Part shown: in pieces, positions 1-64,000 of the stretch | Layout of the letters: every line of letters starts with the position of its first letter | Numbering within the stretch: the stretch's first letter is position 1 | Source of the DNA: Candidatus Blautia faecipullorum | Lineage (GTDB): Bacteria; Bacillota; Clostridia; Lachnospirales; Lachnospiraceae | Reading direction: 5' to 3' | Assembly: GCA_019115125.1 (NCBI GenBank) | Contig: DXEG01000024.1 | Location: 1-64,000, forward strand | DNA length: 64,000 nt | Notes under the pieces: generated by a model | Databases searched by the model: none | What the model was told of the DNA's origin: nothing | Seen by the model: the letters and a program-made list of their open reading frames with translations, nothing else | Position numbers and translations under genes: made by a program

Positions 1-90
1 TTGATAAATTTGTTTATAATTCTTAAAAGGATTTACAAAGTGATTGATTTTGATATGGAAAAATAATCCACTTTAAAGAACAAAGATGGA

Positions 91-114
91 GGCAGCCCTC
101 CGGGGCTGCTTTTC
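91..114 (+). terminator. Rho-independent terminator before the packaging genes
   Basis: Stem GCAGCCC (92-98), loop tccg, stem GGGCTGC (103-109), followed by TTTTCC. It lies about 40 bases upstream of the small terminase gene. It probably ends an upstream transcript, or it is a site passed by late antitermination; the sequence does not decide between these. Confidence 0.75.
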
Positions 115-151
115 CTATACTCCAAAACAAACGAATGAGAGGTGGTGATGT

Positions 152-904
152 TTGCCAAGAGCACCGGATCAGCGTGTGGCGGAAGCAAAGGAGCTTTTCG
201 ACCAGGGCTTGAAATTGACTGAGATTGCGTGCCGGCTTGGAATTCCGGAGGGGACGGTTCGGAGCTGGAAAAATAGATACCAATGGGATTGCAACGTTGC
301 AAAAAATAAACGCAACGTTGCAAAACACCGTGGAGGGCAGAAGAGAAACAGGAATGCTGCCGGACACGGCGCTCCCAAACAGAATAAAAACGCTGAGAAG
401 TATGGATTTTTCAGCAAGTATCTCCCGGAAGAAACCCGGGAGATTTTTTCTGCCATTTCTGAGGCGGATCCTTTAGATCTGCTGTGGCATCAGATACAGA
501 TTGCCTATGCTGCTATTATTCGTGCACAGAGGATCGCATATGTGAAAGACCAGCAGGACAAGACCGTTGAGAAGGTGGAAGAGAAAGATGGAAATGTAAT
601 TGGAGAACGCTGGGAAGTGCAGCAGGCATGGGATAAACAGAATGAATTCCTGAAAGCCCAGGCCCGGGCACAGGGAGAGTTGCGGGCTATGATTAAACAG
701 TACGATGAGATGTTAAATAAGGATTGGGAGGCCGCTTCTGATGAACAGCGGGCGCGGATTAACCAGATTAAAGCCCAGACAGAGCATATGTATTCTGACG
801 GTAGCAGTGATGAGGATGACGGAGTTGAGGTGATTAATGATGCATGGGAAAAAACAGGTGAGGATATCGGAGCTGATCATACCGAAATATCTGCCGATAT
901 TTAA
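152..904 (+). CDS. terS: Phage terminase small subunit
   Basis: DNA-recognition subunit of the phage packaging motor. The 250-residue protein opens with PRAPDQRVAEAKELFDQG followed by a helix-turn-helix (roughly residues 17-43, with GIPEGTVRSWKNRYQW), the usual start of PBSX/YqaS-like small terminases. The C-terminal half is charged and helical and ends in an acidic tail. The start is a TTG at 152 behind GAGAGGTGGTG; the nearby ATG at 148 is in another frame. It overlaps the large subunit gene by 68 bases, so the two are probably translationally coupled. Function comes from family resemblance and position as the first packaging gene. Confidence 0.88.
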   Translation: MPRAPDQRVAEAKELFDQGLKLTEIACRLGIPEGTVRSWKNRYQWDCNVAKNKRNVAKHRGGQKRNRNAAGHGAPKQNKNAEKYGFFSKYLPEETREIFSAISEADPLDLLWHQIQIAYAAIIRAQRIAYVKDQQDKTVEKVEEKDGNVIGERWEVQQAWDKQNEFLKAQARAQGELRAMIKQYDEMLNKDWEAASDEQRARINQIKAQTEHMYSDGSSDEDDGVEVINDAWEKTGEDIGADHTEISADI

Positions 905-2180
905 TGATACCCGCCATAAACATATCATTCTTACCTCCGGCCGTGCGGGGACGAAATCCAGTTATGCGGCTATCCGGACAGACTATCAGATCATTGCAGA
1001 TCCTCACGGTTCTGCGGTAGTGCTCCGCAAGCATCACAATAAGCTCCGAAAAACGGTGTATAAGGAGATGCTCCGCGGGATAAATCGTCTTCAGATCCCA
1101 AAGAAGCGGTTCAGCATTACGAAAAGTCCGATGGAGATCACATACAGAAAACACGACACCACCATTTATTTTTCCGGATCAGACGGCATCGATGACACCA
1201 AAGGTATCATTGATGAGGACAAACCGATCAAGCTTGTTGTCATAGATGAGGCTACAGAGTTTTTTGACGATGGCGAAGGGGAGGATGAATTGGCAAATAT
1301 CGAAGCTACCTTCGTTCGAGGGAACAGCGCCGGGTTCCAGATGCTTTATCTATATAACCCTCCCAAAAATCCCAATGCACCTGTGAATGTCTGGTGTAAA
1401 AAGATGGAGCAGCGGCCGGATTGTATCCATATCCATACGGATTACCGGGATGTCCCAGAAGAATGGCTTGGAAGGGATTTGATAGAATCCGCAGAGACCA
1501 TGAAAGCGGCGGATGAGAAAATGTATCGTTGGACCTGGTTGGGAGAACCGGTTGGGGTGGATGAACTGATCTACTACATGTTTTCGGATCGTCATCGGGC
1601 GAAACCTTCACAGAAACGATATCAGCTAATTGGCATTGGTGTAGACTATGGGCAACAGAACGCAACTACGTATCAGCCTTTTGGTCTGGATATTCAGCAC
1701 CGAAAACTGGAAGGTCTGACAGAATATTACCATTCAGGCCGGGAGACGGGGAAGCAGAAGGCACCCTCCGAATATGCAAAAGACTTTATAAAAATGACTG
1801 ACATACTGCATGAAACGTATTCGTGCAGTATTTTTTATGTTTATATAGATCCTTCCGCAAAGGGTCTGGCGGAAGAGATTAAGCGGGCAGCGTATTCCAG
1901 AATGTATCAGGTAAGTATCAAAGACGCGGATAATACAGTTGCTCTTGGCATTGCACGAGTGCAGAAGTTACTGACCTATGACATCCTGCAGGTCTCACCG
2001 ACGCAGGAAAAGGCAATCGAGGAATTTGGTTTATACGAATATGACAAAGATCTGATAGACAAAGGGAAGGAGGTTCCCGCAAAAATAAATGACCATTGCA
2101 TGGATGCGATCAGATATCTCTGCATGGGATTATGGACGAAACTGAAATACTTTCTGCCGGCAGCAGAGAGGGAGGAATGA
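837..2180 (+). CDS. terL: Phage terminase large subunit (PBSX-type)
   Basis: ATPase/nuclease that pumps and cuts phage DNA at the portal. The 447-residue length is normal for the Terminase_3/PBSX family. A Walker A-like GRAGTKSS lies near residues 35-42 and a Walker B KLVVIDEATEF follows around residue 130. The C-terminal nuclease part shows IGIGVDYGQQNATTYQP with a metal-ligand Asp and later YVYIDPSAKG. The start at 837 (ATGATG) sits behind GGAGTTGAGGTG inside the terS gene. The portal gene follows after one base. Headful versus cos packaging cannot be told from this sequence. Confidence 0.93.
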   Translation: MMHGKKQVRISELIIPKYLPIFNDTRHKHIILTSGRAGTKSSYAAIRTDYQIIADPHGSAVVLRKHHNKLRKTVYKEMLRGINRLQIPKKRFSITKSPMEITYRKHDTTIYFSGSDGIDDTKGIIDEDKPIKLVVIDEATEFFDDGEGEDELANIEATFVRGNSAGFQMLYLYNPPKNPNAPVNVWCKKMEQRPDCIHIHTDYRDVPEEWLGRDLIESAETMKAADEKMYRWTWLGEPVGVDELIYYMFSDRHRAKPSQKRYQLIGIGVDYGQQNATTYQPFGLDIQHRKLEGLTEYYHSGRETGKQKAPSEYAKDFIKMTDILHETYSCSIFYVYIDPSAKGLAEEIKRAAYSRMYQVSIKDADNTVALGIARVQKLLTYDILQVSPTQEKAIEEFGLYEYDKDLIDKGKEVPAKINDHCMDAIRYLCMGLWTKLKYFLPAAEREE

Positions 2181-2181
2181 G

Positions 2182-3603
2182 ATGGATATTATTAAATATC
2201 TGAAGAAGGCTGGATACGATACGGTACAGAGAAGCTTCTACAGCAAAATTTTGGAATGGGAGAGCTGGTATATTGCAGATGTCCAGAAGTTCCACAGATA
2301 TAAAGTATACAACGGAAAAAATAGAATTAGTTGCCGGAGATTAAGTCTGGGTATGGCGAAGAAGTTATCTGAAGACATGGCGGATTTGCTCTTGAATGAA
2401 CGCGTGCAGATCACAGTTCAGCATAAGGCTACTCACGATTTTGTGATGAAGGTTCTGGATGATAATAACTTCAATGTTCTGGGTAACGACTATCAGGAGC
2501 GGAAAGCTTACACAGGTACAGTGGCATATGTTCCTTACTTAGAACATGTACAGGTAAATGAAGAAGGAGAAATCGAAGGAAGCGGGAAAATAAAGATCAA
2601 TTATGTGTCTGCCGAGGATATTTACCCATTGTCATGGAACAATGGGACAATTACGGAATGCGCTTTTGTTTTTGAAAAGACGATCGGCACGAAAGATTAC
2701 GCTCACATTCAGATCCATAAAATTGTGGGGATGCAGTATGTGATCGAAAACCATGTGGTGGAATGCACAAGCGGATCCGGAATAGAAATCTCACCAGAGA
2801 ACTGGGGAGATCTGAACGATTTTGCAGGGCTTTCCTCAAGAACAGAAACTGGAAACCTTGAGAGACAGTTTGTAATTGACCGTCTGAATATTACCAATAA
2901 CTACTGCAAAAACAATCCTATGGGAGTGGCAATCTTTGCTAATGCCATAGATGTTCTTCAAGGGCTGGATATCATCTATGACTCTTACGTAAATGAATAT
3001 GTGCTGGGAAAGAAGAGGATTTTTGTAGCCCCGGAAATGCTTGCTCAGGATGTCCTGGGAAACATGGTGTTCGATCCTAACGATGTAGTATTTTATCAGC
3101 TCCCGGAGGATTCTTTAAAGGATGGCGGGAAGCCGATTACAGAAGTAAATATGGATATCCGGGCAGAACAGCATGAAAGGGGAATCAATAACCTTCTGAA
3201 CATGCTTTCTATGAAATGCGGGTTCGGGCAGAACCATTATAAATTTGAAAATGGCAGACTGCAAACGGCAACACAGGTGATTTCGGAGAATTCTGATATG
3301 TACCGAACCATGAATAAGCATGAGATTATTCTTCAGTCTGTTTTGAAAGAACTAATCCGTATTATTGCAAGGCTGGGAAAGGTGCTTGGGGAGGGGACAG
3401 ATCCGGATTCAGAGATTGTGGTTGATTTTGATGACTCTATTATTGAAGACAAACAGGCAGAGCGCCAGTCGGACAGACAGGATGTGAGTATGGGTGCGAT
3501 GCAGCTCGTAGAATACCGTGCAAAGTGGTATGGAGAAACAGAGGCAGAGGCCGCAACAAAGATTATACAGGAAATACCGGAACCGGATCCGAAGGAGGAA
3601 TGA
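2182..3603 (+). CDS. Phage portal protein (SPP1 Gp6-like)
   Basis: Forms the dodecameric ring at one capsid vertex through which DNA enters and leaves. At 473 residues it matches the SPP1-type portal family: an N-terminal region with LILEWESWYIADVQKFH-like helices, a central wing with an ISPENW segment and NNYCKNNPMGVAIFANA, and the late helical crown with QTATQVISENSDMY (residues about 360-375), a recognisable portal signature. The C-terminus is acidic. A strong GGAGG precedes the ATG. It lies directly between terL and the minor capsid gene, the standard order. Confidence 0.92.
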   Translation: MDIIKYLKKAGYDTVQRSFYSKILEWESWYIADVQKFHRYKVYNGKNRISCRRLSLGMAKKLSEDMADLLLNERVQITVQHKATHDFVMKVLDDNNFNVLGNDYQERKAYTGTVAYVPYLEHVQVNEEGEIEGSGKIKINYVSAEDIYPLSWNNGTITECAFVFEKTIGTKDYAHIQIHKIVGMQYVIENHVVECTSGSGIEISPENWGDLNDFAGLSSRTETGNLERQFVIDRLNITNNYCKNNPMGVAIFANAIDVLQGLDIIYDSYVNEYVLGKKRIFVAPEMLAQDVLGNMVFDPNDVVFYQLPEDSLKDGGKPITEVNMDIRAEQHERGINNLLNMLSMKCGFGQNHYKFENGRLQTATQVISENSDMYRTMNKHEIILQSVLKELIRIIARLGKVLGEGTDPDSEIVVDFDDSIIEDKQAERQSDRQDVSMGAMQLVEYRAKWYGETEAEAATKIIQEIPEPDPKEE

Positions 3604-3607
3604 TCCT

Positions 3608-4777
3608 ATGACGCCTGAACAAAAGGGTAGCCTCCCCTTACGCCTTGAAAAAATGTTCTATGAACTGCAGGACAGAATATTTTCAGATATCATTCGAAGA
3701 ATCAAGAAAACAGGGGAGATCACCAGCACTGCGGATTATCAGATCAACAAGTTATTGATACTGGGTAACAGTACAGAGTTTGTAGAACAGGAGATTAAGC
3801 GGTTGCTGGAAGCCTCAAACCCGGAAATATGGGAGTTGTATGATAAGGTGGCCAATTGGGAATATGTTCGATACCAGGACGCCTATGACCAGATTAATGG
3901 GAATTTTGTTCCTCTTGAAGACAACCAGCAGATCCAGCAGTGGTCACAGGCCATCATCCGCCAGACGCAGGATGAACTCACAAACATTACCAGATCTATG
4001 GGAATGACAATAGACATGGGAGGTGGGAAAAAAGCATTTACACCTCTTTCCTACTACTATCAAACATATCTTGACCGGGCCTGCATGGATGTCGTGACTG
4101 GGGCCTTCGATTATAATACGGTGCTGCGCCGTGTAGTGAAAGAAATGACTGCCTCAGGCCTTCAGACGATTGATTATGCAAGCGGCTGGAAGAACCGGGT
4201 CCCCGTAGCTGTAAGGAGGGCTCTTATGACAGGAATTTCACAGTTAAGTGCCCAGATCAATGAACTGGTTGCAAAAGACTTGGGAACAGATACTTATGAA
4301 GTGACATGGCACGCTGGACACCGCCCTTCTCACTGGTGGGGAGGAAATGTATATACTAGGCAGGAACTGGTTTCTGTGTGTGGGCTCGGAGAGGTAGCGG
4401 GACTTTGCGGAGCTAACTGCAGGCACAGTTACATGGCTTTTGTAAAAGGATATTCCGTCAGAACTTATACACCAGAACAACTCAGGGAATTGGAAGAGAA
4501 AGAAAAGCAGACAAAGATTTACCGTGGGAAGCAATATACTCCTTATGAAGCTTCGCAGGCGCAGCGGCAGATGGAAACAAAAATGCGAAGCCAGAGAGCT
4601 TATGCAAAGCATCTTCAGAATGGAGGAGCTAGTAAAGATGATGTACTGGCGGCGAAAATCAGATACCTGAATACTCTTCATCAATATCAGAGATTTTCCA
4701 GAGCGATGAAGCTCAAAGAACAAATGGAACGGGTATATATGGACGGGTTGGGGAGAGTTGCCCCTAGAAGACTTTAA
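3608..4777 (+). CDS. Phage minor capsid protein (Phage_min_cap2-like)
   Basis: A 389-residue head protein of the minor capsid 2 family, encoded just after the portal as in Listeria A118-type phages. The middle has YYQTYLDRACMDVVTGAFDY and the late segment TWHAGHRPSHWWGG followed by GLCGANCRHSYMAFVKG, the family hallmark with His and Cys residues. The C-terminus is a long charged helix. I chose ATG 3608 because GGAGG at 3594-3598 is correctly spaced; the frame is open upstream to 3518, but that would overlap the portal gene by 86 bases. It probably sits near the portal vertex inside the head. Confidence 0.88.
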   Translation: MTPEQKGSLPLRLEKMFYELQDRIFSDIIRRIKKTGEITSTADYQINKLLILGNSTEFVEQEIKRLLEASNPEIWELYDKVANWEYVRYQDAYDQINGNFVPLEDNQQIQQWSQAIIRQTQDELTNITRSMGMTIDMGGGKKAFTPLSYYYQTYLDRACMDVVTGAFDYNTVLRRVVKEMTASGLQTIDYASGWKNRVPVAVRRALMTGISQLSAQINELVAKDLGTDTYEVTWHAGHRPSHWWGGNVYTRQELVSVCGLGEVAGLCGANCRHSYMAFVKGYSVRTYTPEQLRELEEKEKQTKIYRGKQYTPYEASQAQRQMETKMRSQRAYAKHLQNGGASKDDVLAAKIRYLNTLHQYQRFSRAMKLKEQMERVYMDGLGRVAPRRL

Positions 4778-4794
4778 GCGCAAGGAGTGATAAA

Positions 4795-5067
4795 GTGACA
4801 GTTATAACTTATTTTAAAGACGGTATTCGGATTGATGGACACGCAAAGGATCCAGTCGTATGCCATGCAGTATCCGCGATTAGTCAGATGGTTTCCGGGT
4901 TTGTACAGGAAAGGGACTGGGGAAATGTGAAAGTAGAAGAAGGACATCTGGAAATCAGAGATATTAAAGAAGCTCATTGCAGTAGTGATCTATTTCAGGC
5001 TATGATCATTGCTTTTGATGATATTTCTTCACAGTATCCGGACAGTGTGCGGATAGAAAGAAACTAA
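4795..5067 (+). CDS. Prp-like cysteine protease (YsxB/DUF464 family), phage copy
   Basis: Small cysteine protease related to Prp, which in Firmicutes trims the N-terminus of ribosomal protein L27. The 90 residues show the catalytic His in DGHA (H16) and the catalytic Cys in PVVCHAVSA (C23), then a C-terminal half (LFQAMIIAFDDISSQYPDSVRIE) matching the end of Prp proteins. The His-Cys spacing is 7 residues, shorter than the roughly 12 I remember for the staphylococcal enzyme. The start is GTG 4795 behind AAGGAG. It sits immediately before the scaffold and capsid genes, whose products carry Prp-type cleavage motifs, so it probably matures virion proteins. The family call rests on the two motifs and is fairly secure; the substrates are inferred. 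Confidence 0.78.
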   Translation: MTVITYFKDGIRIDGHAKDPVVCHAVSAISQMVSGFVQERDWGNVKVEEGHLEIRDIKEAHCSSDLFQAMIIAFDDISSQYPDSVRIERN

Positions 5068-5086
5068 TCCAATTATCTCCCTCTGA

Positions 5087-5117
5087 GGCGCGGGGTAAAG
5101 CGTCTTATTTTTGCGCC
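5087..5117 (+). other. Possible hairpin in the scaffold leader
   Basis: GGCGC (5087-5091) can pair with GCGCC (5113-5117) around a 21-base loop in the 100-base gap between the protease and scaffold genes. There is no T-run, so it is not an obvious terminator. It may set relative expression of the scaffold. Weak evidence. Confidence 0.28.
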
Positions 5118-5168
5118 CGAAACGTGATGGCGGAAAAAGCATCGGAAAACACTCATTGGAGGAATGCT

Positions 5169-5765
5169 ATGAAAGCAAAAATGAATCTACAGCTCTTTGA
5201 GGACGGTACGGGAGCTGGCTCTGCAGGACAGGGTGGAAATGCCGGAACTGGCAACGGCGGCCAGAATAATGCCGGAGGAACAGGAAACCAGACAACATTT
5301 AGTTTTGAACAGGCAGAAGAAATCGCCAATGCCAGAGCACATAGGGCAGAGCAGGCAGCGCTGAAGTCTTACTTTCAGCAGCAGGGAATGACTCAGGAGC
5401 AGGTGCAGCAGGCGCTAAATGATTACCGACAGAGACAAAAAGAAAGCCAGCCAGATACTGCAAAGCTCCAGAAGGAGCGTGACAATGCCTTGGAAAGAAT
5501 TGCTCAGATGGAAAACGAGAAAATCCTTACGGGCAAAGGCGTAAAAACTGAAGATCTGGATTATGTGATGTTCAAGGTTTCTAAAATGGTAGATGAGAAA
5601 ACAGATTTCACAAAAGCAGCAGAGAAATTTCTGAAAGACAATCCGCGTTTTACTGGCCAGTCATACCGGGTGATGAGTACGGGGACGCAATCCGGAGGCG
5701 CGGAAGGAACAGGAAATCCAAATGATTTTATTAATGCGGCAATTCGCAGGGCCGCAGGGAGGTAG
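5169..5765 (+). CDS. Phage capsid scaffolding protein
   Basis: Internal scaffold for head assembly, 198 residues. It is rich in Gly/Asn near the start (GTGNGGQNNAGG), then a long charged coiled-coil stretch (about residues 45-130, with AEEIANARAHRAEQAALKS and KLQKERDNALERIAQMENEK), as in the DUF4355-type scaffolds that precede the capsid gene in Firmicute siphophages. The start is ATG 5169 behind TTGGAGG; a longer frame back to 5124 lacks a good ribosome site. The N-terminus MKAKMNLQLFEDG matches the Prp recognition motif (LQLF then a small or acidic residue), so the first 9 residues are probably removed. Confidence 0.82.
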   Translation: MKAKMNLQLFEDGTGAGSAGQGGNAGTGNGGQNNAGGTGNQTTFSFEQAEEIANARAHRAEQAALKSYFQQQGMTQEQVQQALNDYRQRQKESQPDTAKLQKERDNALERIAQMENEKILTGKGVKTEDLDYVMFKVSKMVDEKTDFTKAAEKFLKDNPRFTGQSYRVMSTGTQSGGAEGTGNPNDFINAAIRRAAGR

Positions 5766-5767
5766 GA

Positions 5768-6748
5768 ATGAGCAGGAACAGAATGAATTTACGGCTCTTT
5801 GAGTCAGACGCAAATATTATAGACAGGACCGGGGCGGACACCCTGATACCAGAAGAAAAAGCCAGGGAGATTATTCAGGGGGTAATAACTCAGTCTGCAG
5901 TGCTTTCCCAAGGACGTAAACTTCCAAACATGTCCAGTAAAACATACCGTATGCCGGTACTGGATATGCTGCCTATCGCTTATTTTGTGAACGGTGATAC
6001 CGGTCAGAAGAAGACAACGAAGATGGCATGGGATAAAAAGATTATCACAGCAGAGGAAATTGCAGTAATCGTACCTATTCCGGAAGCAGTTCTTGATGAT
6101 TCTGACTATGATATCTGGGGCGAAGTACGTCCAAGAGTGACAGAGGCTTTTGGAAAGGTAATTGATGGTGCAATCCTGTTTGATGTAAACAAACCGGATT
6201 CCTGGAGAGATGGAATCGTGACTACTTCAACAGACGCAGGAAGTGTTATTACATTGGGAGCATCTGACAACCTGTATGACAAGATCATGGGTGAAGGCGG
6301 TGTAATCGCCAAAGTAGAAGAATCTGGATTCTTTGTGACCGGTCATATGGCGGATATTTCCATGAGGGCAAAACTGAGGGGGTTAAAAGATACTACCGGC
6401 AACCCAATTTTTAAATCAGATATGCAGGGCGGAACAACCTATTCGCTGGATGGTTCTCCCATGAATTTCCCGAACAACGGAGCTTTTGACAAATCGAAAG
6501 CGCTTATGATTTCTGGAGATTTTTCGCAGCTTGTGTATTCTATCCGTCAGGATATCACCTTCAAGTTGTTTACAGAAGGGATTGTGCAGAATACAGACGG
6601 TTCTATCGCATATAACCTAATGCAGCAGGATATGGTGGCGCTTCGTGCTGTTATGCGTCTGGGATGGGAGATTCCTAATCCGATTAATTCCGTACAACCG
6701 GATAAAGAAACAAGATGCCCCTTTGCAATCATGAGAGCGGGGGAATAA
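5768..6748 (+). CDS. Major capsid protein (HK97-fold)
   Basis: Main shell subunit, 326 residues in the zero frame. Segments typical of HK97-like coats are visible: an N-terminal arm, ADTLIPEEKAREIIQGV, the E-loop region with MPVLDMLPIAYFVNGDTGQKK, KIITAEEIAVIVPIPEAVLDD on the spine helix, and the A-domain end with QQDMVALRAVMRLGWEIPNP. The N-terminus MSRNRMNLRLFESDAN carries the Prp-type motif. The gene ends GCG GGG GAA TAA, and a -1 slip on the G-run would extend the product by 27 residues to 6822 (stop 6823-6825), giving 352 residues. Confidence 0.92.
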   Translation: MSRNRMNLRLFESDANIIDRTGADTLIPEEKAREIIQGVITQSAVLSQGRKLPNMSSKTYRMPVLDMLPIAYFVNGDTGQKKTTKMAWDKKIITAEEIAVIVPIPEAVLDDSDYDIWGEVRPRVTEAFGKVIDGAILFDVNKPDSWRDGIVTTSTDAGSVITLGASDNLYDKIMGEGGVIAKVEESGFFVTGHMADISMRAKLRGLKDTTGNPIFKSDMQGGTTYSLDGSPMNFPNNGAFDKSKALMISGDFSQLVYSIRQDITFKLFTEGIVQNTDGSIAYNLMQQDMVALRAVMRLGWEIPNPINSVQPDKETRCPFAIMRAGE

Positions 6749-6783
6749 TTCCCGCTGAGGATTTGGCCTTGATCGGCAGCGGG
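6738..6783 (+). promoter_or_regulatory. Candidate -1 frameshift signal at the capsid gene end
   Basis: Slip site C GGGGG AA (6738-6745) spans the last two sense codons before TAA. After a 5-base spacer comes stem CCCGCT (6751-6756), a 9-base one-sided bulge, inner stem GCC/GGC (6766-6768, 6775-6777) with a 6-base loop, and closing stem AGCGGG (6778-6783). The P-site GGG can re-pair perfectly after a -1 slip. The same layout occurs after the major tail gene at 9309-9354 with different base pairs. Confidence 0.7.
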
Positions 6784-6829
6784 AAAATTGGAAAGGCGAA
6801 AATAGGAAGAAAGAACAGGAGGTAGGAAT

Positions 6830-7234
6830 ATGGCATATGAAGCACATACATGGAAAGATGGAGAAGTGATTTCTGCTGAAAGAATGAATGCCCTGGAACA
6901 AGGGGTCAAAAATGAACAGGTAGGTCCTGCAGGCCCACAAGGAGAAACTGGTCCGCAAGGACCAAAGGGAGATCAGGGAGAAACTGGGCCACAGGGGCCA
7001 AAGGGTGACACTGGCGCAACAGGACCAAAGGGTGACAAGGGAGACCCGGGAGAAACTGGACCACAGGGGCCTAAAGGTGACAGTTATACACTTCCTGAAG
7101 CGAGCGCGGAAACACTAGGAGGTGTAAAACAGGCGGCATTTGTAGCAGATGCTACTGGTGAGAGTATTACAAAAGAAGAGTTTAATGCTCTTCTGAGTTC
7201 TTTGAAAAACGCAGGAATTATGGCAAATGCATAA
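6830..7234 (+). CDS. Collagen-like head fibre protein
   Basis: 134 residues. Residues about 1-25 form an anchor ([24 protein letters not shown]), residues about 35-83 are about 16 Gly-X-Y collagen triplets ([14 protein letters not shown] type), and the C-terminal domain ([24 protein letters not shown], then [16 protein letters not shown]) resembles the phage head fibre family (phi29 gp8.5-type, Phage_fiber_2). Collagen triplets should make it trimeric. Its place directly after the capsid gene fits a decoration projecting from the head. The ribosome site is AGGAGG. The fibre family call is by resemblance. Confidence 0.78.
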
Positions 7235-7248
7235 ATGGTGGTGATAGG

Positions 7249-7662
7249 ATGATCCAGGTAGATTATGAATTTTATCGGGAGACATATGCAGGAACACTGA
7301 TACCGGATGAAAAAGCATTTAAGCAGCCTGTTTTAAAGGCTAATATTTACCTGGATCAGAAACTGCACCGAATACCTGATGAAAGAAATAAAGAACTTGT
7401 TCAGCTGTGTATATGTGAGGTTGCAGAAATGCTCTACCAGGATATTCAGAACAAGATGGAAACTGGAGGCAGAGAAATCCAATCTGAAAATACGGATGGA
7501 TACAGCGTGACTTATGCTACAGAGGCAGAAGCGGGAAAGATCGCTATTAATTCTCTTCAGACAAAGATATACCAGGTGATACGGAGATATTTAGGACATA
7601 CGGGACTTTTATATGCGGGGGTGGATCGGCGTGCTGACAAATGCTGTCATTACAATCTTTAA
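7249..7662 (+). CDS. Head-tail connector (adaptor) protein
   Basis: 137-residue mostly helical protein in the position of the adaptor that docks under the portal. QVDYEFYRETYAGTLIPDEKAFKQ at the start and helices with RNKELVQLCICEVAEMLYQDI resemble the Gp6/YqbG-like connector family of Firmicute siphophages. The mid-protein GYSVTYATE segment is also typical. It overlaps the next gene, suggesting coupled translation. Specific binding partners are inferred from gene order. Confidence 0.72.
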   Translation: MIQVDYEFYRETYAGTLIPDEKAFKQPVLKANIYLDQKLHRIPDERNKELVQLCICEVAEMLYQDIQNKMETGGREIQSENTDGYSVTYATEAEAGKIAINSLQTKIYQVIRRYLGHTGLLYAGVDRRADKCCHYNL

Positions 7663-8038
7663 TAAATCTCCTGATAAAGATTCCAGAAGTTTTGTATATA
7701 TGCCCCATGTAATAGAAAGAGCATGGTTTCATACGGACCAGAAAAGCTCTGCGGGAGAAGCTGGTTTGAATAGCGCAGATGTCTATCAGATAAGGATCCC
7801 TTATGAGCAATGTGCAGACTGGATTCCGGCTAACGATTTTAAGGATTTATCATCGCCCCAAAATAGCTGGACGATACAGAATGGGGATTTCTTTCTTGTA
7901 GGGCGCTGGGAGGCTGGAGCGGTAAAGGGGATTGAAGAGATACGGAAGCAGTTCCAGGGAATAGTAGGGATGGTACTCAGTCATTCCGAGAATTTTTTTG
8001 GTACTTCCAGGCATATCCGGATTGGAGGTGGTTCTTGA
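7631..8038 (+). CDS. Head-tail joining protein
   Basis: 135 residues from GTG 7631 (reading LTNAVITIFNKS), preceded by GGGGGTGG at 7617-7624. The frame is open from ATG 7613, but that start has no ribosome site. It is a beta-rich protein with IRIPYEQCADWIPANDFKD and a late WTIQNGDFFLVGRWEAGA segment, like the putative minor capsid/stopper proteins that follow the adaptor in A118-like phages (DUF6751-like by memory). It probably seals the filled head for tail attachment. The family assignment is tentative, the morphogenetic role likely. Confidence 0.62.
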   Translation: MLTNAVITIFNKSPDKDSRSFVYMPHVIERAWFHTDQKSSAGEAGLNSADVYQIRIPYEQCADWIPANDFKDLSSPQNSWTIQNGDFFLVGRWEAGAVKGIEEIRKQFQGIVGMVLSHSENFFGTSRHIRIGGGS

Positions 8039-8370
8039 TGGCAACAAAAGTAAAATTGCAGATAGATCCAGCCGATAAAATCTTGCTGAAACGTAGTTTG
8101 AACCGGAATGGGAAGGGACAGCAGTTTTTTACGCATGAGGTCAGAAGATTGTCTGATCCATATGTACCATTTTTAACGGGAAATTTGAAAGATTCCGCAA
8201 CAGAATCGGCAACTTCAATCACATACAATACTCCATATGCCAGGAGACAGTATTACGAGCATAAGGGAGACGGACTTCGGGGAGCACAGTGGGATAAACG
8301 GATGTGGGCGGACCGGGGCCGTGAGATTGTACAGTCGGTAGCTTCTTTTTGCGGGGGGAAAAGCGGATGA
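8038..8370 (+). CDS. Minor capsid/tail completion protein (HK97 gp10-like position)
   Basis: 110 residues from ATG 8038, which overlaps the previous stop (TGATG) and lies behind GGAGGTGG. The segment RLSDPYVPFLTGNLKDSATES followed by NTPYARRQYYEHKG is the recognisable core of minor capsid protein 2 / HK97 gp10-like tail completion proteins. In the connector block it probably caps the tail end that meets the head. The call is supported by motif and position. Confidence 0.72.
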   Translation: MATKVKLQIDPADKILLKRSLNRNGKGQQFFTHEVRRLSDPYVPFLTGNLKDSATESATSITYNTPYARRQYYEHKGDGLRGAQWDKRMWADRGREIVQSVASFCGGKSG

Positions 8371-8795
8371 GTGTTGCAGGTAAAGTAATAGAGTTTCTGG
8401 GACAGTGTCCATATCTGAAATCTTTCCAGAAGATGTTTCCTGTGATGGAGATAGATACTCTGGGAGAAGACCCCACCACTTACATGATAGAAAGTACGCC
8501 TGCAAATCCGATTCTAAAGAGGTATGCAAACGGAGACACAGAGCGGCAGTATGTATTTTCTCTTTGTTCCAGGGAATTTTACGGGGCTCCGGAAAATATT
8601 GATACTACAGAGTTTTATGAAAACTTTTCAGACTGGCTGGATTTTTGCACAAAAGAGGGCAGATTGCCAGATCTGAAAGGAAATCTGATAAGCAAATCTA
8701 TCAGGGCAACGACGGAAGGATACCTGTATGACGCACAGGAACACAAGTGTCAGTACAGGATCCAATGTCAGTTTATTTATTATAAACGGAGGTAA
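8367..8795 (+). CDS. Tail terminator / minor capsid protein
   Basis: 142 residues from ATG 8367, overlapping the previous stop by four bases (ATGA). An in-frame upstream start at 8349 is poorer. The sequence VAGKVIEFLGQCPYL...EIDTLGEDPTTYMIESTPANP and a late TEGYLYDAQEHKCQYRIQCQF resemble the minor capsid protein 3 family, which sits just before the major tail protein and is thought to end tail tube polymerisation. The exact role is inferred from gene order. Confidence 0.68.
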   Translation: MSVAGKVIEFLGQCPYLKSFQKMFPVMEIDTLGEDPTTYMIESTPANPILKRYANGDTERQYVFSLCSREFYGAPENIDTTEFYENFSDWLDFCTKEGRLPDLKGNLISKSIRATTEGYLYDAQEHKCQYRIQCQFIYYKRR

Positions 8796-8800
8796 AACAG

Positions 8801-9319
8801 ATGAATTTACGGTTATTTGAAACACTACAGTCCGGTATTGTGGGAAGATGGCAGCATCCCGGATATCTGGATGTGACTGGCGGCGCCGAGCAGGCCCAGT
8901 ATGAACTTCTGGGATTTGGCGTAACGCAGTTGGATGATTCTCCTTCTGCACAGACTACCAGCAAACGATATGTAAACCAGAAGAGTGCAACGCAGACCAT
9001 TGGATCCTATGAGTGGACGGCACCGCTGGAGTTTGACTTGATTCGCTCGGAAAAGGCGATTGAATATATTGCTTCTATTGGAGAAAATGAGAAGACTGGT
9101 GCAGAAGCGGAAACCTATTATTGCGTTGTATACCTGGAAAAACCTATTGATGGGCAGGCAAAGAAGTACAAAGCAAAGAGAAGAAAGGTTGCCATTGAGA
9201 TAGCGGAATTTGCAGATAATGACGGCGAGATCCAAGGTTCCGGAAACCTTCTTGCGGTATCTGACTGGGAATGGGGTCAGTTTGACACAGAAGCCAAGAC
9301 TTTTACGTCGGGGGAATGA
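8801..9319 (+). CDS. Major tail (tube) protein
   Basis: 172-residue tail tube subunit: beta-rich with KRYVNQKSATQTIGSYEWTA and late VAIEIAEFADNDGEIQGSG, a segment shared by major tail proteins of this phage group. It starts MNLRLFETLQSG, so the Prp-type motif sits at the extreme N-terminus. AGGAGGT-like cGGAGGTaa precedes the ATG. The gene ends TCG GGG GAA TGA; a -1 slip on the G-run would add 32 residues (to 9408, stop 9409-9411) for a 203-residue form. Tail proteins with C-terminal extensions made by frameshifting are known in some siphophages, Listeria PSA among them. Confidence 0.88.
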   Translation: MNLRLFETLQSGIVGRWQHPGYLDVTGGAEQAQYELLGFGVTQLDDSPSAQTTSKRYVNQKSATQTIGSYEWTAPLEFDLIRSEKAIEYIASIGENEKTGAEAETYYCVVYLEKPIDGQAKKYKAKRRKVAIEIAEFADNDGEIQGSGNLLAVSDWEWGQFDTEAKTFTSGE

Positions 9320-9354
9320 TAGCCCCCGCGAATAATGCCTTGGTTGGCAGGGGC
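9309..9354 (+). promoter_or_regulatory. Candidate -1 frameshift signal at the major tail gene end
   Basis: Slip site C GGGGG AA (9309-9316) before TGA, a 5-base spacer, stem GCCCC (9322-9326), a 9-base one-sided bulge, inner stem TGCC/GGCA (9336-9339, 9346-9349) with a 6-base loop, and closing stem GGGGC (9350-9354). Bulge and loop lengths equal those of the capsid-gene element, while the outer stem pairs differ in a compensatory way. Confidence 0.7.
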
Positions 9355-9400
9355 GTAATTGGAAAGGCAGAGATCGGACAGGGAAAGGAGTTCATGCAGA

Positions 9401-9742
9401 ATGGTAATTAATGGTGTGGAATTAGAGTTCAATCTCTATGATGCAGAAGCTGAGCAGATGAAGAAGCGATACTTTAAAGAGCTGGAAAAGATGAAAAACA
9501 TCTCAGAAGAACAGAGTAAGTTTGAGGATGAGGCAGAGGGGATCAAATTTTTATGTGGCCGTATTAAGAGCCTGTTTGATAATGTGTTTGGTGAAGGGAC
9601 GGGCGCTAAAGTGTGTACAGAAAAAGATGACCTGCTGATCTGCATGGATGCATATGAAAAACTGATCGGTGAACAGATGTCCCAGCAGAATCGGTACAAT
9701 GCCGTACTTCGCCGTATGCGCCGGCGCAAAATTCGGAAATGA
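9401..9742 (+). CDS. Tail assembly chaperone, upstream member (gpG-like)
   Basis: 113-residue helical, highly charged protein encoded between the major tail and tape measure genes, the position of the lambda gpG-type chaperone. It begins VINGVELEFNLYDAEAEQMKKRY, typical of these proteins in clostridial phages (DUF6673-like by memory), and ends in a very basic tail (RRMRRRKIRK). The start is ATG 9401 behind AAAGGAG; an open extension to 9359 has no ribosome site. Its stop overlaps the next start as ATGA, so here the pair is coupled by overlap and not by a gpG-T frameshift. Confidence 0.7.
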   Translation: MVINGVELEFNLYDAEAEQMKKRYFKELEKMKNISEEQSKFEDEAEGIKFLCGRIKSLFDNVFGEGTGAKVCTEKDDLLICMDAYEKLIGEQMSQQNRYNAVLRRMRRRKIRK

Positions 9743-10365
9743 ATCCTCTGCTTGAATTGTTTCCGGAGTCAGTCTGGATAGATGGAAAGGAATATGCAAT
9801 CCGTTCTGGCTTTCGTACCGTCTTGAAGATAAACAATATTGTGGGAGAAGAAAAGAAGCGGCTGTCCTCCGAAGAAGTAGAGGAGATGCTTCTTCTTTTT
9901 TATCCTATTGTGCCGGAAAACATCCCGGAAGCAATCCAGAAGTTATTAGAGTTTCTGGAATGTGGTAAAGAGAACGGCAAAAAGAAAGTGTTCCCGAAGA
10001 AGGCAGCAGGTCTGAACGGTAAGAAAGGAATGGATCTGGACACAGATGCCCAGGAGATATATGCTGCGTTTTATCAGCAATATGGAATCGACCTTTCTGA
10101 GGATATGCACTGGTGGAAGTTTAATATCCTTCTGGGATGCCTTTCTCCGGATACCCATCTGGCAAAGATCATAGAATTTCGGACGATTGACACAAAGAAC
10201 AAAAACCTGTCAAAGGAAGAAAGAAAATATTATGAGGCCATGCAGAGATATTATGCGTTGTCAGAGAACCTGGAAATGGATGAAAAAGCCAGGGCAATTG
10301 AAGACGCGCTGATGCGTGGAGAAGATATCAGCAATTTACTGGAGGGCTACGGTGAAAAAGATTAA
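9739..10365 (+). CDS. Tail assembly chaperone, Gp15 family
   Basis: 208 residues of the bacteriophage Gp15 family (as in Listeria A118), the second tail chaperone encoded before the tape measure. Recognisable parts are LFPESVWIDGKEYAIRSGFR at the start, EMLLLFYPIVPENIPEAIQK, and the core DIEIYAAFYQQYGIDL-like region followed by MHWWKFNILLGCLSPDT. The start overlaps the gpG-like stop by four bases. It is thought to bind the tape measure during tail assembly; it is probably absent from the virion. Confidence 0.85.
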   Translation: MNPLLELFPESVWIDGKEYAIRSGFRTVLKINNIVGEEKKRLSSEEVEEMLLLFYPIVPENIPEAIQKLLEFLECGKENGKKKVFPKKAAGLNGKKGMDLDTDAQEIYAAFYQQYGIDLSEDMHWWKFNILLGCLSPDTHLAKIIEFRTIDTKNKNLSKEERKYYEAMQRYYALSENLEMDEKARAIEDALMRGEDISNLLEGYGEKD

Positions 10366-10495
10366 ATGTACCCACTGCGGACAGACCCTTCTTTACGTTT
10401 CTCTCTGTAAGGGAGAGATTAAATGCCCGCGGTGTGGAAAAGTAAATAAGATTGAACATCCGGCAAAGGCAAGAGCCAATAGTCCTCACCGCTGA
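10352..10495 (+). CDS. Com-like small zinc-ribbon protein
   Basis: A 47-residue protein starting at GTG 10352 behind GGAGGG (10341-10346), beginning inside the end of the Gp15 gene. It reads KKIKCTHCGQTLLY at the start, then GEIKCPRCGKVNKIEH, so it has two CxxC pairs (C6/C9 and C25/C28) that should bind one zinc ion. This is the pattern of phage Mu Com, an RNA-binding translational activator of mom. No mom-like gene is in the window, so its target is unknown; small Com-like genes at this position occur in other Firmicute phages. Confidence 0.72.
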   Translation: MKKIKCTHCGQTLLYVSLCKGEIKCPRCGKVNKIEHPAKARANSPHR

Positions 10496-10541
10496 GTAGA
10501 GGAGCGTGCCTACTTTGCGAGTGACAAGGTAGGTGGGTATA

Positions 10542-13500
10542 TTGGCAGATGGAAAAATTATTATTGAAACAGACCTGGATTCTTCCGGAATAGAAAAGGG
10601 CATATCCGGTTTAAGTGGGAAATTTGAGAAAGTTGGAAACATTGCTTCCAAAGGCATGAAGGCAGCAGCTACCGCAATAACAGGTACAGCCACTGCTCTT
10701 GGTGGAGTTGCTGTGGCGGCGATAAAGGTCGGCAGCGATTTTGAAGCACAGATGTCCAGAGTGCAGGCGATTTCCGGGGCAACAGGAGATGAATTTAATA
10801 ATCTGAGAGAGCTGGCTATTCAATTAGGCTCTGATACGTCTTTTTCTGCTACTGAGGCAGCAGAAGGTATGGAGAATCTGGCGGCAGCAGGATTTACAAC
10901 TAATGAGATCATGGATGCCATGCCTGGCATGCTTTCATTGGCAGCAGCCTCCGGAGAAGATCTGGCAACCAGTTCAGATATTGCGGCATCTACTCTACGG
11001 GGATTTGGCCTGGAAGCATCAGAAGCGGCCCATGTAGCAGATGTACTGGCGGAAAACGCCAACCGGACAAACTCGTCTGTATCTGAAACTGGGGAAGCTA
11101 TGAAATTCATAGCTCCTCTGGCACAGGCCGCCGGGATCAGTTTTGAAGAGACGGCCGCTGCAATTGGCATAATGGCAAATGCCGGAATTCAGGGCAGCCA
11201 GGCAGGAACAACTCTCCGGGGCGCTCTATCCAGATTGTCTAAACCAACTGCCGATATGCAGCAGGCCATGGATGAACTGGGAATTTCCTTTTATGATTCG
11301 GAAGGCAAGATGAAATCTCTTTCCGAACAGGTAGGGATGCTGAAAGACGCCACGGAAGGAATGACCGATGAGCAGAGAAATAACTATCTGGTAACACTGT
11401 ATGGCCAGGAAGCGCTTTCTGGTATGCTGGCCCTTATGAACGAGGGAGAGGATGCGCTGGAAGATCTGACAAAGTCCTATGAATCGTGTGACGGTGCAGC
11501 AGAAAAAGCTGCAGAAATCATGCGCGACAATCTTGCAGGTGCTTTAGAGGAACTCGGCGGATCTGCAGAAACACTGGGAATTACCTTCTATACCAGTATT
11601 GCTGGAACATTAAAAGATACCGTCAAAAGCGTAACGCAAAGTGTTAATAACATTACCAAAGCCTTTGAGAATGGCGGTATTGATGCGGCGGTTGAACAGG
11701 CAGGAAAAGAATTTGCGAACCTGGCAACTGAGGCGGCGAAAGGCGCGCCTAAAATGGTTCGGGTTGCTGTTTCTTTTATTCAAAGCTTTGTTTCCGGGAT
11801 TGCCGAGAATAAAGAGCAGTTATTCTCAGCGGCAGGCGATATTGCCCAGGCACTTGTAGATGGCCTGATACAGTTCCTTCCTGTACAGATAAGGGAACCG
11901 GTAAGACAGGCTATTGATGCAATCAAAGAATCTTTTACATCCGGAGGCCTTGGAGAAGCTGTAGATTCGGTTGCCACGATCTTCCAGAATCTTATGTGGA
12001 CTATTGGTGAGCTGGCAGATGTGGCTTTACCGTTGCTTACGAGTGCCCTCGACCTTGTGGGAGATCATTTTGAAGAGCTTGTTCCTCTGCTCACCGCGGC
12101 TGTTACAGGGTATGTAGCCTACAAAACAGCAGTTACGGCGATTGAGGCAGTCACAAAACTGGCCACTACAGCGCAGGCAGCATTTAATGCTGTGATTTCC
12201 GGAAATCCTATCGCGCTGCTCGTAGGCGTACTTGCGGCAGCAACCAGCGGCCTGGTGGCATTTGTTGCTTCTCAAGAGAAGGCAAGCAAGAAAACGGATA
12301 TTGCTAATCAGAAACTGGCGGAGCAGGCAGATGCCATCAGGAATATGCAGGATGCCAGGGCGCAGGCAGTAGAAGATATCCAGTCGGAATACGGCTATTA
12401 CGAAGACCTGTGGAATGAACTGCAGGGGATTGTAGACCAGAACGGAAAGATAAACGAAGGTTATGAAGAAAGAGCCTCCTTTATCACATCTACTTTGTCT
12501 AATGCCCTTGGCCAAGAAATCAGTATTACGGATGGAGTAATTGATAAGTATAGTGAACTGCAATCTTCTATCAGCCAGGTAATTGAGAAGAAACGCCAGG
12601 AAGCAATCCTGAATGCTTATCAGGAATCCTATACGGAGGCTGTAAAGAAACAGGCAGACGCAAACAGCGAACTCGTAAGAACCTATAATGATCTGCAAAC
12701 CGCAGAACAAAACCTGGAGACAGCTACAAATAACCTTACAGAAGCCCAGAACTCTATGACTGCTGACGTGGCGGCTGGATCCCCTGAAATTATAAAACTA
12801 GGAAATGCCCAGGAAGAAGCCCGTCAGGAAGTTGAGAAAGCAGAAGAAGCGTACAATAATGCCAAGATTGCGGCTGGTGAGTATACGACTACGATTTCCA
12901 ATTTTGAAGAGGCCATGGGTGCCGTACAGTCTGGAAGCGCAAATGCGGAAGCAGCAATCACAGCCCTGACCAATGGCCTTATCCGTTCTACTGGCTCCAA
13001 TGAGGCAGAGCTTTCTAAGCAGGTGGAAACCTGGCGGCAGAAGTACGAGGAAATGCGGGCGGCAGCAGAGGCCGGTAATTCTGGGATTTCTGATACTATG
13101 GTGCAAGGTACGCAGGCAATGTGGCTGATGTCGCAGATCGAACTGGAAAAAGGCACCACTAACAATAAAGCCAAGATTGCCCAGTATCAGGAAGAACTGG
13201 CTGCATTGTTCAATACATCTCCGGCAAAAGAAGCTGCGGGAAATAGCAGCAAGGAGACCATGGAAGCCCATGCCCAGGGAATTGAGTCCTCGGATGTTAA
13301 AACGCCGGTAGCGAATAAGCTGAATGAGGAAGCCGCTGCCTGGACGGAAAATTCGGGAGCAGCGGAGGCAGCGTCACAGGCATCCGGAACCGGAACCGCA
13401 CAGGCCCACGTAGATGGTATTAGTGGCGTAGATACAGCCACACCTGCAGGAGAAAAAGGAACGGAAGCTGGTCAATATTTGGCGAATGCGGCTGAATCAC

Positions 13501-14909
13501 AGCAGGCGGTTGTAGAGGCAGCCGGCCGTGATCTGGTCAATGCGATCCTTAACGGAATGACACAGTCGGATGCAAGTACGTTGATGCAGCAGCTTGGACA
13601 ACAGATTGTTTCGGGATTATCACAGGGAATTACTGCGAATCAGGGATTGGTTACACAAGCGGTCAATGCGCTGATCGAAAGCGCAAGAAACGCTCTCGTT
13701 GGAGCCAACCTCTCTCAGACAGCCAGTGAAGAAGGCATCAGAATTACTGTGGAAATGCAGAATGCAATTTCTTCTGGAACGCCTGGAGTTACATCAGCGA
13801 TTGAAAATTTATGCAGCAATGTAAAGAATGCTTTAACCAGTGCTCAGATCTGGAGTACAGCAAAAGAAGAAGGTACCCGGGCGACAATGCAGATGCAAAA
13901 TGCGATCACGACAGGAACGCCGGGTGTGAAGTCTGCTGTAGATAATCTCTGCCGGGTATCGAAAAACGCCCTTACCAGTGCCCGTATATGGAGTACGGCA
14001 AAAGAGGAAGGCACAAAGGCAACTACCCAGATGAAGAGTGCCATTACAACTGGCACTCCCGGAGTAGTAAATGCAGTAAAAAACCTGTGTACGAATAGTC
14101 AAAATGCTTTGAAAAGCGCCCAGCTTCCACAGAAATTCAAGACCGAGGCTACGAATATGGTCAAGAATTTTACAGCAGCGATTAAGGATGGTACTCCAGG
14201 CGCAGCAAATGCTTCTAAGAATTTAGCAATACAGACGTACAATGCTTTGAAGAGCGTAGATCTTCCCGCGAAAGGCAGGAACGAAGGTACCCGGTTCGGT
14301 ACAGGCCTGGCATCCGGAATAAATTCCCGGAGAGGGGCGGCAACATCCGCTGGTTCATCCTTAGGCGCAGCAGCCAAGAATGGTCTGAACAGTGCAGGGT
14401 TGTATAGTGCAGGCTACAGCATAGGCGCACAGCTCTGTAGTGGTATCGCAGCAGGTATTTCGGCAAATGCGGGAGCGGCGGCAGCGGCGGCGGCCAATGC
14501 GGCAGCCAGTGCAGCAGCGGCAGCAAGGGCAAACCTACAGATTCATTCTCCTTCTCGTGTTGGTATAGAAATTGGCCGGATGTTTGATAAAGGCATTGAG
14601 AAGGGAATCATTGATAATACCAGAGGAATTGAGAAAGCGTCCGGAAGTCTTGCGGATAAGATTCGAAGAAGCGTGGATCTGTCAGATGTTACGCAAGGAA
14701 TTCGTAGAGCAATGCATATTACTGTTGACAGGGTTACGGACAGGCTTATGCAGGACTCTAAAATCCAGCAGGGAGCTGAGGAAAGAACTGGAACGGTAGA
14801 TAAAAGCATCCATATGGTAAATAACTACAATGTTCCTGTTGCCTCACCGTCTGAAGTGGCAAGGGCGAACAGGGAAGCAGCACGAAAATTGTTAGGAGGT
14901 GTACGATAG
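10542..14909 (+). CDS. Tail tape measure protein
   Basis: 1455 residues setting tail length and entering the cell wall or membrane during DNA delivery. I chose TTG 10542 (ADGKIIIETDLDSSGIEKG, the usual opening) behind AGGTGG; GTG 10533 is the alternative. A TP901-type core follows (FEAQMSRVQAISGATGDEF, TAEAAEGMENLAAAGFT). Hydrophobic segments lie near residues 500-580 (ALLVGVLAAATSGLVAFVAS), then coiled coils. Five tandem 46-residue repeats fill 13692-14381 in exact 138-base phase. An Ala-rich stretch (AAAAAAANAAASAAAAARA type) precedes the conserved end IHSPSRVGIEIGRMFDKGIEKGI. It overlaps the Dit gene by one base. Confidence 0.93.
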   Translation: MADGKIIIETDLDSSGIEKGISGLSGKFEKVGNIASKGMKAAATAITGTATALGGVAVAAIKVGSDFEAQMSRVQAISGATGDEFNNLRELAIQLGSDTSFSATEAAEGMENLAAAGFTTNEIMDAMPGMLSLAAASGEDLATSSDIAASTLRGFGLEASEAAHVADVLAENANRTNSSVSETGEAMKFIAPLAQAAGISFEETAAAIGIMANAGIQGSQAGTTLRGALSRLSKPTADMQQAMDELGISFYDSEGKMKSLSEQVGMLKDATEGMTDEQRNNYLVTLYGQEALSGMLALMNEGEDALEDLTKSYESCDGAAEKAAEIMRDNLAGALEELGGSAETLGITFYTSIAGTLKDTVKSVTQSVNNITKAFENGGIDAAVEQAGKEFANLATEAAKGAPKMVRVAVSFIQSFVSGIAENKEQLFSAAGDIAQALVDGLIQFLPVQIREPVRQAIDAIKESFTSGGLGEAVDSVATIFQNLMWTIGELADVALPLLTSALDLVGDHFEELVPLLTAAVTGYVAYKTAVTAIEAVTKLATTAQAAFNAVISGNPIALLVGVLAAATSGLVAFVASQEKASKKTDIANQKLAEQADAIRNMQDARAQAVEDIQSEYGYYEDLWNELQGIVDQNGKINEGYEERASFITSTLSNALGQEISITDGVIDKYSELQSSISQVIEKKRQEAILNAYQESYTEAVKKQADANSELVRTYNDLQTAEQNLETATNNLTEAQNSMTADVAAGSPEIIKLGNAQEEARQEVEKAEEAYNNAKIAAGEYTTTISNFEEAMGAVQSGSANAEAAITALTNGLIRSTGSNEAELSKQVETWRQKYEEMRAAAEAGNSGISDTMVQGTQAMWLMSQIELEKGTTNNKAKIAQYQEELAALFNTSPAKEAAGNSSKETMEAHAQGIESSDVKTPVANKLNEEAAAWTENSGAAEAASQASGTGTAQAHVDGISGVDTATPAGEKGTEAGQYLANAAESQQAVVEAAGRDLVNAILNGMTQSDASTLMQQLGQQIVSGLSQGITANQGLVTQAVNALIESARNALVGANLSQTASEEGIRITVEMQNAISSGTPGVTSAIENLCSNVKNALTSAQIWSTAKEEGTRATMQMQNAITTGTPGVKSAVDNLCRVSKNALTSARIWSTAKEEGTKATTQMKSAITTGTPGVVNAVKNLCTNSQNALKSAQLPQKFKTEATNMVKNFTAAIKDGTPGAANASKNLAIQTYNALKSVDLPAKGRNEGTRFGTGLASGINSRRGAATSAGSSLGAAAKNGLNSAGLYSAGYSIGAQLCSGIAAGISANAGAAAAAAANAAASAAAAARANLQIHSPSRVGIEIGRMFDKGIEKGIIDNTRGIEKASGSLADKIRRSVDLSDVTQGIRRAMHITVDRVTDRLMQDSKIQQGAEERTGTVDKSIHMVNNYNVPVASPSEVARANREAARKLLGGVR
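13692..14381 (+). repeat. Five in-frame 138-bp repeats in the tape measure gene
   Basis: Units begin at 13692, 13830, 13968, 14106 and 14244, each encoding 46 residues that start with A-L(T/K/V)-S/G and contain TAKEEGT...(M)QNAI(T/S)GTPGV in the first three units. Units 2 and 3 are nearly identical in protein; 4 and 5 have diverged. Copy number may tune tail length. Confidence 0.85.
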
Positions 14910-15808
14910 TGCATCTTTGTTTGAAATTTGTATGTAACAATCAGGAATTCTATCTTGGGAAAAAAGACCAGGTGTATTACCCGGCAGATATTGAGGTGAT
15001 CAATGGGATAGAAGCCAGCGAATACGAGGTACTGTATACCAATTACGCAGTAGGAGACGGCGCTTATCTGAACGGGAAAAGGGTATTGCCACGGCCTATT
15101 CATATTGAGGGAAGTGTTCGTTCAGCAGGAGACAGCGAATTGGTCAGAAGCCAGATGAGACGATTCTTTAATCCGAAATATACAGGAATGCTTTATATAG
15201 ATCGCAATGGGATACAGAGAAAAATTGAGTATGAAGTAGAAGGTTTGACCTTTGGGGACGGGCACCTCTATAGCAATCATGAATTTATTCTTGATATTAT
15301 TTGCCTGCTCCCTATGTGGATGGATGTAGACGATTTCGGAAGAAATATGGCAGAAATTACACCGTTATTTACTTTTCCGTGGATGCCTCTGAGAGCAAAG
15401 ACGGCGGTGAAAGATCATCCAAGGAGAGGATATGCCGGACAAGTAATGGGATACCGAACACTGCGGAAGTGGGTATATTTGAAAAACGATGGGGATGTAT
15501 CAACAGGGATTAGGATTGTATTCCGGGCAAGAGGAAATGTTGTGAATCCTAAGATTACTCTTCGCTCCACCGGTCAGTTTGTCCGTATTATTACGGAAAT
15601 GCAGAAAGGTGACAGGATTGAAATTGATACTACGAACCGAAACCAGACAATAAAAATGAATGGAGAAAATATATATAACCGGATCGACCGACAATCTCAG
15701 ACCTTCGAGATCAAACCGGGAGGAGATTACCTGGAATATGACGCAGATGAAAATTACACAGCTTTGGATGTAGATTTATTTTATACTCCACTGTATCTGG
15801 GGGTATAA
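14909..15808 (+). CDS. Distal tail protein (Dit)
   Basis: 299-residue hub that caps the tail tube and carries the baseplate. After a beta-rich start the YLNGKRVLPRPIHIEGSV segment and RRFFNPKYTGMLYIDRNGIQRKIEYEVEG match the siphovirus Dit N-domain that makes the hexameric ring. The C-terminal half (TFEIKPGGDYLEYDADENY) looks like a galectin-type or carbohydrate-binding fold, as in longer Dits. GTG 14909 overlaps the tape measure stop and lies behind TTAGGAGGTG. Confidence 0.87.
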   Translation: MHLCLKFVCNNQEFYLGKKDQVYYPADIEVINGIEASEYEVLYTNYAVGDGAYLNGKRVLPRPIHIEGSVRSAGDSELVRSQMRRFFNPKYTGMLYIDRNGIQRKIEYEVEGLTFGDGHLYSNHEFILDIICLLPMWMDVDDFGRNMAEITPLFTFPWMPLRAKTAVKDHPRRGYAGQVMGYRTLRKWVYLKNDGDVSTGIRIVFRARGNVVNPKITLRSTGQFVRIITEMQKGDRIEIDTTNRNQTIKMNGENIYNRIDRQSQTFEIKPGGDYLEYDADENYTALDVDLFYTPLYLGV

Positions 15809-15810
15809 AT

Positions 15811-16899
15811 ATGATCTATATTTTGACTAAAGACTTTGAGATTTTAGGAACAATACCTACTTATCAAACTCTGATTTGGAACCGGAAATATTATGAAGTC
15901 GGGACTTATGAATTGCACGTGAGTCCTGATTTTTTTCCTTTTTTGAATCAAGGAAAGTATTTGTACAAAAATGATTCAGATGAATTGGGAATCATTAATA
16001 ATCCTCATTATGAAAGGTCGGATACGGGAGAATATCTAATATATGCGAAGGGATACTTTGCAGAACGTCTCCTTTATAACCGTGTTGTTGAAAAAACACA
16101 TCAAATCAGTGGAAATATCGAGGATGCTATGTTCGGACTGGTGGATAAGTACTGCATAAATCCGGCTGACAGCAACAGAGTCATCCCGCATCTTTGCCTA
16201 GGAGAAAAGGCCGGATTTATAGAGACGGTTGACAGCCAAGTTACAGGTGAGAATATCAGTGATATCCTGTACAGCCTAGGGGCGGCTTATGATATTACGC
16301 ATTCCATTCGATACGATTTTCTGACAAATGACCTGAACTTTCGCGTATGGAAAGGAAAAGACCGCAGAGAAACACAAAATGAAAATGGATGGGCGATTTT
16401 TTCGGATAGTTTTAATAATGTCCAGGAAGAATCCTATGATCGGGACGACAGCGAATACAAAAACTTTGCTTATGTTGCCTGGCAGCAGGAAGGGAAAAAC
16501 AGAATCGTTATAGAAGTGGATCAGACAAATGGGAAAGAACGGAGAGAAGTTTATGTAGATGCCAGAGATATCAGTTTCCAAGACGATGATGGAAATGAGA
16601 TACCAGAAAGTGCTATCAGGGAACAGATGCGTCAAAGGGGCGTTGAGAGGCTGGCGGAGTGTCAGGAATTGGAATCTATGACTGTCGGGGCTTTTAGTAC
16701 AAGTAATCTTGTATATAAAAAAGATTTTGACCTGGGAGACATATGTCCTTACCTGAATCAGAGACTGGGAATATCCATGGATGCCAGGATCACAGAAATC
16801 GTAGAAACCTACGAAAATGGAAAGAATGATCTGCAGATCACATTTGGAAACGGACAAATAGAGAAAATCGAAAAGGTGATAAGGAGAGTGGTGAAATGA
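15811..16899 (+). CDS. Baseplate hub protein (Gp37/Tal-like)
   Basis: 362 residues of the siphovirus ReqiPepy6 Gp37-like family, which holds the tail-associated hub position. Typical parts are ILTKDFEILGTIPTYQTLIWNRKYYEVGTYELHV at the start (shown here only as family memory), the YAKGYFAERLLYNRVV segment, and the late VYKKDFDLGDICPYLN and ITEIVETYENGKNDLQITFG strands. It lacks any extra lytic domain, so it closes the tube without visible wall hydrolysis activity. The next gene starts inside its stop codon (ATGA). Confidence 0.78.
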   Translation: MIYILTKDFEILGTIPTYQTLIWNRKYYEVGTYELHVSPDFFPFLNQGKYLYKNDSDELGIINNPHYERSDTGEYLIYAKGYFAERLLYNRVVEKTHQISGNIEDAMFGLVDKYCINPADSNRVIPHLCLGEKAGFIETVDSQVTGENISDILYSLGAAYDITHSIRYDFLTNDLNFRVWKGKDRRETQNENGWAIFSDSFNNVQEESYDRDDSEYKNFAYVAWQQEGKNRIVIEVDQTNGKERREVYVDARDISFQDDDGNEIPESAIREQMRQRGVERLAECQELESMTVGAFSTSNLVYKKDFDLGDICPYLNQRLGISMDARITEIVETYENGKNDLQITFGNGQIEKIEKVIRRVVK

Positions 16900-18164
16900 T
16901 AGAGTATGGTTTCTTCGATTCAGAGTTGACAGGATATGATGAAGAAGGCCTCCCAGTCTTTGACAGAGCGAAATCTTCAGAATTTTTTGCAGAGTTTTGG
17001 AAGCGCCTGGTAAGCAACGGGGTACTTGGGGAACCGGCAGACTGTTTTCAAGTAGTCAGTACGGGAGGAATGAATATCTCTGTGAAACCCGGTTTTGGTT
17101 TTATCTTAGGGCACTATGTGAAAGATGAGGAACCCGCTGTATTTGTAATCAAAAATACACCGACCGGGAAAAGAATTGATCTTGTGATTCTGCGGCTGAA
17201 TCGGGTTAACAGACTCATTGAGATCTTCGTGAAGGAAGGAACAGCAGCAAATGAGCCAGAACCGCCTGAACTGGTGCGTGAAGAATATGGGGATTATTTT
17301 GAACTTTGTCTTGCAAAAATTCTTGTAGATTCTACATCGCTGGAACTCACCCAGTCCAGTATTACAGATACCAGGATGGATAGCGAAGTATGCGGAATTG
17401 TAACCTGTCCGATCGATCATCTTGATACATCTGTTTATTATCAGCAGATACAGACATATTTTGAGGAATTTAAAGGCGATACAAATGCAATGTGCCTAAA
17501 ATTTGAACAGGCATTGAATGCTTTTTATTCCGGTAAAGAAACAGAATTTACTGCCTGGTATGACAATGTGAAAAACCAATTGGAATCATGGTGCATGAAT
17601 GCGAAGAATGAATTTGATTCCTGGTTTGATTCTGTCAAAGGGCAGTTAGAGGGAGATGTTGCGGCAAACCTTGCAGGTAAGGTAGCAGAGTTGGAAAAGG
17701 AAATAGACACTAAGGCTGGAAAGTCTGTGTTATTGCCTGTCACGATCTTTGCTTCTGCCTGGACTGGGGAAACGGCGCCGTTTACCGCACGGATATCTTT
17801 AGATGGGATTACCGGATCTGATCAGGAATTAATTGAAGTCTTCGTACAGTATGAAGCTTCACAGGATCAGAAAGAAGCATGGGCTGATGCGGGGGTGATT
17901 GCCGGGAACAATATCCCAAAGGCTATCCTTCTGGAGGCATTTGGGGATAAGCCGGGAGTGGACATCCCCATTTATGTTTTAAAGAGGGGCGATCTGGGAG
18001 ATAGTACCGGAGGCAGTACAATAGCCTGTGACTGCACGCCGATTACGGCACAGCAGATATCGGAGATTGTTTCCGGCGATTATACGCCAGGAAAGGATGT
18101 TCCGTCAGCCTGCGGGTGTATTCCGGTAAGTGAAGAGGAGATCAAGCGGATCACGGAGGGATGA
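16896..18164 (+). CDS. Upper baseplate / structural protein (BppU-like)
   Basis: 422 residues. Residues 1-165 are the common clostridial phage structural domain (YGFFDSELTGYDEEGLPVFD, GFGFILGHYVKDEEPA, KRIDLVILRLNRVNRLIEIFV). Residues about 180-280 form amphipathic coiled coil with Trp repeats (FTAWYDNVKNQLESW). A C-terminal domain (VTIFASAWTG ... QKEAWADAGVIAG ... VDIPIYVLKRGD) recurs in the protein at 19186. The last part has two Cys pairs (ACDCTP, ACGCIP) and ends VSEEEIKRITEG. It probably connects the hub with the fibres encoded next. Confidence 0.72.
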   Translation: MIEYGFFDSELTGYDEEGLPVFDRAKSSEFFAEFWKRLVSNGVLGEPADCFQVVSTGGMNISVKPGFGFILGHYVKDEEPAVFVIKNTPTGKRIDLVILRLNRVNRLIEIFVKEGTAANEPEPPELVREEYGDYFELCLAKILVDSTSLELTQSSITDTRMDSEVCGIVTCPIDHLDTSVYYQQIQTYFEEFKGDTNAMCLKFEQALNAFYSGKETEFTAWYDNVKNQLESWCMNAKNEFDSWFDSVKGQLEGDVAANLAGKVAELEKEIDTKAGKSVLLPVTIFASAWTGETAPFTARISLDGITGSDQELIEVFVQYEASQDQKEAWADAGVIAGNNIPKAILLEAFGDKPGVDIPIYVLKRGDLGDSTGGSTIACDCTPITAQQISEIVSGDYTPGKDVPSACGCIPVSEEEIKRITEG

Positions 18165-18226
18165 AGTTATGGGACAGATCCGGGCACCGACATATTTGTA
18201 TTGCAGTTCTGTCAAAGGAGGAGTTT

Positions 18227-18424
18227 ATGAACGTTCTAACAGATTCAGGGTTGAAAATTTATCAGCAGGAAACAGATAAGCGTTATGTCCGGCAGGAAGA
18301 TGGAAAAGGTCTTTCATCAAATGATTTTACAGACGAATATAAAAAGGCTGTCGATGAGGTGGTCAGCAGTGGACAGATAGCAACGGCGATCACAGAAGAA
18401 GAGATCGCTGCGTTGTTTGATTAA
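18227..18424 (+). CDS. Small tail-tip accessory protein
   Basis: 65 residues from ATG 18227, preceded by a strong AAAGGAGGAG; upstream in-frame starts back to 18161 lack such a site. It reads NVLTDSGLKIYQQETDKRYV then QEDGKGLSSNDFTDEYKK, a segment common as a linker in phage fibre proteins, and ends TAITEEEIAALFD, a motif shared with its neighbours. No function is known to me; it may be an oligomerisation or adaptor peptide of the tail tip. Confidence 0.62.
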   Translation: MNVLTDSGLKIYQQETDKRYVRQEDGKGLSSNDFTDEYKKAVDEVVSSGQIATAITEEEIAALFD

Positions 18425-18443
18425 AATAAAAGGAGAGAAATAT

Positions 18444-19172
18444 ATGGCTTTTTTAGATCTAACAGGATTGACCAGTGTGATAGCGAAGATTAAAACATGG
18501 GCAACAGGACAGTTTATCTCAAAATCAGAAAAAGGCGCCCCGAACGGAGTCGCTTCTTTGGATGGGAATGGGAGAGTCCCGACGGCACAGCTGCCGTCCT
18601 ATGTGGATGATGTTTTGGAATTTGAATCGCAGTCTGAATTCCCGGGCACAGGAGAAGATGGAAAGATCTATGTGGACGAAACAACCAATAAGACTTACCG
18701 ATGGTCCGGCAGCGGATACGTGGAGATTTCCGCGTCCCTGGCCCTTGGGGAAACATCTTCTACAGCGTACCCAGGCGATAAAGGAAAAGCCGCTTACGAC
18801 CATAGCCAGGCAGCACATGCGCCGGCAAATGCAGAAGCTAACGTACAGAGTGACTGGAGCGAGTCAAACACTGGGAGCGATGCCTACATCAAGAATAAAC
18901 CAACAAGCCTTCCGGCAAATGGAGGTAATGCTGAAACAGTAAATAGCCACACTGTTGAGTCAAATGTACCGGCAAACGCCAAGTTTACAGACACGACATA
19001 CAGTGCTTTTAAAGGTGCCAGCGCATCCGCAGCAGGCGGCGCCGGCTTGGTTCCCGCTCCGGCGCAGGGAGGACAGGGGAAATTTCTTTCTGGAGATGGA
19101 ACCTGGAAAGATATCACAATCCCAGAAGTTGAAGCAATTTCAGAAGAGGAGATTACAGCCCTGTTTAGTTAA
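18444..19172 (+). CDS. Tail fibre protein
   Basis: 242 residues from ATG 18444 behind AAAGGAGAG. The N-terminal helix FLDLTGLTSVIAKIKTWAT is followed by GVASLDGNGRVPTAQLPSYV and IYVDETTNKTYRWSGSGYVE, modules widespread in gut-phage fibre proteins. The C-terminal GAGLVPAPAQGGQGKFLSGD is a conserved fibre-end segment, and the last residues VEAISEEEITALFS share a motif with two neighbouring proteins. It probably forms trimers at the tail tip; the receptor is unknown. Confidence 0.75.
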   Translation: MAFLDLTGLTSVIAKIKTWATGQFISKSEKGAPNGVASLDGNGRVPTAQLPSYVDDVLEFESQSEFPGTGEDGKIYVDETTNKTYRWSGSGYVEISASLALGETSSTAYPGDKGKAAYDHSQAAHAPANAEANVQSDWSESNTGSDAYIKNKPTSLPANGGNAETVNSHTVESNVPANAKFTDTTYSAFKGASASAAGGAGLVPAPAQGGQGKFLSGDGTWKDITIPEVEAISEEEITALFS

Positions 19173-19185
19173 GGAGGGGTAAGTG

Positions 19186-19590
19186 ATGGGGAAAATGAAA
19201 AAAATGTTGCTGCAGTTATTTGCCGCCAAGCCCGTAAGGGCTGCAGCGGCAGCCCAAAATAAGTTCTTATCTTATACGGGACTGATAGCTTTTGTAACAC
19301 TAATGAAAAATAACTTTGCCGGGAAAAGCAAGGTGATACCTACCACACTGCCAGCATCCGGATGGAGCGGGACAGACATTCTAAGCAATACAATTTCTGC
19401 ACCGGATGTGACAGTGGACACGATTGTAGAAATTCTAGTGGCGGACACTGCCAGCACTGTCCAGAAAGAAGCCTGGAAAGAGGCAGGGATCGTATCCGGC
19501 AGTACTGGTGCAGGGAAGATCACCCTGCAGGCTTTTGGGACGGCACCGGAGACAGATATTCCGGTGACATTGATTATGAGGAGGGACTAG
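19186..19590 (+). CDS. Tail-tip protein with a Prp-type leader and a repeated C-domain
   Basis: 134 residues from ATG 19186 behind AAGGAGGGG. The start KMKKMLLQLFAAKPVRAAAA contains LLQLF-A, close to the Prp recognition motif of L27 (LNLQFF-A), so cleavage after Phe would free an Ala-rich N-terminus. The C-terminal 90 residues (TVQKEAWKEAGIVSGS, ITLQAFGTAPETDIPVTL) are homologous to the last domain of the baseplate protein at 16896. Probably a tail-tip structural component; its specific role is not known. Confidence 0.6.
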   Translation: MGKMKKMLLQLFAAKPVRAAAAAQNKFLSYTGLIAFVTLMKNNFAGKSKVIPTTLPASGWSGTDILSNTISAPDVTVDTIVEILVADTASTVQKEAWKEAGIVSGSTGAGKITLQAFGTAPETDIPVTLIMRRD

Positions 19591-20115
19591 ATGCCAGTAA
19601 TCGTATCAGGTGCCGGAGGGGCATCAGAGAAAAAAATAGAAGAGATCATCAAAGGCAGGGGAGTAGTGAAAAGCGTACAGAGGGGGATTGCAAGTGCGTT
19701 TAGTATAAAAGGAACAATAACCTTGAACAATAGTATTGGTAATGGAAGATATAACTTGGACTATCTTACAGAAATTATCCCCACGACAATAAACTTGAAT
19801 CCGGTAGATATAAATAAAACGTACGTTATTATAGACGGGGCTCATTCTTATTTCAGTGATAGCTCTTTGAATTGCGCAATAGTTAAATCATTAACGCCTA
19901 CACTTTTAACTATTGGGTCAACCATTGAAATTATATCAAATTACAGAAATGGAGAGTATTCAACTAGATTTTCTGATTACAAAACTCTCAATATAGTTGA
20001 TTTATGTAATCCTGGTCAATATATGAAAGATAATGATATTACTCCAGAAGAAGGTATGGAACTTATTATGCCGTCCCCACATAAGGTCAGTTGGCAAGTA
20101 ATTGAATTTTATTAA
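19591..20115 (+). CDS. Putative receptor-binding tail-tip protein, AT-rich
   Basis: 174 residues. The first 25 residues (PVIVSGAGGASEKKIEEIIKG) look like an attachment segment; the rest is beta-rich with many Asn, Ile and Tyr (NLNPVDINKTYVIIDGAHSY) and ends in VSWQVIEFY. From about 19700 base composition is clearly richer in A and T than the neighbouring tail genes. This is what a swapped host-recognition module would look like. I do not recognise the fold; the receptor-binding role is inferred from position and composition. Confidence 0.55.
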   Translation: MPVIVSGAGGASEKKIEEIIKGRGVVKSVQRGIASAFSIKGTITLNNSIGNGRYNLDYLTEIIPTTINLNPVDINKTYVIIDGAHSYFSDSSLNCAIVKSLTPTLLTIGSTIEIISNYRNGEYSTRFSDYKTLNIVDLCNPGQYMKDNDITPEEGMELIMPSPHKVSWQVIEFY

Positions 20116-20129
20116 AGGAGAGATGTGTG

Positions 20130-20456
20130 ATGCGATATGCGCAGATTATCATTGAAACAGGAGCAGTAATAGGAGACAGTCATCTAAGTGGGCAGGTAGA
20201 CAGAACGGATATGATTCCGATCGCAGATGATTTTGACCTGACACATAAGAGATATGTCAATGGAGAGTGGATAACATTTACCCCTAAACCATCGGAACCA
20301 CAGGAAGAACCAGAGGAAGAGGTGTCTGAGCAGGATCTTGTTAACGCAGAGATTCTTTTGAACCAGGCCGAGATCCTGAGTAATCAGAATGCAACAGATG
20401 AAGTTCTGGCAGAGATTCTGCTGAACCAGGTAACAGCCCTTTCCCAGACTATTTGA
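20130..20456 (+). CDS. Tail accessory protein, function unknown
   Basis: 108 residues from ATG 20130 (GTG 20127 possible) behind AAAGGAGAG. The first 55 residues (RYAQIIIETGAVIGDSHLSG ... DLTHKRYVNGEWITFTPKP) are a compact beta domain found upstream of XkdX genes in related prophages. Then comes an acidic Pro/Glu linker and a helix with repeated EILLNQAEIL / EILLNQVTAL. It may be a chaperone or fibre adaptor. I do not recognise a precise family. Confidence 0.58.
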   Translation: MRYAQIIIETGAVIGDSHLSGQVDRTDMIPIADDFDLTHKRYVNGEWITFTPKPSEPQEEPEEEVSEQDLVNAEILLNQAEILSNQNATDEVLAEILLNQVTALSQTI

Positions 20457-20476
20457 ATATGAGGAGGTAAATATAC

Positions 20477-20611
20477 ATGTTTAAAATTGTAAAAAGATAT
20501 TTTGACAAAGGGATCTACAGCAAAGAGGATGTTTCCGTATTTGTGACAGCCGGGAAGATCACTACAGAAGAGTACAAAGACATCACCGGCGAGGAATACG
20601 CTGAGGGATAA
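20477..20611 (+). CDS. XkdX family protein
   Basis: 44 residues behind GAGGAGG: FKIVKRYFDKGIYSKEDVSV then AGKITTEEYKDITGEEYAEG, a clear match to the short XkdX proteins encoded between tail fibres and the lysis genes of PBSX-like and many clostridial phages. The molecular role is unknown. Its presence helps mark the end of the tail module. Confidence 0.85.
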   Translation: MFKIVKRYFDKGIYSKEDVSVFVTAGKITTEEYKDITGEEYAEG

Positions 20612-20632
20612 TTAGAGGGGTCGAAGAAAAAA

Positions 20633-21187
20633 ATGGATTATTTTTTAGAGGCATTCGGAAATATCACTCTTGGAAAAGTGGCACTGTTCCTTGCGGCGGT
20701 GATCTTTTTAGTAGTATGTTACAAAAAAGTAGAGAAATATTTCTCCGAAAAGGCCATCCGGGAGCAGGAAAAAGATGAAGAGATCAAAAAATGTTTGGAA
20801 CAGATCAAAATGTATCCTAGGTGGAGACAGCAGAGTATTGATATCCAGAAGAAGCTGACCGCGGACATAGACGCGTTAAAAACAGCCCAGGATAAAAATA
20901 TCAGACGGATGGAGGAAATCGAGTCAGCGAACCGGAAGAGGGAACAGAACAAGTTAAGAGACCGTATCTTGCAGTCTTATCGGTATTTTGCCAGCAGAGA
21001 AAAAAATCCATTGCTGGCATGGTCGCAGATGGAAGCAGAAGCTTTCTGGAAAATTTTTAAAGATTATGAGGAATTGGATGGGGATGGGTATGTGCATTCT
21101 GACGTACAGCCGACAATGAACAGCCTTGAAGTGATACCTATGCATGAGGCTGAGAAAATCAGCGAATTAATGCACAGCCGAAAATAG
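20633..21187 (+). CDS. Membrane-anchored coiled-coil protein near the lysis genes
   Basis: 184 residues. One transmembrane helix near residues 15-31 (KVALFLAAVIFLVVCYK), then a long charged coiled coil (residues about 35-110) and a C-terminal domain with SRYFASREKNPLLAWSQMEAEAFWK-like helices and DGDGYVHSDVQPTM. Proteins of this build commonly sit just before the holin in Lachnospiraceae prophages. It could help holin function or control lysis timing. No family function is known to me. Confidence 0.6.
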   Translation: MDYFLEAFGNITLGKVALFLAAVIFLVVCYKKVEKYFSEKAIREQEKDEEIKKCLEQIKMYPRWRQQSIDIQKKLTADIDALKTAQDKNIRRMEEIESANRKREQNKLRDRILQSYRYFASREKNPLLAWSQMEAEAFWKIFKDYEELDGDGYVHSDVQPTMNSLEVIPMHEAEKISELMHSRK

Positions 21188-21206
21188 GAAAGGAGCAGGA
21201 TGGATG

Positions 21207-21497
21207 ATGGACCTTAATTTTTTAACGGATTATATCAATTTAGTGACTATGGGGATCTGCCTCTGTGTGGGATTTGCCCTGAAATACGCAAAGATATTTG
21301 ACTGGCTTGGAAACCAGTACATACCGCTGTCAATGCTGATCCTGGGGACAATCATCAATGCAGTGATCAACTGGCCGGGGATCAATGCGGAAGTGATCCT
21401 GGGAGGGATGATTTCTGGGCTGGCGTCTACAGGACTATATGAAATGATGAGAAACCTTTTAGATAAGGATGGGAAAAAGGACGAAAATAATACATAA
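21207..21497 (+). CDS. Holin (Phage_holin_5_2-like)
   Basis: 96 residues (ATG 21207; ATG 21204 is equally possible) behind AAAGGAGC. Three hydrophobic stretches are visible: INLVTMGICLCVGFALKY, YIPLSMLILGTIINAVI and the NAEVILGGMISGLASTGLYE segment typical of this holin family. A charged KDGKKDENN tail ends it. It should form membrane lesions that let the endolysin reach the wall. Unusually, a toxin-antitoxin pair separates it from the endolysin gene. Confidence 0.82.
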   Translation: MDLNFLTDYINLVTMGICLCVGFALKYAKIFDWLGNQYIPLSMLILGTIINAVINWPGINAEVILGGMISGLASTGLYEMMRNLLDKDGKKDENNT

Positions 21498-21500
21498 AAA

Positions 21501-21542
21501 TACGTAACAAACATTGACATACGTAATATTACGTGATATAAT
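21501..21542 (+). promoter_or_regulatory. Consensus sigma-A promoter with palindromic operator for hicAB
   Basis: TTGACA (21514-21519), 17-base spacer, TATAAT (21537-21542): a perfect consensus. Inside the spacer lies the 14-base palindrome ACGTAATATTACGT (21521-21534), with a further TACGTAA at 21501-21507. This is the layout of an autorepressed toxin-antitoxin promoter; HicB carries a ribbon-helix-helix domain that could bind it. Confidence 0.88.
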
Positions 21543-21574
21543 ATGAGCATGATAAGGAAAGGAGAAAACAAAAG

Positions 21575-21763
21575 ATGCCAATGACTCCAAAAGAAATGAT
21601 AAAGTTTCTGAAGCAGAATGGCTTTGAAGAAATCGGGCAGAATGGCTCTCATAAGAAGCTAAGATGCGAAGAAACGGGGAGAACGGTAGTTATTCCTTAT
21701 CACTCCAAAGACCTGAAAGAGGGAATGGAGCAGGCAATATTGAAACAGGCGGGGCTGAAATAA
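21575..21763 (+). CDS. hicA: HicA-type mRNA interferase toxin
   Basis: 62-residue double-stranded-RNA-binding-like fold toxin that cleaves mRNA. It shows the family pattern TPKEMIKFLKQNGFEEIGQN, GSHKKLRCEETGRTVVIPYH and KDLKEGMEQAILKQAGL; His26 in GSHKKL is the expected catalytic residue. The start may be ATG 21575 or 21581, behind AAAGGAG. Its own strong promoter lies upstream, so it is probably expressed in the lysogen independently of the late operon. The antitoxin gene follows after 34 bases. Confidence 0.9.
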   Translation: MPMTPKEMIKFLKQNGFEEIGQNGSHKKLRCEETGRTVVIPYHSKDLKEGMEQAILKQAGLK

Positions 21764-21797
21764 AGCCCTGCCTACCAAATATTACGGAGGTGTCAAT

Positions 21798-22193
21798 ATG
21801 AACAAATTGTTTTATCCAGCTATTTTTCATCCCGCAGAAGAAGGGGGATTCTGGGTAGAATTTCCAGATATACCGGAATGTCTGACTCAGGGAGACGATA
21901 TGCAGCAGGCGTATGAAATGGCGGTGGAAGCCCTTGGGCTGTCTTTGACTACGATGGAGCGGGATGGAGAGAAAATCCCGGAAATGTCCACACCGGATAA
22001 AATGCAGGTGGAAGATGGCTTCTTGGTTGTGATTGAGTTTGACATGATGGAGTACAGAAGAAAACATTGTTCAAAAGCAGTGAAAAAGACATTAAGCATT
22101 CCGGAATGGTTGAACGAAGCTGCGACTAGAGCGGGAGTGAACTTCTCACAGGTTCTGCAGGAAGCGCTGATGGAAAAAGTAAATAATATGTAA
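21798..22193 (+). CDS. hicB: HicB-type antitoxin
   Basis: 131 residues. The N-terminal HicB fold (FYPAIFHPAEEGGFWVEFPD, ECLTQGDDMQQAYEMAVEAL) should bind HicA, and the C-terminal KKTLSIPEWLNEAATRAGVN plus FSQVLQEAL is a ribbon-helix-helix DNA-binding domain for autorepression at the upstream palindrome. The ribosome site is CGGAGGTG. The pair may stabilise the prophage or act against other phages. Confidence 0.9.
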   Translation: MNKLFYPAIFHPAEEGGFWVEFPDIPECLTQGDDMQQAYEMAVEALGLSLTTMERDGEKIPEMSTPDKMQVEDGFLVVIEFDMMEYRRKHCSKAVKKTLSIPEWLNEAATRAGVNFSQVLQEALMEKVNNM

Positions 22194-22248
22194 CTCAAAA
22201 AAGTAGAGAGTCTGGAAACAGGCTCTTTTTTCTTTGGGAGGAATTGAT

Positions 22249-23643
22249 ATGGAAATAAAAGGTATTGACGTTTCTTCCTATCAGGGAGAAATTGACTGGA
22301 AAACTGTAAATGAGTATGGAATGGGGTTTGCTATCCTGAGGATCACAGAAATAGGCAATAAGACAGACTCCAAATTCGAAAGGAATTATAAGGGCTGCGT
22401 AGATAATGGGATCCCTGTCGGAGTTTACAAGCTCAGTTATGCTGAATCTGTGGCCGAAATCCAAAAAGAAGCTGAAAAGGTGGTAGATGCCCTGGCGGGC
22501 AGAAAACTGGACTTCCCTGTGTGGCTCGATCTGGAATATTCGGAGCAGCGGGAGATGTCAGAGAGCATGTTATCTACGATGATCAAGACTTTTTGGTCGG
22601 TTGTGACGGCAGCAGGTTACAAATTCGGAATCTACTGCAATATGGACTGGTATAATAACATAATTCCGGCAGATGCCAAGGAAAAATATGATTTCTGGAT
22701 CGCCCGGTATCCCGCGAATGACGACGGTTGGCTCCAGGAGCGCCTTCGTCCGTCTGTGGGCGTAGGCTGGCAGTATTCCAGCAAGGCGAAGATTCCTGGA
22801 ATCAATGGCAATGTTGACAGGGATGTGTTCTATAAGGATTATGCAGATAAGGAGGAAGACAACATGGGAGTAACAGCGCAGGATATATTAAATATTATGC
22901 GAAGCTGGCTGGGATACAGCGAAGCAAATAGAAAGTATAAACAGATCATAGACCTGTATAACAGCCACAAGCCATTAGCAAGGGGATACGCCGTCCAGTA
23001 TGACGATGAGTGGTGCGATACCACCGTATCGGCTGCCGCAATCAAGGCCGGTGCAGTAGACCTGATCGGAACAGAGTGCGGCGTTGAAGAGCACGTGAAC
23101 ATTTTTAAGAAAAAAGGAATCTGGATCGAGGACGGTACTATTACCCCGAAGCCGGGAGATATTATTGTATACAACTGGGGAGATAATACACAGCCGAATG
23201 ATGGCTACAGTGACCATATCGGATATGTGGAAAGCGTGAGCGGAAGCACCATCACTGTAATCGAGGGCAACAAAGGCGAAGCAGTAGCCCGAAGAACTAT
23301 TGCTGTGGGACATGGAAATATCCGTGGATATGCAAGACCTAAATATGCAACGGAATCTTCCGGGAGTTCTGGCAATGCTAGTGTACCATCCGGCAAGTCC
23401 GGTTATACCTGCACTCCAGACATCGTACAGCTCGGCAGCACTGGATTATCTGTATTGCTTTTGCAGGAGATCCTAATTGCCCGTGGATTTAAAGGTAAGG
23501 ACGGTAAGGCGTTGACCTTAGACAGATCTGCTGGCGAAAATACCATTTATGCGCTGACACAGTACCAGAAATCCAGAAATGGTTATCTGGAAGTGGATGG
23601 GATCTGCGGGCCGGCGACCTGGAAAGACCTGATTGCATTGTAA
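22249..23643 (+). CDS. Endolysin: GH25 muramidase, CHAP domain, peptidoglycan-binding domain
   Basis: 464 residues from ATG 22249 behind GGGAGG. Residues 1-200 are a GH25 lysozyme (GIDVSSYQGEIDW with Asp7; DFPVWLDLEYS with Asp94 and Glu96). Residues about 208-368 are a CHAP-type domain with Cys256 in DDEWCDTTVSAAAIKAG and His323 in SDHIGYVESVSG, probably an amidase or endopeptidase. Residues about 388-464 form a PG_binding_1 domain (DIVQLGSTGLSVLLLQEIL, DGICGPATWKDLI) after a Ser/Gly linker. No signal peptide, so it depends on the holin. Two catalytic domains make it a dual-specificity lysin. Confidence 0.92.
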   Translation: MEIKGIDVSSYQGEIDWKTVNEYGMGFAILRITEIGNKTDSKFERNYKGCVDNGIPVGVYKLSYAESVAEIQKEAEKVVDALAGRKLDFPVWLDLEYSEQREMSESMLSTMIKTFWSVVTAAGYKFGIYCNMDWYNNIIPADAKEKYDFWIARYPANDDGWLQERLRPSVGVGWQYSSKAKIPGINGNVDRDVFYKDYADKEEDNMGVTAQDILNIMRSWLGYSEANRKYKQIIDLYNSHKPLARGYAVQYDDEWCDTTVSAAAIKAGAVDLIGTECGVEEHVNIFKKKGIWIEDGTITPKPGDIIVYNWGDNTQPNDGYSDHIGYVESVSGSTITVIEGNKGEAVARRTIAVGHGNIRGYARPKYATESSGSSGNASVPSGKSGYTCTPDIVQLGSTGLSVLLLQEILIARGFKGKDGKALTLDRSAGENTIYALTQYQKSRNGYLEVDGICGPATWKDLIAL

Positions 23644-23648
23644 AAAAA

Positions 23649-23675
23649 TCCCCCGCAGCGGTCAGCTGCGGGGGA
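23649..23675 (-). terminator. Rho-independent terminator of the minus-strand CAP gene
   Basis: 11-bp perfect stem TCCCCCGCAGC (23649-23659) / GCTGCGGGGGA (23665-23675) with loop ggtca. The T-run follows it on the minus strand (the plus strand has A7 before it), so it primarily ends the minus-strand transcript, about 85 bases past that gene's stop. It may also stop the phage late transcript. Confidence 0.85.
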
Positions 23676-23758
23676 CAAAAAACAAGAATGAATAAAATAC
23701 AACGAAAAGAAAAGGAGCCGAATTTTTATTCTATTTTTCAGCCGGGACTGACTTTCAA

Positions 23759-25609
23759 CTATCTTGGCACCCAAACTGCATCAAAAGTCATATTCCGGTC
23801 TACTCGCAAGGATGAGAATATGCTTCCGTTATATGCCCATCCTTTCAGATAATAATCAAGGCGGAAATGATGTGTAAAAATTTCACTTTGATAAATATGG
23901 TAATTAGACGGCACTATTATATATTTTTCAGTACATGCACCGCCGTTAGGATTAAGCGTGATAGTAAACACCTGATCAGGGAGATCTTTAGCAAATAACT
24001 GTATCCAGTATACGGATCCGTCTTTGATTATGCTTACTGCAGCGCCGGTATATGTATAATCCGTATTCAGAATAGAGTCACGGTATGAAGACTGACCCAT
24101 CGCCTCGTTCACAATCGCTTCGGAAGATGTTCCATGATAGATTATGTCATAATTAAAGTCTATTCCAAAAATATTGGTATCTTTAAAGCTTAGCGCCTTC
24201 TTCATTGCAATGTCGCTTAATTTTTGACTGTATTGCAGCGGAGCTAAACCTCTTTTTACCCTCTCATCATTTGTCAGTCTTATTATTTCCTCTGCCATCG
24301 ACGTGTCCGGGCTGGCCAGAGGAACAGCTATAGAAATACCTGGCTCATTTAGTTTCCCATATATACCTGTTTTAAAGTCTCCTTTTCTTACTGTATACCA
24401 ATTCTTCTCACCTACCACCGGATTTTCATCAGTAAAGCTGGTTATGATTGTACTGTAGCAGGCGAGTGGAGTCCAGTTTGGATTGGTTTCATTTTTACGG
24501 TATACGTAATAGCAGTCACCGCCATATGCCTCATACCACGATATAGTTACTGATCCGTCAGAATTGAGTTTTGCATCTTTCAATTCTACAGTAGACGGTA
24601 TAGTGTAGGTAGTTAACCCAGATGCATCATAACCTCCAAGTTTTTTAGTATTACTGTTATAAGCCCTTACTGTATAAGTATATTTCTGACCACAGCGGAT
24701 TGGATATCGTGTAGAAGAAGTATGGGTATAAGAGGTTACGTTAGAGCCAACTGTGGCGATCAGTTTCCAGGAGCTGCCGGGGATCTTGTAGTAAATCCTG
24801 TAGTTTGTAGCGTTTGCGGCTTTTTTCCAGTTGACTGTAATTTTGTTATAAGCAGCAGACTTGATACTGGTCAGTTCCGGTGTCCCAACTGCCGCAGTAT
24901 TTGTTTTCGGTATTGTAACAGAAATGCCTGCTACCCTGTAGCCGCCGGCAACTTTCATAGCGCTGTTATACATACGCACTGTATAAGTGTTCTTCTGGCC
25001 TTTTACCGGGTTCCGGTCTGTATAGGATAAGACATTGGATCTTACGGTGGCAATAAGTTTCCAGCCGGAACCGGGTGTTTTACGGTATATCCTGTAGTAA
25101 TTTCCGCCGTAGGCTTTATTCCAGGATACTGTTACCGTATTATTAGAATTCCTTTTTGCATTCTTTAATGCAACGGTGGTCGGCGCCGTCCTGGTAGTTA
25201 GACCTTTTGTATCATAGCTTCCCCATTTCTTGGTTGTACTGTTATATGCGCGGACAGTGTATGTATACCTCTGACCGCATTTGATAGGATACTTTGCGGA
25301 AGAGATATGAGTGTAGGATGTAGTATCCGCATTTGTTGTCTTCAGTACGGTCCATCTCTTCGCGCCGTACTGTTTGTAGAAGATACGATAGTGTGTTGCG
25401 CCGGATGTTTTGTTCCAGCTGATCTGGATCTTGTTGTTGGTGACTGCCTTGATGCTCTTCAGTTTGACTTTGCCTGGTGTGGCCGTTGCTGCGTCCGCTG
25501 TAACAATAGTATTCAGCGGCGATGTGTCAGGTAACGCAGCGGCAGGCTGCATTACAGCCATGGCAAGAGCAAAAGCACCGATCAACAACTTGGTGAGTTT
25601 CTTTTTCAC
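23759..25609 (-). CDS. Secreted FnIII-CAP protein, candidate lysogenic conversion gene
   Basis: 616 residues on the opposite strand to the phage genes. Signal peptide at residues 1-26 (KKKLTKLLIGAFALAMAV). Four fibronectin III-like domains follow (about 45-430), alternating A-B-A-B, so they arose by duplication of a pair: A units have RCGQ(R/K)YTYTVRAYNS, B units have AYGG(N/D)YYRIYRK-like strands. A divergent CAP/SCP domain (about 437-550, LTNDERVKRGLAPLQYSQKL) and an InlB-type repeat (about 555-616, FTITLNPNGGAC, YLKGWAYNGS) complete it. The start is GTG 25609 behind AAGGAAGGAG. No LPXTG anchor is seen. It could be a prophage-borne surface or secreted factor, or the first host gene. Confidence 0.75.
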   Translation of the reverse strand: MKKKLTKLLIGAFALAMAVMQPAAALPDTSPLNTIVTADAATATPGKVKLKSIKAVTNNKIQISWNKTSGATHYRIFYKQYGAKRWTVLKTTNADTTSYTHISSAKYPIKCGQRYTYTVRAYNSTTKKWGSYDTKGLTTRTAPTTVALKNAKRNSNNTVTVSWNKAYGGNYYRIYRKTPGSGWKLIATVRSNVLSYTDRNPVKGQKNTYTVRMYNSAMKVAGGYRVAGISVTIPKTNTAAVGTPELTSIKSAAYNKITVNWKKAANATNYRIYYKIPGSSWKLIATVGSNVTSYTHTSSTRYPIRCGQKYTYTVRAYNSNTKKLGGYDASGLTTYTIPSTVELKDAKLNSDGSVTISWYEAYGGDCYYVYRKNETNPNWTPLACYSTIITSFTDENPVVGEKNWYTVRKGDFKTGIYGKLNEPGISIAVPLASPDTSMAEEIIRLTNDERVKRGLAPLQYSQKLSDIAMKKALSFKDTNIFGIDFNYDIIYHGTSSEAIVNEAMGQSSYRDSILNTDYTYTGAAVSIIKDGSVYWIQLFAKDLPDQVFTITLNPNGGACTEKYIIVPSNYHIYQSEIFTHHFRLDYYLKGWAYNGSIFSSLRVDRNMTFDAVWVPR

Positions 25610-25639
25610 TGAGAATCACTCCTTCCTTGATATTTCTTT

Positions 25640-25664
25640 CTGTGATACTTACACAGTATCACAG
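25640..25664 (-). promoter_or_regulatory. Inverted-repeat operator over a promoter of the CAP gene
   Basis: Perfect 9-bp inverted repeat CTGTGATAC (25640-25648) / GTATCACAG (25656-25664), spacer ttacaca, about 31 bases upstream of the GTG start. On the minus strand it overlaps the -10 region of a weak promoter (TTGTAT, 17 bases, TACTGT). It looks like a repressor site. Confidence 0.55.
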
Positions 25665-25701
25665 ATATCAAAAGAATACAATCTATTTTGCGGAGCATGA
25701 A

Positions 25702-25783
25702 ACGGCAAACGCATGAATGCAGCTCTCAACTAAAATATCGTCCAAAGGATGAGACGCTCATAATTCATTTATGCGTTTGCCGT
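25702..25783. repeat. Long inverted repeat in the prophage/host border region
   Basis: ACGGCAAACGCAT (25702-25714) and ATGCGTTTGCCGT (25771-25783) are perfect 13-bp complements 56 bases apart, with further partial pairing inside (GCTCTC with GAGACGC). No T-run follows. It could be a structured RNA, a replication/recombination site or a barrier between phage and host transcription. Confidence 0.6.
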
Positions 25784-25844
25784 GAGGGACATATTGTATC
25801 ATCTTCTTGTTGATTAATTAAGTTTTGGAAATTATAATAAAATT

Positions 25845-25900
25845 CTGATTAGTCACATACTAGTCACAACCAAAACCGGAAAAGCCCATAAATACGGGAA
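25845..25900. other. Candidate right attachment site region
   Basis: Two direct repeats TAGTCACA (25850-25857, 25861-25868) spaced 11 bases apart look like integrase arm sites and precede CCCATAAATACGGG (25886-25899). It lies between the last phage-like gene and the first clear host gene. The matching left site is outside the window, so this is inference. The rest of 25610-26026 holds only the inverted repeats described separately. Confidence 0.3.
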
Positions 25901-25925
25901 AAAATATTTTTTTGGTTTTAATCTT

Positions 25926-26011
25926 CCTTCAAAGATGGATTAAGAATCCTCTGGTAAAGTATGAACTGTAAACAGGGAAAACATAAATTCCAGATAAAAA
26001 ATCTTTGAAGG
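25926..26011 (+). promoter_or_regulatory. Leader with long-range pairing over the ribosome site of the UBA gene
   Basis: CCTTCAAAGAT (25926-25936) and ATCTTTGAAGG (26001-26011) are perfect 11-bp complements. The 3' arm reaches into the purine-rich ribosome-binding stretch before ATG 26027. A small hairpin GGATT/AATCC (25937-25949) follows the 5' arm directly. If transcribed together this could control translation. Confidence 0.4.
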
Positions 26012-26026
26012 GAAAAGGTGAAAAGT

Positions 26027-26554
26027 ATGGAACAGTTAGAAAAGGTTGAGAAATTACGGGAAAGAGCGAATGTAACTTATGAAGAGGCGAAGGAAGCTCT
26101 GGAGGCCTCCGGCTGGGATCTTCTGGACGCGATGGTGTATCTGGAAAAACAGGGCAAGGTGAAATCCCCGGCCCAGGAGACGTACACCACCAATTATGAG
26201 GAGCAGACGCAGTATGTTTCGGTAAAGGATAAGGTGCAGGAGCAGGAGGAGACAGGAAGCGAAAGCTTTTTTAAGAAGCTCAGCCGTTTTGCGAAAATAC
26301 TCCTTCAGAAAAGTAAGGACAACTCTTTTTACATCACAAGAAGAGACGAGGAAATCTTCCACATGCCGGTGTGGGCGCTGGCGCTTCTGCTTCTGTTTAC
26401 CTGGAAGCTGCTGATCCCGGTGATGATCGTGGCCCTGTTCTTTGAGTGCCGCTATTCCTTTAAGGGAAAAGATAACCTGGACGGAGTGAATAAGGCCATG
26501 GATAAAGCCAGCGATCTGGCGGACAGGGTAAAGGACGGATACGAGAAGCTGTAA
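26027..26554 (+). CDS. UBA-like, DUF4342-type membrane protein
   Basis: 175 residues from ATG 26027 (GTG 26018 is less well placed). Residues about 3-42 form a UBA/TS-N-like three-helix domain (LRERANVTYEEAKEALEASG, DLLDAMVYLEKQGK). An acidic linker follows, then a DUF4342-like part with one or two membrane helices (PVWALALLLLFTWKLLIPVM) and a charged C-terminus. The family is common in Lachnospiraceae, often beside two-component systems; its role is unknown. The response regulator gene follows at 68 bases and may be co-transcribed. Confidence 0.7.
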   Translation: MEQLEKVEKLRERANVTYEEAKEALEASGWDLLDAMVYLEKQGKVKSPAQETYTTNYEEQTQYVSVKDKVQEQEETGSESFFKKLSRFAKILLQKSKDNSFYITRRDEEIFHMPVWALALLLLFTWKLLIPVMIVALFFECRYSFKGKDNLDGVNKAMDKASDLADRVKDGYEKL

Positions 26555-26621
26555 GCCTCAGAGGAAAAACATTCTGAGCGCCGATAAAGGCAAAAAGATG
26601 ACGGAGAAAAGGAGACGTCCC

Positions 26622-27323
26622 ATGGGAGCGCATATTCTGATCATTGAGGATGAAGAAAAGCTGGCAAGATTCGTGGAGCTGGAGCTGCTCCACGAAGGCT
26701 ACCAGGTCAGCAAAAGCGGAAACGGAAGAGAAGGACTTCATATGGCGGAAAACGGCGGATACGACCTGATCCTGCTGGATATTCTTCTTCCCGGCCTGAA
26801 TGGGCTGGAGGTTCTGAGAAGGCTTCAGCAGGAAAAAAACACGACGCCGGTGATCCTTCTCACTGCCAGGGACGCGGTGATGGATAAGGTGGCGGGACTG
26901 GACGCGGGAGCCATTGATTATATCACAAAGCCTTTTGCCATAGAAGAGCTGCTGGCGCGGATCCGCGTGGCCCTGAAGCTTCACGGGACGACCGCGGCGT
27001 CTCCGGCCCGGGCGGCGGAACCGGGCAATTATACCTGGGGTAAGCTGTCCCTCTCGGAGAAGCGCCATCAGGTGACCTGGGAGGGGCAGGAGATACACCT
27101 TACCAACCGGGAATTTAAAATGCTGCAGACGCTTCTGGAAAACAAGGATATTGTTCTTTCCCGTGAAACCCTTCTGGAAAAGGTCTGCGGATATGACTAT
27201 ATGGGCGAGACGAATGTGGTGGACGTATATGTACGTTTTCTCCGCTCCAAGATAGACGAGGTATATTCCGTTAAAATGATACGGACGGTCCGTGGAGTGG
27301 GCTACGTGATCAAGGACGAGTAA
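26622..27323 (+). CDS. OmpR/PhoB-family response regulator
   Basis: 233 residues from ATG 26622 behind AAAAGGAG. The receiver domain (1-120) has the acidic pair E9-D10-E11, phospho-acceptor Asp53 in LILLDILLPGLNG, Thr in LLTARD and Lys in YITKPF. The C-terminal winged helix (about 135-230) has HLTNREFKMLQTLLENKD and IRTVRGVGYVIKD. It pairs with the histidine kinase 10 bases downstream. Target genes cannot be read from the sequence; feoAB next door is a candidate by position only. Confidence 0.93.
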   Translation: MGAHILIIEDEEKLARFVELELLHEGYQVSKSGNGREGLHMAENGGYDLILLDILLPGLNGLEVLRRLQQEKNTTPVILLTARDAVMDKVAGLDAGAIDYITKPFAIEELLARIRVALKLHGTTAASPARAAEPGNYTWGKLSLSEKRHQVTWEGQEIHLTNREFKMLQTLLENKDIVLSRETLLEKVCGYDYMGETNVVDVYVRFLRSKIDEVYSVKMIRTVRGVGYVIKDE

Positions 27324-27333
27324 GGTTTCAGAT

Positions 27334-28605
27334 ATGGACGAAAACAGAGGAACTACCGAAACGAAAAGAATGACTTCGATTGTAAGGAAGCTGCATCTCA
27401 GTTGGACAGGAAGAAAGATTGCCATATATTTGAGCTGGGATTTCTTCCTTTTTGCTGTGCTCAGCGTCGGGTGGCTGATCGATCAGGAGATCACCCGGCT
27501 GGGAGCTCTGGAGGCAGGACGCCAGAGAAGCTTCGAGCATTTTCCTTCCCTGAAGAAGCTGGCCTATGTAATAAAGGACGGCGGCGGCAAAAAACTCATG
27601 GATATTCCGGTATACCATACTTTGCTGGTAATCGGGATTTTTCTTGCCGTGGTGCTGGTGATCCAGATCCTGGGTCTCTGCGGCGATTATGCAAAAGAGG
27701 AGCAGAGTATCCGGCGTATTCTCGCGCCTATCAACGAAATCGCGCTGAAAGCTGACGAGCTAAGCAAAATGACGTTTTCCGAGGACAAATATCAGCAGAT
27801 CGAGGAAGCGATTTCAAGTCTGCAGCCGGAGGAATCAGAGCTGCTTTCCTTTGGGGATTCTGACCTGCAGGGAATCGAAGCCGCCATGAATAATCTGCTG
27901 GTGCGGATGAGAGATTCCTACAGGCAGCAGGCGAGATTTGTCAACGACGCCTCTCATGAGCTGCGGACGCCTATCGCGGTGATACAGGGCTATGCCGACA
28001 TGCTTGCCAGATGGGGGAGCAGGGACGAGAAGGTACTAAAAGAATCCATAGAAGCCATCCGGCATGAGTCCGGACATATGAAATATCTGGTGGAGCAGCT
28101 TCTCTTTCTTGCGAGAGGCGACAGCGGAAAAACAAGGCTGAATCTGGAGAAGGTGTCTTTAAACGAGCTTATGGAGGAGATTTATGAAGAATCTCTGATG
28201 ATTGATGAAAAACATATCTACCGTTTCATGAAACCAACGGAGGAGACTCTGGTGACAGCGGACAGCGCTCTTCTGAAGCAGGCGGTGCGTATTTTGACGG
28301 ACAATGCCTCCAAGTATACCCGCGAGGGAGACGAGATCGTGCTGAGCCTAGGGCGGACGAGGGCGGGGGAAGCCTATCTTCAGGTTCAGGATATGGGAAT
28401 CGGTATGGCGGAGGCCGACGTGGCGCATATGTTTGAACGCTTTTACAGGGCTGACGAGGTGAGGTCCTGCCAGGGAACAGGGCTGGGGCTTGCCATTGCC
28501 AAATGGATCGTGGACAAGCACCGGGGATATTTTGAGATTTTGTCCCGGACGCAGCTTGGAACCAGAGTCCGGATCGTGCTGCAAAAAAATCCTCAATCCT
28601 ATTGA
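27334..28605 (+). CDS. Sensor histidine kinase
   Basis: 423 residues. Two transmembrane helices (about 29-48 and 95-116) flank a short outside loop of about 45 residues, then a HAMP-like linker with an acidic insertion. The H-box is FVNDASHELRTPIAVIQG with His208; N-box ILTDNASKYT; G-boxes MGIGMAEADVAHMFERFYR and GTGLGLAIAKWIVDKH. The kinase phosphorylates the adjacent response regulator. The small outside loop suggests membrane or partner sensing instead of a classical ligand pocket. Its stop codon overlaps the TTGACA of the next promoter. Confidence 0.92.
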   Translation: MDENRGTTETKRMTSIVRKLHLSWTGRKIAIYLSWDFFLFAVLSVGWLIDQEITRLGALEAGRQRSFEHFPSLKKLAYVIKDGGGKKLMDIPVYHTLLVIGIFLAVVLVIQILGLCGDYAKEEQSIRRILAPINEIALKADELSKMTFSEDKYQQIEEAISSLQPEESELLSFGDSDLQGIEAAMNNLLVRMRDSYRQQARFVNDASHELRTPIAVIQGYADMLARWGSRDEKVLKESIEAIRHESGHMKYLVEQLLFLARGDSGKTRLNLEKVSLNELMEEIYEESLMIDEKHIYRFMKPTEETLVTADSALLKQAVRILTDNASKYTREGDEIVLSLGRTRAGEAYLQVQDMGIGMAEADVAHMFERFYRADEVRSCQGTGLGLAIAKWIVDKHRGYFEILSRTQLGTRVRIVLQKNPQSY

Positions 28606-28637
28606 CAAATTTTTTCAATTAGCTTAGGCTTACTTTA
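28602..28637 (+). promoter_or_regulatory. feoAB promoter with DtxR/IdeR-like iron box
   Basis: TTGACA (28602-28607), 17 bases, TAGGCT (28625-28630). A box TTAGCTTAGGCTTACTTTA (28619-28637) covers the -10 and matches the DtxR/IdeR consensus (TTAGGTTAGGCTAACCTAA as I remember it) at 15 of 19 positions. Repression by an iron-loaded DtxR-type regulator would fit the iron transporter downstream. Confidence 0.6.
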
Positions 28638-28667
28638 GAGAAACGAGCAGGAAAGAGGAGACAAAAG

Positions 28668-31025
28668 ATGACATTAAAAGACCTTCCTATCGGGAAGACG
28701 GCGACCATAAAGTCTGTAGGCGGCCAGGGAGCCCTGAGGCAGCATTTCCTGGATATGGGGCTGATACCCAAGGGTGATGTGACCATGGTGAAATACGCGC
28801 CTATGGGCGATCCAATGGAGCTCAGGATCCATAGCTACGAGCTGACGCTGAGGCTTGCCGACGCGGAAAAAATAGAAATTGAAAACATCAGAGACGCGGA
28901 GAAGAAAACAGGTGAAGAGAAATCGAGTCTTCCGGAGGGGAAAAAGCTGATTCCCCATCCCGGACTTGGAGAGGGCGGAAAGTATCATTTCAAAGAGAAT
29001 GAGAATCCGCTTCCCGAGGGAGAGACGCTGACCTTCGCTCTGGCGGGAAACCAGAACTGCGGAAAGACCACGCTTTTTAATCAGCTTACAGGCTCCAGCC
29101 AGCATGTGGGGAATTTTCCCGGCGTCACGGTGGACAGAAAGGACGGGATCATCCGCGGGAAGAAAAACACGCTTGTGACAGACCTTCCCGGAATTTATTC
29201 CATGTCCCCCTATTCCAGCGAGGAGATCGTGACGAGAAATTTCGTTCTGAACGAGCATCCAAGGGGAATTATCAATATTGTGGACGCCACCAATATTGAG
29301 AGGAATCTTTACCTGACCATGCAGCTTATGGAGCTGGATATTCCCATGGTCCTGGCCTTGAATATGATGGATGAGGTGAGGGAAAACGGAGGTTCCATCC
29401 GTATTAACAGGATGGAAGAGATGCTGGGGATTCCTGTGGTGCCGATTTCCGCGGCAAAAAATGAAGGAATCGACGAGCTGGTGGCCCATGCTCTCCATGT
29501 GGCCAAATATCAGGAAAGTCCGGAGGAAATTGATTTCTGCGACGCGGAGGAGGACGGAGGCGCGGTTCACAGATGTCTCCACGCGATCATGCATCTCATT
29601 GAGGATCACGCGAAAAAGGCGCAGATCCCTGCGCGGTTCGCAGCCGCGAAGCTGGCGGAGGGAGATTCCCTTATTCTCGAAAAGCTGGATCTGGATCAGA
29701 ATGAAAAGGAAACCCTGGAGCATATTGTCACCCAGATGGAAAACGAGAGAGGTCTGGACCGTTCCGCCGCTATCGCCCATATGCGGTTTGATTTTATTGA
29801 GAGAGTCTGCGATGAAACCGTAGTAAAGCCCAGGGAGAGCAAAGAGCATATCAGAAGTTTGAGGATAGACAGGATCCTTACCGGAAAGTACACGGCGATT
29901 CCCTGCTTTGTGGGGATTATGGCTCTTGTGTTTTATCTGACCTTCGGTGTGATCGGCGCTTTTCTCGCGGATATCCTGGATATGGGGATCACGGCTCTCG
30001 GCGGTCTGGTAGATTCCTGGATGTCGGCGGCAAACGTCAACAGCGCTCTTCATTCGCTGGTGATCGACGGTATTTTTAACGGTGTGGGAAGCGTTTTGAG
30101 CTTCCTCCCTATTATCGTAACGCTGTTTTTCTTCCTCTCGCTTCTGGAGGACAGCGGCTATATGGCCCGGGTGGCCTTTGTGATGGATAAGCTCCTTCGT
30201 AAGATCGGACTTTCCGGAAGAAGTATCGTTCCTATGCTGATCGGATTCGGCTGTACGGTGCCGGGGGTGATGGCCAGCAGAACGCTTCCTTCCGAGCGCG
30301 ACCGCCGCATGACCATTCTTCTTACGCCATTTATGAGCTGTTCGGCCAAGCTGCCGATCTACGCCTTTTTTACGGCGGCTTTCTTTCCGGATTATGGGGC
30401 CGCTGTGATGATCCTGCTGTATTTCGGCGGAATCGTAATGGGAATTTTGATGGCTCTTCTGCTTCGAAAAACCATGTTCAGCGGAGAGGCGGTGCCCTTT
30501 GTTATGGAGCTTCCCAATTACCGTCTTCCCGGAGCGAAAAACGTCGCCCACCTTCTCTGGGATAAGGCCAGGGATTTTCTCCAGAGAGCATTTACGATTA
30601 TTTTTTTGGCGACGATCATCATATGGTTTCTGCAGACCTTTGACGGGCATCTGAATGTGGTAAGCGATTCAAAAGACAGTATTCTCGCCATGGTGGCCAG
30701 CGTGGCCGCGCCGGTGTTCGCGCCTATGGGGTTCGGAGACTGGCGGATTTCTACCGCTCTGATTACGGGCTTTATGGCAAAGGAGAGCGTGGTTTCCACC
30801 CTGTCTGTCCTTTTTGGAAGTACGGAGGCTCTTCTGGCGTCCATCACGCCGCTTTCAGCAGTGAGCCTTCTGGTGTTCTGTCTTCTCTATACGCCCTGTG
30901 TTGCCGCGGTGGCTTCCATAAAAAGAGAGCTGGGAGGAAGATGGGCCGCCGGAGTAGTCATAGGACAATGTGTGATCGCGTGGCTGGCGGCCTTTGCGGT
31001 TTATCTCATCGGCGGGCTTTTCTGA
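28668..31025 (+). CDS. feoB: Ferrous iron transporter, FeoA-FeoB fusion
   Basis: 785 residues importing Fe2+. Residues 1-75 are a FeoA SH3-like domain (LKDLPIGKTATIKSVGG, RQHFLDMGLIPKGDV), followed by a linker of about 45 residues and the FeoB G domain (G1 GNQNCGKTT at 127-135; VGNFPGVTVD; G3 TDLPG; G4 ALNMMDE). The membrane part has two Gate segments with the conserved FGCTVPGVMASRTL, and LYTPCVAAVASIKREL near the end. The domain order is FeoA then FeoB in one chain. No feoC is seen. RBS GAAAGAGGAG. Confidence 0.95.
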   Translation: MTLKDLPIGKTATIKSVGGQGALRQHFLDMGLIPKGDVTMVKYAPMGDPMELRIHSYELTLRLADAEKIEIENIRDAEKKTGEEKSSLPEGKKLIPHPGLGEGGKYHFKENENPLPEGETLTFALAGNQNCGKTTLFNQLTGSSQHVGNFPGVTVDRKDGIIRGKKNTLVTDLPGIYSMSPYSSEEIVTRNFVLNEHPRGIINIVDATNIERNLYLTMQLMELDIPMVLALNMMDEVRENGGSIRINRMEEMLGIPVVPISAAKNEGIDELVAHALHVAKYQESPEEIDFCDAEEDGGAVHRCLHAIMHLIEDHAKKAQIPARFAAAKLAEGDSLILEKLDLDQNEKETLEHIVTQMENERGLDRSAAIAHMRFDFIERVCDETVVKPRESKEHIRSLRIDRILTGKYTAIPCFVGIMALVFYLTFGVIGAFLADILDMGITALGGLVDSWMSAANVNSALHSLVIDGIFNGVGSVLSFLPIIVTLFFFLSLLEDSGYMARVAFVMDKLLRKIGLSGRSIVPMLIGFGCTVPGVMASRTLPSERDRRMTILLTPFMSCSAKLPIYAFFTAAFFPDYGAAVMILLYFGGIVMGILMALLLRKTMFSGEAVPFVMELPNYRLPGAKNVAHLLWDKARDFLQRAFTIIFLATIIIWFLQTFDGHLNVVSDSKDSILAMVASVAAPVFAPMGFGDWRISTALITGFMAKESVVSTLSVLFGSTEALLASITPLSAVSLLVFCLLYTPCVAAVASIKRELGGRWAAGVVIGQCVIAWLAAFAVYLIGGLF

Positions 31026-31039
31026 AAAATATCAGGATA

Positions 31040-31087
31040 AAAAACAGAAGGCGGATGGATCTGTGGGTCTGTCCGCCTTCTGTTTTT
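31040..31087 (+). terminator. Rho-independent terminator after feoAB
   Basis: 16-bp stem AAAAACAGAAGGCGGA (31040-31055) / TCCGCCTTCTGTTTTT (31072-31087) with a 16-base loop. The A- and T-tracts make it work in both directions. Confidence 0.93.
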
Positions 31088-31121
31088 GGATGTCCCAATA
31101 TCATCTATATAGTAAAAAGAT

Positions 31122-31150
31122 GGTTGAAAAGAAACGGGCCTGCGTATAAT
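31122..31150 (+). promoter_or_regulatory. Promoter of the pyrophosphatase gene
   Basis: TATAAT at 31145-31150 with a -35 candidate GGTTGA (31122-31127, 17-base spacer) or TTGAAA (31124-31129, 15 bases). It lies about 95 bases before the start codon, after the feo terminator. Confidence 0.6.
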
Positions 31151-31245
31151 ATAGAGATAAGACTGGTATCCATGGGGCTGGTGAAAAGAATAATCTGAAA
31201 CAGGCGGGCGTCCCTGGCCCCCTGCTTCTGCAAAGGGGTGTAGAA

Positions 31246-31827
31246 ATGAATATTTGGCATGATATTGATGAAGAAAGAATTTATCCTACGGATTTTATGG
31301 CCGTGATCGAAATTCCCAAGGGAAGCAACAAGAAGTATGAGCTGGATAAAGAGACAGGCCTTCTGCTGCTGGATCGGGTATTGTTCACGGCGACCCATTA
31401 TCCGATGAATTACGGCTTTATTCCCAGAACCTACGGGGATGACAAAGATCCCCTGGACGTTCTGGTGCTGTGCTCTGAGGCGATTGAGCCGCTGACACTG
31501 GTCAGATGCTATCCCATAGGAGTGATGAAGATGGAGGACGGCGGTATGGGCGACGAAAAGATCATCGCCATTCCCTACAGCGATCCTACTTATATGGGCT
31601 ATACGGATATCAAAGAGCTTCCAAAGCATATTTTTGAGGAGCTGAAGCACTTTTTCACAATTTATAAAAGCCTGGAAGGCAAGAGTACTACAGTGAGCGA
31701 GTTCGGGGGGCCTATCGACGCGGTGGGAGTGATCGAACACTGTATGGAAAATTACCGGAAAAAGTTTGTGGATAAGGAAGAGGACCGGGAAGAGGAGGAA
31801 GCTTCCGGCTCCGGATCGGCGGAATAG
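31246..31827 (+). CDS. ppa: Inorganic pyrophosphatase (family I)
   Basis: 193 residues hydrolysing pyrophosphate to two phosphates in the cytoplasm. Family I motifs are visible: AVIEIPKGSNKKYELDKETG, the YPMNYGFIPRTYGDD segment and the metal-binding signature DDKDPLDVLVL with its Asp ligands. The C-terminus carries a Glu-rich tail ending in SGSGSAE beyond the catalytic core, a low-complexity extension of about 20 residues. RBS AAAGGGG. A monocistronic unit or an operon with the acetyltransferase that follows. Confidence 0.93.
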   Translation: MNIWHDIDEERIYPTDFMAVIEIPKGSNKKYELDKETGLLLLDRVLFTATHYPMNYGFIPRTYGDDKDPLDVLVLCSEAIEPLTLVRCYPIGVMKMEDGGMGDEKIIAIPYSDPTYMGYTDIKELPKHIFEELKHFFTIYKSLEGKSTTVSEFGGPIDAVGVIEHCMENYRKKFVDKEEDREEEEASGSGSAE

Positions 31828-31948
31828 CCCGGAGATTTCTTTGAAAAGAGGAAGACAGAACATGCACAGAGCCGCGGTACAGGGACAAGACTGCGGACAG
31901 GCAGCGGCTGAATCATTTAGAAAATACAAAAAAGATAAGGAAAATGCA

Positions 31949-32473
31949 ATGTATACATTAGAACCGGCAAGGACAGAGGAACTGGCAATCTGCATGGAAA
32001 TCCTGAGAGCAGGAAGAGAATTTCAGCGTGAACAGGGATTCATACAGTGGACAGACGACTATCCGTCCATGGATACCATTCGGGAAGATATTGAGAAAAA
32101 ACGAGGATTTTTATTAAAAGCAGACAAGAATCCGGCGGCTTATGTAAGCGTGGATTTTGAAGGCGAGCCCGCTTATGCGGATATAAAAGGAGCGTGGAAA
32201 TCAGACATGCCCTACGCCGCGGCGCACCGCCTGGCTTTTGCCGGGCAGTTCCGGGGAAAGGGACTGACAAAAGTTATTTTTTATGAAATAGAGAAATTAT
32301 GTCTGGAGAAAGGCGTCTGTGTGATCCGGATGGACACAGGCTTCGACAATAAGCGGATGCAGCATGTCATGGAAAAAAACGGGTTTATAAAATGCGGCGT
32401 GATCAGCTATGAAGGCGACGAAAGAGTGGCCTATGAGAAAATACTGGACAGAGCATGTCAGGCGCCGCTGTAA
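31949..32473 (+). CDS. GNAT-family N-acetyltransferase
   Basis: 174 residues from ATG 31949; an in-frame ATG at 31862 (behind AGAGGAAG) would add 29 residues that do not look like the family. The GNAT acetyl-CoA site is HRLAFAGQFRGKGLTKVIFY, followed by CVIRMDTGFDNKRMQHVMEK and NGFIKCGVI, as in RimI/YjaB-like small-substrate acetyltransferases. The opening YTLEPARTEELAICMEILRA is the usual first strand-helix. The substrate is unknown. Confidence 0.82.
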   Translation: MYTLEPARTEELAICMEILRAGREFQREQGFIQWTDDYPSMDTIREDIEKKRGFLLKADKNPAAYVSVDFEGEPAYADIKGAWKSDMPYAAAHRLAFAGQFRGKGLTKVIFYEIEKLCLEKGVCVIRMDTGFDNKRMQHVMEKNGFIKCGVISYEGDERVAYEKILDRACQAPL

Positions 32474-32506
32474 CGTAAAAACGGCCAAATTTTTCATTTA
32501 TTTATA

Positions 32507-32536
32507 TTGCAGATAAAGTGGACGGCAGTGTATAAT
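32507..32536 (+). promoter_or_regulatory. Promoter of the sugar isomerase gene
   Basis: TTGCAG (32507-32512), 18-base spacer, TATAAT (32531-32536), about 49 bases before the start codon; the leader contains no obvious operator. Confidence 0.7.
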
Positions 32537-32584
32537 ATTTTCAGGCATTATTGCTGAAATATAAACAAAATCGGAGGGTATGTT

Positions 32585-34003
32585 ATGTTAGTTGATACAA
32601 AAGCAAAAGTAGGTGTATTTTCGATAGCATTAGGCGCGTACCTGCCTCAGTTCCCGTCTCTGGTACCGGAATTTGAGGCTCAGTACGACGCGTTTAAGAA
32701 GTCGCTTCCCGATACCGTAGAGCTTATTGACGGCGGTATGGTCACAACGAAGGAGCAGTCTCAGGCGGCGGGAGACCTGTTCCGTGCGGCAGATGTGGAT
32801 CTTGTATTTATGCAGCTTCTGACCTATGCCACATCCTACAATATGCTTCCGGCAGTGAAGGATCTGGACGTTCCGGTGGTTCTCGTGAATATCCAGAAGC
32901 TGAAAGCCCTTGATTATGACCATACGGATATCGCTACCTGGCTGGGAGAAGGCTACGCATGCGGCGCGGTAGGCGAGATGGTGGCGGATCTTGAGAGATA
33001 CGGCAAGAGACACGCGGTGATCACCGGTGTTGTAGAGGGAGGAGATCCCGCGGTTCAGGCGGAGCTGGAGGATTGGTGCAAAGCCGCTCAGGTGAGAAGA
33101 AGATTCCGCGATACCAATATCGCGCAGATCGGAAGACCATATCCCGGAATGATGGATCTCTACATCGACGAGTCCAATCTGTACAGAAGAATGCATCTGT
33201 ACACCAAACAGTTTGACTGGGAAAAAATGTGGGCAATCGCGGACGATATTACAGACGAGGATGCGATCCGGGCCAAAGCCCAGGATATTCTGGACACCTT
33301 TGACATCGAGGGCGGCGGAAGCATCGAGGAAGTATGGGAAATGGCAAAATATGTAGTTGCCTTTGAAAAATGGGTGAAGGACGAGAAGCTCGGTCTGATC
33401 GCTTCCCATTATGACGGATTTGCTCAGGGCAAGGCCGGAGTCCTTGACAGTATGCTGATCCCGGCATTCTCCATGCTGATCAAACAGGGAACAGCCTGCG
33501 CGGTTGAGGGAGATATGAAGGTTGCCATGGCAATGAGTATCCTCAAGACCATTTCCGGAACCGGACAGCTTGCGGAGATGTATTCTATCGATTTTAACGA
33601 CGATATCGCGATTATTGGACACAGCGGTTCAGGAGACGCTGATATTTCCGATAAGAAGCCTACCATGAAGATCGTAAAGGTTTTCCACGGCAAGACCGGC
33701 GGCGGATATCTGACGCAGTTCTATCCGTACACAGGCCCTGTTACATATCTCGCGATCACCCAGGACGGCGACGGACACTTTAAGTTTATCGTGGCTGAAG
33801 GTGTGAACGAGGAAGGAAAGATTCTTTCCTTCGGCGATACCAATATGAGAACCCGGTTTACCTGCGGAGCAAGGGAGTTTGTAAACCGCTGGAGCGAGTG
33901 CGGCCCCACCCATCATTTTGCGGCCGCTACAGGAAGACACATTGACACCATTCTCAAAGTGGCGAAGATCTTCAATGTCCCGGTAGATATCGTAACCAGA
34001 TAA
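32585..34003 (+). CDS. L-arabinose/L-fucose isomerase-family protein
   Basis: 472 residues of the AraA/FucI superfamily, enzymes that interconvert aldoses and ketoses with a Mn2+ ion held by two Glu and two His. Likely ligands are the Glu in CAVEGDMKVAMAMS, the His in IIGHSGSGD and the His pair in GPTHHFAAATGRH near the C-terminus. The size is close to AraA (about 500). No kinase or epimerase gene is adjacent, so the sugar cannot be named; I would not call it araA without biochemical evidence. RBS CGGAGGGT; a terminator follows, so it is a single-gene unit. Confidence 0.75.
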   Translation: MLVDTKAKVGVFSIALGAYLPQFPSLVPEFEAQYDAFKKSLPDTVELIDGGMVTTKEQSQAAGDLFRAADVDLVFMQLLTYATSYNMLPAVKDLDVPVVLVNIQKLKALDYDHTDIATWLGEGYACGAVGEMVADLERYGKRHAVITGVVEGGDPAVQAELEDWCKAAQVRRRFRDTNIAQIGRPYPGMMDLYIDESNLYRRMHLYTKQFDWEKMWAIADDITDEDAIRAKAQDILDTFDIEGGGSIEEVWEMAKYVVAFEKWVKDEKLGLIASHYDGFAQGKAGVLDSMLIPAFSMLIKQGTACAVEGDMKVAMAMSILKTISGTGQLAEMYSIDFNDDIAIIGHSGSGDADISDKKPTMKIVKVFHGKTGGGYLTQFYPYTGPVTYLAITQDGDGHFKFIVAEGVNEEGKILSFGDTNMRTRFTCGAREFVNRWSECGPTHHFAAATGRHIDTILKVAKIFNVPVDIVTR

Positions 34004-34026
34004 AAGCCGGATGATCTGAAAAAAAT

Positions 34027-34073
34027 AAAGAGCAGCTTTCATTTTTTCGGGGAATGAGGCTGCTCTTTCATTT
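34027..34073 (+). terminator. Terminator after the sugar isomerase gene
   Basis: AAAGAGCAGC (34027-34036) pairs with GCTGCTCTTT (34059-34068), extended inward by TCATT/AATGA, and is followed by CATTTTT. Confidence 0.9.
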
Positions 34074-34166
34074 TTCCGGGACGCTGCCGCCTATTATGCC
34101 GGAGAATGCTGAGGCGCGGAAAATAGTATCAGCGGAAAAATATTACTTAATCAGGAGAGTGGAAGT

Positions 34167-34646
34167 ATGGAAATAAAAATTGTATCTACATATGACAGAG
34201 AGGAGATCGGCGCGCTGTTTTCGGAATATACGGAAATGCTCATAAAGGGGGAGCCTTCAATCAAAGAGTATCTTGAAATCCAAAATTATGATGAGGAACT
34301 GACACATCTTGAAGACAAATACGGGCTGCCGGAAGGACGGCTGTATGTGGCCTACTGCGGCGGGGAAGCGGCCGGCTGTATCGGCCTCAAACCGCTGAAC
34401 AAGAAGTCCGGCGAGGTCAAGCGCCTTTATGTCCGCCCGGAGTTCCAGGGACAGCATATCGGAAGCCTTCTCATACAAAGAATCAAAGAGGACGCCGGCG
34501 AGATCGGCTACAGGCATTTGTATCTGGATACGCTGCCCTTTTTGGAGAGCGCCGTTCGATTGTATAAAAGACTGGGATTTTATGAAATCGAAAAATACAA
34601 TAACAGCCCCATGAAAGACGGAATTTATATGAGACTTGATCTGTAA
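34167..34646 (+). CDS. GNAT-family N-acetyltransferase
   Basis: 159 residues. The acetyl-CoA motif region is VKRLYVRPEFQGQHIGSLLI with the R-x-x-G-x-I/L pattern (QGQHIG), then YRHLYLDTLPFLESAVRLYK and LGFYEIEKYNNSP, typical of MarR-linked and PAT-type acetyltransferases. CGGEAAGCIGLKPL forms the preceding strand. The substrate is unknown. RBS AGGAGAG. It stands alone between two terminators. Confidence 0.85.
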   Translation: MEIKIVSTYDREEIGALFSEYTEMLIKGEPSIKEYLEIQNYDEELTHLEDKYGLPEGRLYVAYCGGEAAGCIGLKPLNKKSGEVKRLYVRPEFQGQHIGSLLIQRIKEDAGEIGYRHLYLDTLPFLESAVRLYKRLGFYEIEKYNNSPMKDGIYMRLDL

Positions 34647-34683
34647 AGCAAGCTACGTTTTTTTCGCGACAGGACTATTGGGC

Positions 34684-34715
34684 GGGAAATCCTGAAAAGG
34701 ACTTCCTGTTTTTTT
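34684..34715 (+). terminator. Terminator after the acetyltransferase gene
   Basis: Hairpin GGAA-TCC / GGA-TTCC around tgaaaa (about 34685-34706) followed by a T-run at 34708-34715. The stem is imperfect (one base bulge on each side). Confidence 0.6.
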
Positions 34716-34732
34716 GTCCGGTTAGCCGGACA
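34715..34732. promoter_or_regulatory. Palindrome upstream of the MATE gene
   Basis: TGTCCGG ttag CCGGACA, a perfect 7-bp inverted repeat about 125 bases before the MATE start. Possible operator for the AraC regulator or another repressor of the pump operon. Confidence 0.4.
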
Positions 34733-34855
34733 CAAATCTTCCAAAATACAGTGGATAAAAGCCGGGAGATTTGGTAAAATTGACTTTGACAATTCGGTGC
34801 TGCCAGGAAAAATGACTGAAAGCGACGGAGGGCGTATACGGAGGAGAATGAGGCT

Positions 34856-36265
34856 TTGAGAAAAGAAAATTTAAAAAAAGAAAATACAGGAGCAAGCGGC
34901 GGCCAGGCGGTCATGGATATGACAAAAGGGCCTGTGCTGAAGCAGATGACCGTGTTCGGGCTGCCGATCCTGTTCGGGATGATCTGCCAGAGAGTATATA
35001 ATTTTGCGGATACATATATTGTGGGAAGATATCTGGGCGACCAGGCGCTGGCCGCGGTCAGTATCGCGGGAAGCGCCATGTATATGATGTTTTCGATTAT
35101 GATGGGGGTCACTACAGGCGTCAGTGTGGTGATCTCTCAGTATTACGGCGCGGGCCGGAAGGACAGGATCAGGGAGACCTTTACGGCCGGAGCTCATGTG
35201 GCTATATGGGTCAGCGTACTGGTCACAGTTCTTGGGGCGGCTACGGTGGAACCCTTCCTTCGTATTCTTCAGACAGGGGAAGAGCTGATGGGCCAGGCGG
35301 GAGACTATCTTCTTGTGATCTACCTGGGCTGCGCCGCAACTATGCTCTATAATTTTATTTCCGCGGTGCTGCGGGCTCTGGGGAACTCCGCTGTTCCGCT
35401 GTTTTTCCTGGTGCTTTCCAGTATTCTGAATGTGATCCTGGATATCGCCTTTGTGTCCTGGATCCCCATGGGCGTGACAGGTGCGGCCTTTGCTACTGTG
35501 CTTTCGCAGCTTATCTCAGGCGTACTGTGCGTGGCTTATGCCTTTAAAATTCTGCCGTTCCTGAAGGGAACGAAGATTTTTTGCCGGCCTGAGGGATATC
35601 TTGTGGGGCAGGTGCTGCGCTACGGACTTCCTACCGGACTGCAGATGAGTATTATATCTATCTCCGATATGACCCTCCAGGCAGTGATCAATACCTACGG
35701 AACCGTGATGGTGGTGGCTTACGGAGTCTGCATGAAGGTGGAAGGGCTGGGCTTCCAGCTCGCGGACGCCATAGGCTCGGCTCTGGGTACCTTTACAGGA
35801 CAGAATGTAGGCGCGGGCAATTTTGAAAGAGTAAAAAAGGGCGTGCGCAGCGCCTATCTGATGAATGTCATTTGCTACGGTATTTTCTGCGTGCTGGTGT
35901 TCGTCTTCGCGGAAATGATCATGAGAGCCTTTACTCAGAATGAAGAAGCCATTGGCTATGGAACAGAATATATGCATATTTTTTCAGCGTTTTTCCTGGC
36001 CGGGGGGATACTGGTAGTCTACCATAATATTCTCCGCGCGTCCGGTGATGTGGCGGTGACAGTTCTGATGGGCGTCAGCGAAGTAGTCACAAGGATTGGC
36101 TGCGCGTTTCTTCTGCCGTATCTGTTCGGATACAGAGGTCTGTGGTTCGTGTCCCCGCTGACCTGGCTGTGCGCTATGCTTGTAGGCGCCGTGCGTTATT
36201 ATTCGGGAGCCTGGAAAAAGAAAGCCTGTAAAATGATAGAAAAGGCGGGCGGAACGTATGAGTAA
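34856..36265 (+). CDS. MATE-family multidrug/Na+ antiporter
   Basis: 469 residues with about twelve transmembrane helices in two homologous halves. The first half starts PVLKQMTVFGLPILFGMICQ with FADTYIVGRYLGDQALAAVS, the standard MATE opening; the second half shows LQMSIISISDMTLQAVINTY and GSALGTFTGQNVGAGNFERV. It exports drugs or metabolites with Na+ or H+. The start is TTG 34856 with GGAGGAG ten bases upstream; ATG 34913 would cut the first 19 residues. Its end overlaps the AraC gene by 8 bases, suggesting joint control. Confidence 0.9.
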   Translation: MRKENLKKENTGASGGQAVMDMTKGPVLKQMTVFGLPILFGMICQRVYNFADTYIVGRYLGDQALAAVSIAGSAMYMMFSIMMGVTTGVSVVISQYYGAGRKDRIRETFTAGAHVAIWVSVLVTVLGAATVEPFLRILQTGEELMGQAGDYLLVIYLGCAATMLYNFISAVLRALGNSAVPLFFLVLSSILNVILDIAFVSWIPMGVTGAAFATVLSQLISGVLCVAYAFKILPFLKGTKIFCRPEGYLVGQVLRYGLPTGLQMSIISISDMTLQAVINTYGTVMVVAYGVCMKVEGLGFQLADAIGSALGTFTGQNVGAGNFERVKKGVRSAYLMNVICYGIFCVLVFVFAEMIMRAFTQNEEAIGYGTEYMHIFSAFFLAGGILVVYHNILRASGDVAVTVLMGVSEVVTRIGCAFLLPYLFGYRGLWFVSPLTWLCAMLVGAVRYYSGAWKKKACKMIEKAGGTYE

Positions 36266-37193
36266 AAAAAAGAAAAAACCTAAAATGGAATTCCGCTATT
36301 ATCAAATGCCGTCAGGAAGCCCTGTGCTGGCCCTGCTTGGGGAGAAGTGGGTGCAGAATTACGGAAGGGATATTGATTATCTTCATTTTCATAATTATCT
36401 GGAGGTGGGCTTCTGTTACGAGGGAAGGGGGACAATAACACTGGGTGAGGAGGAGGTTCGGTTTTCCGATCGTGACTTCACCGTCATTCCCCGGAATTAT
36501 CCGCACACTACAAACAGTGACCAGGATAATATAAGCCGGTGGGAGTATCTGTTTATTGATGTGGAAGAATTTCTCCGCAAGATAGACGATAATCCGGTGA
36601 GAGCGGAAAAGCTTATCCGCAGGATTAATTCCAGAGCGCTGTTTTTGAATGAGGCCGAGTATGGGACAATGGCGGCGAAAATACTGAAAATTCTGGATAT
36701 CATGCGGAAGTCCGAAGAATTTTATCTGGAGGAGGCCTGCGGCGTTCTTTTATCACTGCTTGCTGAAACCGCCCGGATCAACAGGCCGTCGGATGAAAAA
36801 GAGACGGAAGAGAGCGGGAGAGTTACGAATATGATCTCCAAAGCCCTCGATTATGTTTCCCGGTGCTATATGGAAGATATCCGGGTAGAAGATCTCGCCC
36901 GGTACTGTCATATGAGCGAGACGCATTTCAGGAGACTGTTTTCGGATTATATGCATATGGGGCCTCTGGAATATATTAACACAGTCAGAGTCCAGGCCGC
37001 CTGCGAGCATCTGAAAAAAACAGATGAGTCGGTGGCGGATATCGCGCATAAATGCGGTTTTACTACAAATTCCACATTTAACAGGAATTTCCGCCAGATC
37101 ATGGGGACGACGCCTATGGAATGGAGGAAGAAACCGGAGCATTATGAGAGACAGTTGTTGAAATTTGATATTCATTCAGAGGAGGGATGGTAG
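36258..37193 (+). CDS. AraC-family transcriptional regulator
   Basis: 311 residues. The N-terminal cupin (about 30-150) has HFHNYLEVGFCYEGRGTITL and the YPHTTNSDQD segment. The C-terminal pair of helix-turn-helix motifs (about 200-300) has DIRVEDLARYCHMSETHFRR, LFSDYMHMGPLEYINTVRVQ and VADIAHKCGFTTNSTFNRNF, RQIMGTTPMEWR. The cupin should bind a small ligand such as a sugar. The gene overlaps the MATE gene but also lies just before the beta-galactoside operon, so either could be its target. Confidence 0.9.
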   Translation: MSKKKKKPKMEFRYYQMPSGSPVLALLGEKWVQNYGRDIDYLHFHNYLEVGFCYEGRGTITLGEEEVRFSDRDFTVIPRNYPHTTNSDQDNISRWEYLFIDVEEFLRKIDDNPVRAEKLIRRINSRALFLNEAEYGTMAAKILKILDIMRKSEEFYLEEACGVLLSLLAETARINRPSDEKETEESGRVTNMISKALDYVSRCYMEDIRVEDLARYCHMSETHFRRLFSDYMHMGPLEYINTVRVQAACEHLKKTDESVADIAHKCGFTTNSTFNRNFRQIMGTTPMEWRKKPEHYERQLLKFDIHSEEGW

Positions 37194-37195
37194 AA

Positions 37196-37714
37196 ATGGT
37201 AAGCTACAGAATTGTGGAGCAGGTGTCCAGGAAGAAAAAAAGCATGTCGGGCGTGCTGAGAAAGTCGATGGTGTTTTTTGCGGTGATTTTTGTGCTGATG
37301 GGGATCATGATCTCTCAGGCCTTTATGCTGGCGGGATTTCTCTGCGCCGGGCTGTATTTTGTCTATGATATTCTCAGTCAGAGGGATTACGAATATACCA
37401 TGGAGGACAACAGCCTTGTGATAGATGTGATCTACGGACGGAAATACAGAAAAACAGCCCATGATCTTGATCTCAGAACCATGGAGGTGACGGCTCCCAA
37501 CTGGCACCAGGCGGTGGCTCAGTACAGAAAAGACGGCGGAACCATAAAGCTGAAAAAATATGATTACACCTCCTATGACGACAATATTCCATATTATACT
37601 ATGATCATTGAGGAGAACGGGAAGAAGATCAAGCTTCTTCTTGATCTTACGGAGGAAATGCTTCAGGTATTAAAAAGCATGTATCCCTCTAAAGTTTTTT
37701 GCACAAAGTCATGA
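37196..37714 (+). CDS. Small membrane protein, DUF6106-like
   Basis: 172 residues from ATG 37196, which has GAGGAGG at proper distance; ATG 37187 is too close to it. After a basic N-terminus (YRIVEQVSRKKKSMSGVLRK) come two hydrophobic segments (MVFFAVIFVLMGIMISQAF, LAGFLCAGLYFVYDIL), then a cytoplasmic PH-like beta domain (YEYTMEDNSLVIDVIYGRKY ... IKLLLDLTEEMLQVLKSM). The family is common in Lachnospiraceae, function unknown. It starts two bases after the AraC stop. Confidence 0.65.
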   Translation: MVSYRIVEQVSRKKKSMSGVLRKSMVFFAVIFVLMGIMISQAFMLAGFLCAGLYFVYDILSQRDYEYTMEDNSLVIDVIYGRKYRKTAHDLDLRTMEVTAPNWHQAVAQYRKDGGTIKLKKYDYTSYDDNIPYYTMIIEENGKKIKLLLDLTEEMLQVLKSMYPSKVFCTKS

Positions 37715-37891
37715 AGAATATATGAATAAACAGATTTAAAACTGGAATTAAGCGCTGAAAAAAACAGGAGAACAGCCCTCCGTACAGCGTTTCAATATGA
37801 AAAATGTCGAAAAAAACAGAGGATGCTTCAGCAAAAAGACAATGATAAGATGTAAAATGAACAAAAAAGTATATAAAAAAACAGAAAGATA

Positions 37892-37923
37892 GTGCATTTT
37901 TAACAGGAAGGTTGAAAATGCAC
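37892..37923. promoter_or_regulatory. Inverted repeat upstream of the beta-galactoside uptake promoter
   Basis: GTGCATTTT (37892-37900) / AAAATGCAC (37915-37923), a perfect 9-bp repeat with a 14-base spacer, 44 bases before the -10 box. Possible operator for sugar-responsive control. The gap 37715-38030 otherwise holds only the promoter and AT-rich sequence. Confidence 0.5.
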
Positions 37924-37943
37924 ATTATATGAACGGTTATGCA

Positions 37944-37972
37944 TACTATTCATTCTTTTCTGATGCTATAAT
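37944..37972 (+). promoter_or_regulatory. Extended -10 promoter of the sugar transport operon
   Basis: TGCTATAAT at 37964-37972 is a full extended -10 (TATAAT 37967-37972); the -35 (TACTAT, 37944-37949) is poor, so an activator such as the AraC protein may be needed. About 58 bases before the start codon. Confidence 0.68.
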
Positions 37973-38030
37973 ACCTACATAAATGCATGAATAAAAAGCA
38001 AAAAGCTTTTTTCAAAAGGAGGGTATTTAT

Positions 38031-39317
38031 ATGAAGAAAAAGTTACTTACAATGCTGATGGCCGGTGTGATGGCAGCGTCCTTCGTAGGGGGGGCTACAG
38101 TTGTATCTGCTGAAGAAGGCGGCGACAAGCTTACTGTATGGACATGGGATCCGAATTTCAATATCAAAGCTATTGAGATGGCTGCTGAGCAGTATGCGGC
38201 TGATCATGAGGGCTTTGAGGTCGAAGTTATTGAAACATCATCCGACGACTGCCAGACCAAGCTGACCACAGCGGCTAACGCAGGTGACTACAGCACACTG
38301 CCGGACATCGTTCTGATGCAGGACAACAGCTACCAGAAATATCTGAAGAGCTATCCGGATGCTTTCACAGATCTGAGCGATATGGAAATCAACTGGGATG
38401 ATTTCGGCGCTCTGAAGCAGTCCTATTCAATGATGGATGACAAGCATTACGGAGTTCCGTTTGATAACGGCGCTGTTATCGCTTGCTACCGTACAGATAT
38501 CCTCGATGAAGCCGGATACACTATCGACGATCTGACAGATATCACATGGTCACAGTTCATGGAGATCGGAAAAGACGTACATGAAAAAACCGGAAAATAT
38601 CTGCTGACAAGCGAGGCAAACGGCGGCGATACTCTGATGATGATGATTCAGTCCTGCGGCGCGAACTTCGTAAATGAAGACGGAGAGGCTTACATTGTTG
38701 GAAACGAAGTTGCTGAGAAATGTATCGACCTTTATGTTGACCTTGTTAAGAATGATGTAGTTAAACTTGTAAATAACTGGGATGAATATGTATCCACTAT
38801 CACCAGCGGCGAGGCTGCGGGCGTTGTAAACGGCAACTGGATCACAGCTACTCTGATGGCTACAGAAGATCAGAAGGGCCTGTGGGAGATCACAACAATG
38901 CCTAAGGTTGACGACGTTGAGACTGCTACCAATTACGCGAACAACGGGGGATCCTCCTGGTATATTACATCCAACTGCCAGAACGTAGAGCTTGCGGAAG
39001 ACTTCCTTGCAAGCACCTTCGGTTCCAGCACAGAATTCTATGATGCGATCCTTCCGGAGACAGGCGCTATCGCTTGCTATCTGCCTGCAGGTGAGTCCGA
39101 AGTTTACAATGAGCCGAGTGAGTTCTTCAACGATCAGCCGATCTTCTCAACAATCGTAGACTACTCCTCAAATATTCCGGAGTTTACAAAGACCCCGTAT
39201 CACTATGAGGCAAGAGAGTGTGTCAACACAGCGGTTGTTAATATTGTAAACGGAACAGCAAAAGAAGACGCTCTTCAGGAAGCACAGGATACTCTTGCAT
39301 TTAGAATGACTGAATAG
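38031..39317 (+). CDS. Sugar ABC transporter substrate-binding protein
   Basis: 428 residues of the family 1 extracellular solute-binding group. A signal peptide (KKKLLTMLMAGVMAASFVGG ... VSA-EE) is present, but there is no Cys at the cleavage region, so unlike most Gram-positive binding proteins it does not look like a lipoprotein. The mature part has LTVWTWDPNFNIKAIEMAAE, LPDIVLMQDNSYQKYL, YGVPFDNGAVIACYRTDIL and NGGSSWYITSNC. It feeds the two permeases downstream. Galactosidase genes next to it suggest a galactose-containing oligosaccharide. Confidence 0.9.
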   Translation: MKKKLLTMLMAGVMAASFVGGATVVSAEEGGDKLTVWTWDPNFNIKAIEMAAEQYAADHEGFEVEVIETSSDDCQTKLTTAANAGDYSTLPDIVLMQDNSYQKYLKSYPDAFTDLSDMEINWDDFGALKQSYSMMDDKHYGVPFDNGAVIACYRTDILDEAGYTIDDLTDITWSQFMEIGKDVHEKTGKYLLTSEANGGDTLMMMIQSCGANFVNEDGEAYIVGNEVAEKCIDLYVDLVKNDVVKLVNNWDEYVSTITSGEAAGVVNGNWITATLMATEDQKGLWEITTMPKVDDVETATNYANNGGSSWYITSNCQNVELAEDFLASTFGSSTEFYDAILPETGAIACYLPAGESEVYNEPSEFFNDQPIFSTIVDYSSNIPEFTKTPYHYEARECVNTAVVNIVNGTAKEDALQEAQDTLAFRMTE

Positions 39318-39365
39318 TACAGGCTGTAAGAGCTGATGTTAATGTAATGACTGTAAGAAGATAAT

Positions 39366-39399
39366 AGAGTCGGGGGACTGCTTGCAGTCCCCCGACTCT
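39366..39399 (+). other. Perfect 16-bp hairpin between binding protein and permease genes
   Basis: AGAGTCGGGGGACTGC (39366-39381), tt, GCAGTCCCCCGACTCT (39384-39399). No T-run follows, so it is not a standard terminator. A stem like this can protect the 3' end of the binding-protein mRNA and give it higher expression than the permeases, as in mal operons. Confidence 0.75.
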
Positions 39400-39435
39400 G
39401 TGCTGCAGGCTTCTGATAGGAAAGGGGGAGTTCCT

Positions 39436-40335
39436 GTGAATTCCAAGAAAAAAGGCATGACTCTGATCGCGAAGCAGAGAGTTGCGGGCTGGATTTTCCT
39501 TGCGCCGGCCTCCATAATGATCGCGGTCATGAGCTTTTACCCGATGATCCGGGCGTTTATTCTGTCATTCCAGACAGGCGCCGGAGTAAATATGCGTTTT
39601 GCGGAGCCGGTATACAGCAATTATAAACGTATACTGGCCGACAAGGTGTTCCAGCAGTCCATCGGAAATACGTTTCTGTACCTGATCATTCAGGTGCCGA
39701 TCATGTTGGTGCTGGCAATTCTGCTGGCGCAGCTTCTGAACAATAAAGACCTGAAATTCAGAGGTCTTTTCCGTACATGTGTATTTCTTCCATGTGCGAC
39801 GTCCCTTGTATCCTATTCCCTGATTTTCCGATCCATGTTTGCTACGGACGGTCTGATCAACAGTGTGCTGATCAATCTGGGGATCCTGGATACCGGATAT
39901 AATTTCCTGGGCAATTCGGCAAGCGCCAAGATTGTTATTATCATAGCTCTCGTCTGGAGATGGACGGGCTATAACATGGTATTTTATCTGGCCGGCCTCC
40001 AGAATATCGAATATTCGGTTTATGAGGCAGCCAAGATCGACGGAGCCAACGGCTGGAAAACCTTCTGGAAGATTACGGTTCCGCTTCTGAAACCTACGAT
40101 TATCATGACGTTTATTATGTCTATCAACGGTACTCTGCAGTTGTTCGACGAGTCCCTGAACCTGACCAAGGGCGGCCCTGCCAACACTACGATAACCATG
40201 TCTCACTATATTTATAACACATGCTTTATCAATGTGCCGAACTTCGGATATGCTGCGGCTATGTCGTTCATCATCTTTATCATGGTAGCTGTACTGGCCT
40301 TTATCAATTTGAAAGTAGGTGATACGCGTGACTAA
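39436..40335 (+). CDS. Sugar ABC transporter permease 1 (MalF/UgpA-type)
   Basis: 299 residues from GTG 39436 behind AAAGGGGGAG. Six transmembrane helices; the first is VAGWIFLAPASIMIAVMSFY. The EAA loop that contacts the ATPase is EYSVYEAAKIDGANGWKTFW then KITVPLLKPTI. The end of the gene overlaps the second permease. No ATPase gene is in the operon, so a shared MsmK/MalK-like ATPase encoded elsewhere is probably used. Confidence 0.92.
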   Translation: MNSKKKGMTLIAKQRVAGWIFLAPASIMIAVMSFYPMIRAFILSFQTGAGVNMRFAEPVYSNYKRILADKVFQQSIGNTFLYLIIQVPIMLVLAILLAQLLNNKDLKFRGLFRTCVFLPCATSLVSYSLIFRSMFATDGLINSVLINLGILDTGYNFLGNSASAKIVIIIALVWRWTGYNMVFYLAGLQNIEYSVYEAAKIDGANGWKTFWKITVPLLKPTIIMTFIMSINGTLQLFDESLNLTKGGPANTTITMSHYIYNTCFINVPNFGYAAAMSFIIFIMVAVLAFINLKVGDTRD

Positions 40336-41158
40336 GAAAAAAAATAAATCAGCGATTCAGAGAAGATTGATTCCTACATATATTTTTCTGATCATTGTGT
40401 CATTTATTTCCGTATTCCCGCTGTACTGGATGATCTCCGCAGCCACGAATACCTCTACGGATGTATCACGCGGACGTTTGCTTCCGGGTTCCCATTTTAT
40501 GGAGAACTTTAACAATCTTGTGGCGCAGCAGCCCCTGTGGAAATCTCTCTGGAATTCATTTTTCTATGCGATCCTGACTACTGTGATCTGTCTTCTGATC
40601 TGTTCTATCGCAGGATATGGATTTGAGGTTTATCACGACAAAGGAAAAGACCGTCTGTTTTCTATTTTGCTTCTGGCGATGATGGTACCTCAGGTGGCGA
40701 CCATGGTTCCGCTGTTCCAGATGTTCTCGAAAGCGGGTCTTTTGAATACGGCGGTGGGCTTCATCCTTCCGGTTATCTCGACGCCATTTATGATCATGAT
40801 GTTCCGGCAGAACGCCAGGGCATTCCCGGTGGATATTATTGAGGCTGCCAGAATAGACGGGCTGAGTGAGGTTATGATCTTCTTCAAGATGTTCATGCCG
40901 ACTATGAAATCTACCTATGCGGCCGCCGCGGTTATTACGTTTATGAATGCCTGGAACGCATATCTGTGGCCAAAGGTAATCATGACCGACAATGACGCGA
41001 TTACCATGCCGATGCTGATCGCGAACCTGATCACGGGTTATGTGACAGATTACGGTATGCTGATGTGCGGCGTACTTTTCTGTTCCATCCCGACTATGGT
41101 CGTATTCTTCGTACTGCAGAAACAGTTTGCAGAAGGTATTACCGGTGCGGTAAAATAA
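40328..41158 (+). CDS. Sugar ABC transporter permease 2 (MalG/UgpE-type)
   Basis: 276 residues from GTG 40328 (TKKKNKSAIQRRLIPTY) with AGGTG seven bases upstream; GTG 40319 is too close to that site. Six helices; SFISVFPLYWMISAATNTST at the start and the EAA loop FPVDIIEAARIDGLSEVMIF then FKMFMPTMKSTYA. It overlaps permease 1 by 8 bases. Together with the binding protein it forms a CUT1-type importer; a terminator follows. Confidence 0.92.
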   Translation: MTKKKNKSAIQRRLIPTYIFLIIVSFISVFPLYWMISAATNTSTDVSRGRLLPGSHFMENFNNLVAQQPLWKSLWNSFFYAILTTVICLLICSIAGYGFEVYHDKGKDRLFSILLLAMMVPQVATMVPLFQMFSKAGLLNTAVGFILPVISTPFMIMMFRQNARAFPVDIIEAARIDGLSEVMIFFKMFMPTMKSTYAAAAVITFMNAWNAYLWPKVIMTDNDAITMPMLIANLITGYVTDYGMLMCGVLFCSIPTMVVFFVLQKQFAEGITGAVK

Positions 41159-41189
41159 AAGCTGCTTTCACACAGGCAGTATAATTTCA

Positions 41190-41220
41190 AAAATGCTCTC
41201 CCGGAACCGGAGGGCATTTT
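41190..41220 (+). terminator. Terminator after the ABC permease genes
   Basis: AAAATGCTCTCC pairs with GGAGGGCATTTT (one T-G wobble), about 41190-41220, ending in TTTT. Leaky read-through into the galactosidase genes is possible. Confidence 0.75.
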
Positions 41221-41311
41221 CGATTCATAGAAAACTTCGTGACCTGTGAATCAAAACGCTTCGCGAGGATGCGCATTGAGCATTCTTTATTTATACAAGG
41301 AGGACAATGAT

Positions 41312-44300
41312 ATGAGAACGTTTGACTATCGGAAGGTGAAGGATCCTCAATACTTTTGTGACGGAAGAATGGAGGCTCACTCTGATCATTTATATTTTGC
41401 TTCGGAGCAGGAGATCCGGGAAGGAGAGACAAAGTTCCGTCATAGTCTGAACGGCTTGTGGAAATTCCATTATGCCAGAAATTATGGCTCCACTGTTCAG
41501 GGATTTGAGAGGGAGGATTATTCCTGCGGGAGCTGGGAGAGCATCTATGTTCCCGCCCATATCCAGATGGAAGGCTATGACGCTCCCCAGTATGCCAATG
41601 TGCAGTATCCCTGGGAGGGCAGGGAGGATATTCATCCGGGAGAGATCCCTGAGTATTTTAATCCCGTGGCAAGCTATGTGAAGTATTTTACAGTTCCGGA
41701 GGAGATGAAGGGAAAAAGGCTGTTTATATCCTTCCAGGGAGCGGAAAGCGGCCTTGCTCTGTGGATGAACGGACATTTTGTGGGATACAGCGAGGATTCC
41801 TTCACACCGTCGGAATTTGAACTGACAGAATATGTAAAGGACGGGGAAAATAAGCTGGCGGCCCAGGTGTTCAAATGGACCTCCAGCAGTTGGTGCGAGG
41901 ATCAGGATTTTTACCGTTTTTCCGGCATTTACAGGGACGTTTATCTTTATACCGTGCCTGACGTACATGTATATGATCTCCGGATCAGCGCAGTTCCCGA
42001 CGAAACATTGAAAAAAGCATCTCTTGAGGTGGATCTGAAGACCTGGGGCAGCGGAAAAGCGAAAATGATTCTCTCAAAAGACGGGGCGGTAATTTTAGAA
42101 GCGGAAGCGGATCTGAACGGCGAGGGACATTTCCGCGGGGAAGTGGAGGCTCCGGCACTGTGGAGCGCGGAGGATCCTCAGCTATACGATCTTGTGCTGG
42201 AGATCTTTGACGGTAACGGCAGTCTTCAGGAGATCATTCCGCAGAAAACAGGGTTCCGCAGATTTGAGATGAAGGACGGGCTTATGCTCCTGAATGGAAA
42301 AAGGATCGTGTTCAAGGGCGTCAACCGTCATGAATTCAGCTCTGTTACCGGGCGGCAGGTTTCTGAGGAGGAGCTGCGCAAGGATTTAAGGATTATGAAG
42401 CAGAATAACATCAACGCGATCCGTACCTGCCATTATCCCGACGGCTCTCTGATCTATGAGCTCTGCGACGAGTACGGACTGTATATGATCGATGAGACAA
42501 ACCTGGAGTCCCACGGCTCCTGGGATGTGGCGGAGCTTACAAAGGATTATACATATGTGGTTCCTCATGACAAACCGGAATGGCTGGATATGATGCTCGA
42601 CCGCGCCAACTCCATGTACCAGAGAGATAAGAACCATCCGGCAATCCTGATCTGGTCCTGCGGGAATGAGTCCTTCGGAGGCCGGGATATTTATGAAATG
42701 TCGCAGTTTTTCCGCAGAGTAGATTCCAGCCGTCTGGTACACTATGAGGGATTGTTCCACGACAGATCCTACAATGACACCAGCGATATGGAAAGCCAGA
42801 TGTATCCGTCCGCGGAGGCAATCAAAGAGTTTCTGGCAAAGGACGACAGCAAGCCCTTCATCTGCTGCGAGTACGCCCACGCTATGGGAAACGCCTGCGG
42901 CGCAATGCATAAATATACGGATCTGACCGATACGGAGCCAAAATATCAGGGCGGTTTTATCTGGGATTATATCGACCAGTCCATTTATAAAAAAGACCGT
43001 TACGGAAAAGAGTTCCAGGCCTATGGCGGCGATTTCGGAGAGAGACCCACGGACTACAATTTCAGCGGCAACGGCATCGCGTACGGAGGAGACAGGGAAC
43101 CCTCTCCCAAAATGCAGGAGGTAAAATTCAACTACCAGAACATTACGGCGCAGGTAGCGGAGGACTCCGTAAAGGTTATCAACAAAAATCTCTTTGTAAA
43201 CACGGATATTTATGACTGCAAAGTGACGGTCCTGAGAAATGGAAGACAGATTCGCAGCGCTTCCATGGAGACGGCTGTGGAGCCTCTCAGTGAAAAGGTA
43301 TACCCGCTTCCCCTTCCAAAAGAGGAAAAAGCGGGCGAATACGCGGTTACGGTTTCCTTCCATCTGAAAGAAGATAAAGTATGGGCCTCCCGGGGACATG
43401 AGGTGGCTTTTGGACAGTATATTTACCAGATCAAGGAAAACAGGCGTGAATGTACAGAGAATATGAAGGTGATCAGAAGCAATCACAATATCGGCGTAAG
43501 AGGAGAGCATTTCGAGGTGATGTTCTCTGTCCTGAACGGCGGTCTGGTATCCTACAGGTACGCGGGAAGAGAGATGATCGAGGCCATTCCCAGGCCAAAT
43601 TTCTGGAGGGCGCCCACAGACAATGATGAAGGCAATCAGATGCCTATGCGTTATGCCCAGTGGAAGATCGCAAGTATGTATCTGAGCCATAAGGAGTACA
43701 GAAAGGGAGCCTACGGCCCTTCCAACGCGCCTGAGGTGGAAATGGGCGAAAAGACGGTAAAGGTTACCTTTACTTATATCCTGCCTACGTCCCCGGCGGC
43801 AGAGTGCCGGCTTTCCTATGAAGTATCGGGAGATGGACGAGTAAAGACCACGCTCTCCTACGATCCTGTGAAGGAGCTGGGAGATATGCCGGAATTCGGC
43901 GTCATCTTCAAATTCAACGCGGATTATGACCATGTGGAATGGTACGGCCTGGGGCCGGAGGAAACCTATGCGGACCGGAAGAAGGGCGCGAAGCTGGGCA
44001 TCTATCAGAACATGGTTTCCGATAATATGTCTAAGTACCTGATCCCACAGGAATGTGGGGCAAAGGAGGAGGTTCGCTGGGCCAAAGTGACCGACCGAAA
44101 AGGCAGGGGAATGTTATTTGAAATGGATGAAAAGAGCGGCCCGATGATGTTTTCGGCCCTTCCCTACACGCCTCATGAAATCGAAAACGCAGTTCATCCT
44201 TATGAGCTTCCGCAGGTGCATTATACGGTGGTGCGCGCGGCGATGGCTCAGATGGGCATTGCCGGAGACGACGCATGGGGAGCCCGCACCCATGAGGAAT

Positions 44301-44356
44301 ATCTTCTGGATGCCGGAAAGAAAATGGAATTTGTATTCAGCTTTAAGGGACTGTAA
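41312..44356 (+). CDS. lacZ: Beta-galactosidase, GH2 (LacZ-type)
   Basis: 1014 residues, close to E. coli LacZ (1023). It hydrolyses terminal beta-galactosides such as lactose. The sugar-binding domain has AHIQMEGYDAPQYANVQYPW; the barrel has acid/base Glu453 in LIWSCGNESFGG and nucleophile Glu520 in FICCEYAHAMGN; the late beta-sandwich has GLGPEETYADRKKGAKLG. The start is ATG 41312 behind AAGGAGG; the frame is open 22 codons further but without a ribosome site. No signal peptide, so it works on imported sugar. Confidence 0.95.
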   Translation: MRTFDYRKVKDPQYFCDGRMEAHSDHLYFASEQEIREGETKFRHSLNGLWKFHYARNYGSTVQGFEREDYSCGSWESIYVPAHIQMEGYDAPQYANVQYPWEGREDIHPGEIPEYFNPVASYVKYFTVPEEMKGKRLFISFQGAESGLALWMNGHFVGYSEDSFTPSEFELTEYVKDGENKLAAQVFKWTSSSWCEDQDFYRFSGIYRDVYLYTVPDVHVYDLRISAVPDETLKKASLEVDLKTWGSGKAKMILSKDGAVILEAEADLNGEGHFRGEVEAPALWSAEDPQLYDLVLEIFDGNGSLQEIIPQKTGFRRFEMKDGLMLLNGKRIVFKGVNRHEFSSVTGRQVSEEELRKDLRIMKQNNINAIRTCHYPDGSLIYELCDEYGLYMIDETNLESHGSWDVAELTKDYTYVVPHDKPEWLDMMLDRANSMYQRDKNHPAILIWSCGNESFGGRDIYEMSQFFRRVDSSRLVHYEGLFHDRSYNDTSDMESQMYPSAEAIKEFLAKDDSKPFICCEYAHAMGNACGAMHKYTDLTDTEPKYQGGFIWDYIDQSIYKKDRYGKEFQAYGGDFGERPTDYNFSGNGIAYGGDREPSPKMQEVKFNYQNITAQVAEDSVKVINKNLFVNTDIYDCKVTVLRNGRQIRSASMETAVEPLSEKVYPLPLPKEEKAGEYAVTVSFHLKEDKVWASRGHEVAFGQYIYQIKENRRECTENMKVIRSNHNIGVRGEHFEVMFSVLNGGLVSYRYAGREMIEAIPRPNFWRAPTDNDEGNQMPMRYAQWKIASMYLSHKEYRKGAYGPSNAPEVEMGEKTVKVTFTYILPTSPAAECRLSYEVSGDGRVKTTLSYDPVKELGDMPEFGVIFKFNADYDHVEWYGLGPEETYADRKKGAKLGIYQNMVSDNMSKYLIPQECGAKEEVRWAKVTDRKGRGMLFEMDEKSGPMMFSALPYTPHEIENAVHPYELPQVHYTVVRAAMAQMGIAGDDAWGARTHEEYLLDAGKKMEFVFSFKGL

Positions 44357-44380
44357 AAAGGATTCCGGGCAGACTGAGCA

Positions 44381-44409
44381 GCGGGCAGCCGTCTTTGGCG
44401 GCTGCCCGC
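44381..44409 (+). other. Hairpin between lacZ and the GH42 gene
   Basis: GCGGGCAGCC (44381-44390) / GGCTGCCCGC (44400-44409), 10 perfect pairs, loop gtctttggc, no T-run. Probably an mRNA-stabilising or attenuating stem inside the operon. Confidence 0.6.
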
Positions 44410-44430
44410 AGAAAGTATAAGGAGATCAGA

Positions 44431-46461
44431 ATGGAGAAAAAAATCACATACGGAAGATTCCTTCACGGAGGAGACTATAATCCGGAGCAATGGCTGGACA
44501 GACCGGATATACTGAAAACAGATATTGAATATTTCAAAAAGGCCCATATCAATACCGTGTCTCTTGGGATTTTTTCCTGGGCGGTGCTGGAACCCAGGGA
44601 AGGAGAGTACCATTTTGAATGGCTGGAGGAGATTGTTGAAAATCTATGGAAGGAAGGGATTTCCACCATTCTCGCCACGCCTTCCGGCGCCCGTCCCAAA
44701 TGGCTGGCGGACAAATACCCGGAAGTGCTCCGGGTGAACGGAAACCGTGAAAGAAATCTCTATGGAGGCAGACACAATCACTGCTATACCTCGCCGGTTT
44801 ACCGTGAAAAGATTCAGAATCTGGACAGAGAGCTGTCCCGCCGCCTCGGGAACCATCCTGGAGTGATCTTATGGCATATTTCCAATGAGTTCGGCGGGGA
44901 ATGTCACTGTCCTCTTTGTCAGGAAAAATTCCGGGAATGGCTGAAGGAAAAATATCATACCATCGAGAATCTGAACGATCGCTGGTGCACCACCTTCTGG
45001 AGCCACAGGTACGAAAGCTTCGATCAGGTGGAAAGCCCCTCTCCAAGAGGAGAACGGGAGCTGCACGCGCTGAATCTGGATTGGAAACGTTTTGTTACAG
45101 ACCGCACAGTTGATTTCCTGAAAGCTGAGGCGGAAGCTCTCCGGGAAGGAGGTTCAGAGCTTCCGGTGACCGCGAACCTGATGTACGATTACGCGGGACT
45201 GGACTATAAGAAGTTCCGGGAGGCTCTGGATATTGTTTCCTGGGACAATTATCCCGGCTGGCATAAAAAAGAAGAGTGGCTGACGGCCGCCGACAGCGGA
45301 ATGCAGCACGATCTTATGCGGGGCATCAAAAAGGCTCCCTTCCTGCTGATGGAATCCTGCCCTTCCGCCACCAACTGGAAGCCCATCAATAAGCTGAAGA
45401 AGCCGGGGATGCTCCTGGCGGCCTCTCTGCAGGCTGTGGCCCATGGATCGGACAGCGTCCTGTATTTCCAGCTCCGTCAGAGCCGGGGAGCGTCAGAAAA
45501 GTTTCATGGAGCGGTGATCGACCATTACGGAGGCTCCGATACAAGGGTGTTCCGAGAGGTTACTGAGGTAGGAGAAGTCCTGGAAAAGATCCAGGAGATT
45601 GCCGGAAGTGATGTGAAGTGTCAGGCGGCGGTGCTCTACGACCGCGAAAACGACTGGGCTCTTAAAGACGCCCAGGGCCCAAGAAACGAGGATATGCATT
45701 ATCAGGACTGCGTATTGAAGCAGTACCGGGCCCTGAGAGAACAGGGGCTGAATGTGGACGTGATCTCTATGGAGCATGAGCTCTCTGATTACCGGATCCT
45801 TGCGGTTCCCATGGCCTATCTGTTTAAGGAAGGCTATGAGGAAAAGCTGAGAGCGTACGCGGAAGCAGGCGGTACCTTGGTGCTTTCCTACTGGACGGGG
45901 ATCGTGGACGAGACGGACAGATGCTTTCTGGGAGGAACTCCCTACGGACTTATGGAGGCGGCGGGGCTGCGCAGCGCGGAGATCGACGCGCTCTTTGACT
46001 GGGAGCAGAATTATGTGATCCCGGAGCCGGACAATCATCTGGGAATCCGCGGTACCTACGTCTGCAGGAATCTCTGTGAGCTTGTGGAGCTCAGGGACGC
46101 GGAGATCCTGATGCGGTATGGAGATGATTTTTATCAGGGATATCCTGCTCTGACTCACAAGGCCTGTGGAAAAGGTCATGTCTATTATGTGTGCGCGGAT
46201 ATGGAGCATGATTTTTACCGTGATTTCTTTGGAAAAGCCGCAGAGGAAGCCGGCGTCAGGAGCGAGGTGGAGTTTGTTCCCGAAGGTGTTTCCGTTACGC
46301 TGCGGGAGACGGAGGCGGTTCAGTATCTCTTCCTGCAGAATTTCTCCAGAAAGCCGGAGACAGTGGCGGTTCCCGAAGGGTACGAGGTACTTTACGGGCC
46401 GAATACAGACGTGCTGAAGCCCCTTCAGACGCGGATACTGAAAAAAAGAAAAGAGGGATAA
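44431..46461 (+). CDS. Beta-galactosidase, GH42
   Basis: 676 residues from ATG 44431 behind AAGGAG. GH42 signatures: FLHGGDYNPEQWLDRPDIL at the start, acid/base Glu in ILWHISNEFGGECHCPLC with its zinc-type Cys pair, and nucleophile Glu in FLLMESCPSATNW. The trimerisation (about 400-600) and C-terminal beta domains follow. It lacks a signal peptide. Having GH2 and GH42 enzymes together suggests the island handles more than one galactosidic linkage, for example lactose and galacto-oligosaccharides. Confidence 0.93.
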   Translation: MEKKITYGRFLHGGDYNPEQWLDRPDILKTDIEYFKKAHINTVSLGIFSWAVLEPREGEYHFEWLEEIVENLWKEGISTILATPSGARPKWLADKYPEVLRVNGNRERNLYGGRHNHCYTSPVYREKIQNLDRELSRRLGNHPGVILWHISNEFGGECHCPLCQEKFREWLKEKYHTIENLNDRWCTTFWSHRYESFDQVESPSPRGERELHALNLDWKRFVTDRTVDFLKAEAEALREGGSELPVTANLMYDYAGLDYKKFREALDIVSWDNYPGWHKKEEWLTAADSGMQHDLMRGIKKAPFLLMESCPSATNWKPINKLKKPGMLLAASLQAVAHGSDSVLYFQLRQSRGASEKFHGAVIDHYGGSDTRVFREVTEVGEVLEKIQEIAGSDVKCQAAVLYDRENDWALKDAQGPRNEDMHYQDCVLKQYRALREQGLNVDVISMEHELSDYRILAVPMAYLFKEGYEEKLRAYAEAGGTLVLSYWTGIVDETDRCFLGGTPYGLMEAAGLRSAEIDALFDWEQNYVIPEPDNHLGIRGTYVCRNLCELVELRDAEILMRYGDDFYQGYPALTHKACGKGHVYYVCADMEHDFYRDFFGKAAEEAGVRSEVEFVPEGVSVTLRETEAVQYLFLQNFSRKPETVAVPEGYEVLYGPNTDVLKPLQTRILKKRKEG

Positions 46462-46501
46462 ACAAACAGATTCCGGAAATGGGCGCTGTGGCAACATAAT
46501 T

Positions 46502-46545
46502 TCCCCCAAAGCGTAATAAGATGTAAAAACGACGCTTTTGGGGGA
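46502..46545 (+). promoter_or_regulatory. Hairpin that can hide the spoIIID ribosome site
   Basis: TCCCCCAAAGCGT (46502-46514) pairs with ACGCTTTTGGGGGA (46532-46545; one bulged T). The GGGGGA arm is the only ribosome-site candidate for the TTG start at 46553. CATAATTT at 46495-46502 fits a sigma-E type -10, but no good -35 is seen. It might instead be a weak terminator of the lac genes. Confidence 0.5.
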
Positions 46546-46552
46546 TTTCCCT

Positions 46553-46807
46553 TTGAAGGATTATATCGAAGAGCGGGCAGTGGAAATTGCTTCCTACATT
46601 ATTGAGACAAAGGCGACGGTGCGCCAGACGGCGAAGAAATTTGGGATTAGTAAGAGTACGGTACATAAAGACGTAACCGAACGTCTCGCGCAGTTAAATC
46701 CCTCCCTGGCGAGCCAGGCACGGGTGGTGCTGGATGTGAACAAGCAGGAACGCCACATCCGGGGCGGGCTGGCCACCAGGGAGAAGTACCTTCATCAGCA
46801 TGGCTGA
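46553..46807 (+). CDS. spoIIID: Stage III sporulation protein D
   Basis: 84-residue DNA-binding regulator of mother-cell genes, acting between sigma-E and sigma-K. The sequence is nearly the family consensus: KDYIEERAVEIASYIIETKA, TVRQTAKKFGISKSTVHKDV (helix-turn-helix) and NKQERHIRGGLATREKYL. The start is TTG 46553, which gives the canonical N-terminus; a TTG at 46538 would add five residues and lies inside a hairpin. It is convergent with typA. It is the clearest evidence that the host forms spores. Confidence 0.95.
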   Translation: MKDYIEERAVEIASYIIETKATVRQTAKKFGISKSTVHKDVTERLAQLNPSLASQARVVLDVNKQERHIRGGLATREKYLHQHG

Positions 46808-46829
46808 GGGTGCGGCGGTGAAAAATAAT

Positions 46830-46855
46830 CGCCCGGCACGAAAAAGCGCCGGGTG
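46830..46855 (-). terminator. Terminator of typA
   Basis: On the minus strand CACCCGGC, loop, GCCGGGCG followed by ATTATTTTTC; plus coordinates 46830-46837 and 46848-46855 for the arms. It lies in the gap between the convergent spoIIID and typA genes. Confidence 0.65.
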
Positions 46856-46881
46856 ATGTTGGGTTGCGCGGCCCGGACGGA

Positions 46882-48711
46882 TTACTTCCGGAAGGCCGCT
46901 CTTTTTCTTTCTCTGGAATCCAGGATTCTCTTGCGGATGCGGAGACTCTTGGGAGTTACCTCCAGAAGCTCGTCCTGGTCGATAAATTCAATAGCCTGCT
47001 CCAGGCTTAAAATTTTGGGCGGAGTCAGCTTCAGGGCTTCGTCGGCGGAGGAAGAGCGGGTGTTGGTAAGATGCTTTGTCTTGCAGACGTTCAGCTCAAT
47101 ATCCTCAGCCTTTCCATTCTGGCCGATGACCATGCCGCTGTAGACCTTTTCGCCGGGGCCGATGAAAAGCACGCCGCGCTCCTGGGCGGAAAACAGACCG
47201 TAGGTAACGGCCTCTCCGGGCTCAAAAGCGATCAGAGAGCCCTGCTTGCGGTACTGAAAATCTCCTTTGTAGGGAGAATAGCCGTCAAATATTGTGTTCA
47301 GGATGCCGGTTCCCTTGGTGGAGGTAAGGAATTCGCTGCGGAAGCCGATAAGACCTCTTGAGGGAATGTGGAATTCCAGCCGGACAGAGCCGTCGCTGGC
47401 GGTGCTCATTCCCTGGAGCTCTCCCTTTCGCTCGCTTAATTTCTGGATCACTGTGCCGGAAAATTCCTCCGGAACATCCACATAAGCGATTTCCATGGGC
47501 TCCAGCTTCTTGCCGCGTTCATCAAAGTGATACAGTACCTCCGGCTTGCTGACCGCAAACTCATAGCCTTCCCGGCGCATGTTTTCAATAAGGACAGAAA
47601 GATGAAGCTCTCCCCTGCCGGACACCTTGAAGCACTCCGTGGTGTCTGTGTCCTCTACCCGGAGGCTGACGTCTGTATTAAGCTCTCTGTAAAGACGGTC
47701 CCGGAGATGACGGGAAGTGATGTATTTTCCCTCCTGTCCGGCCAGCGGACTGTCGTTTACCATGAAGTTCATGGAGATCGTGGGCTCGGAGATCTTCTGG
47801 AATGGAATGGCCTCAGGGTTATCTCCGCCGCAGAGAGTATCTCCGATATGAATATCCGCAATACCGGAGATCGCCACAATAGAGCCTACGGAGGCTTCCT
47901 TTACTTCTACTTTATTTAAACCGTCAAACTCATAAAGCTTGCTGATCTTAACCTTCTGATGCTTCTCAAGGTCATGATGGTTTACAAGGGTAAGCTCCTG
48001 GTTTACGGCAATCTTGCCGTTTTCTACTTTTCCGACGCCGATTCTTCCCACATATTCATTATAGTCAATGGTACTGATCAGCACCTGTGTATCCGCATCC
48101 GGATCTCCTTCCGGAGCGGGAATATATTTCAGGATCGTTTCAAACAGCGGAGCCATATTCTCCGGCGTGTCCTCCAGGTCAAGCACGGCGTGTCCGGCTT
48201 TTGCGGAGGCATAGAGGAAGGGGCAGTCAAGCTGCTCGTCGGAGGCCTCCAGATCCATGAGAAGCTCCAGCACTTCGTCGATGACCTCGTCAGGCCGGGC
48301 CTCCGGCCGGTCGATCTTATTGATGCAGACAATCACATGCAGATCCAGCTCCAGGGCTTTTCTGAGCACAAATTTTGTCTGGGGCATTGCGCCCTCAAAA
48401 GCATCCACAAGAAGAATAACGCCGTCCACCATTTTCAGCACACGCTCTACCTCGCCGCCGAAATCCGCGTGTCCGGGAGTGTCGATGATGTTGATCTTCG
48501 TTCCTTTGTAATGAACGGCGGTATTTTTGGAAAGAATGGTGATGCCGCGTTCCCGCTCAATATCGTTGGAATCCATGACACGTTCCTGAACCTCCTGATT
48601 TTCGCGGAAAACACCGCTCTGCTTCAGAAGCTGGTCCACCAGAGTGGTTTTGCCGTGGTCAACGTGGGCGATGATAGCTACGTTGCGTACGTCTTCGCGC
48701 TTGATATTCAT
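46882..48711 (-). CDS. typA: Ribosome-associated GTPase TypA/BipA
   Basis: 609 residues, translation-factor GTPase involved in ribosome assembly and stress adaptation. G1 is AIIAHVDHGKTTLVDQLL, followed by switch I ERGITILSKNTAV, G3 IIDTPGHADFGGEVER, G4 VCINKIDRPEARPDE, then EF-G-like domains III and V and the TypA-specific C-terminal domain (GPGEKVYSGMVIGQNGKAED, RSSSADEALKLTPPKILSLE). The start is ATG 48711 (minus) with AAAGGA upstream; a TTG three codons earlier is too close to that site. Confidence 0.96.
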   Translation of the reverse strand: MNIKREDVRNVAIIAHVDHGKTTLVDQLLKQSGVFRENQEVQERVMDSNDIERERGITILSKNTAVHYKGTKINIIDTPGHADFGGEVERVLKMVDGVILLVDAFEGAMPQTKFVLRKALELDLHVIVCINKIDRPEARPDEVIDEVLELLMDLEASDEQLDCPFLYASAKAGHAVLDLEDTPENMAPLFETILKYIPAPEGDPDADTQVLISTIDYNEYVGRIGVGKVENGKIAVNQELTLVNHHDLEKHQKVKISKLYEFDGLNKVEVKEASVGSIVAISGIADIHIGDTLCGGDNPEAIPFQKISEPTISMNFMVNDSPLAGQEGKYITSRHLRDRLYRELNTDVSLRVEDTDTTECFKVSGRGELHLSVLIENMRREGYEFAVSKPEVLYHFDERGKKLEPMEIAYVDVPEEFSGTVIQKLSERKGELQGMSTASDGSVRLEFHIPSRGLIGFRSEFLTSTKGTGILNTIFDGYSPYKGDFQYRKQGSLIAFEPGEAVTYGLFSAQERGVLFIGPGEKVYSGMVIGQNGKAEDIELNVCKTKHLTNTRSSSADEALKLTPPKILSLEQAIEFIDQDELLEVTPKSLRIRKRILDSRERKRAAFRK

Positions 48712-48901
48712 AAAAATCAAAATCCTTTCTTTTTTCTTCTATATTAATGTGTTTTTTTCATAGTACGACATTCCAGTTTAACACATTTTTCGCAGATTAC
48801 AAGGTGTTCAAAAAAATTTTTCCTCTTTTTGGTTCTAAAGTTCTTCCCCTGTACATAGGCTAGTATAGACAAAATACCCAAAGAGGAAGGAGAACTGTAT
48901 T

Positions 48902-49528
48902 ATGGCAGACAAAATTATTGAAAACAATCAGGTATCGATTATGGGGAAAATTGATACAGGCTTTACATTCAGCCATCAGGTGTTTGGCGAGGGATTTTAC
49001 ACCATGGAGCTTCTGGTCAAGCGCCTCAGCGATTCGGAGGACAGGATCCCTGTAATGGTATCCGAGAGGCTTCTGGATGTTTCGCAGGATTATGTGGGAG
49101 AATATATAGAAATTCACGGCCAGTTCCGGTCCTATAACCGTCATGAGGAAAAGCACAACCGGCTGGTGCTTTCCGTATTTGCCCGGGAACTGAAATTTGT
49201 GGAGGAAGAGGATGATTCAGTCCCGGTAAACCAGATCTTTCTGGACGGATATATCTGTAAGCCTCCCGTTTACCGGAAAACTCCGCTGGGAAGAGAAATC
49301 GCGGATCTTTTGATGGCAGTAAACCGTCCCTATGGAAAATCTGACTACATACCCTGCATCTGCTGGGGACGGAACGCCCGCTATGCTTCCGCCTTCGCCG
49401 TAGGAGGACATGTATTGATCTGGGGACGCATCCAGAGCCGCGAATACATGAAAAAGACAGGAGAAAATCAGACTGAGAAGCGGACAGCTTATGAAGTGTC
49501 CGTCAGCAAGCTTGAATATATTGAATGA
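48902..49528 (+). CDS. Single-stranded DNA-binding-like protein with two OB domains
   Basis: 208 residues. Two OB-fold halves: residues about 8-98 (VSIMGKIDTGFTFSHQVFGE ... YIEIHGQFRSYNRHE) and about 105-205 (NQIFLDGYICKPPVYRKTPL, GREIADLLMAVNRPYGKSDY, IPCICWGRNARYASAF), the second clearly SSB-like. It lacks the acidic C-terminal tip of the main SSB, so it is probably an accessory SSB or a PriB-like protein. RBS GGAAGGAG; it stands alone. Confidence 0.78.
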   Translation: MADKIIENNQVSIMGKIDTGFTFSHQVFGEGFYTMELLVKRLSDSEDRIPVMVSERLLDVSQDYVGEYIEIHGQFRSYNRHEEKHNRLVLSVFARELKFVEEEDDSVPVNQIFLDGYICKPPVYRKTPLGREIADLLMAVNRPYGKSDYIPCICWGRNARYASAFAVGGHVLIWGRIQSREYMKKTGENQTEKRTAYEVSVSKLEYIE

Positions 49529-49608
49529 TATATTGATTGAATGATTTATTCCTGGTTACTGTTGAGATCTGGCATTTTCACTTGCAGAAAATGCACAGGC
49601 CGGTATGA

Positions 49609-49674
49609 AAAACAGCCAAAGAATCCAGCCCCTCGCCGCAGGCGATTTAAAATGGGCTGGATTCCGCTGCAGTT
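49609..49674 (+). repeat. Dispersed palindromic element, copy 1
   Basis: Outer stem AATCCAGCCC (49622-49631) / GGGCTGGATT (49654-49663), inner hairpin TCGCC gca GGCGA (49633-49645), flanks AAACAGCCAAA and GCTGCAGTT. The reverse complement of copy 2 (52871-52935) aligns end to end. The rest of the gap 49529-49813 holds GTTCACAG/CTGTGAAC (a small hairpin, 49672-49691) and nothing else clear. Confidence 0.8.
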
Positions 49675-49813
49675 CACAGATGCCTGTGAACTCTAACTAT
49701 CCCTGAGGCAGCCTGGCTGGGATAAATCATCAGGTCTTGCAATTTTATACAATTTGAGGTAAGATAAATGAAATAGTTAGAGTGCAGTTTCATCAACGAT
49801 AAGAGGAATTGTT

Positions 49814-50326
49814 ATGCAAAGAGAATTAACAGAGGTATACTGCGGAACAGCAAAGGGCAAGACGACCCTGGCGCTGGGACAGAGCCTTCGCGCGGCGGTA
49901 GAAGGGAAGAGCGTTATTATTATCCAGTTCCTGAAAGGCAGGGAGCGCCGCTCCATGGACTTTCTGGAAGAACTGGATCATCTGGATATTAAGATTTTCC
50001 GTTTTGAAAAACGTGACTGCTGTTATGATAAGCTGTCCGAGGAAGAGAAGGCGGAGGAACGTTCCAATATCCTGAACGGACTGAATTTTGCCAGGAAGGT
50101 TGTTGTGACGCAGGAATGTGATCTTTTGGTGCTTGATGAAATTCTGGGCCTGATGGAGCAGGGAATTGTGTCCATAGACACAGTTGCGGATATTCTCAGG
50201 CAGAAGGATGAGAACATGCATATTATTATGACTGGCTGGAATTTGCCGGAGGGACTGAAGCCCCATGTGGATTCTGTAACGCGGCTGACCACGGATGTCA
50301 TAAACGAAACAGATTTTGATGAATAA
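49814..50326 (+). CDS. ATP:corrinoid adenosyltransferase-like protein (CobO/BtuR family)
   Basis: 170 residues. Walker A is YCGTAKGKTTLALGQSLRAA, then VIIIQFLKGRERRSMDFLEE, Walker B CDLLVLDEILGLMEQG and late HIIMTGWNLPEGLKPHVDSV, all as in CobA/CobO enzymes that adenosylate cobalamin precursors. It is a little shorter than CobA (about 196). No other cobalamin gene is near; it precedes dapA by 35 bases and may share its transcript. True activity on corrinoids is inferred. Confidence 0.82.
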   Translation: MQRELTEVYCGTAKGKTTLALGQSLRAAVEGKSVIIIQFLKGRERRSMDFLEELDHLDIKIFRFEKRDCCYDKLSEEEKAEERSNILNGLNFARKVVVTQECDLLVLDEILGLMEQGIVSIDTVADILRQKDENMHIIMTGWNLPEGLKPHVDSVTRLTTDVINETDFDE

Positions 50327-50360
50327 AATAATGTTACAGAAGAATAAAGGAGGAGATTAA

Positions 50361-51254
50361 ATGGCAATTTTTAAAGGCGCAGGAGTTGCTATCGTAACAC
50401 CGATGCATGACGACGGAAGTGTGAACTATGAGAAGCTTGGCGAGCTGATCGAGTTTCAGATTGCCAACAGCACAGATGCCATTATCATCTGCGGAACTAC
50501 CGGGGAGTCGTCTACTATGACGCATGGAGAGCATCTGAAAGCGATCAAATATACGATTGACAAGGTTGCGAAACGTATTCCTGTAATTGCGGGCACCGGC
50601 TCCAACTGCACGGAAACGGCGATCATGCTTTCCAAGGAAGCGGTTTCCTACGGAGCGGACGCTTTGCTGATCGTTACTCCTTATTACAACAAGGCTACCC
50701 AGAAGGGGCTGATCGCTCATTATACGGCGATTGCCAACGCGGTGCCGGAAACTCCGATCATTATGTACAACGTGCCCAGCCGTACAGGCTGCAACATTCA
50801 GCCTGCCACAGTGGCTGCCCTTGTGAAAAACGTAAAGAATATCGTTGGCCTGAAGGCGGCCAGCGGCGATCTGTCCCAGATTGCAAAAACAGTAGCCCTC
50901 GCCGGAGAAGATCTTGAGCTTTATTCCGGAAATGACGACCAGACGCTGCCGATTCTGTCTCTTGGAGGCATCGGCGTTATCTCTGTGCTCTCCAATATTG
51001 CTCCCAGGGAAACCCATGACATGGTTATGAAGTTCCTGGATGGAGATATTAAGGGGGCGGCGAAGATCCAGATAGACTCCATTCCGCTGGTCAGCGCTCT
51101 TTTCTGTGAAGTGAACCCGATTCCGGCAAAAGCCGCGCTGAACCTGATGGGGATGAATGTGGGACCGCTTCGTATGCCGTTGTCCGAGATGGAGGACAGC
51201 AACAAAGAAATCCTTGCGAAAGCAATGAAGGATTTCGGTATTAAACTGGCATAA
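50361..51254 (+). CDS. dapA: 4-hydroxy-tetrahydrodipicolinate synthase
   Basis: 297 residues. Condenses pyruvate with aspartate semialdehyde in lysine and diaminopimelate synthesis. Schiff-base Lys165 (NIVGLKAASGD), Tyr136 (PIIMYNVPSRTG), Thr46-Thr47 (IICGTTGES) and Tyr109 (LLIVTPYYNKATQ) are all in place. RBS AAAGGAGGAG. It is followed after 17 bases by dapB, so the two steps are co-expressed. Wall and spore cortex synthesis (dipicolinate precursor) both need this pathway. Confidence 0.97.
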   Translation: MAIFKGAGVAIVTPMHDDGSVNYEKLGELIEFQIANSTDAIIICGTTGESSTMTHGEHLKAIKYTIDKVAKRIPVIAGTGSNCTETAIMLSKEAVSYGADALLIVTPYYNKATQKGLIAHYTAIANAVPETPIIMYNVPSRTGCNIQPATVAALVKNVKNIVGLKAASGDLSQIAKTVALAGEDLELYSGNDDQTLPILSLGGIGVISVLSNIAPRETHDMVMKFLDGDIKGAAKIQIDSIPLVSALFCEVNPIPAKAALNLMGMNVGPLRMPLSEMEDSNKEILAKAMKDFGIKLA

Positions 51255-51271
51255 GATACGGAGGAGTAATT

Positions 51272-52030
51272 ATGGTAAAAATTTTGATGTACGGCTGCTG
51301 CGGCCATATGGGCCAGGTGATCTCTGATCTGGCGGCAGCGGATCCGGATGTGGAGATTACGGCCGGAGTGGATATTGCGGACAAAGGCAATACCGACTAT
51401 CCTGTATATACAGATATCCATGCCTGTCAGGAGGACGTGGATGTAGTGATCGATTTTTCTTCTGCGAAAGCAGTTGACGGGCTTCTTGATTACTGCGGAG
51501 AGAAAAGAATTCCCGTAGTTCTCTGTACAACGGGTCTCAGTGAAGAGCAGCTTGCCCGTGTGGAGGAAACCGCCAAAAAGACCGCGGTGCTGAAATCCGC
51601 CAACATGTCTCTGGGGATCAATACCCTGCTGAAGCTGGTTCAGGATGCCGCTAAGGTTCTCGCGGCGGCAGGCTTTGATATGGAGATCGTGGAGCGCCAT
51701 CATCGTCTGAAGGTGGACGCCCCCAGCGGTACGGCTCTGGCTCTGGCGGACAGTCTGAACGACGCTATGGGCGGAGAATACAAGTATGTTTTTGACCGCA
51801 GTCAGAAAAGAGAGAAGCGTACCGACAAAGAAATCGGTATTTCGGCAGTCCGGGGAGGCACTATTGTGGGCGACCATGACGTGATCTTCGCGGGGCCGGA
51901 CGAGGTGATCGAGTTTAAGCATACGGCGTATTCCAAGGCTGTTTTCGGAAAGGGTGCTGTTGAGGCCGCGAAATTCCTTGCCGGAAAACCGGCGGGCCGT
52001 TATGATATGAGCGATGTGATCGGCGGCTGA
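51272..52030 (+). CDS. dapB: 4-hydroxy-tetrahydrodipicolinate reductase
   Basis: 252 residues. Reduces the DapA product with NAD(P)H. The Rossmann motif is MYGCCGHMGQVISDLAA, the catalytic signature EIVERHHRLKVDAPSGTALA is intact (His pair and Lys), and FKHTAYSKAVFGKGAVEAAK lies in the C-terminal part. RBS GGAGGAG. Slightly shorter than E. coli DapB (273) in the N-terminal domain, as is common in Clostridia. A terminator follows. Confidence 0.97.
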   Translation: MVKILMYGCCGHMGQVISDLAAADPDVEITAGVDIADKGNTDYPVYTDIHACQEDVDVVIDFSSAKAVDGLLDYCGEKRIPVVLCTTGLSEEQLARVEETAKKTAVLKSANMSLGINTLLKLVQDAAKVLAAAGFDMEIVERHHRLKVDAPSGTALALADSLNDAMGGEYKYVFDRSQKREKRTDKEIGISAVRGGTIVGDHDVIFAGPDEVIEFKHTAYSKAVFGKGAVEAAKFLAGKPAGRYDMSDVIGG

Positions 52031-52072
52031 TGCCGAAAACGCTGCAAAATGAATAAAAATAGAAATTCAGGG

Positions 52073-52112
52073 AACATCTGCCAGTGACAGGAAATCATGG
52101 CAGATGTTTTTT
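52073..52112 (+). terminator. Terminator after dapB
   Basis: AACATCTGCCA (52073-52083) / TGGCAGATGTT (52098-52108) followed by TTTT. The following 270 bases to 52382 are AT-rich with no gene that I trust; they must hold the promoter of the lipoprotein gene. Confidence 0.93.
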
Positions 52113-52382
52113 ATATTGCAGAAAAGTACTTCAAATTATTCTAAGCTGTAATATAAACGCTATGTTTTGCCTGCGGCAGTCTGTATCTGGCGCGCAAAAT
52201 GTACCTGCGTATTTTATTCTTTATGAATGTGATTTCATTTGGAATAGAATTTTTGAAAACGTACATATTATAGGTACAAGCTGGTTTGCGGAAACCAGGC
52301 GTCTGATACAGACAGTAAAAACCAGTTGTCGGACGTCCGGAATCCGGAAGGCCAAAATCAAAGGAAAAAGGAGATTAAAAGG

Positions 52383-52835
52383 ATGAAAAAATTTAAAACG
52401 ATCCTTATGGGCACTTTGCTTGTACTGTCCTTATGTACACTGACAGCCTGCGGAGAGGACACAAATAACAATGCGGATGAGTCTGCTGCAGAGAATACCA
52501 CAGACAATAACAATACTGACAATAAGGATAACGCAATGGATGACAACGCCGCTGACGATAATGCGGGGGCAGACAGAGACAATGCCGCGGCAGATGAAAA
52601 TGCGGGGGCAGGCGACAACGCGGCGGCAGATAATGAGAATGCGGCAAATGAGGATAACGCTACCGGCGATACTGTCATGGATGATAATACCGTAGATGAC
52701 AACGACGGCAGGGAAAACAATGACGATACCGTCTCCGGAGAGCTTGGAGACAGTGTGAGAGACCTGGGCGACGGCGTAGGCAACGCGGTAGAGGATGTAG
52801 GCGACGCCGTAGGAAATGCGGCAGAGGGAAGATAA
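52383..52835 (+). CDS. Asp/Asn/Ala-rich lipoprotein
   Basis: 150 residues from ATG 52383 with AAAAGGAG upstream. A signal peptide with lipobox (FKTILMGTLLVLSLCTLTAC, Cys23) anchors it to the outer face of the membrane. The mature part is low-complexity, rich in Asn, Asp, Ala and Gly (for example DNAADDNAGADRDNAAADEN), then ends in a short amphipathic repeat (LGDSVRDLGDGVGNAVEDVG, DAVGNAAEG). The acidic linker could bind Ca2+ or act as a spacer. No catalytic domain is present and I do not know its role. Confidence 0.8.
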   Translation: MKKFKTILMGTLLVLSLCTLTACGEDTNNNADESAAENTTDNNNTDNKDNAMDDNAADDNAGADRDNAAADENAGAGDNAAADNENAANEDNATGDTVMDDNTVDDNDGRENNDDTVSGELGDSVRDLGDGVGNAVEDVGDAVGNAAEGR

Positions 52836-52870
52836 ACCATGACAATACGTTTTCGTTCATACTACGTGTA

Positions 52871-52935
52871 AACTGCAGCGAAATCCAGCCCATTCAAAGT
52901 CGCTTTCAGCGACGGGCTGGATTTTTGGCTGTTTT
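52871..52935 (-). repeat. Dispersed palindromic element, copy 2
   Basis: AAATCCAGCCC (52881-52891) / GGGCTGGATTT (52914-52924), inner hairpin GTCGCT ttc AGCGAC (52899-52913), then TTGGCTGTTTT. It is copy 1 in inverted orientation. Directly after the lipoprotein gene it can act as its terminator. Confidence 0.8.
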
Positions 52936-53006
52936 GGATGTGAGAAAAATTATGCTTGCGGAGATTTTGTTTTTAGAATATACTTTTTTATATCTAAAAA
53001 CCATCG

Positions 53007-53095
53007 ACGCTCCGCGAGGATGCACAGGGATTCGGGAAAGAATTTTGTCAGCAGAGCTGACCCGAATTCCGCGCCAAGACTCGCGGACGAGTCTT
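53007..53095 (+). other. Structured leader before the HisA-like gene
   Basis: Two small perfect hairpins, GTCAGC aga GCTGAC (53047-53061) and AAGACTCG cgga CGAGTCTT (53076-53095), lie within 80 bases of the start codon. A 20-base block at 53007-53026 (ACGCTCCGCGAGGATGCACA) nearly repeats 41256-41275 upstream of lacZ. No T-runs follow. The gap 52836-53124 contains only this and palindromic copy 2. Confidence 0.5.
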
Positions 53096-53124
53096 GAATT
53101 CATAAGCCGGAATGAGGAATAAGA

Positions 53125-53904
53125 ATGAGATTTCGCCCTTGTATTGATATACATAATGGAAAAGTGAAACAGATTGTAGGAGGAAGCCTGAAGGATCAGG
53201 GAGACAAGGCCAGAGAAAATTTTGTATCCGAACAGGACGCTGCTTTTTACGCCTCTCTTTACCGGGACGCCGGTCTGAAGGGCGGACATGTGATCCTGCT
53301 GAACAGCGTGGATTCCCCTTACTATGACGCTACCAGAAGCCAGGCGTTAAAGGCTCTCGCCGCCTATCCCGGAGGGCTTCAGCTTGGCGGCGGCGTCCGC
53401 CCGGAAAACGCCGGGGAATATCTGGAAGCGGGAGCCAGCCATGTGATCGTTACCTCTTATGTGTTCCGGGACGGCGTCCTTTCCTGGGAAAACCTCCAGA
53501 AGATGGAGCGGGCTGTGGGGAAAGAGCGTCTTGTGCTGGATTTGAGCTGCAGGAAAAAAGACGGCAGGTACTATATTGTCACTGATCGCTGGCAGAAATT
53601 TACAGACGTCCCGGTGACTCTGGAAACTATGAGGGAGCTGGGAAGCCATTGCGATGAATTTCTCATTCACGCGGTGGATGTGGAAGGGAAGGCCTCCGGG
53701 ATTGAAAGAGAGCTTGTGAGGCTGCTCTCGGGATATGGAGAAAAAAACGTCACCTACGCCGGCGGCGTGGGCAGCATGGAGGATATTCACATACTGGAAA
53801 AGGACGGGAAGGGAAGGCTGGATGTAACAGTGGGAAGCGCCCTGGATCTTTTCGGAGGAGCGATTCCCTTTGACGTGCTGAAAAGGATTGGAAACAGAGA
53901 ATGA
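53125..53904 (+). CDS. HisA-type isomerase, eukaryotic (HIS6-like) form
   Basis: 259 residues. Histidine-pathway isomerase ProFAR to PRFAR by fold and motifs: RFRPCIDIHNGKVKQIVGG with catalytic Asp, LQLGGGVRPENAGEYLEAGA phosphate loop, LVLDLSCRKKDGRYYIVTDR and VTYAGGVGSMEDIHILEKDG. This is the form found mainly in fungi and plants and in some Clostridia and Bacteroidetes, distinct from ordinary bacterial HisA. No other his gene is next to it. It overlaps the TetR gene by four bases. Confidence 0.82.
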   Translation: MRFRPCIDIHNGKVKQIVGGSLKDQGDKARENFVSEQDAAFYASLYRDAGLKGGHVILLNSVDSPYYDATRSQALKALAAYPGGLQLGGGVRPENAGEYLEAGASHVIVTSYVFRDGVLSWENLQKMERAVGKERLVLDLSCRKKDGRYYIVTDRWQKFTDVPVTLETMRELGSHCDEFLIHAVDVEGKASGIERELVRLLSGYGEKNVTYAGGVGSMEDIHILEKDGKGRLDVTVGSALDLFGGAIPFDVLKRIGNRE

Positions 53905-54461
53905 CGACAATGACCAAGAAAGCTCTGGCTGCTTCTCTGAAAAAGCTTCTGGAGAAAAAGCCTTTGTCAAAAATTACGGTAACGGATATTACCCGTGACT
54001 GTGAAATGAACAGACATACTTTCTATTACCATTTCCGGGATATTTATGATCTGATCGAATGGATTTATATGAATGAGGCGGAGAGGTATATTGTGGGGGC
54101 CTGTACCCTGGATACCTGGCAGGAGGGCCTGCGGAGGCTTTTTCAGTATATCCTGGAGAATAAAAAATTTGTGGTGGAAACCTATGTCTTTTTTCAGAAG
54201 GATCATTTTCAGCAGTTTATACATAAACATGCCGTACGGCTGGTGAACCATATAGCGGAGAGGGAATTGCCGGATCTGCCGCTCTCTCCTGAAAAACAAA
54301 GATTTGCCTTTGACTTTTATGCTTATGCTCTGGAGGGAATCATCTATTCCTGGGTAAAGAACGGAATGAAGCAGGATCCGGAAGAAATTATCCGTATGCT
54401 TTCGGCTATGATCGAGGGAACCGGGGAAATTACCCTTCGGCATCTGGCGGAAATGAAGTGA
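53901..54461 (+). CDS. TetR-family transcriptional regulator
   Basis: 186 residues. The N-terminal helix-turn-helix is KKALAASLKKLLEKKPLSKI then TVTDITRDCEMNRHTFYYHF and RDIYDLIEWIY, typical of the DhaS/YbiH-like TetR group. The C-terminal ligand domain ends in AMIEGTGEITLRHLAEMK. The last 40 bases resemble the 53-bp tandem repeat that follows the gene, so the C-terminus may have been built from a repeat copy. It is coupled to the HisA-like gene by an ATGA overlap. Confidence 0.85.
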   Translation: MTTMTKKALAASLKKLLEKKPLSKITVTDITRDCEMNRHTFYYHFRDIYDLIEWIYMNEAERYIVGACTLDTWQEGLRRLFQYILENKKFVVETYVFFQKDHFQQFIHKHAVRLVNHIAERELPDLPLSPEKQRFAFDFYAYALEGIIYSWVKNGMKQDPEEIIRMLSAMIEGTGEITLRHLAEMK

Positions 54462-54465
54462 GCCG

Positions 54466-54634
54466 CCCTGCGGGCATACCTGGATAGACGCAGTGGATGC
54501 GTCAGAGCAGAGGAAATACCCTGCGGGCATACCTGGATAGGCGCAGTGAATGCGCCGGAATAAAGGAAATACCCTTCGGGCATACCTGGATAGACGCAGT
54601 GAATGCGTCAGGGAAGAGGAAATATCCTGCGGGA
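54466..54634 (+). repeat. 53-bp tandem repeats with RNA-like covariation
   Basis: Three full units at 54466-54518, 54519-54571 and 54572-54624 and a fourth partial to about 54634. Each contains CCCTGCGGG (CCCTTCGGG in unit 3) and a stem GACGCA/TGCGTC; in unit 2 both arms changed together to GGCGCA/TGCGCC. A relative of this unit occurs at 57182-57284. The gap 54462-54872 also holds a terminator, a promoter and a leader hairpin. Confidence 0.9.
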
Positions 54635-54673
54635 TGTTTGTGGGGGTAGCAGCAGAAAATTTGGACACATTGG

Positions 54674-54709
54674 GGACAGTGGTGAAAAAATCGCCACTGT
54701 CCTGTTTTT
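54674..54709 (+). terminator. Terminator after the TetR gene and repeats
   Basis: GGACAGTGG (54674-54682) / CCACTGTCC (54694-54702) followed by TGTTTTTG. Confidence 0.88.
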
Positions 54710-54736
54710 GTGCATAGAAAAAAGAATTGTTTTATA

Positions 54737-54791
54737 TATAATGTTAGTTATCCTCTCTGTACAAGGAGCATACTCTCCCTGTACAGAGAGG
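54737..54791 (+). promoter_or_regulatory. Promoter -10 and leader hairpin of the radical SAM gene
   Basis: TATAAT at 54737-54742 (no good -35) is followed at once by CCTCTCTGTACA (54752-54763) / TGTACAGAGAGG (54780-54791), with an inner GGAG/CTCC pair. The transcript would start with this near-perfect 40-base hairpin. No T-run follows, so it is a leader stem and not a terminator. Confidence 0.55.
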
Positions 54792-54872
54792 GTATGAAAA
54801 AACAGCATAAAAGACATGAACGATAGGAGGTATCCTGGTGGATCTGTCAGATACCATAAGGAGGAGATACAA

Positions 54873-56261
54873 ATGAATAAATTGGCGCACGCGGCCGGGC
54901 GAAAAGCATTTTCGGCAGTGATAAATTATGCTCTTGGACAGGTGAATAAGAATCGTGAGCAGGCTATGCTGCAGATTATTGAGACGATCCAGAAACAGAT
55001 GAAGGAATTACAGGAAGGAGTGGACTGGGACTACCTGAAAAGGGTTGCCGGAAATCCCGAATATACCCTGAACCGTTATATAAATTCCATGGTGGATGAG
55101 CTTCATCCCAACGTGCTGAAGACCACGCTTCTGAATCTTGGCTATGAAGCCTTTTACAACGGGACAAAAACCATCCGGGAGATGAGAAAAGTACATAACT
55201 GCAATATTCCCTGGATCATTTTGATGGATCCTACCAGCGCATGCAATCTTCACTGTACAGGCTGCTGGGCGGCGGAATACGGCAATAAGCTGAATCTTTC
55301 CCTGGATGAGATGGACTCCGTGGTTTCCCAGGGAAAAGAGCTGGGCGTGTATTTTTATATGCTTACAGGGGGCGAACCTCTTGTGAGGAAAAAAGATATT
55401 ATCACCCTCTGCAAAAAACATAATGACTGTGTATTTTTTGCATATACCAACGGAACTCTGGTAGATGAGGAGCTGTGCCGCCAGATGCAGGAGGCGGGCA
55501 ACCTTTTCCTGGCCCTGAGCCTGGAGGGAAAACCAGAGGTCAATGACCTTCGCCGGGGCGAGGGCGTATATGGAAAGGTGATGCACGCCATGGATCTTCT
55601 GAAGGACTACGGACTTGTATTCGGCACCTCTATCTGCTATACCAGCCAGAATATAGAGAGTGTCACAAGCGATGAATTCATTCAGATGCTTGTGGAAAAG
55701 GGATGCCGTTATTCGCTGTATTTCCACTATATGCCCGTGGGAAACGACGCTTCTCTGGAGCTTCTTCCCACAACGGAACAGAGGGTTTATATGCACGACC
55801 GGGTAAGGGAAATCCGGAATATGGAGCATGGACCGGGGATCTTCACCATGGATTTCCAGAATGACGGAGAATATGTGGGAGGATGTATTGCCGGAGGAAG
55901 GAACTATTTCCATATCAACGCCAACGGAGACGCGGAGCCCTGTGTGTTTATCCATTATTCAAACGGAAACATCAGGGAAAACACGATACTGGAGATTCTG
56001 AAGCAGCCGCTGTTTATGGCTTACCACGACAATCAGCCCTTCAATGAAAATATGCTCCGCCCCTGTCCCATGCTGGAAAACCCGGAAATCCTCCAGAAGC
56101 TGGTGAAGGAGACGGGAGCACATTCCACAGACCTTCAGTCGCCGGAGACAGCGGAGCATCTCTGCGGAAAATGCGTACCGTATGCCAGGGAGTGGGCCCC
56201 GGAAGCGGACAGGCTGTGGGAGGAAACAAAAAAGAAAAAATCCGAGAAGAAAGAAAAATAA
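54873..56261 (+). CDS. Radical SAM protein, substrate unknown
   Basis: 462 residues from ATG 54873 behind AAGGAGGAG. The [4Fe-4S] motif is TSACNLHCTGCWAAEYGNKL (CxxxCxxC), with the SAM-binding GGEP in FYMLTGGEPLVRKKDI. About 120 helical residues precede it, and a SPASM-like tail follows with Cys residues in GGCIAGG, DAEPCVF, RPCPML and HLCGKCVPYA, which could hold one or two extra clusters. The end is a Lys/Glu-rich helix. Resembles HpnH/YfkB-like SPASM enzymes in general build only; I cannot name the substrate. Confidence 0.82.
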   Translation: MNKLAHAAGRKAFSAVINYALGQVNKNREQAMLQIIETIQKQMKELQEGVDWDYLKRVAGNPEYTLNRYINSMVDELHPNVLKTTLLNLGYEAFYNGTKTIREMRKVHNCNIPWIILMDPTSACNLHCTGCWAAEYGNKLNLSLDEMDSVVSQGKELGVYFYMLTGGEPLVRKKDIITLCKKHNDCVFFAYTNGTLVDEELCRQMQEAGNLFLALSLEGKPEVNDLRRGEGVYGKVMHAMDLLKDYGLVFGTSICYTSQNIESVTSDEFIQMLVEKGCRYSLYFHYMPVGNDASLELLPTTEQRVYMHDRVREIRNMEHGPGIFTMDFQNDGEYVGGCIAGGRNYFHINANGDAEPCVFIHYSNGNIRENTILEILKQPLFMAYHDNQPFNENMLRPCPMLENPEILQKLVKETGAHSTDLQSPETAEHLCGKCVPYAREWAPEADRLWEETKKKKSEKKEK

Positions 56262-56320
56262 ACGTGAAAAATAAAGCGCGTCGCTTTCTTGTGCGGAGCG
56301 GATATTTATATTACAATATA

Positions 56321-56356
56321 GGATAGTGTTATGGTCAGTATCATAGCGCTGTCCTA
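56321..56356 (+). other. Imperfect hairpin before the cytidylyltransferase gene
   Basis: AGGATAG (56321-56327) can pair with CTGTCCT (56350-56356) with ATG/CAT inside. It may be a leader structure or operator. Weak. Confidence 0.3.
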
Positions 56357-56398
56357 TTTTGCGCTGCAGAGAAAATAAATGGAGAATGGAGAGGACAT

Positions 56399-57175
56399 AT
56401 GAAAGTAGTAATTTTGGCGGGAGGATTCGGAACAAGGATCAGCGAGGAAAGCCATCTGAAGCCCAAGCCCATGATTGAGATCGGAGAGAAGCCGATCTTA
56501 TGGCATATTATGAAGATGTATTCCAGCTATGGGTTTCATGAGTTTGTCATCTGCTGCGGGTATAAGCAGCATGTGATCAAGGAATGGTTCGCGGATTATT
56601 ATTTACATAACAGCAACATCACCTTTGATTTTACCCAGGAAAACAAGATGATCGTTCACAATAATGTACTGGAACCCTGGAAGGTGACTCTGGTGGACAC
56701 CGGACTGCACACCATGACGGGAGGCCGCATTAAGAGGGTGAAGGAATATCTGGACGGAGAGACGTTTATGCTCACCTATGGCGACGGCGTTGCCGACATC
56801 AATCTTGGAGAGCTTCTGGATTATCACAGGTCACACGGGAAAATGGCCACCATTACCGCGGCTCAGCCGGGAGGCCGTTTTGGTATTCTGGATATCAGGG
56901 ACGACGGCACCATCACGAATTTTAAAGAAAAGAAAAAAGAGGACGGCGGCTGGATCAACGCGGGCTTTATGGTTCTGGAGCCGGAGATTATGGATCTCAT
57001 CGAGGGAGACAGTACGGTCTTTGAAAAAGAGCCTCTGGTTGAGGCGGCCCGCAGGGGACAGTTGAACGCCTACCGCCATAAGGGATTCTGGCAGTGTATG
57101 GATACGCTCAGGGAGAAAAATATGCTGGAAAGCCTTTGGCAGACCGGACAGGCCCCATGGAAAACCTGGGAGTAG
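56399..57175 (+). CDS. rfbF: Glucose-1-phosphate cytidylyltransferase-like protein
   Basis: 258 residues, making CDP-glucose for 3,6-dideoxyhexose-type surface sugars. The nucleotide-binding start is KVVILAGGFGTRISEESHLK with PKPMIEIGEKPILWHIMKMY, then GYKQHVIKEWFADYYLH, FMLTYGDGVADINLGELLDY and GWINAGFMVLEPEIMDLIEG, all hallmark RfbF segments. The rest of the pathway (rfbG and others) is not next to it, which is unusual. The metallopeptidase gene follows after five bases. Confidence 0.9.
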   Translation: MKVVILAGGFGTRISEESHLKPKPMIEIGEKPILWHIMKMYSSYGFHEFVICCGYKQHVIKEWFADYYLHNSNITFDFTQENKMIVHNNVLEPWKVTLVDTGLHTMTGGRIKRVKEYLDGETFMLTYGDGVADINLGELLDYHRSHGKMATITAAQPGGRFGILDIRDDGTITNFKEKKKEDGGWINAGFMVLEPEIMDLIEGDSTVFEKEPLVEAARRGQLNAYRHKGFWQCMDTLREKNMLESLWQTGQAPWKTWE

Positions 57176-57180
57176 AAAAG

Positions 57181-57816
57181 ATGCGTCAGGGACAGAGAGA
57201 CGCCGAGAGCATATCAGGTTTGCTGCAGCAAGTGCGTCAGGGACAGGGAAATACCGCAGACGTACCTGGATTGCGGCAGCAGGAGTGTGTCTACAGGCTT
57301 GTGCGTTCCAGACGGAAAAGCCTGGCTCTGCAGGTAAGCCCGGATGGGAGCGTGATCGTGCGGGCGCCTATGCGGACAGCGAAATATAGAATCGACTCCT
57401 TTGTAAAGGAGCACTGGGCCTGGGTGGAAAAGCAGAGGCAGAGACTTGCGGAGCAGAGAGCGAAGGCTCATGTGATCACAGACCAGGAACGCCGGGAAGG
57501 AATAGAGCGGGCGAAACAGATTATTCCTGAACGGACAGCGTATTTCGCACGGCGGATGGGAGTGACCTACGGCAGAATCACTATCCGGGAGCAGAAAACA
57601 CGGTGGGGAAGCTGCAGCCAGGCCGGAAATCTGAGCTTCAACTGGAAGCTGGTGCTGATGCCGCCGGATGTTCTGGATTATGTGGTTGTCCATGAGCTGG
57701 CGCACAGGAAGGAAATGAATCATTCTCCCCGCTTCTGGGCGGTGGTGGAGAAGGAGCTGCCGGGTTACCGGGCGAGAAGAGAAGAGCTGAAAAGACGCGG
57801 GAGGGAGTTCCTGTAG
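57181..57816 (+). CDS. YgjP/DUF45-type metallopeptidase with a repeat-derived N-terminus
   Basis: 211 residues from ATG 57181 (GGGAG upstream; ATG 57157 inside the previous gene is the alternative). The peptidase part has REQKTRWGSCSQAGNLSFNW and the zinc site VVVHELAHRKEMNHSPRFW (HExxH with a third His), as in YgjP-like DUF45 proteins. Residues 1-34 are two 17-residue repeats (MRQGQRDAESISGLLQQ / VRQGQGNTADVPGLRQQ) encoded by a 51-bp version of the 53-bp repeat found at 54.5 kb. Possibly acts in protein turnover near type I restriction or wall genes in other genomes; the role here is unknown. Confidence 0.8.
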   Translation: MRQGQRDAESISGLLQQVRQGQGNTADVPGLRQQECVYRLVRSRRKSLALQVSPDGSVIVRAPMRTAKYRIDSFVKEHWAWVEKQRQRLAEQRAKAHVITDQERREGIERAKQIIPERTAYFARRMGVTYGRITIREQKTRWGSCSQAGNLSFNWKLVLMPPDVLDYVVVHELAHRKEMNHSPRFWAVVEKELPGYRARREELKRRGREFL

Positions 57817-57870
57817 TAGGTTTCAGACTTTTGGCCCTGGTATCATCATAGGAAAACAAGAGGTAAAATT

Positions 57871-58494
57871 ATGGCCGGAACAATCGTATGCTATGGAGAT
57901 TCCAATACTTACGGATATGATCCCCGTTCCATGGCAGGCGGCAGATACGGAAAGAGCGTCCGCTGGACAGGGATCCTGGATACGGAGACAGACTGGAGAG
58001 TGCTGAACCACGGCGTCAACGGACGCAGTATTCCCCATACCCTGTCCCAGCTCCGATTTGCCTGTGAACAGGTGGAAAACTGGAGCCGGGAAGAGGCTCC
58101 TGTGTGGATAATGGTCATGCTGGGAACCAATGACCTTCTTCAGGAACCGCGCTTTACAGCAGAGGACGCCGCCGCCAGAATGGAAAGCTTTCTGGAAAGG
58201 CTTGCCGGAACGGATGCCGCAGGGCGGAAGGCTTTCCGGCTCTGGCTGGTTTCTCCGCCGGGAATGAGACTGGGCGCCTGGGTGGAGGAGGAGCGGCTCT
58301 GCCGTGAATCAGAAAGATTGGGGAGCGCCTATCAGAAAATCGCAAATAAACTGGGGATCAGGTTTACAGACGCGGGAAAGTGGAAAATCCCCCTTCTGTT
58401 CGACGGAGTACACTTTTCCGAGGAAGGGCATAAGATATTCGCGGAGGAAATTCTGCGGGAGCTTCGTTTGGGACGGGGTATGAGCGGCAGTTAA
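57871..58494 (+). CDS. SGNH/GDSL-family hydrolase
   Basis: 207 residues with all four blocks: GDSNTYGYDP (Ser nucleophile in GTIVCYGDSNT), Gly in LNHGVNGRSI, Asn in VMLGTNDLLQ and the Asp/His pair in LLFDGVHFSEEGHKIF. It has no signal peptide, so it is a cytoplasmic esterase or arylesterase. RBS AAGAGGT. The family deacylates small esters or sugar acetates; the substrate is not known. It stands between the metallopeptidase gene and the XRE regulator. Confidence 0.88.
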   Translation: MAGTIVCYGDSNTYGYDPRSMAGGRYGKSVRWTGILDTETDWRVLNHGVNGRSIPHTLSQLRFACEQVENWSREEAPVWIMVMLGTNDLLQEPRFTAEDAAARMESFLERLAGTDAAGRKAFRLWLVSPPGMRLGAWVEEERLCRESERLGSAYQKIANKLGIRFTDAGKWKIPLLFDGVHFSEEGHKIFAEEILRELRLGRGMSGS

Positions 58495-58506
58495 TTTTTT
58501 CTTCCT

Positions 58507-58555
58507 GATATTTAATATCTGTTCAGTTGTGGACAGCCTCCTGCTCTGATATGAT
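58507..58555 (+). promoter_or_regulatory. Promoter of the XRE regulator with upstream palindrome
   Basis: TTGTGG (58527-58532), 17 bases, TATGAT (58550-58555) with an extended TG (58547-58548). GATATTTAATATC (58507-58519) is a perfect 6-bp inverted repeat just upstream of the -35 and may be the autoregulatory site. Confidence 0.65.
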
Positions 58556-58602
58556 GGAATCAGCAAAGGCCGATGCAGAATCAGAGTACAGGAGGACTTT
58601 TT

Positions 58603-59655
58603 ATGCAGATTGGAGAAGTAATACGGATATACAGAAAACAGAAGGCGCTTACGCAGGAGGAGATGGCGAAGCGCCTGGGAGTGACGGCTCCGGCGGTGAA
58701 CAAGTGGGAGAGCGGAGCGTCTCTGCCGGACGTTCTGATGCTGGCGCCCATTGCGAGGCTTCTGGATATTACCCCGGATACACTCTTATCCTTTGAGGAG
58801 GAGCTTACCCAGGAAGAGATCAATGAGATCGTCCGGGAGGTGGATGAAATGTTCCGCAGCGGGAAAAGCTACCAGGAGGCGTTTCAGTTTGTAAAGAAAA
58901 AGATCGGGCAGTATCCGAACAGTGAGCGGCTGATCGGGCAGCTTGCCATGGCGGCGGACGGATGGAGGATCCTTCAGGGGATAAAGGATACGGAACAGGC
59001 AGAGGAATACGACAAAACCATCCGGGGCTGGTACGAAACGGCGCTGAAAAGTAATGATGAGGAAGTGCGGGAACGGGCTGCGGATTCTCTTTTCAGTTAT
59101 TACTACAGGAATGGAGACTATGACCAGGCGGAAAAATATCTTGATCATTTTTCCAGGAAGGATCCTGTAAAAAAGCTTCACAAGGCGATGCTGTACCGTT
59201 ATAGAAAGCAGCCTCAGGAGGCGTACAGAGAGTATGAGGAGCTGATGTTCCAATGCCATAATGTGCTTCAGATCGTTCTGGGAGGAATCCAGACATGGGC
59301 CATTGAGGATAAAGATATGGAAAAAGCAGAGAGCATAACAGAGAAGCTGGTGGGGCTGGAACAGCTTTTTGAGATGGGGGATTATTATGTGTCGGCGGCG
59401 GGCCTGGATCTTGCCCTGGCAAAAAAAGACGCCCAGCGGGCGGTGGAGTATATGAGGCGGCTTCTGGACAGCGCGGAAGAGCTGGACGCCTATACCGCGT
59501 CGTCCCTGTACGAGCACATGGAGTTTAAGCCTCTGAGTCCTGAATTCCGTGAACATTTGGGAACTACCATCAGGAAAGCCTTCCGGGAAAGAGAAGAGTG
59601 CGCCTTTCTGAGGGAGGATGAAGGCTGGAGAGCGCTTGTGGAGATCCATAATTAA
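58603..59655 (+). CDS. XRE-family regulator with TPR-like C-terminal domain
   Basis: 350 residues from ATG 58603 behind AGGAGG. The N-terminal helix-turn-helix (residues 1-60) reads IGEVIRIYRKQKALTQEEMA, KRLGVTAPAVNKWESGASLP. The rest is all-helical, with TPR-like pairs (for example YYRNGDYDQAEKYLDHFSRK, MEKAESITEKLVGLEQLFEM). Such proteins resemble the RRNPP/Rgg-type peptide-responsive regulators in build. No small signal-peptide gene is obvious beside it. Target genes are unknown. Confidence 0.83.
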   Translation: MQIGEVIRIYRKQKALTQEEMAKRLGVTAPAVNKWESGASLPDVLMLAPIARLLDITPDTLLSFEEELTQEEINEIVREVDEMFRSGKSYQEAFQFVKKKIGQYPNSERLIGQLAMAADGWRILQGIKDTEQAEEYDKTIRGWYETALKSNDEEVRERAADSLFSYYYRNGDYDQAEKYLDHFSRKDPVKKLHKAMLYRYRKQPQEAYREYEELMFQCHNVLQIVLGGIQTWAIEDKDMEKAESITEKLVGLEQLFEMGDYYVSAAGLDLALAKKDAQRAVEYMRRLLDSAEELDAYTASSLYEHMEFKPLSPEFREHLGTTIRKAFREREECAFLREDEGWRALVEIHN

Positions 59656-59663
59656 AAACGATT

Positions 59664-59709
59664 ATAAGGCCAGATGCCCAGAGAAAACTCTGTGACAATC
59701 TGGCCTTAT
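59664..59709. terminator. Bidirectional terminator between convergent genes
   Basis: ATAAGGCCAGAT (59664-59675) / ATCTGGCCTTAT (59698-59709), 12 perfect pairs, with an inner CAGAG aaaa CTCTG hairpin. It serves both the XRE gene (plus) and the hybrid kinase gene (minus), which end on either side. Confidence 0.85.
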
Positions 59710-59731
59710 GTAATATGCTGACGCGGTCGTT

Positions 59732-62302
59732 TTATTCATCCAGCAGAAATTTTTGCAGGATTTTCAGCAATTCCTTCATATCCAGAGGCTTCGCCGTATG
59801 CGCGTTCATTCCGCAGTCCAGACAGCGCTGGACGTCCTCAGAAAAGGCGTCCGCAGTCATGGCGATGATCGGAATGTCCGCGTCCTTCCGGCCGGAGCTC
59901 CGGATTGCCCTGGTTGCCTCATAGCCGTTCATAACCGGCATACGCAGATCCATCAATACCGCGTCATAGTAGCCTGGTTCAGATTCCTTGAACTTAGCCG
60001 CGCAGATTTCGCCGTTTTCAGCCCAGGTCACCTGGAATCCGCAGGCCTCCAGCAGCGTATTGGCGATCTCCCAGTTCATTTCGTTATCCTCGGCCAGCAG
60101 CAGCCGCTTGCCGCTGAAATCTGCCTGCGGCTCAGCAGCCGTTTCCATATCTGGTTTTTCCTTTTCCGCAAAGGGGCTCAGGCTGTGATAAAGGCTGGAC
60201 TTAAACAAAGGTTTGGAGATAAAACCGGTAATGCCTGCTTCCCGCGCTTCATCTTCAATATCGCCCCACTCATAAGCGGACATCAGCAGGATCGGAACAT
60301 CTTCCCCGATGCGGCGGCGCATTTCCCGGGCGGTTTCAATCCCGTCCATTTCCGGCATTTTGCAGTCCAGAAGGACAACATAATAATCTTTATGCTGTTC
60401 ATGGCGTTTTACAGTCATATTAATGGCAGTCATGCCGTCCAGCGCCCATTCCGCATGAACGCCGATCTCATTCAGAGAACCTGCCGCGCTCCGGCACAGC
60501 TCTTCATCGTCATCTACCACAAGGACCTCCCAGCTTGGCAGGATCATTTCTTCATCTCTGGATTCCCCGCGTTTAAAATCGAAGGTCACATGGAATTCGG
60601 TACCCTTATCCGGTTCGCTCGTCAGCTCAATACTGCCTCCGGATTTATCTACAATATACTTGGTGATCGTCATGCCAAGTCCGGTTCCTTCCACCTTATG
60701 TACGCGGGTGCTGTCTTCGCGCACAAAGCTCTCAAAGATTTTTTCCTGGAATTCCCTGGACATCCCAATGCCGGTATCCTTCACCCAGAAATGAGTGCGG
60801 ACATACGTTTCTCCTCTGGGCGAATCCTCCTGAGATACAGTTACGGTGATGTCTCCGCCTTCCGGTGTGAACTTCAGCGCGTTCGAAAGCAGATTCAGCA
60901 GAACCTGGTTCAGGCGCACGCCGTCGGCATAGATATTCTCATCCTGGATCTTGTGGATAAAGATATTGAAGGTTTGTTTTTTTGCCTTGACCTGCGGCTG
61001 GATAATGCTTACGATGCTTTCCATTGTTTCACGCAGAGAAAGCAGGCTGTAATTCAGCGTCAGCTTTCCGCTTTCAATTTTCGACATATCCAGTACGTCG
61101 TTGATCAGTCCCAGAAGATGCTTGCTGGACTGGCTTATTTTCCGCAGACATTCCAGGAGCTTTTCCCGGTTATCCACGTTTGCGCTGGCTATGGTCGTCA
61201 TGCCGATAATGGCGTTCATCGGGGTGCGGATATCATGACTCATGTTGGCAAGAAATTCGCTTTTGGCCGAGTTGGCGCGCACCGCTTCCTCCTTAGCCGC
61301 GTCCAGTGCCAGCATTTGCTTTCGCGACAGTCTGAAATAGAAGAAAAATACGAACATCGTAGCGGCCAGAATGATTCCGCAGCCGCCCAGCGACAGGATG
61401 ACCCGCCGCGCTCCCAGCTCGGATACCGCCTCGTCCAAAATGCCGTGGGGCATTACCGTCACCAGTGTCCAGGCGGTATAAGGAAGCTGAGAGCAGTATA
61501 CATGACGCTTTTCATCGCGCAGCGCTGCCAGCATACTGAAATCTTTACGCTGGGTGATGGCCTGCCGCATTGCCTCCACATCCTCCTCGATTCCTTCGAT
61601 GCCGCTCTCTTTGCCGTTGAGCAGCACCCAGTCGTACCAATTATCTACACGGACATCCGCGTTCTTTACAATAAATGTGCCGTCGCTTTGGACAATATGG
61701 GTGTAGACGAGGGTATCGTTGAGCCCCAGGTAAAGCATTTCGTTCAGCCGGTCCACAGATACTCCGGCGACGATAGCGGTACATTCGTCTCCGCCGGGCA
61801 GGGGATATCCCTGCTCATAGGGATATCCCACAGATATGCCGTACAGAACAAGTGCCTCGCCGCTTTCTGTTCTCCCGATTCCCGCCATCTCGTCGCCGTC
61901 GTTCAGGGAATCGATAAAAAGCCCGGGATTGTCCAGAGTCAATGATTCCCCGTACATAAGGGTTTCCTCCCCCGCTGTATTGTAAAGCGCCATATACTCA
62001 AATTCTACATTTCGTCCCAAATCCTCAAAATGCTCGATGGTCTCCTTATCAATCTCAGATACATCTTCCGGCGGAATTGCGCTGACAATGTTTTCCACCT
62101 GCATGATGCGCATTTTGAACAGCGTCTCAAAGTGGTGCTGTACCTGTGTGCTGATCCCCTCCATGTACGGAGTCGCTATGCTGGATGCCGATTTTTCATT
62201 TTCATTCAGCATGATCTGCGCGATCAGGGCAAAAACGCTGATGCACAGAACCAGCAGCCCGATCAGACTGGTCCATAAAAATCGAAAAATCTTTTTATCC
62301 AT
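59732..62302 (-). CDS. Hybrid sensor histidine kinase with two receiver domains
   Basis: 856 residues. Transmembrane helix 1 at about 8-30, an outside Cache-like sensor (about 35-300, with [20 protein letters not shown]), transmembrane helix 2 at about 305-325 ([20 protein letters not shown]). HisKA has [20 protein letters not shown] with the phospho-His; the ATPase has [37 protein letters not shown] and [18 protein letters not shown]. Two receivers follow, with Asp in [15 protein letters not shown] and [15 protein letters not shown]. No HPt domain or output protein is adjacent, so its signalling partner is elsewhere. Confidence 0.93.
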
Positions 62303-62455
62303 ATGTTTTTCCTCCCCTCAAAAAACTTTTCGTTTTAGAGATCTTTTGACCGCGGTAAAAGGTTGAGAACCACTGCTTCAAGTATAGCACAAGAAGGTTG
62401 TGTTTTAAATATTTGAAATCCGGCATTTCAAAGTTCACACTATGCTTGAAACCGC

Positions 62456-62488
62456 TTGACTTTTCAGGGCCTTTCCTGTAGCCTGAAA
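62456..62488 (+). promoter_or_regulatory. Promoter/operator of the HAD phosphatase gene
   Basis: TTGACT (62456-62461), 17 bases, TAGCCT (62479-62484), overlapped by the inverted repeat TTTCAGG (62462-62468) / CCTGAAA (62482-62488). A repressor site over the core promoter is likely. The gap 62303-62598 must also hold the kinase promoter on the minus strand, which I could not place. Confidence 0.45.
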
Positions 62489-62598
62489 TCATGAGCGGAT
62501 AAAGTACTGCGGCGTCCCAGGGCACGATGTCCCAAAGTGGGGCGTCTGTAAGGATACGGCGCCGGTACAGAAAAGATAAAATGCAGGAGGCAGAAGCT

Positions 62599-63420
62599 AT
62601 GTCAGAAAATACGAGAATCTTATTTACGGACCTTGACGGAACGCTTTTGAATGATAAAAAAGAAATCACGCCGGGCAACCAGGCGGCCATCGACGAGGCG
62701 CTGGAGGCGGGACATAAGGTAGTGGTGAGCACAGGACGTCCTCTTGCCAGCGGCATGATCATTGCGGAGCGGGCGGGTCTGGTAAAGGAAGGCTGTTATA
62801 TTATCGCCTTCAACGGCGGCCAGATCTACGATCCCTTTCACAAAAAGACGATTTTTGGAAAGACGCTCCCCAGGGAGCTGGCGAAGTCCGTTTTTCAGGA
62901 GGCGCTGAACCGGGGGTTACATATCCAGTCCTACTCGGACACGGAGGTGCTGGTATTAAAAGACACTATGGAGATCAAAAAATATGTGGCGGGGACGGAG
63001 CTTCCGTATAAGGTGGTTCCGGATCTGGACTCCGCTTTTCCCATGGATCCGTACAAAATCCTCGCCATCAGCTTTGACGACCGCCCCAGGATTGAAAAGT
63101 TTCAGAGAGAAGTGGTGGATCCTCTGGCAGGAACCGCCAGAAGCTTTTTCTCCAACGACGCTTATCTTGAGGTGGTGCCGGAGGGGATTTCCAAAGGCTT
63201 CGCGGTAAGGTGGATGTGTCAGTATCTGGGCGTACCCCTGGAAAATTCCGTGGGAGCGGGGGACGCGGAAAATGATGTGGAGATGCTGGAAGCAGCCCAT
63301 GTGGGCGCGGTTATGTGCAACGCTTTTCCGGGAGTGGCGGAACACGGCGATTATGTGACAGAGAACGACAATAACCACGACGGACTGGCGGAGATTATCC
63401 GCAGGTTTATCTTGATCTGA
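62599..63420 (+). CDS. Cof-type HAD-IIB phosphatase
   Basis: 273 residues from ATG 62599 with GGAGG upstream (ATG 62581 is the alternative). HAD motif I is ILFTDLDGTLLNDKKEI with the Asp nucleophile, motif II VVVSTGRPLASGM, motif III Lys in PEGISKGFAVRWM and motif IV VGAGDAENDVEMLEAAHVGA. The cap between is the IIB type. These enzymes dephosphorylate sugar phosphates or cofactors such as FMN/PLP; the substrate is unknown here. Confidence 0.92.
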   Translation: MSENTRILFTDLDGTLLNDKKEITPGNQAAIDEALEAGHKVVVSTGRPLASGMIIAERAGLVKEGCYIIAFNGGQIYDPFHKKTIFGKTLPRELAKSVFQEALNRGLHIQSYSDTEVLVLKDTMEIKKYVAGTELPYKVVPDLDSAFPMDPYKILAISFDDRPRIEKFQREVVDPLAGTARSFFSNDAYLEVVPEGISKGFAVRWMCQYLGVPLENSVGAGDAENDVEMLEAAHVGAVMCNAFPGVAEHGDYVTENDNNHDGLAEIIRRFILI

Positions 63421-63510
63421 GAATTTTCACGAATATTAAAATTATTTGATTTACTTATATTTTACCCTGTGATATCCTTACTTCATGAGTAATGGAAGGA
63501 GTATGGAGTT

Positions 63511-64000
63511 ATGAAGAAAAAATCAAATCATTTCTCGGGACAGATTGGGTTTGTCCTGGCTGCAGCCGGAAGCGCCGTGGGCGTGGGCAACCTGTGGAGA
63601 TTCCCTTACCTTGCCGCCAAGGACGGCGGCGGGCTGTTTTTGATCGTATATCTGGCGCTTGTTCTGACCTTTGGCTTTACTTTGCTTGTTTCGGATATCG
63701 CCATCGGACGCCGCACGAAAAAAAGCGCCATCGGCGCGTATACAGAAATGCATCCAAAATGGAAATTTCTGGGAATCCTCACCTTCCTTGTTCCGGTGCT
63801 GATCATGACCTACTACGCGGTGATCGGCGGCTGGATCACCAGATACGCGGTGGTCTATCTTACAGGAAGCGCGGAAGCGGCGGCAGGGGATAATTACTTT
63901 TCTGCTTTTATCAGCTCTCCGGTGTCTCCGGTGGTATATGCTCTGCTGTTTATGGGAGTGACAGCCGTGATCGTATATAAAGGAGTACAGGGAGGAATCG
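63511..64000 (+). CDS. Sodium:neurotransmitter-type symporter, start only
   Basis: The first 163 codons of an SNF/NSS-family transporter, cut off by the window end. KKKSNHFSGQIGFVLAAAGS then AVGVGNLWRFPYLAAKDGGG is the helix 1 Na+/substrate-binding signature of bacterial members such as TnaT and MhsT. The start is ATG 63511 behind AAGGAG. It probably imports an amino acid with Na+. Upstream TTGATT (63446) and TGATAT (63470) could be the promoter. Confidence 0.9.
   Translation, partial: MKKKSNHFSGQIGFVLAAAGSAVGVGNLWRFPYLAAKDGGGLFLIVYLALVLTFGFTLLVSDIAIGRRTKKSAIGAYTEMHPKWKFLGILTFLVPVLIMTYYAVIGGWITRYAVVYLTGSAEAAAGDNYFSAFISSPVSPVVYALLFMGVTAVIVYKGVQGGI

Follow-up and report, generated by a model that had tools for sequence, protein, structure and literature searches.

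A putative -1 frameshift cassette predicted to add a common C-terminal peptide, probably a docking site for head fibres, to the capsid and tail proteins of a Blautia prophage

Frameshifted extensions of virion proteins are known from several phages. According to the available parts of two reports, Lactobacillus phage A2 and Listeria phages PSA, A118 and A500 carry such extensions on head and tail, and SPP1 carries a frameshifted C-terminal extension on its tail (PMC5009743, PMC8718954). In mycobacteriophages Bxb1, Wildcat and LeBron, one C-terminal extension is common to the capsid and tail subunits; the role of such extensions is unknown for several phages, as is stated for mycobacteriophages in the accessible sections of that work (PMC3029335). 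In phi29, the C-terminus of gp8 completes a beta-barrel in the base of the trimeric gp8.5 head fibre, according to the accessible text (PMC6542822), and a capsid C-terminus that completes a fibre base offers a precedent for the docking of a tag.

Here, we analysed a stretch of 64,000 nucleotides from Candidatus Blautia faecipullorum (the window; all features on the + strand), which opens with a Firmicutes prophage (~1-23.6 kb) and continues beyond ~23.6 kb with chromosomal-looking genes. The gene for the HK97-type major capsid protein (5768-6748; PF05065, 106 bits; phrog_10, E 1.9e-53) ends in GCG GGG GAA TAA (6737-6748), with the slippery run GGGGGAA at 6739-6745 and the stop codon TAA at 6746-6748. 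The major tail protein gene (8801-9319; phrog_3099, E 1.1e-50; the gene order gives it its name, phrog_3099 being without function in PHROGs) ends in TCG GGG GAA TGA (9308-9319), with the run at 9310-9316 and the stop TGA at 9317-9319. Thus, the preliminary description was right in placing the same G-run at both gene ends. In both genes the run stands right before the 0-frame stop and the -1 frame continues, staying open to 6822 (capsid) and 9408 (tail), 27 and 32 codons past the slip. It would encode a 27-residue capsid tag (6742-6822; stop TAG at 6823-6825) and the tail tag GMIAPANNALVGRGVIGKAEIGQGKEFMQNGN (9313-9408; stop TAA at 9409-9411), the latter kept in three relatives (L003, L004 and L006). 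These features support the -1 frameshift element proposed earlier, which would give both main virion proteins one C-terminal tag. The scaffold (5124-5765), capsid and tail proteins also begin with similar peptides (MNLQLFED, MNLRLFES and MNLRLFET, respectively), and comparable starts occur elsewhere (MKMNIQFFA in L003, MMLQLFA in L099 and KFDLQLFAA in L235); this N-terminal motif is thus common to three different assembly proteins.

The tag consists of three [VIL]G-x-x-x repeats. A peptide pattern, drawn up once peptides from the window and from capsid and tail relatives were known, gave 7 matches in 1.9 million six-frame residues from the window and 88 loci (87 collected by gene homology and one being the window itself). 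All 7 lay where a capsid or tail gene ends, each behind a G-run in the -1 frame: the two in the window (one repeated as L087), the tails of L003, L004 and L006, which are 74-75% relatives, and the capsid of L057. In the window genome, a covariance model matched strongly only at the two elements (E 4e-18 and 1e-15; next 0.15). Among the tail relatives, the tag was kept in three of seven (L003, L004 and L006), the peptide had drifted in L001, and L002, L005 and L088 gave no tag match; among the capsid relatives, a capsid tag was found in 1 of 80 (L057), with drifted peptides in two more (L007 and L010). A lack of conservation in homologous phages, which the preliminary description had named as refuting, thus partly holds among the nearest relatives, but the peptide is conserved across unrelated phages. 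In L001/L007, the capsid and tail genes retain the slip run and a hairpin, but the -1 peptides, having drifted, are rich in Lys, Arg and Glu.

Further copies were collected with a degenerate DNA tag pattern; 22 of the 32 stretches retrieved from viral contigs were tags, as were 5 of the 45 from genomes, where most others were proC-like or other enzymes. Including the homology finds, this gave 37 copies, 25 of them non-redundant. The covariance model matched in 15 of 397 family genomes; by eye, five of these carry the element (G000, G092, G428, G098 and G330) and the other ten look like chance, the two behind L171/L172 being the least clear. A tblastn search of phage records with a 25-residue tag peptide gave no match; this search was insensitive, since the collection holds the tagged R. 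gnavus phages described below. Two copies lie 2.2-2.4 kb apart in seven loci (L092, L093, L095, L098, L099, L106 and L116) and 2.6 kb apart in the window. The carriers tested belong to phrog_10, 544, 840, 422 and 267 on the head side and to phrog_88, 238 and 3099 on the tail side; the carrier in L104, which is among six contigs of 136-166 kb, is a virion protein of phrog_2729. An Ig-fold domain has about 80 residues; at ~25-33 residues in most copies and ~41 in L105, the tag is too short for an Ig-like extension, and many tags are rich in lysine and arginine. In five other capsid genes, the -1 frame continues into other domains in place of the tag, which by eye look Ig-like (L055 and L058) or HeH/LEM-like (L051, L060 and L234).

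The two 82-nt elements of the window are 65% identical, and the capsid copy is closest, at 83% identity, to a copy on the capsid gene of L149, although the L149 and window capsids show no BLAST similarity (best E 0.21). A recent plain duplication within the phage, which had been considered as a source of the similarity, was rejected, since the nearest relatives of the window copies are in other phages. Because the window capsid copy is nearest to that on a non-similar capsid, the slip site, putative stimulator and peptide seem to travel as a ~80-base cassette among capsid and tail genes that are unrelated to each other.

Downstream of the tags, a gene start of the form M-A-Y-x-x-x-x-W-x-x-G/D-D-x-I-T-x-E-K-L-N-x-L-E-x-G recurs; in the window it belongs to the collagen-like gene at 6830. 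This head-fibre gene (6830-7234) comprises a 35-residue N-domain (6830-6934; matched by the N-domain HMM), which co-occurrence and alignment make the proposed partner of the tag, collagen repeats (PF01391) and a phi29-type C-terminus (PF11133, 47.8 bits with a cut-off of 24.6, profile positions 226-277 of 277). The last two codons of the capsid tag form AGGAGG (6817-6822), a Shine-Dalgarno-like sequence for the fibre gene. The N part of the window fibre gave no Pfam match, the N-domain profile matched no solved structure below E 0.9, and, at the sequence level, a gp8.5-like double beta-barrel N-base was not found. Single-chain AlphaFold2 prediction of tag plus N-domain gave no contact and a disordered tag, at low confidence (pLDDT ~45, pTM 0.28).

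The fibre gene was found behind all 21 distinct tagged head-type carriers with downstream DNA read (the window, L003, L004, L006, L057, L090, L092, L094, L095, L099, L102, L104, L107, L108, L113, L119, L123, L149, L151 through L232, L156 and L168). Four of these carriers (L003, L004, L006 and L168) were retrieved with the covariance model or the profile, in addition to the 25 copies. Behind the tail copies with a listed next gene (the window, L003, L008, L092, L096, L099, L132, L169 and L170), that gene differs and occupies the tail-chaperone place. When the N-domain HMM was applied to the 84 homology-found contigs, four had both tag and fibre, two had the tag without the fibre, none had the fibre without the tag and 78 had neither (Fisher P = 8e-6); one of the two contigs with the tag alone (L074) is probably a chance match on the other strand. 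In the reverse direction, the tag was present at 17 of 44 loci found by a scan for the N-domain alone, compared to 2 of 80 fibre-less controls (P = 2e-7, a value that is too small since several of the 44 loci share a contig or kinship), and the remaining 27 loci had no tag match in view. This fibre-first comparison omits L211, L223 and L225, which lie on the contigs of L003, L004 and L006, and 11 stretches that the tag scan had already yielded. The seeds of the tag profile included L003 and L008 but none of L183-L229. Tags that score below the profile cut-off were recognised by eye in L200, L212 and L222 and, as upstream copies, in L188 and L210. Among the fibre-first loci, the tag is in frame, as far as the loci reach, in L195, L200, L207, L213, L227 and L228, reached by a -1 shift in L188, L193, L198, L199, L212, L218 and L222, and reached by a +1 shift at CCC_TAA in L205 and L210; the carrier of the in-frame tag in L207 matches tail-fibre families. 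In addition, the capsid of the L096/L231 phage is without the tag of its relative L149, yet this phage has kept the fibre gene and a tail tag.

Tag and N-domain thus co-occur, with exceptions on both sides. The tail tags of L169 and L170 have no N-domain at E <= 0.01 in their whole genomes (G098 and G330), L008 has a tail tag without a fibre in a 39 kb record that is possibly incomplete, and Leuconostoc phage 1-A4 has the N-domain with no tag on the five gene ends checked. The L001/L007 record has no fibre N-domain. Several adjacent N-domain genes with differing downstream parts lie on single contigs of L191, L194, L202, L206 and L214, and at L112:6228-6524 the capsid-side tag and fibre start are apparently broken by frameshifts in the record.

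The same arrangement was found in isolated phages. Five of six R. gnavus phages were read, and GGGGGAA with the tag stands at all ten of their capsid and tail gene ends; for phiRM10 or phiRgPS_6 (host R. gnavus ATCC 29149), one predicted junction peptide runs from the capsid end ...ITYTPG into GIIPSDDVALVGR. All five have the fibre gene, the N-domain of phiRgIBDN1 being more distant. In its accessible parts, the paper on these phages describes the head-fibre proteins as not conserved among them and does not contain the word frameshift (PMC10072058). In actinophages Quink, Sidious, Mao1 and Trax, a gene with a related N-domain lies directly behind the major tail gene, and the -1 frame between the two encodes peptides such as VPGSNTFPGTALFPGG. 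The Quink capsid also has such a peptide, and the second capsid protein of Mao1 and gp37 of Jabberwocky end in one in frame. Three [VFYL]P repeats, six residues apart, occur at 7 of the 12 actinophage gene ends looked at, where the peptides were chosen by position; the Firmicutes tags have [VIL]G repeats five residues apart, a spacing that is partly built in, as the pattern or profile that retrieved those tags has it too. Not every actinophage slip site is convincing (for example, that of the Quink capsid).

Because unrelated phages carry the tag alongside a single kind of fibre gene, it is probably a socket for fibres. We therefore favour, as the probable reading of these sequences, a portable C-terminal docking peptide for head fibres that is metered by frameshifting; of the binding partners guessed at in the preliminary description, the data point to the decoration, that is, the fibre. 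Co-inheritance of an adjacent tag and fibre gene could reflect linkage, and we regard it as rather unlikely, though worth serious consideration, that the tag, though a genuine frameshift extension, has the host surface or gut polymers as its target, a role proposed for Ig-like and FN3 extensions, and accompanies the fibre gene only by lying next to it. The Ig-like or HeH/LEM-like -1 extensions seen by eye at the same place in L055, L058, L051 and L060, the tail tags without a fibre (L008, L169 and L170) and the many lysine- and arginine-rich tags would all agree with surface binding. A mere neighbour effect, however, fits poorly with tail tags that lie ~2.3 kb from the fibre gene, with the in-frame tag that L207 carries, ahead of a fibre, on a protein resembling a tail fibre or baseplate, and with the actinophage fibre genes that adjoin tagged tail genes.

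To return to the docking peptide, its -1 frame bears the marks of translated sequence. The preliminary description had counted 10 differences, 6 of them at third positions of the -1 frame, over a 42-base stretch of the two window copies, and this count is exact; the excess is weak when taken alone (one-sided binomial P = 0.077), and the window's two copies by themselves hold 3 synonymous and 4 non-synonymous changes, too few to decide. Across the six copies found by homology, three of which are close relatives of each other, single-base codon changes were synonymous in 56 and non-synonymous in 34 cases in the -1 frame, compared to 23/100 and 13/95 in the other two frames. Furthermore, these copies contain no stops in the -1 frame compared to 12 and 9 in the others, and the third-position excess is 126 compared to 72 and 69. 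The test was limited to these six copies, and a version with all 25 was set aside, because 19 copies came from patterns that fix amino acids. These results support selection on the tag peptide in the -1 frame and agree with the earlier claim that it is translated.

The slip runs point in the same direction. Among the 25 non-redundant copies, GGGGGAA precedes the tag in 18, GGGGGGAG in two, a seven-G run in two, and GGGGGGT, GGTGGGG and an A-run in one each; a G-run is thus present in 24 of 25 and an A-run in one. The interrupted run GGTGGGG of the L099 capsid recurs, with tag and fibre, in the capsid of MT835606 (L242), and the slip site is poor in these two copies. An A-run precedes the same kind of peptide in L151 and in the L003 capsid; L003 has its tail tag behind GGGGGAA and its capsid tag behind the A-run. 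The overlap of the two frames before the stop is 10 nt in L113 and L151, 13 nt in the L092 tail and L099 capsid, and 16 nt in L104, L108 and L119, and overlaps this short place the shift at the G- or A-run in those copies. The frame overlap, the codon changes and most of the stem-covariation measures given below collectively support -1 frameshifting to a selected peptide; the occurrence and frequency of the shift are inferred.

A stem (S1) lies downstream of each run. In the capsid gene (6751-6783), CCCGCT (6751-6756) pairs with AGCGGG (6778-6783) around a 9-nt bulge, an optional inner GCC/GGC and a 6-nt loop, as had been described. In the tail gene (9322-9354), the outer pairs GCCCC (9322-9326) and GGGGC (9350-9354) are also as described, but 10 nt are unpaired on the 5' side and one A on the 3' side, so that the bulge lengths are not identical, contrary to the earlier claim, and the tail hairpin is only roughly alike. 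The folding z was -1.90 for the capsid (6747-6830) and +0.20 for the tail (9318-9400), and -2.09 (6735-6790) and -1.90 (9306-9360) when the slip run was included; the tail fold at 9306-9360 pairs the G-run with the C-run. The copies align nearly gap-free, and 84.7% of S1 cells pair in 24 distinct copies. Changes on both sides of a pair were found in 19 cells compared to 5.5 in shuffles (0 of 500 as high), and the next best value when the stem was slid was 10. Three of five covariation measures exceed all 500 shuffles; the counts of both-side-changed pairs (3 compared to 2.7) and of pair types (11 compared to 10.2) do not rise above shuffles. One column pair of S1, 22-49, does not form in 10 of the 24 copies. 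Thus, the outer stem of S1 is held by paired changes, and the earlier view that base pairing and not sequence is kept is borne out. S1 has the conserved pairing of a downstream stimulator, and stimulation itself is putative. When codons were shuffled synonymously in 27 copies (the 25 non-redundant ones plus L001 and L007), structure was only modestly in excess: 25 of the 27 fell below the mean, and z averaged -1.15.

A second pairing (S2), GCCTT with AAGGC (6766-6770 with 6793-6797 in the capsid gene; 9337-9341 with 9364-9368 in the tail gene), would perhaps form an H-type pseudoknot. Of its cells, 88% pair; there is no compensatory pair change, and pairing is broken in the six copies without GCCTT. 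Codon choice follows these letters: the lysine at the site is AAG in 20 of 25 copies, compared to 19 of the 66 remaining lysines of the tags and 201 of the 436 lysines of the carriers, and the alanine is GCC in 19 of 19, compared to 128 of 527 in the carriers. In L001/L007, GCCTT and AAGGC persist together with a hairpin despite the drifted peptide, and this, like the S1 covariation, would be explained by an RNA element after highly expressed genes, such as a stabilising hairpin or a protein-binding site, with the -1 peptide as a by-product. That reading is very improbable, as the same peptide occurs in frame in other phages and also behind the A-run of L151 without a strong stem (z = +1.08); an element acting as RNA only was rejected on the codon pattern of the -1 frame and its freedom from stops. 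Slightly less probable still is that termination-reinitiation at the end of the gene yields the tag as a small protein of its own. In favour of this, the GAATGA overlap of the window tail provides an ATG at 9316 in the -1 frame, and a start lies within a base or two of the stop in 5 of the other 24 copies (ATG in L094, the L099 tail, L123 and L156; GTG in L151). Against it, 14 of 25 copies have no -1 frame start codon before the motif, on which ground an internal small ORF was rejected, and in-frame fused tags exist.

The docking-peptide reading would work as follows. Where the capsid and major tail genes end, a fraction of ribosomes would make a one-base backward slip on GGGGGAA. A stem or perhaps a pseudoknot, itself part of the sequence that encodes the tag, would assist the slip, which would add a C-terminal extension of 27-32 residues to capsid and tail subunits. 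The cassette with its conserved -1 peptide, its S1 pairing and its co-occurrence with a fibre gene can be read from the sequences directly; on this basis, the tag would be the socket and the 35-residue N-domain the likely plug, so that some subunits on head and tail would bear a socket for a collagen-like fibre, presumably trimeric given its collagen repeats. Frameshifting would limit the number of socket-bearing subunits, and the three repeats of the tag may match the three chains of the fibre. More tentatively, and with somewhat less confidence than doubt, we suggest a general plug-and-socket code common to Firmicutes and Actinobacteria phages, in which the C-terminal socket of a head, tail or baseplate protein would consist of three repeats, either hydrophobic-glycine or hydrophobic-proline-glycine, and each repeat would engage a different chain of a trimeric fibre by way of an ITAEKLN-type N-domain. 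Sockets could be encoded in frame, in -1 or in +1, so that any lattice protein could acquire metered fibre sites and unrelated phages could exchange fibres. Now that a short tag has a named candidate for its partner gene, it lends itself to a two-component binding test. The model would account for the placing of a limited number of fibres on unrelated lattices, and it offers a sequence rule for locating fibres, and the points to which they attach, in phages from gut and soil.

Neither the tag nor its pairing with the fibre was described among the literature matches listed (titles, abstract openings and parts of PMC2884959 and PMC13252515, mostly outside subscription journals). Frameshifted capsid and tail extensions and head fibres were already known, and what is new here is a three-repeat tag and its association with a fibre gene whose 35-residue N-domain is conserved. 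As is predicted for the window, lambda G/GT uses a -1 shift in the tail operon, and its slip site contains GGG. However, its product is an assembly chaperone and not a lattice protein, and neither product is present in mature virions, according to the accessible parts of PMC5009743. As in A2, the Listeria phages and SPP1, main lattice proteins would be extended by frameshifting near the gene end; in the available text on those phages, the extensions are Ig-like, FN3 or not further described and no fibre partner is named, whereas the window tag is a short three-repeat peptide with an internal putative stimulator, is found in unrelated phages and is tied to a fibre gene. The extensions of LeBron and Wildcat are ~70 residues long and Ig-like, again with no fibre partner named in the accessible sections (PMC3029335). 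The window fibre resembles phi29 gp8.5 in that both belong to the same C-terminal family (PF11133). In phi29, a C-terminal Ig domain meets a 110-residue base, according to the accessible text (PMC6542822); in the window, the counterpart would be a 35-residue N-domain without a found relation to that base, and the tag is portable, lies in most cases behind a frameshift and occurs on tails as well.
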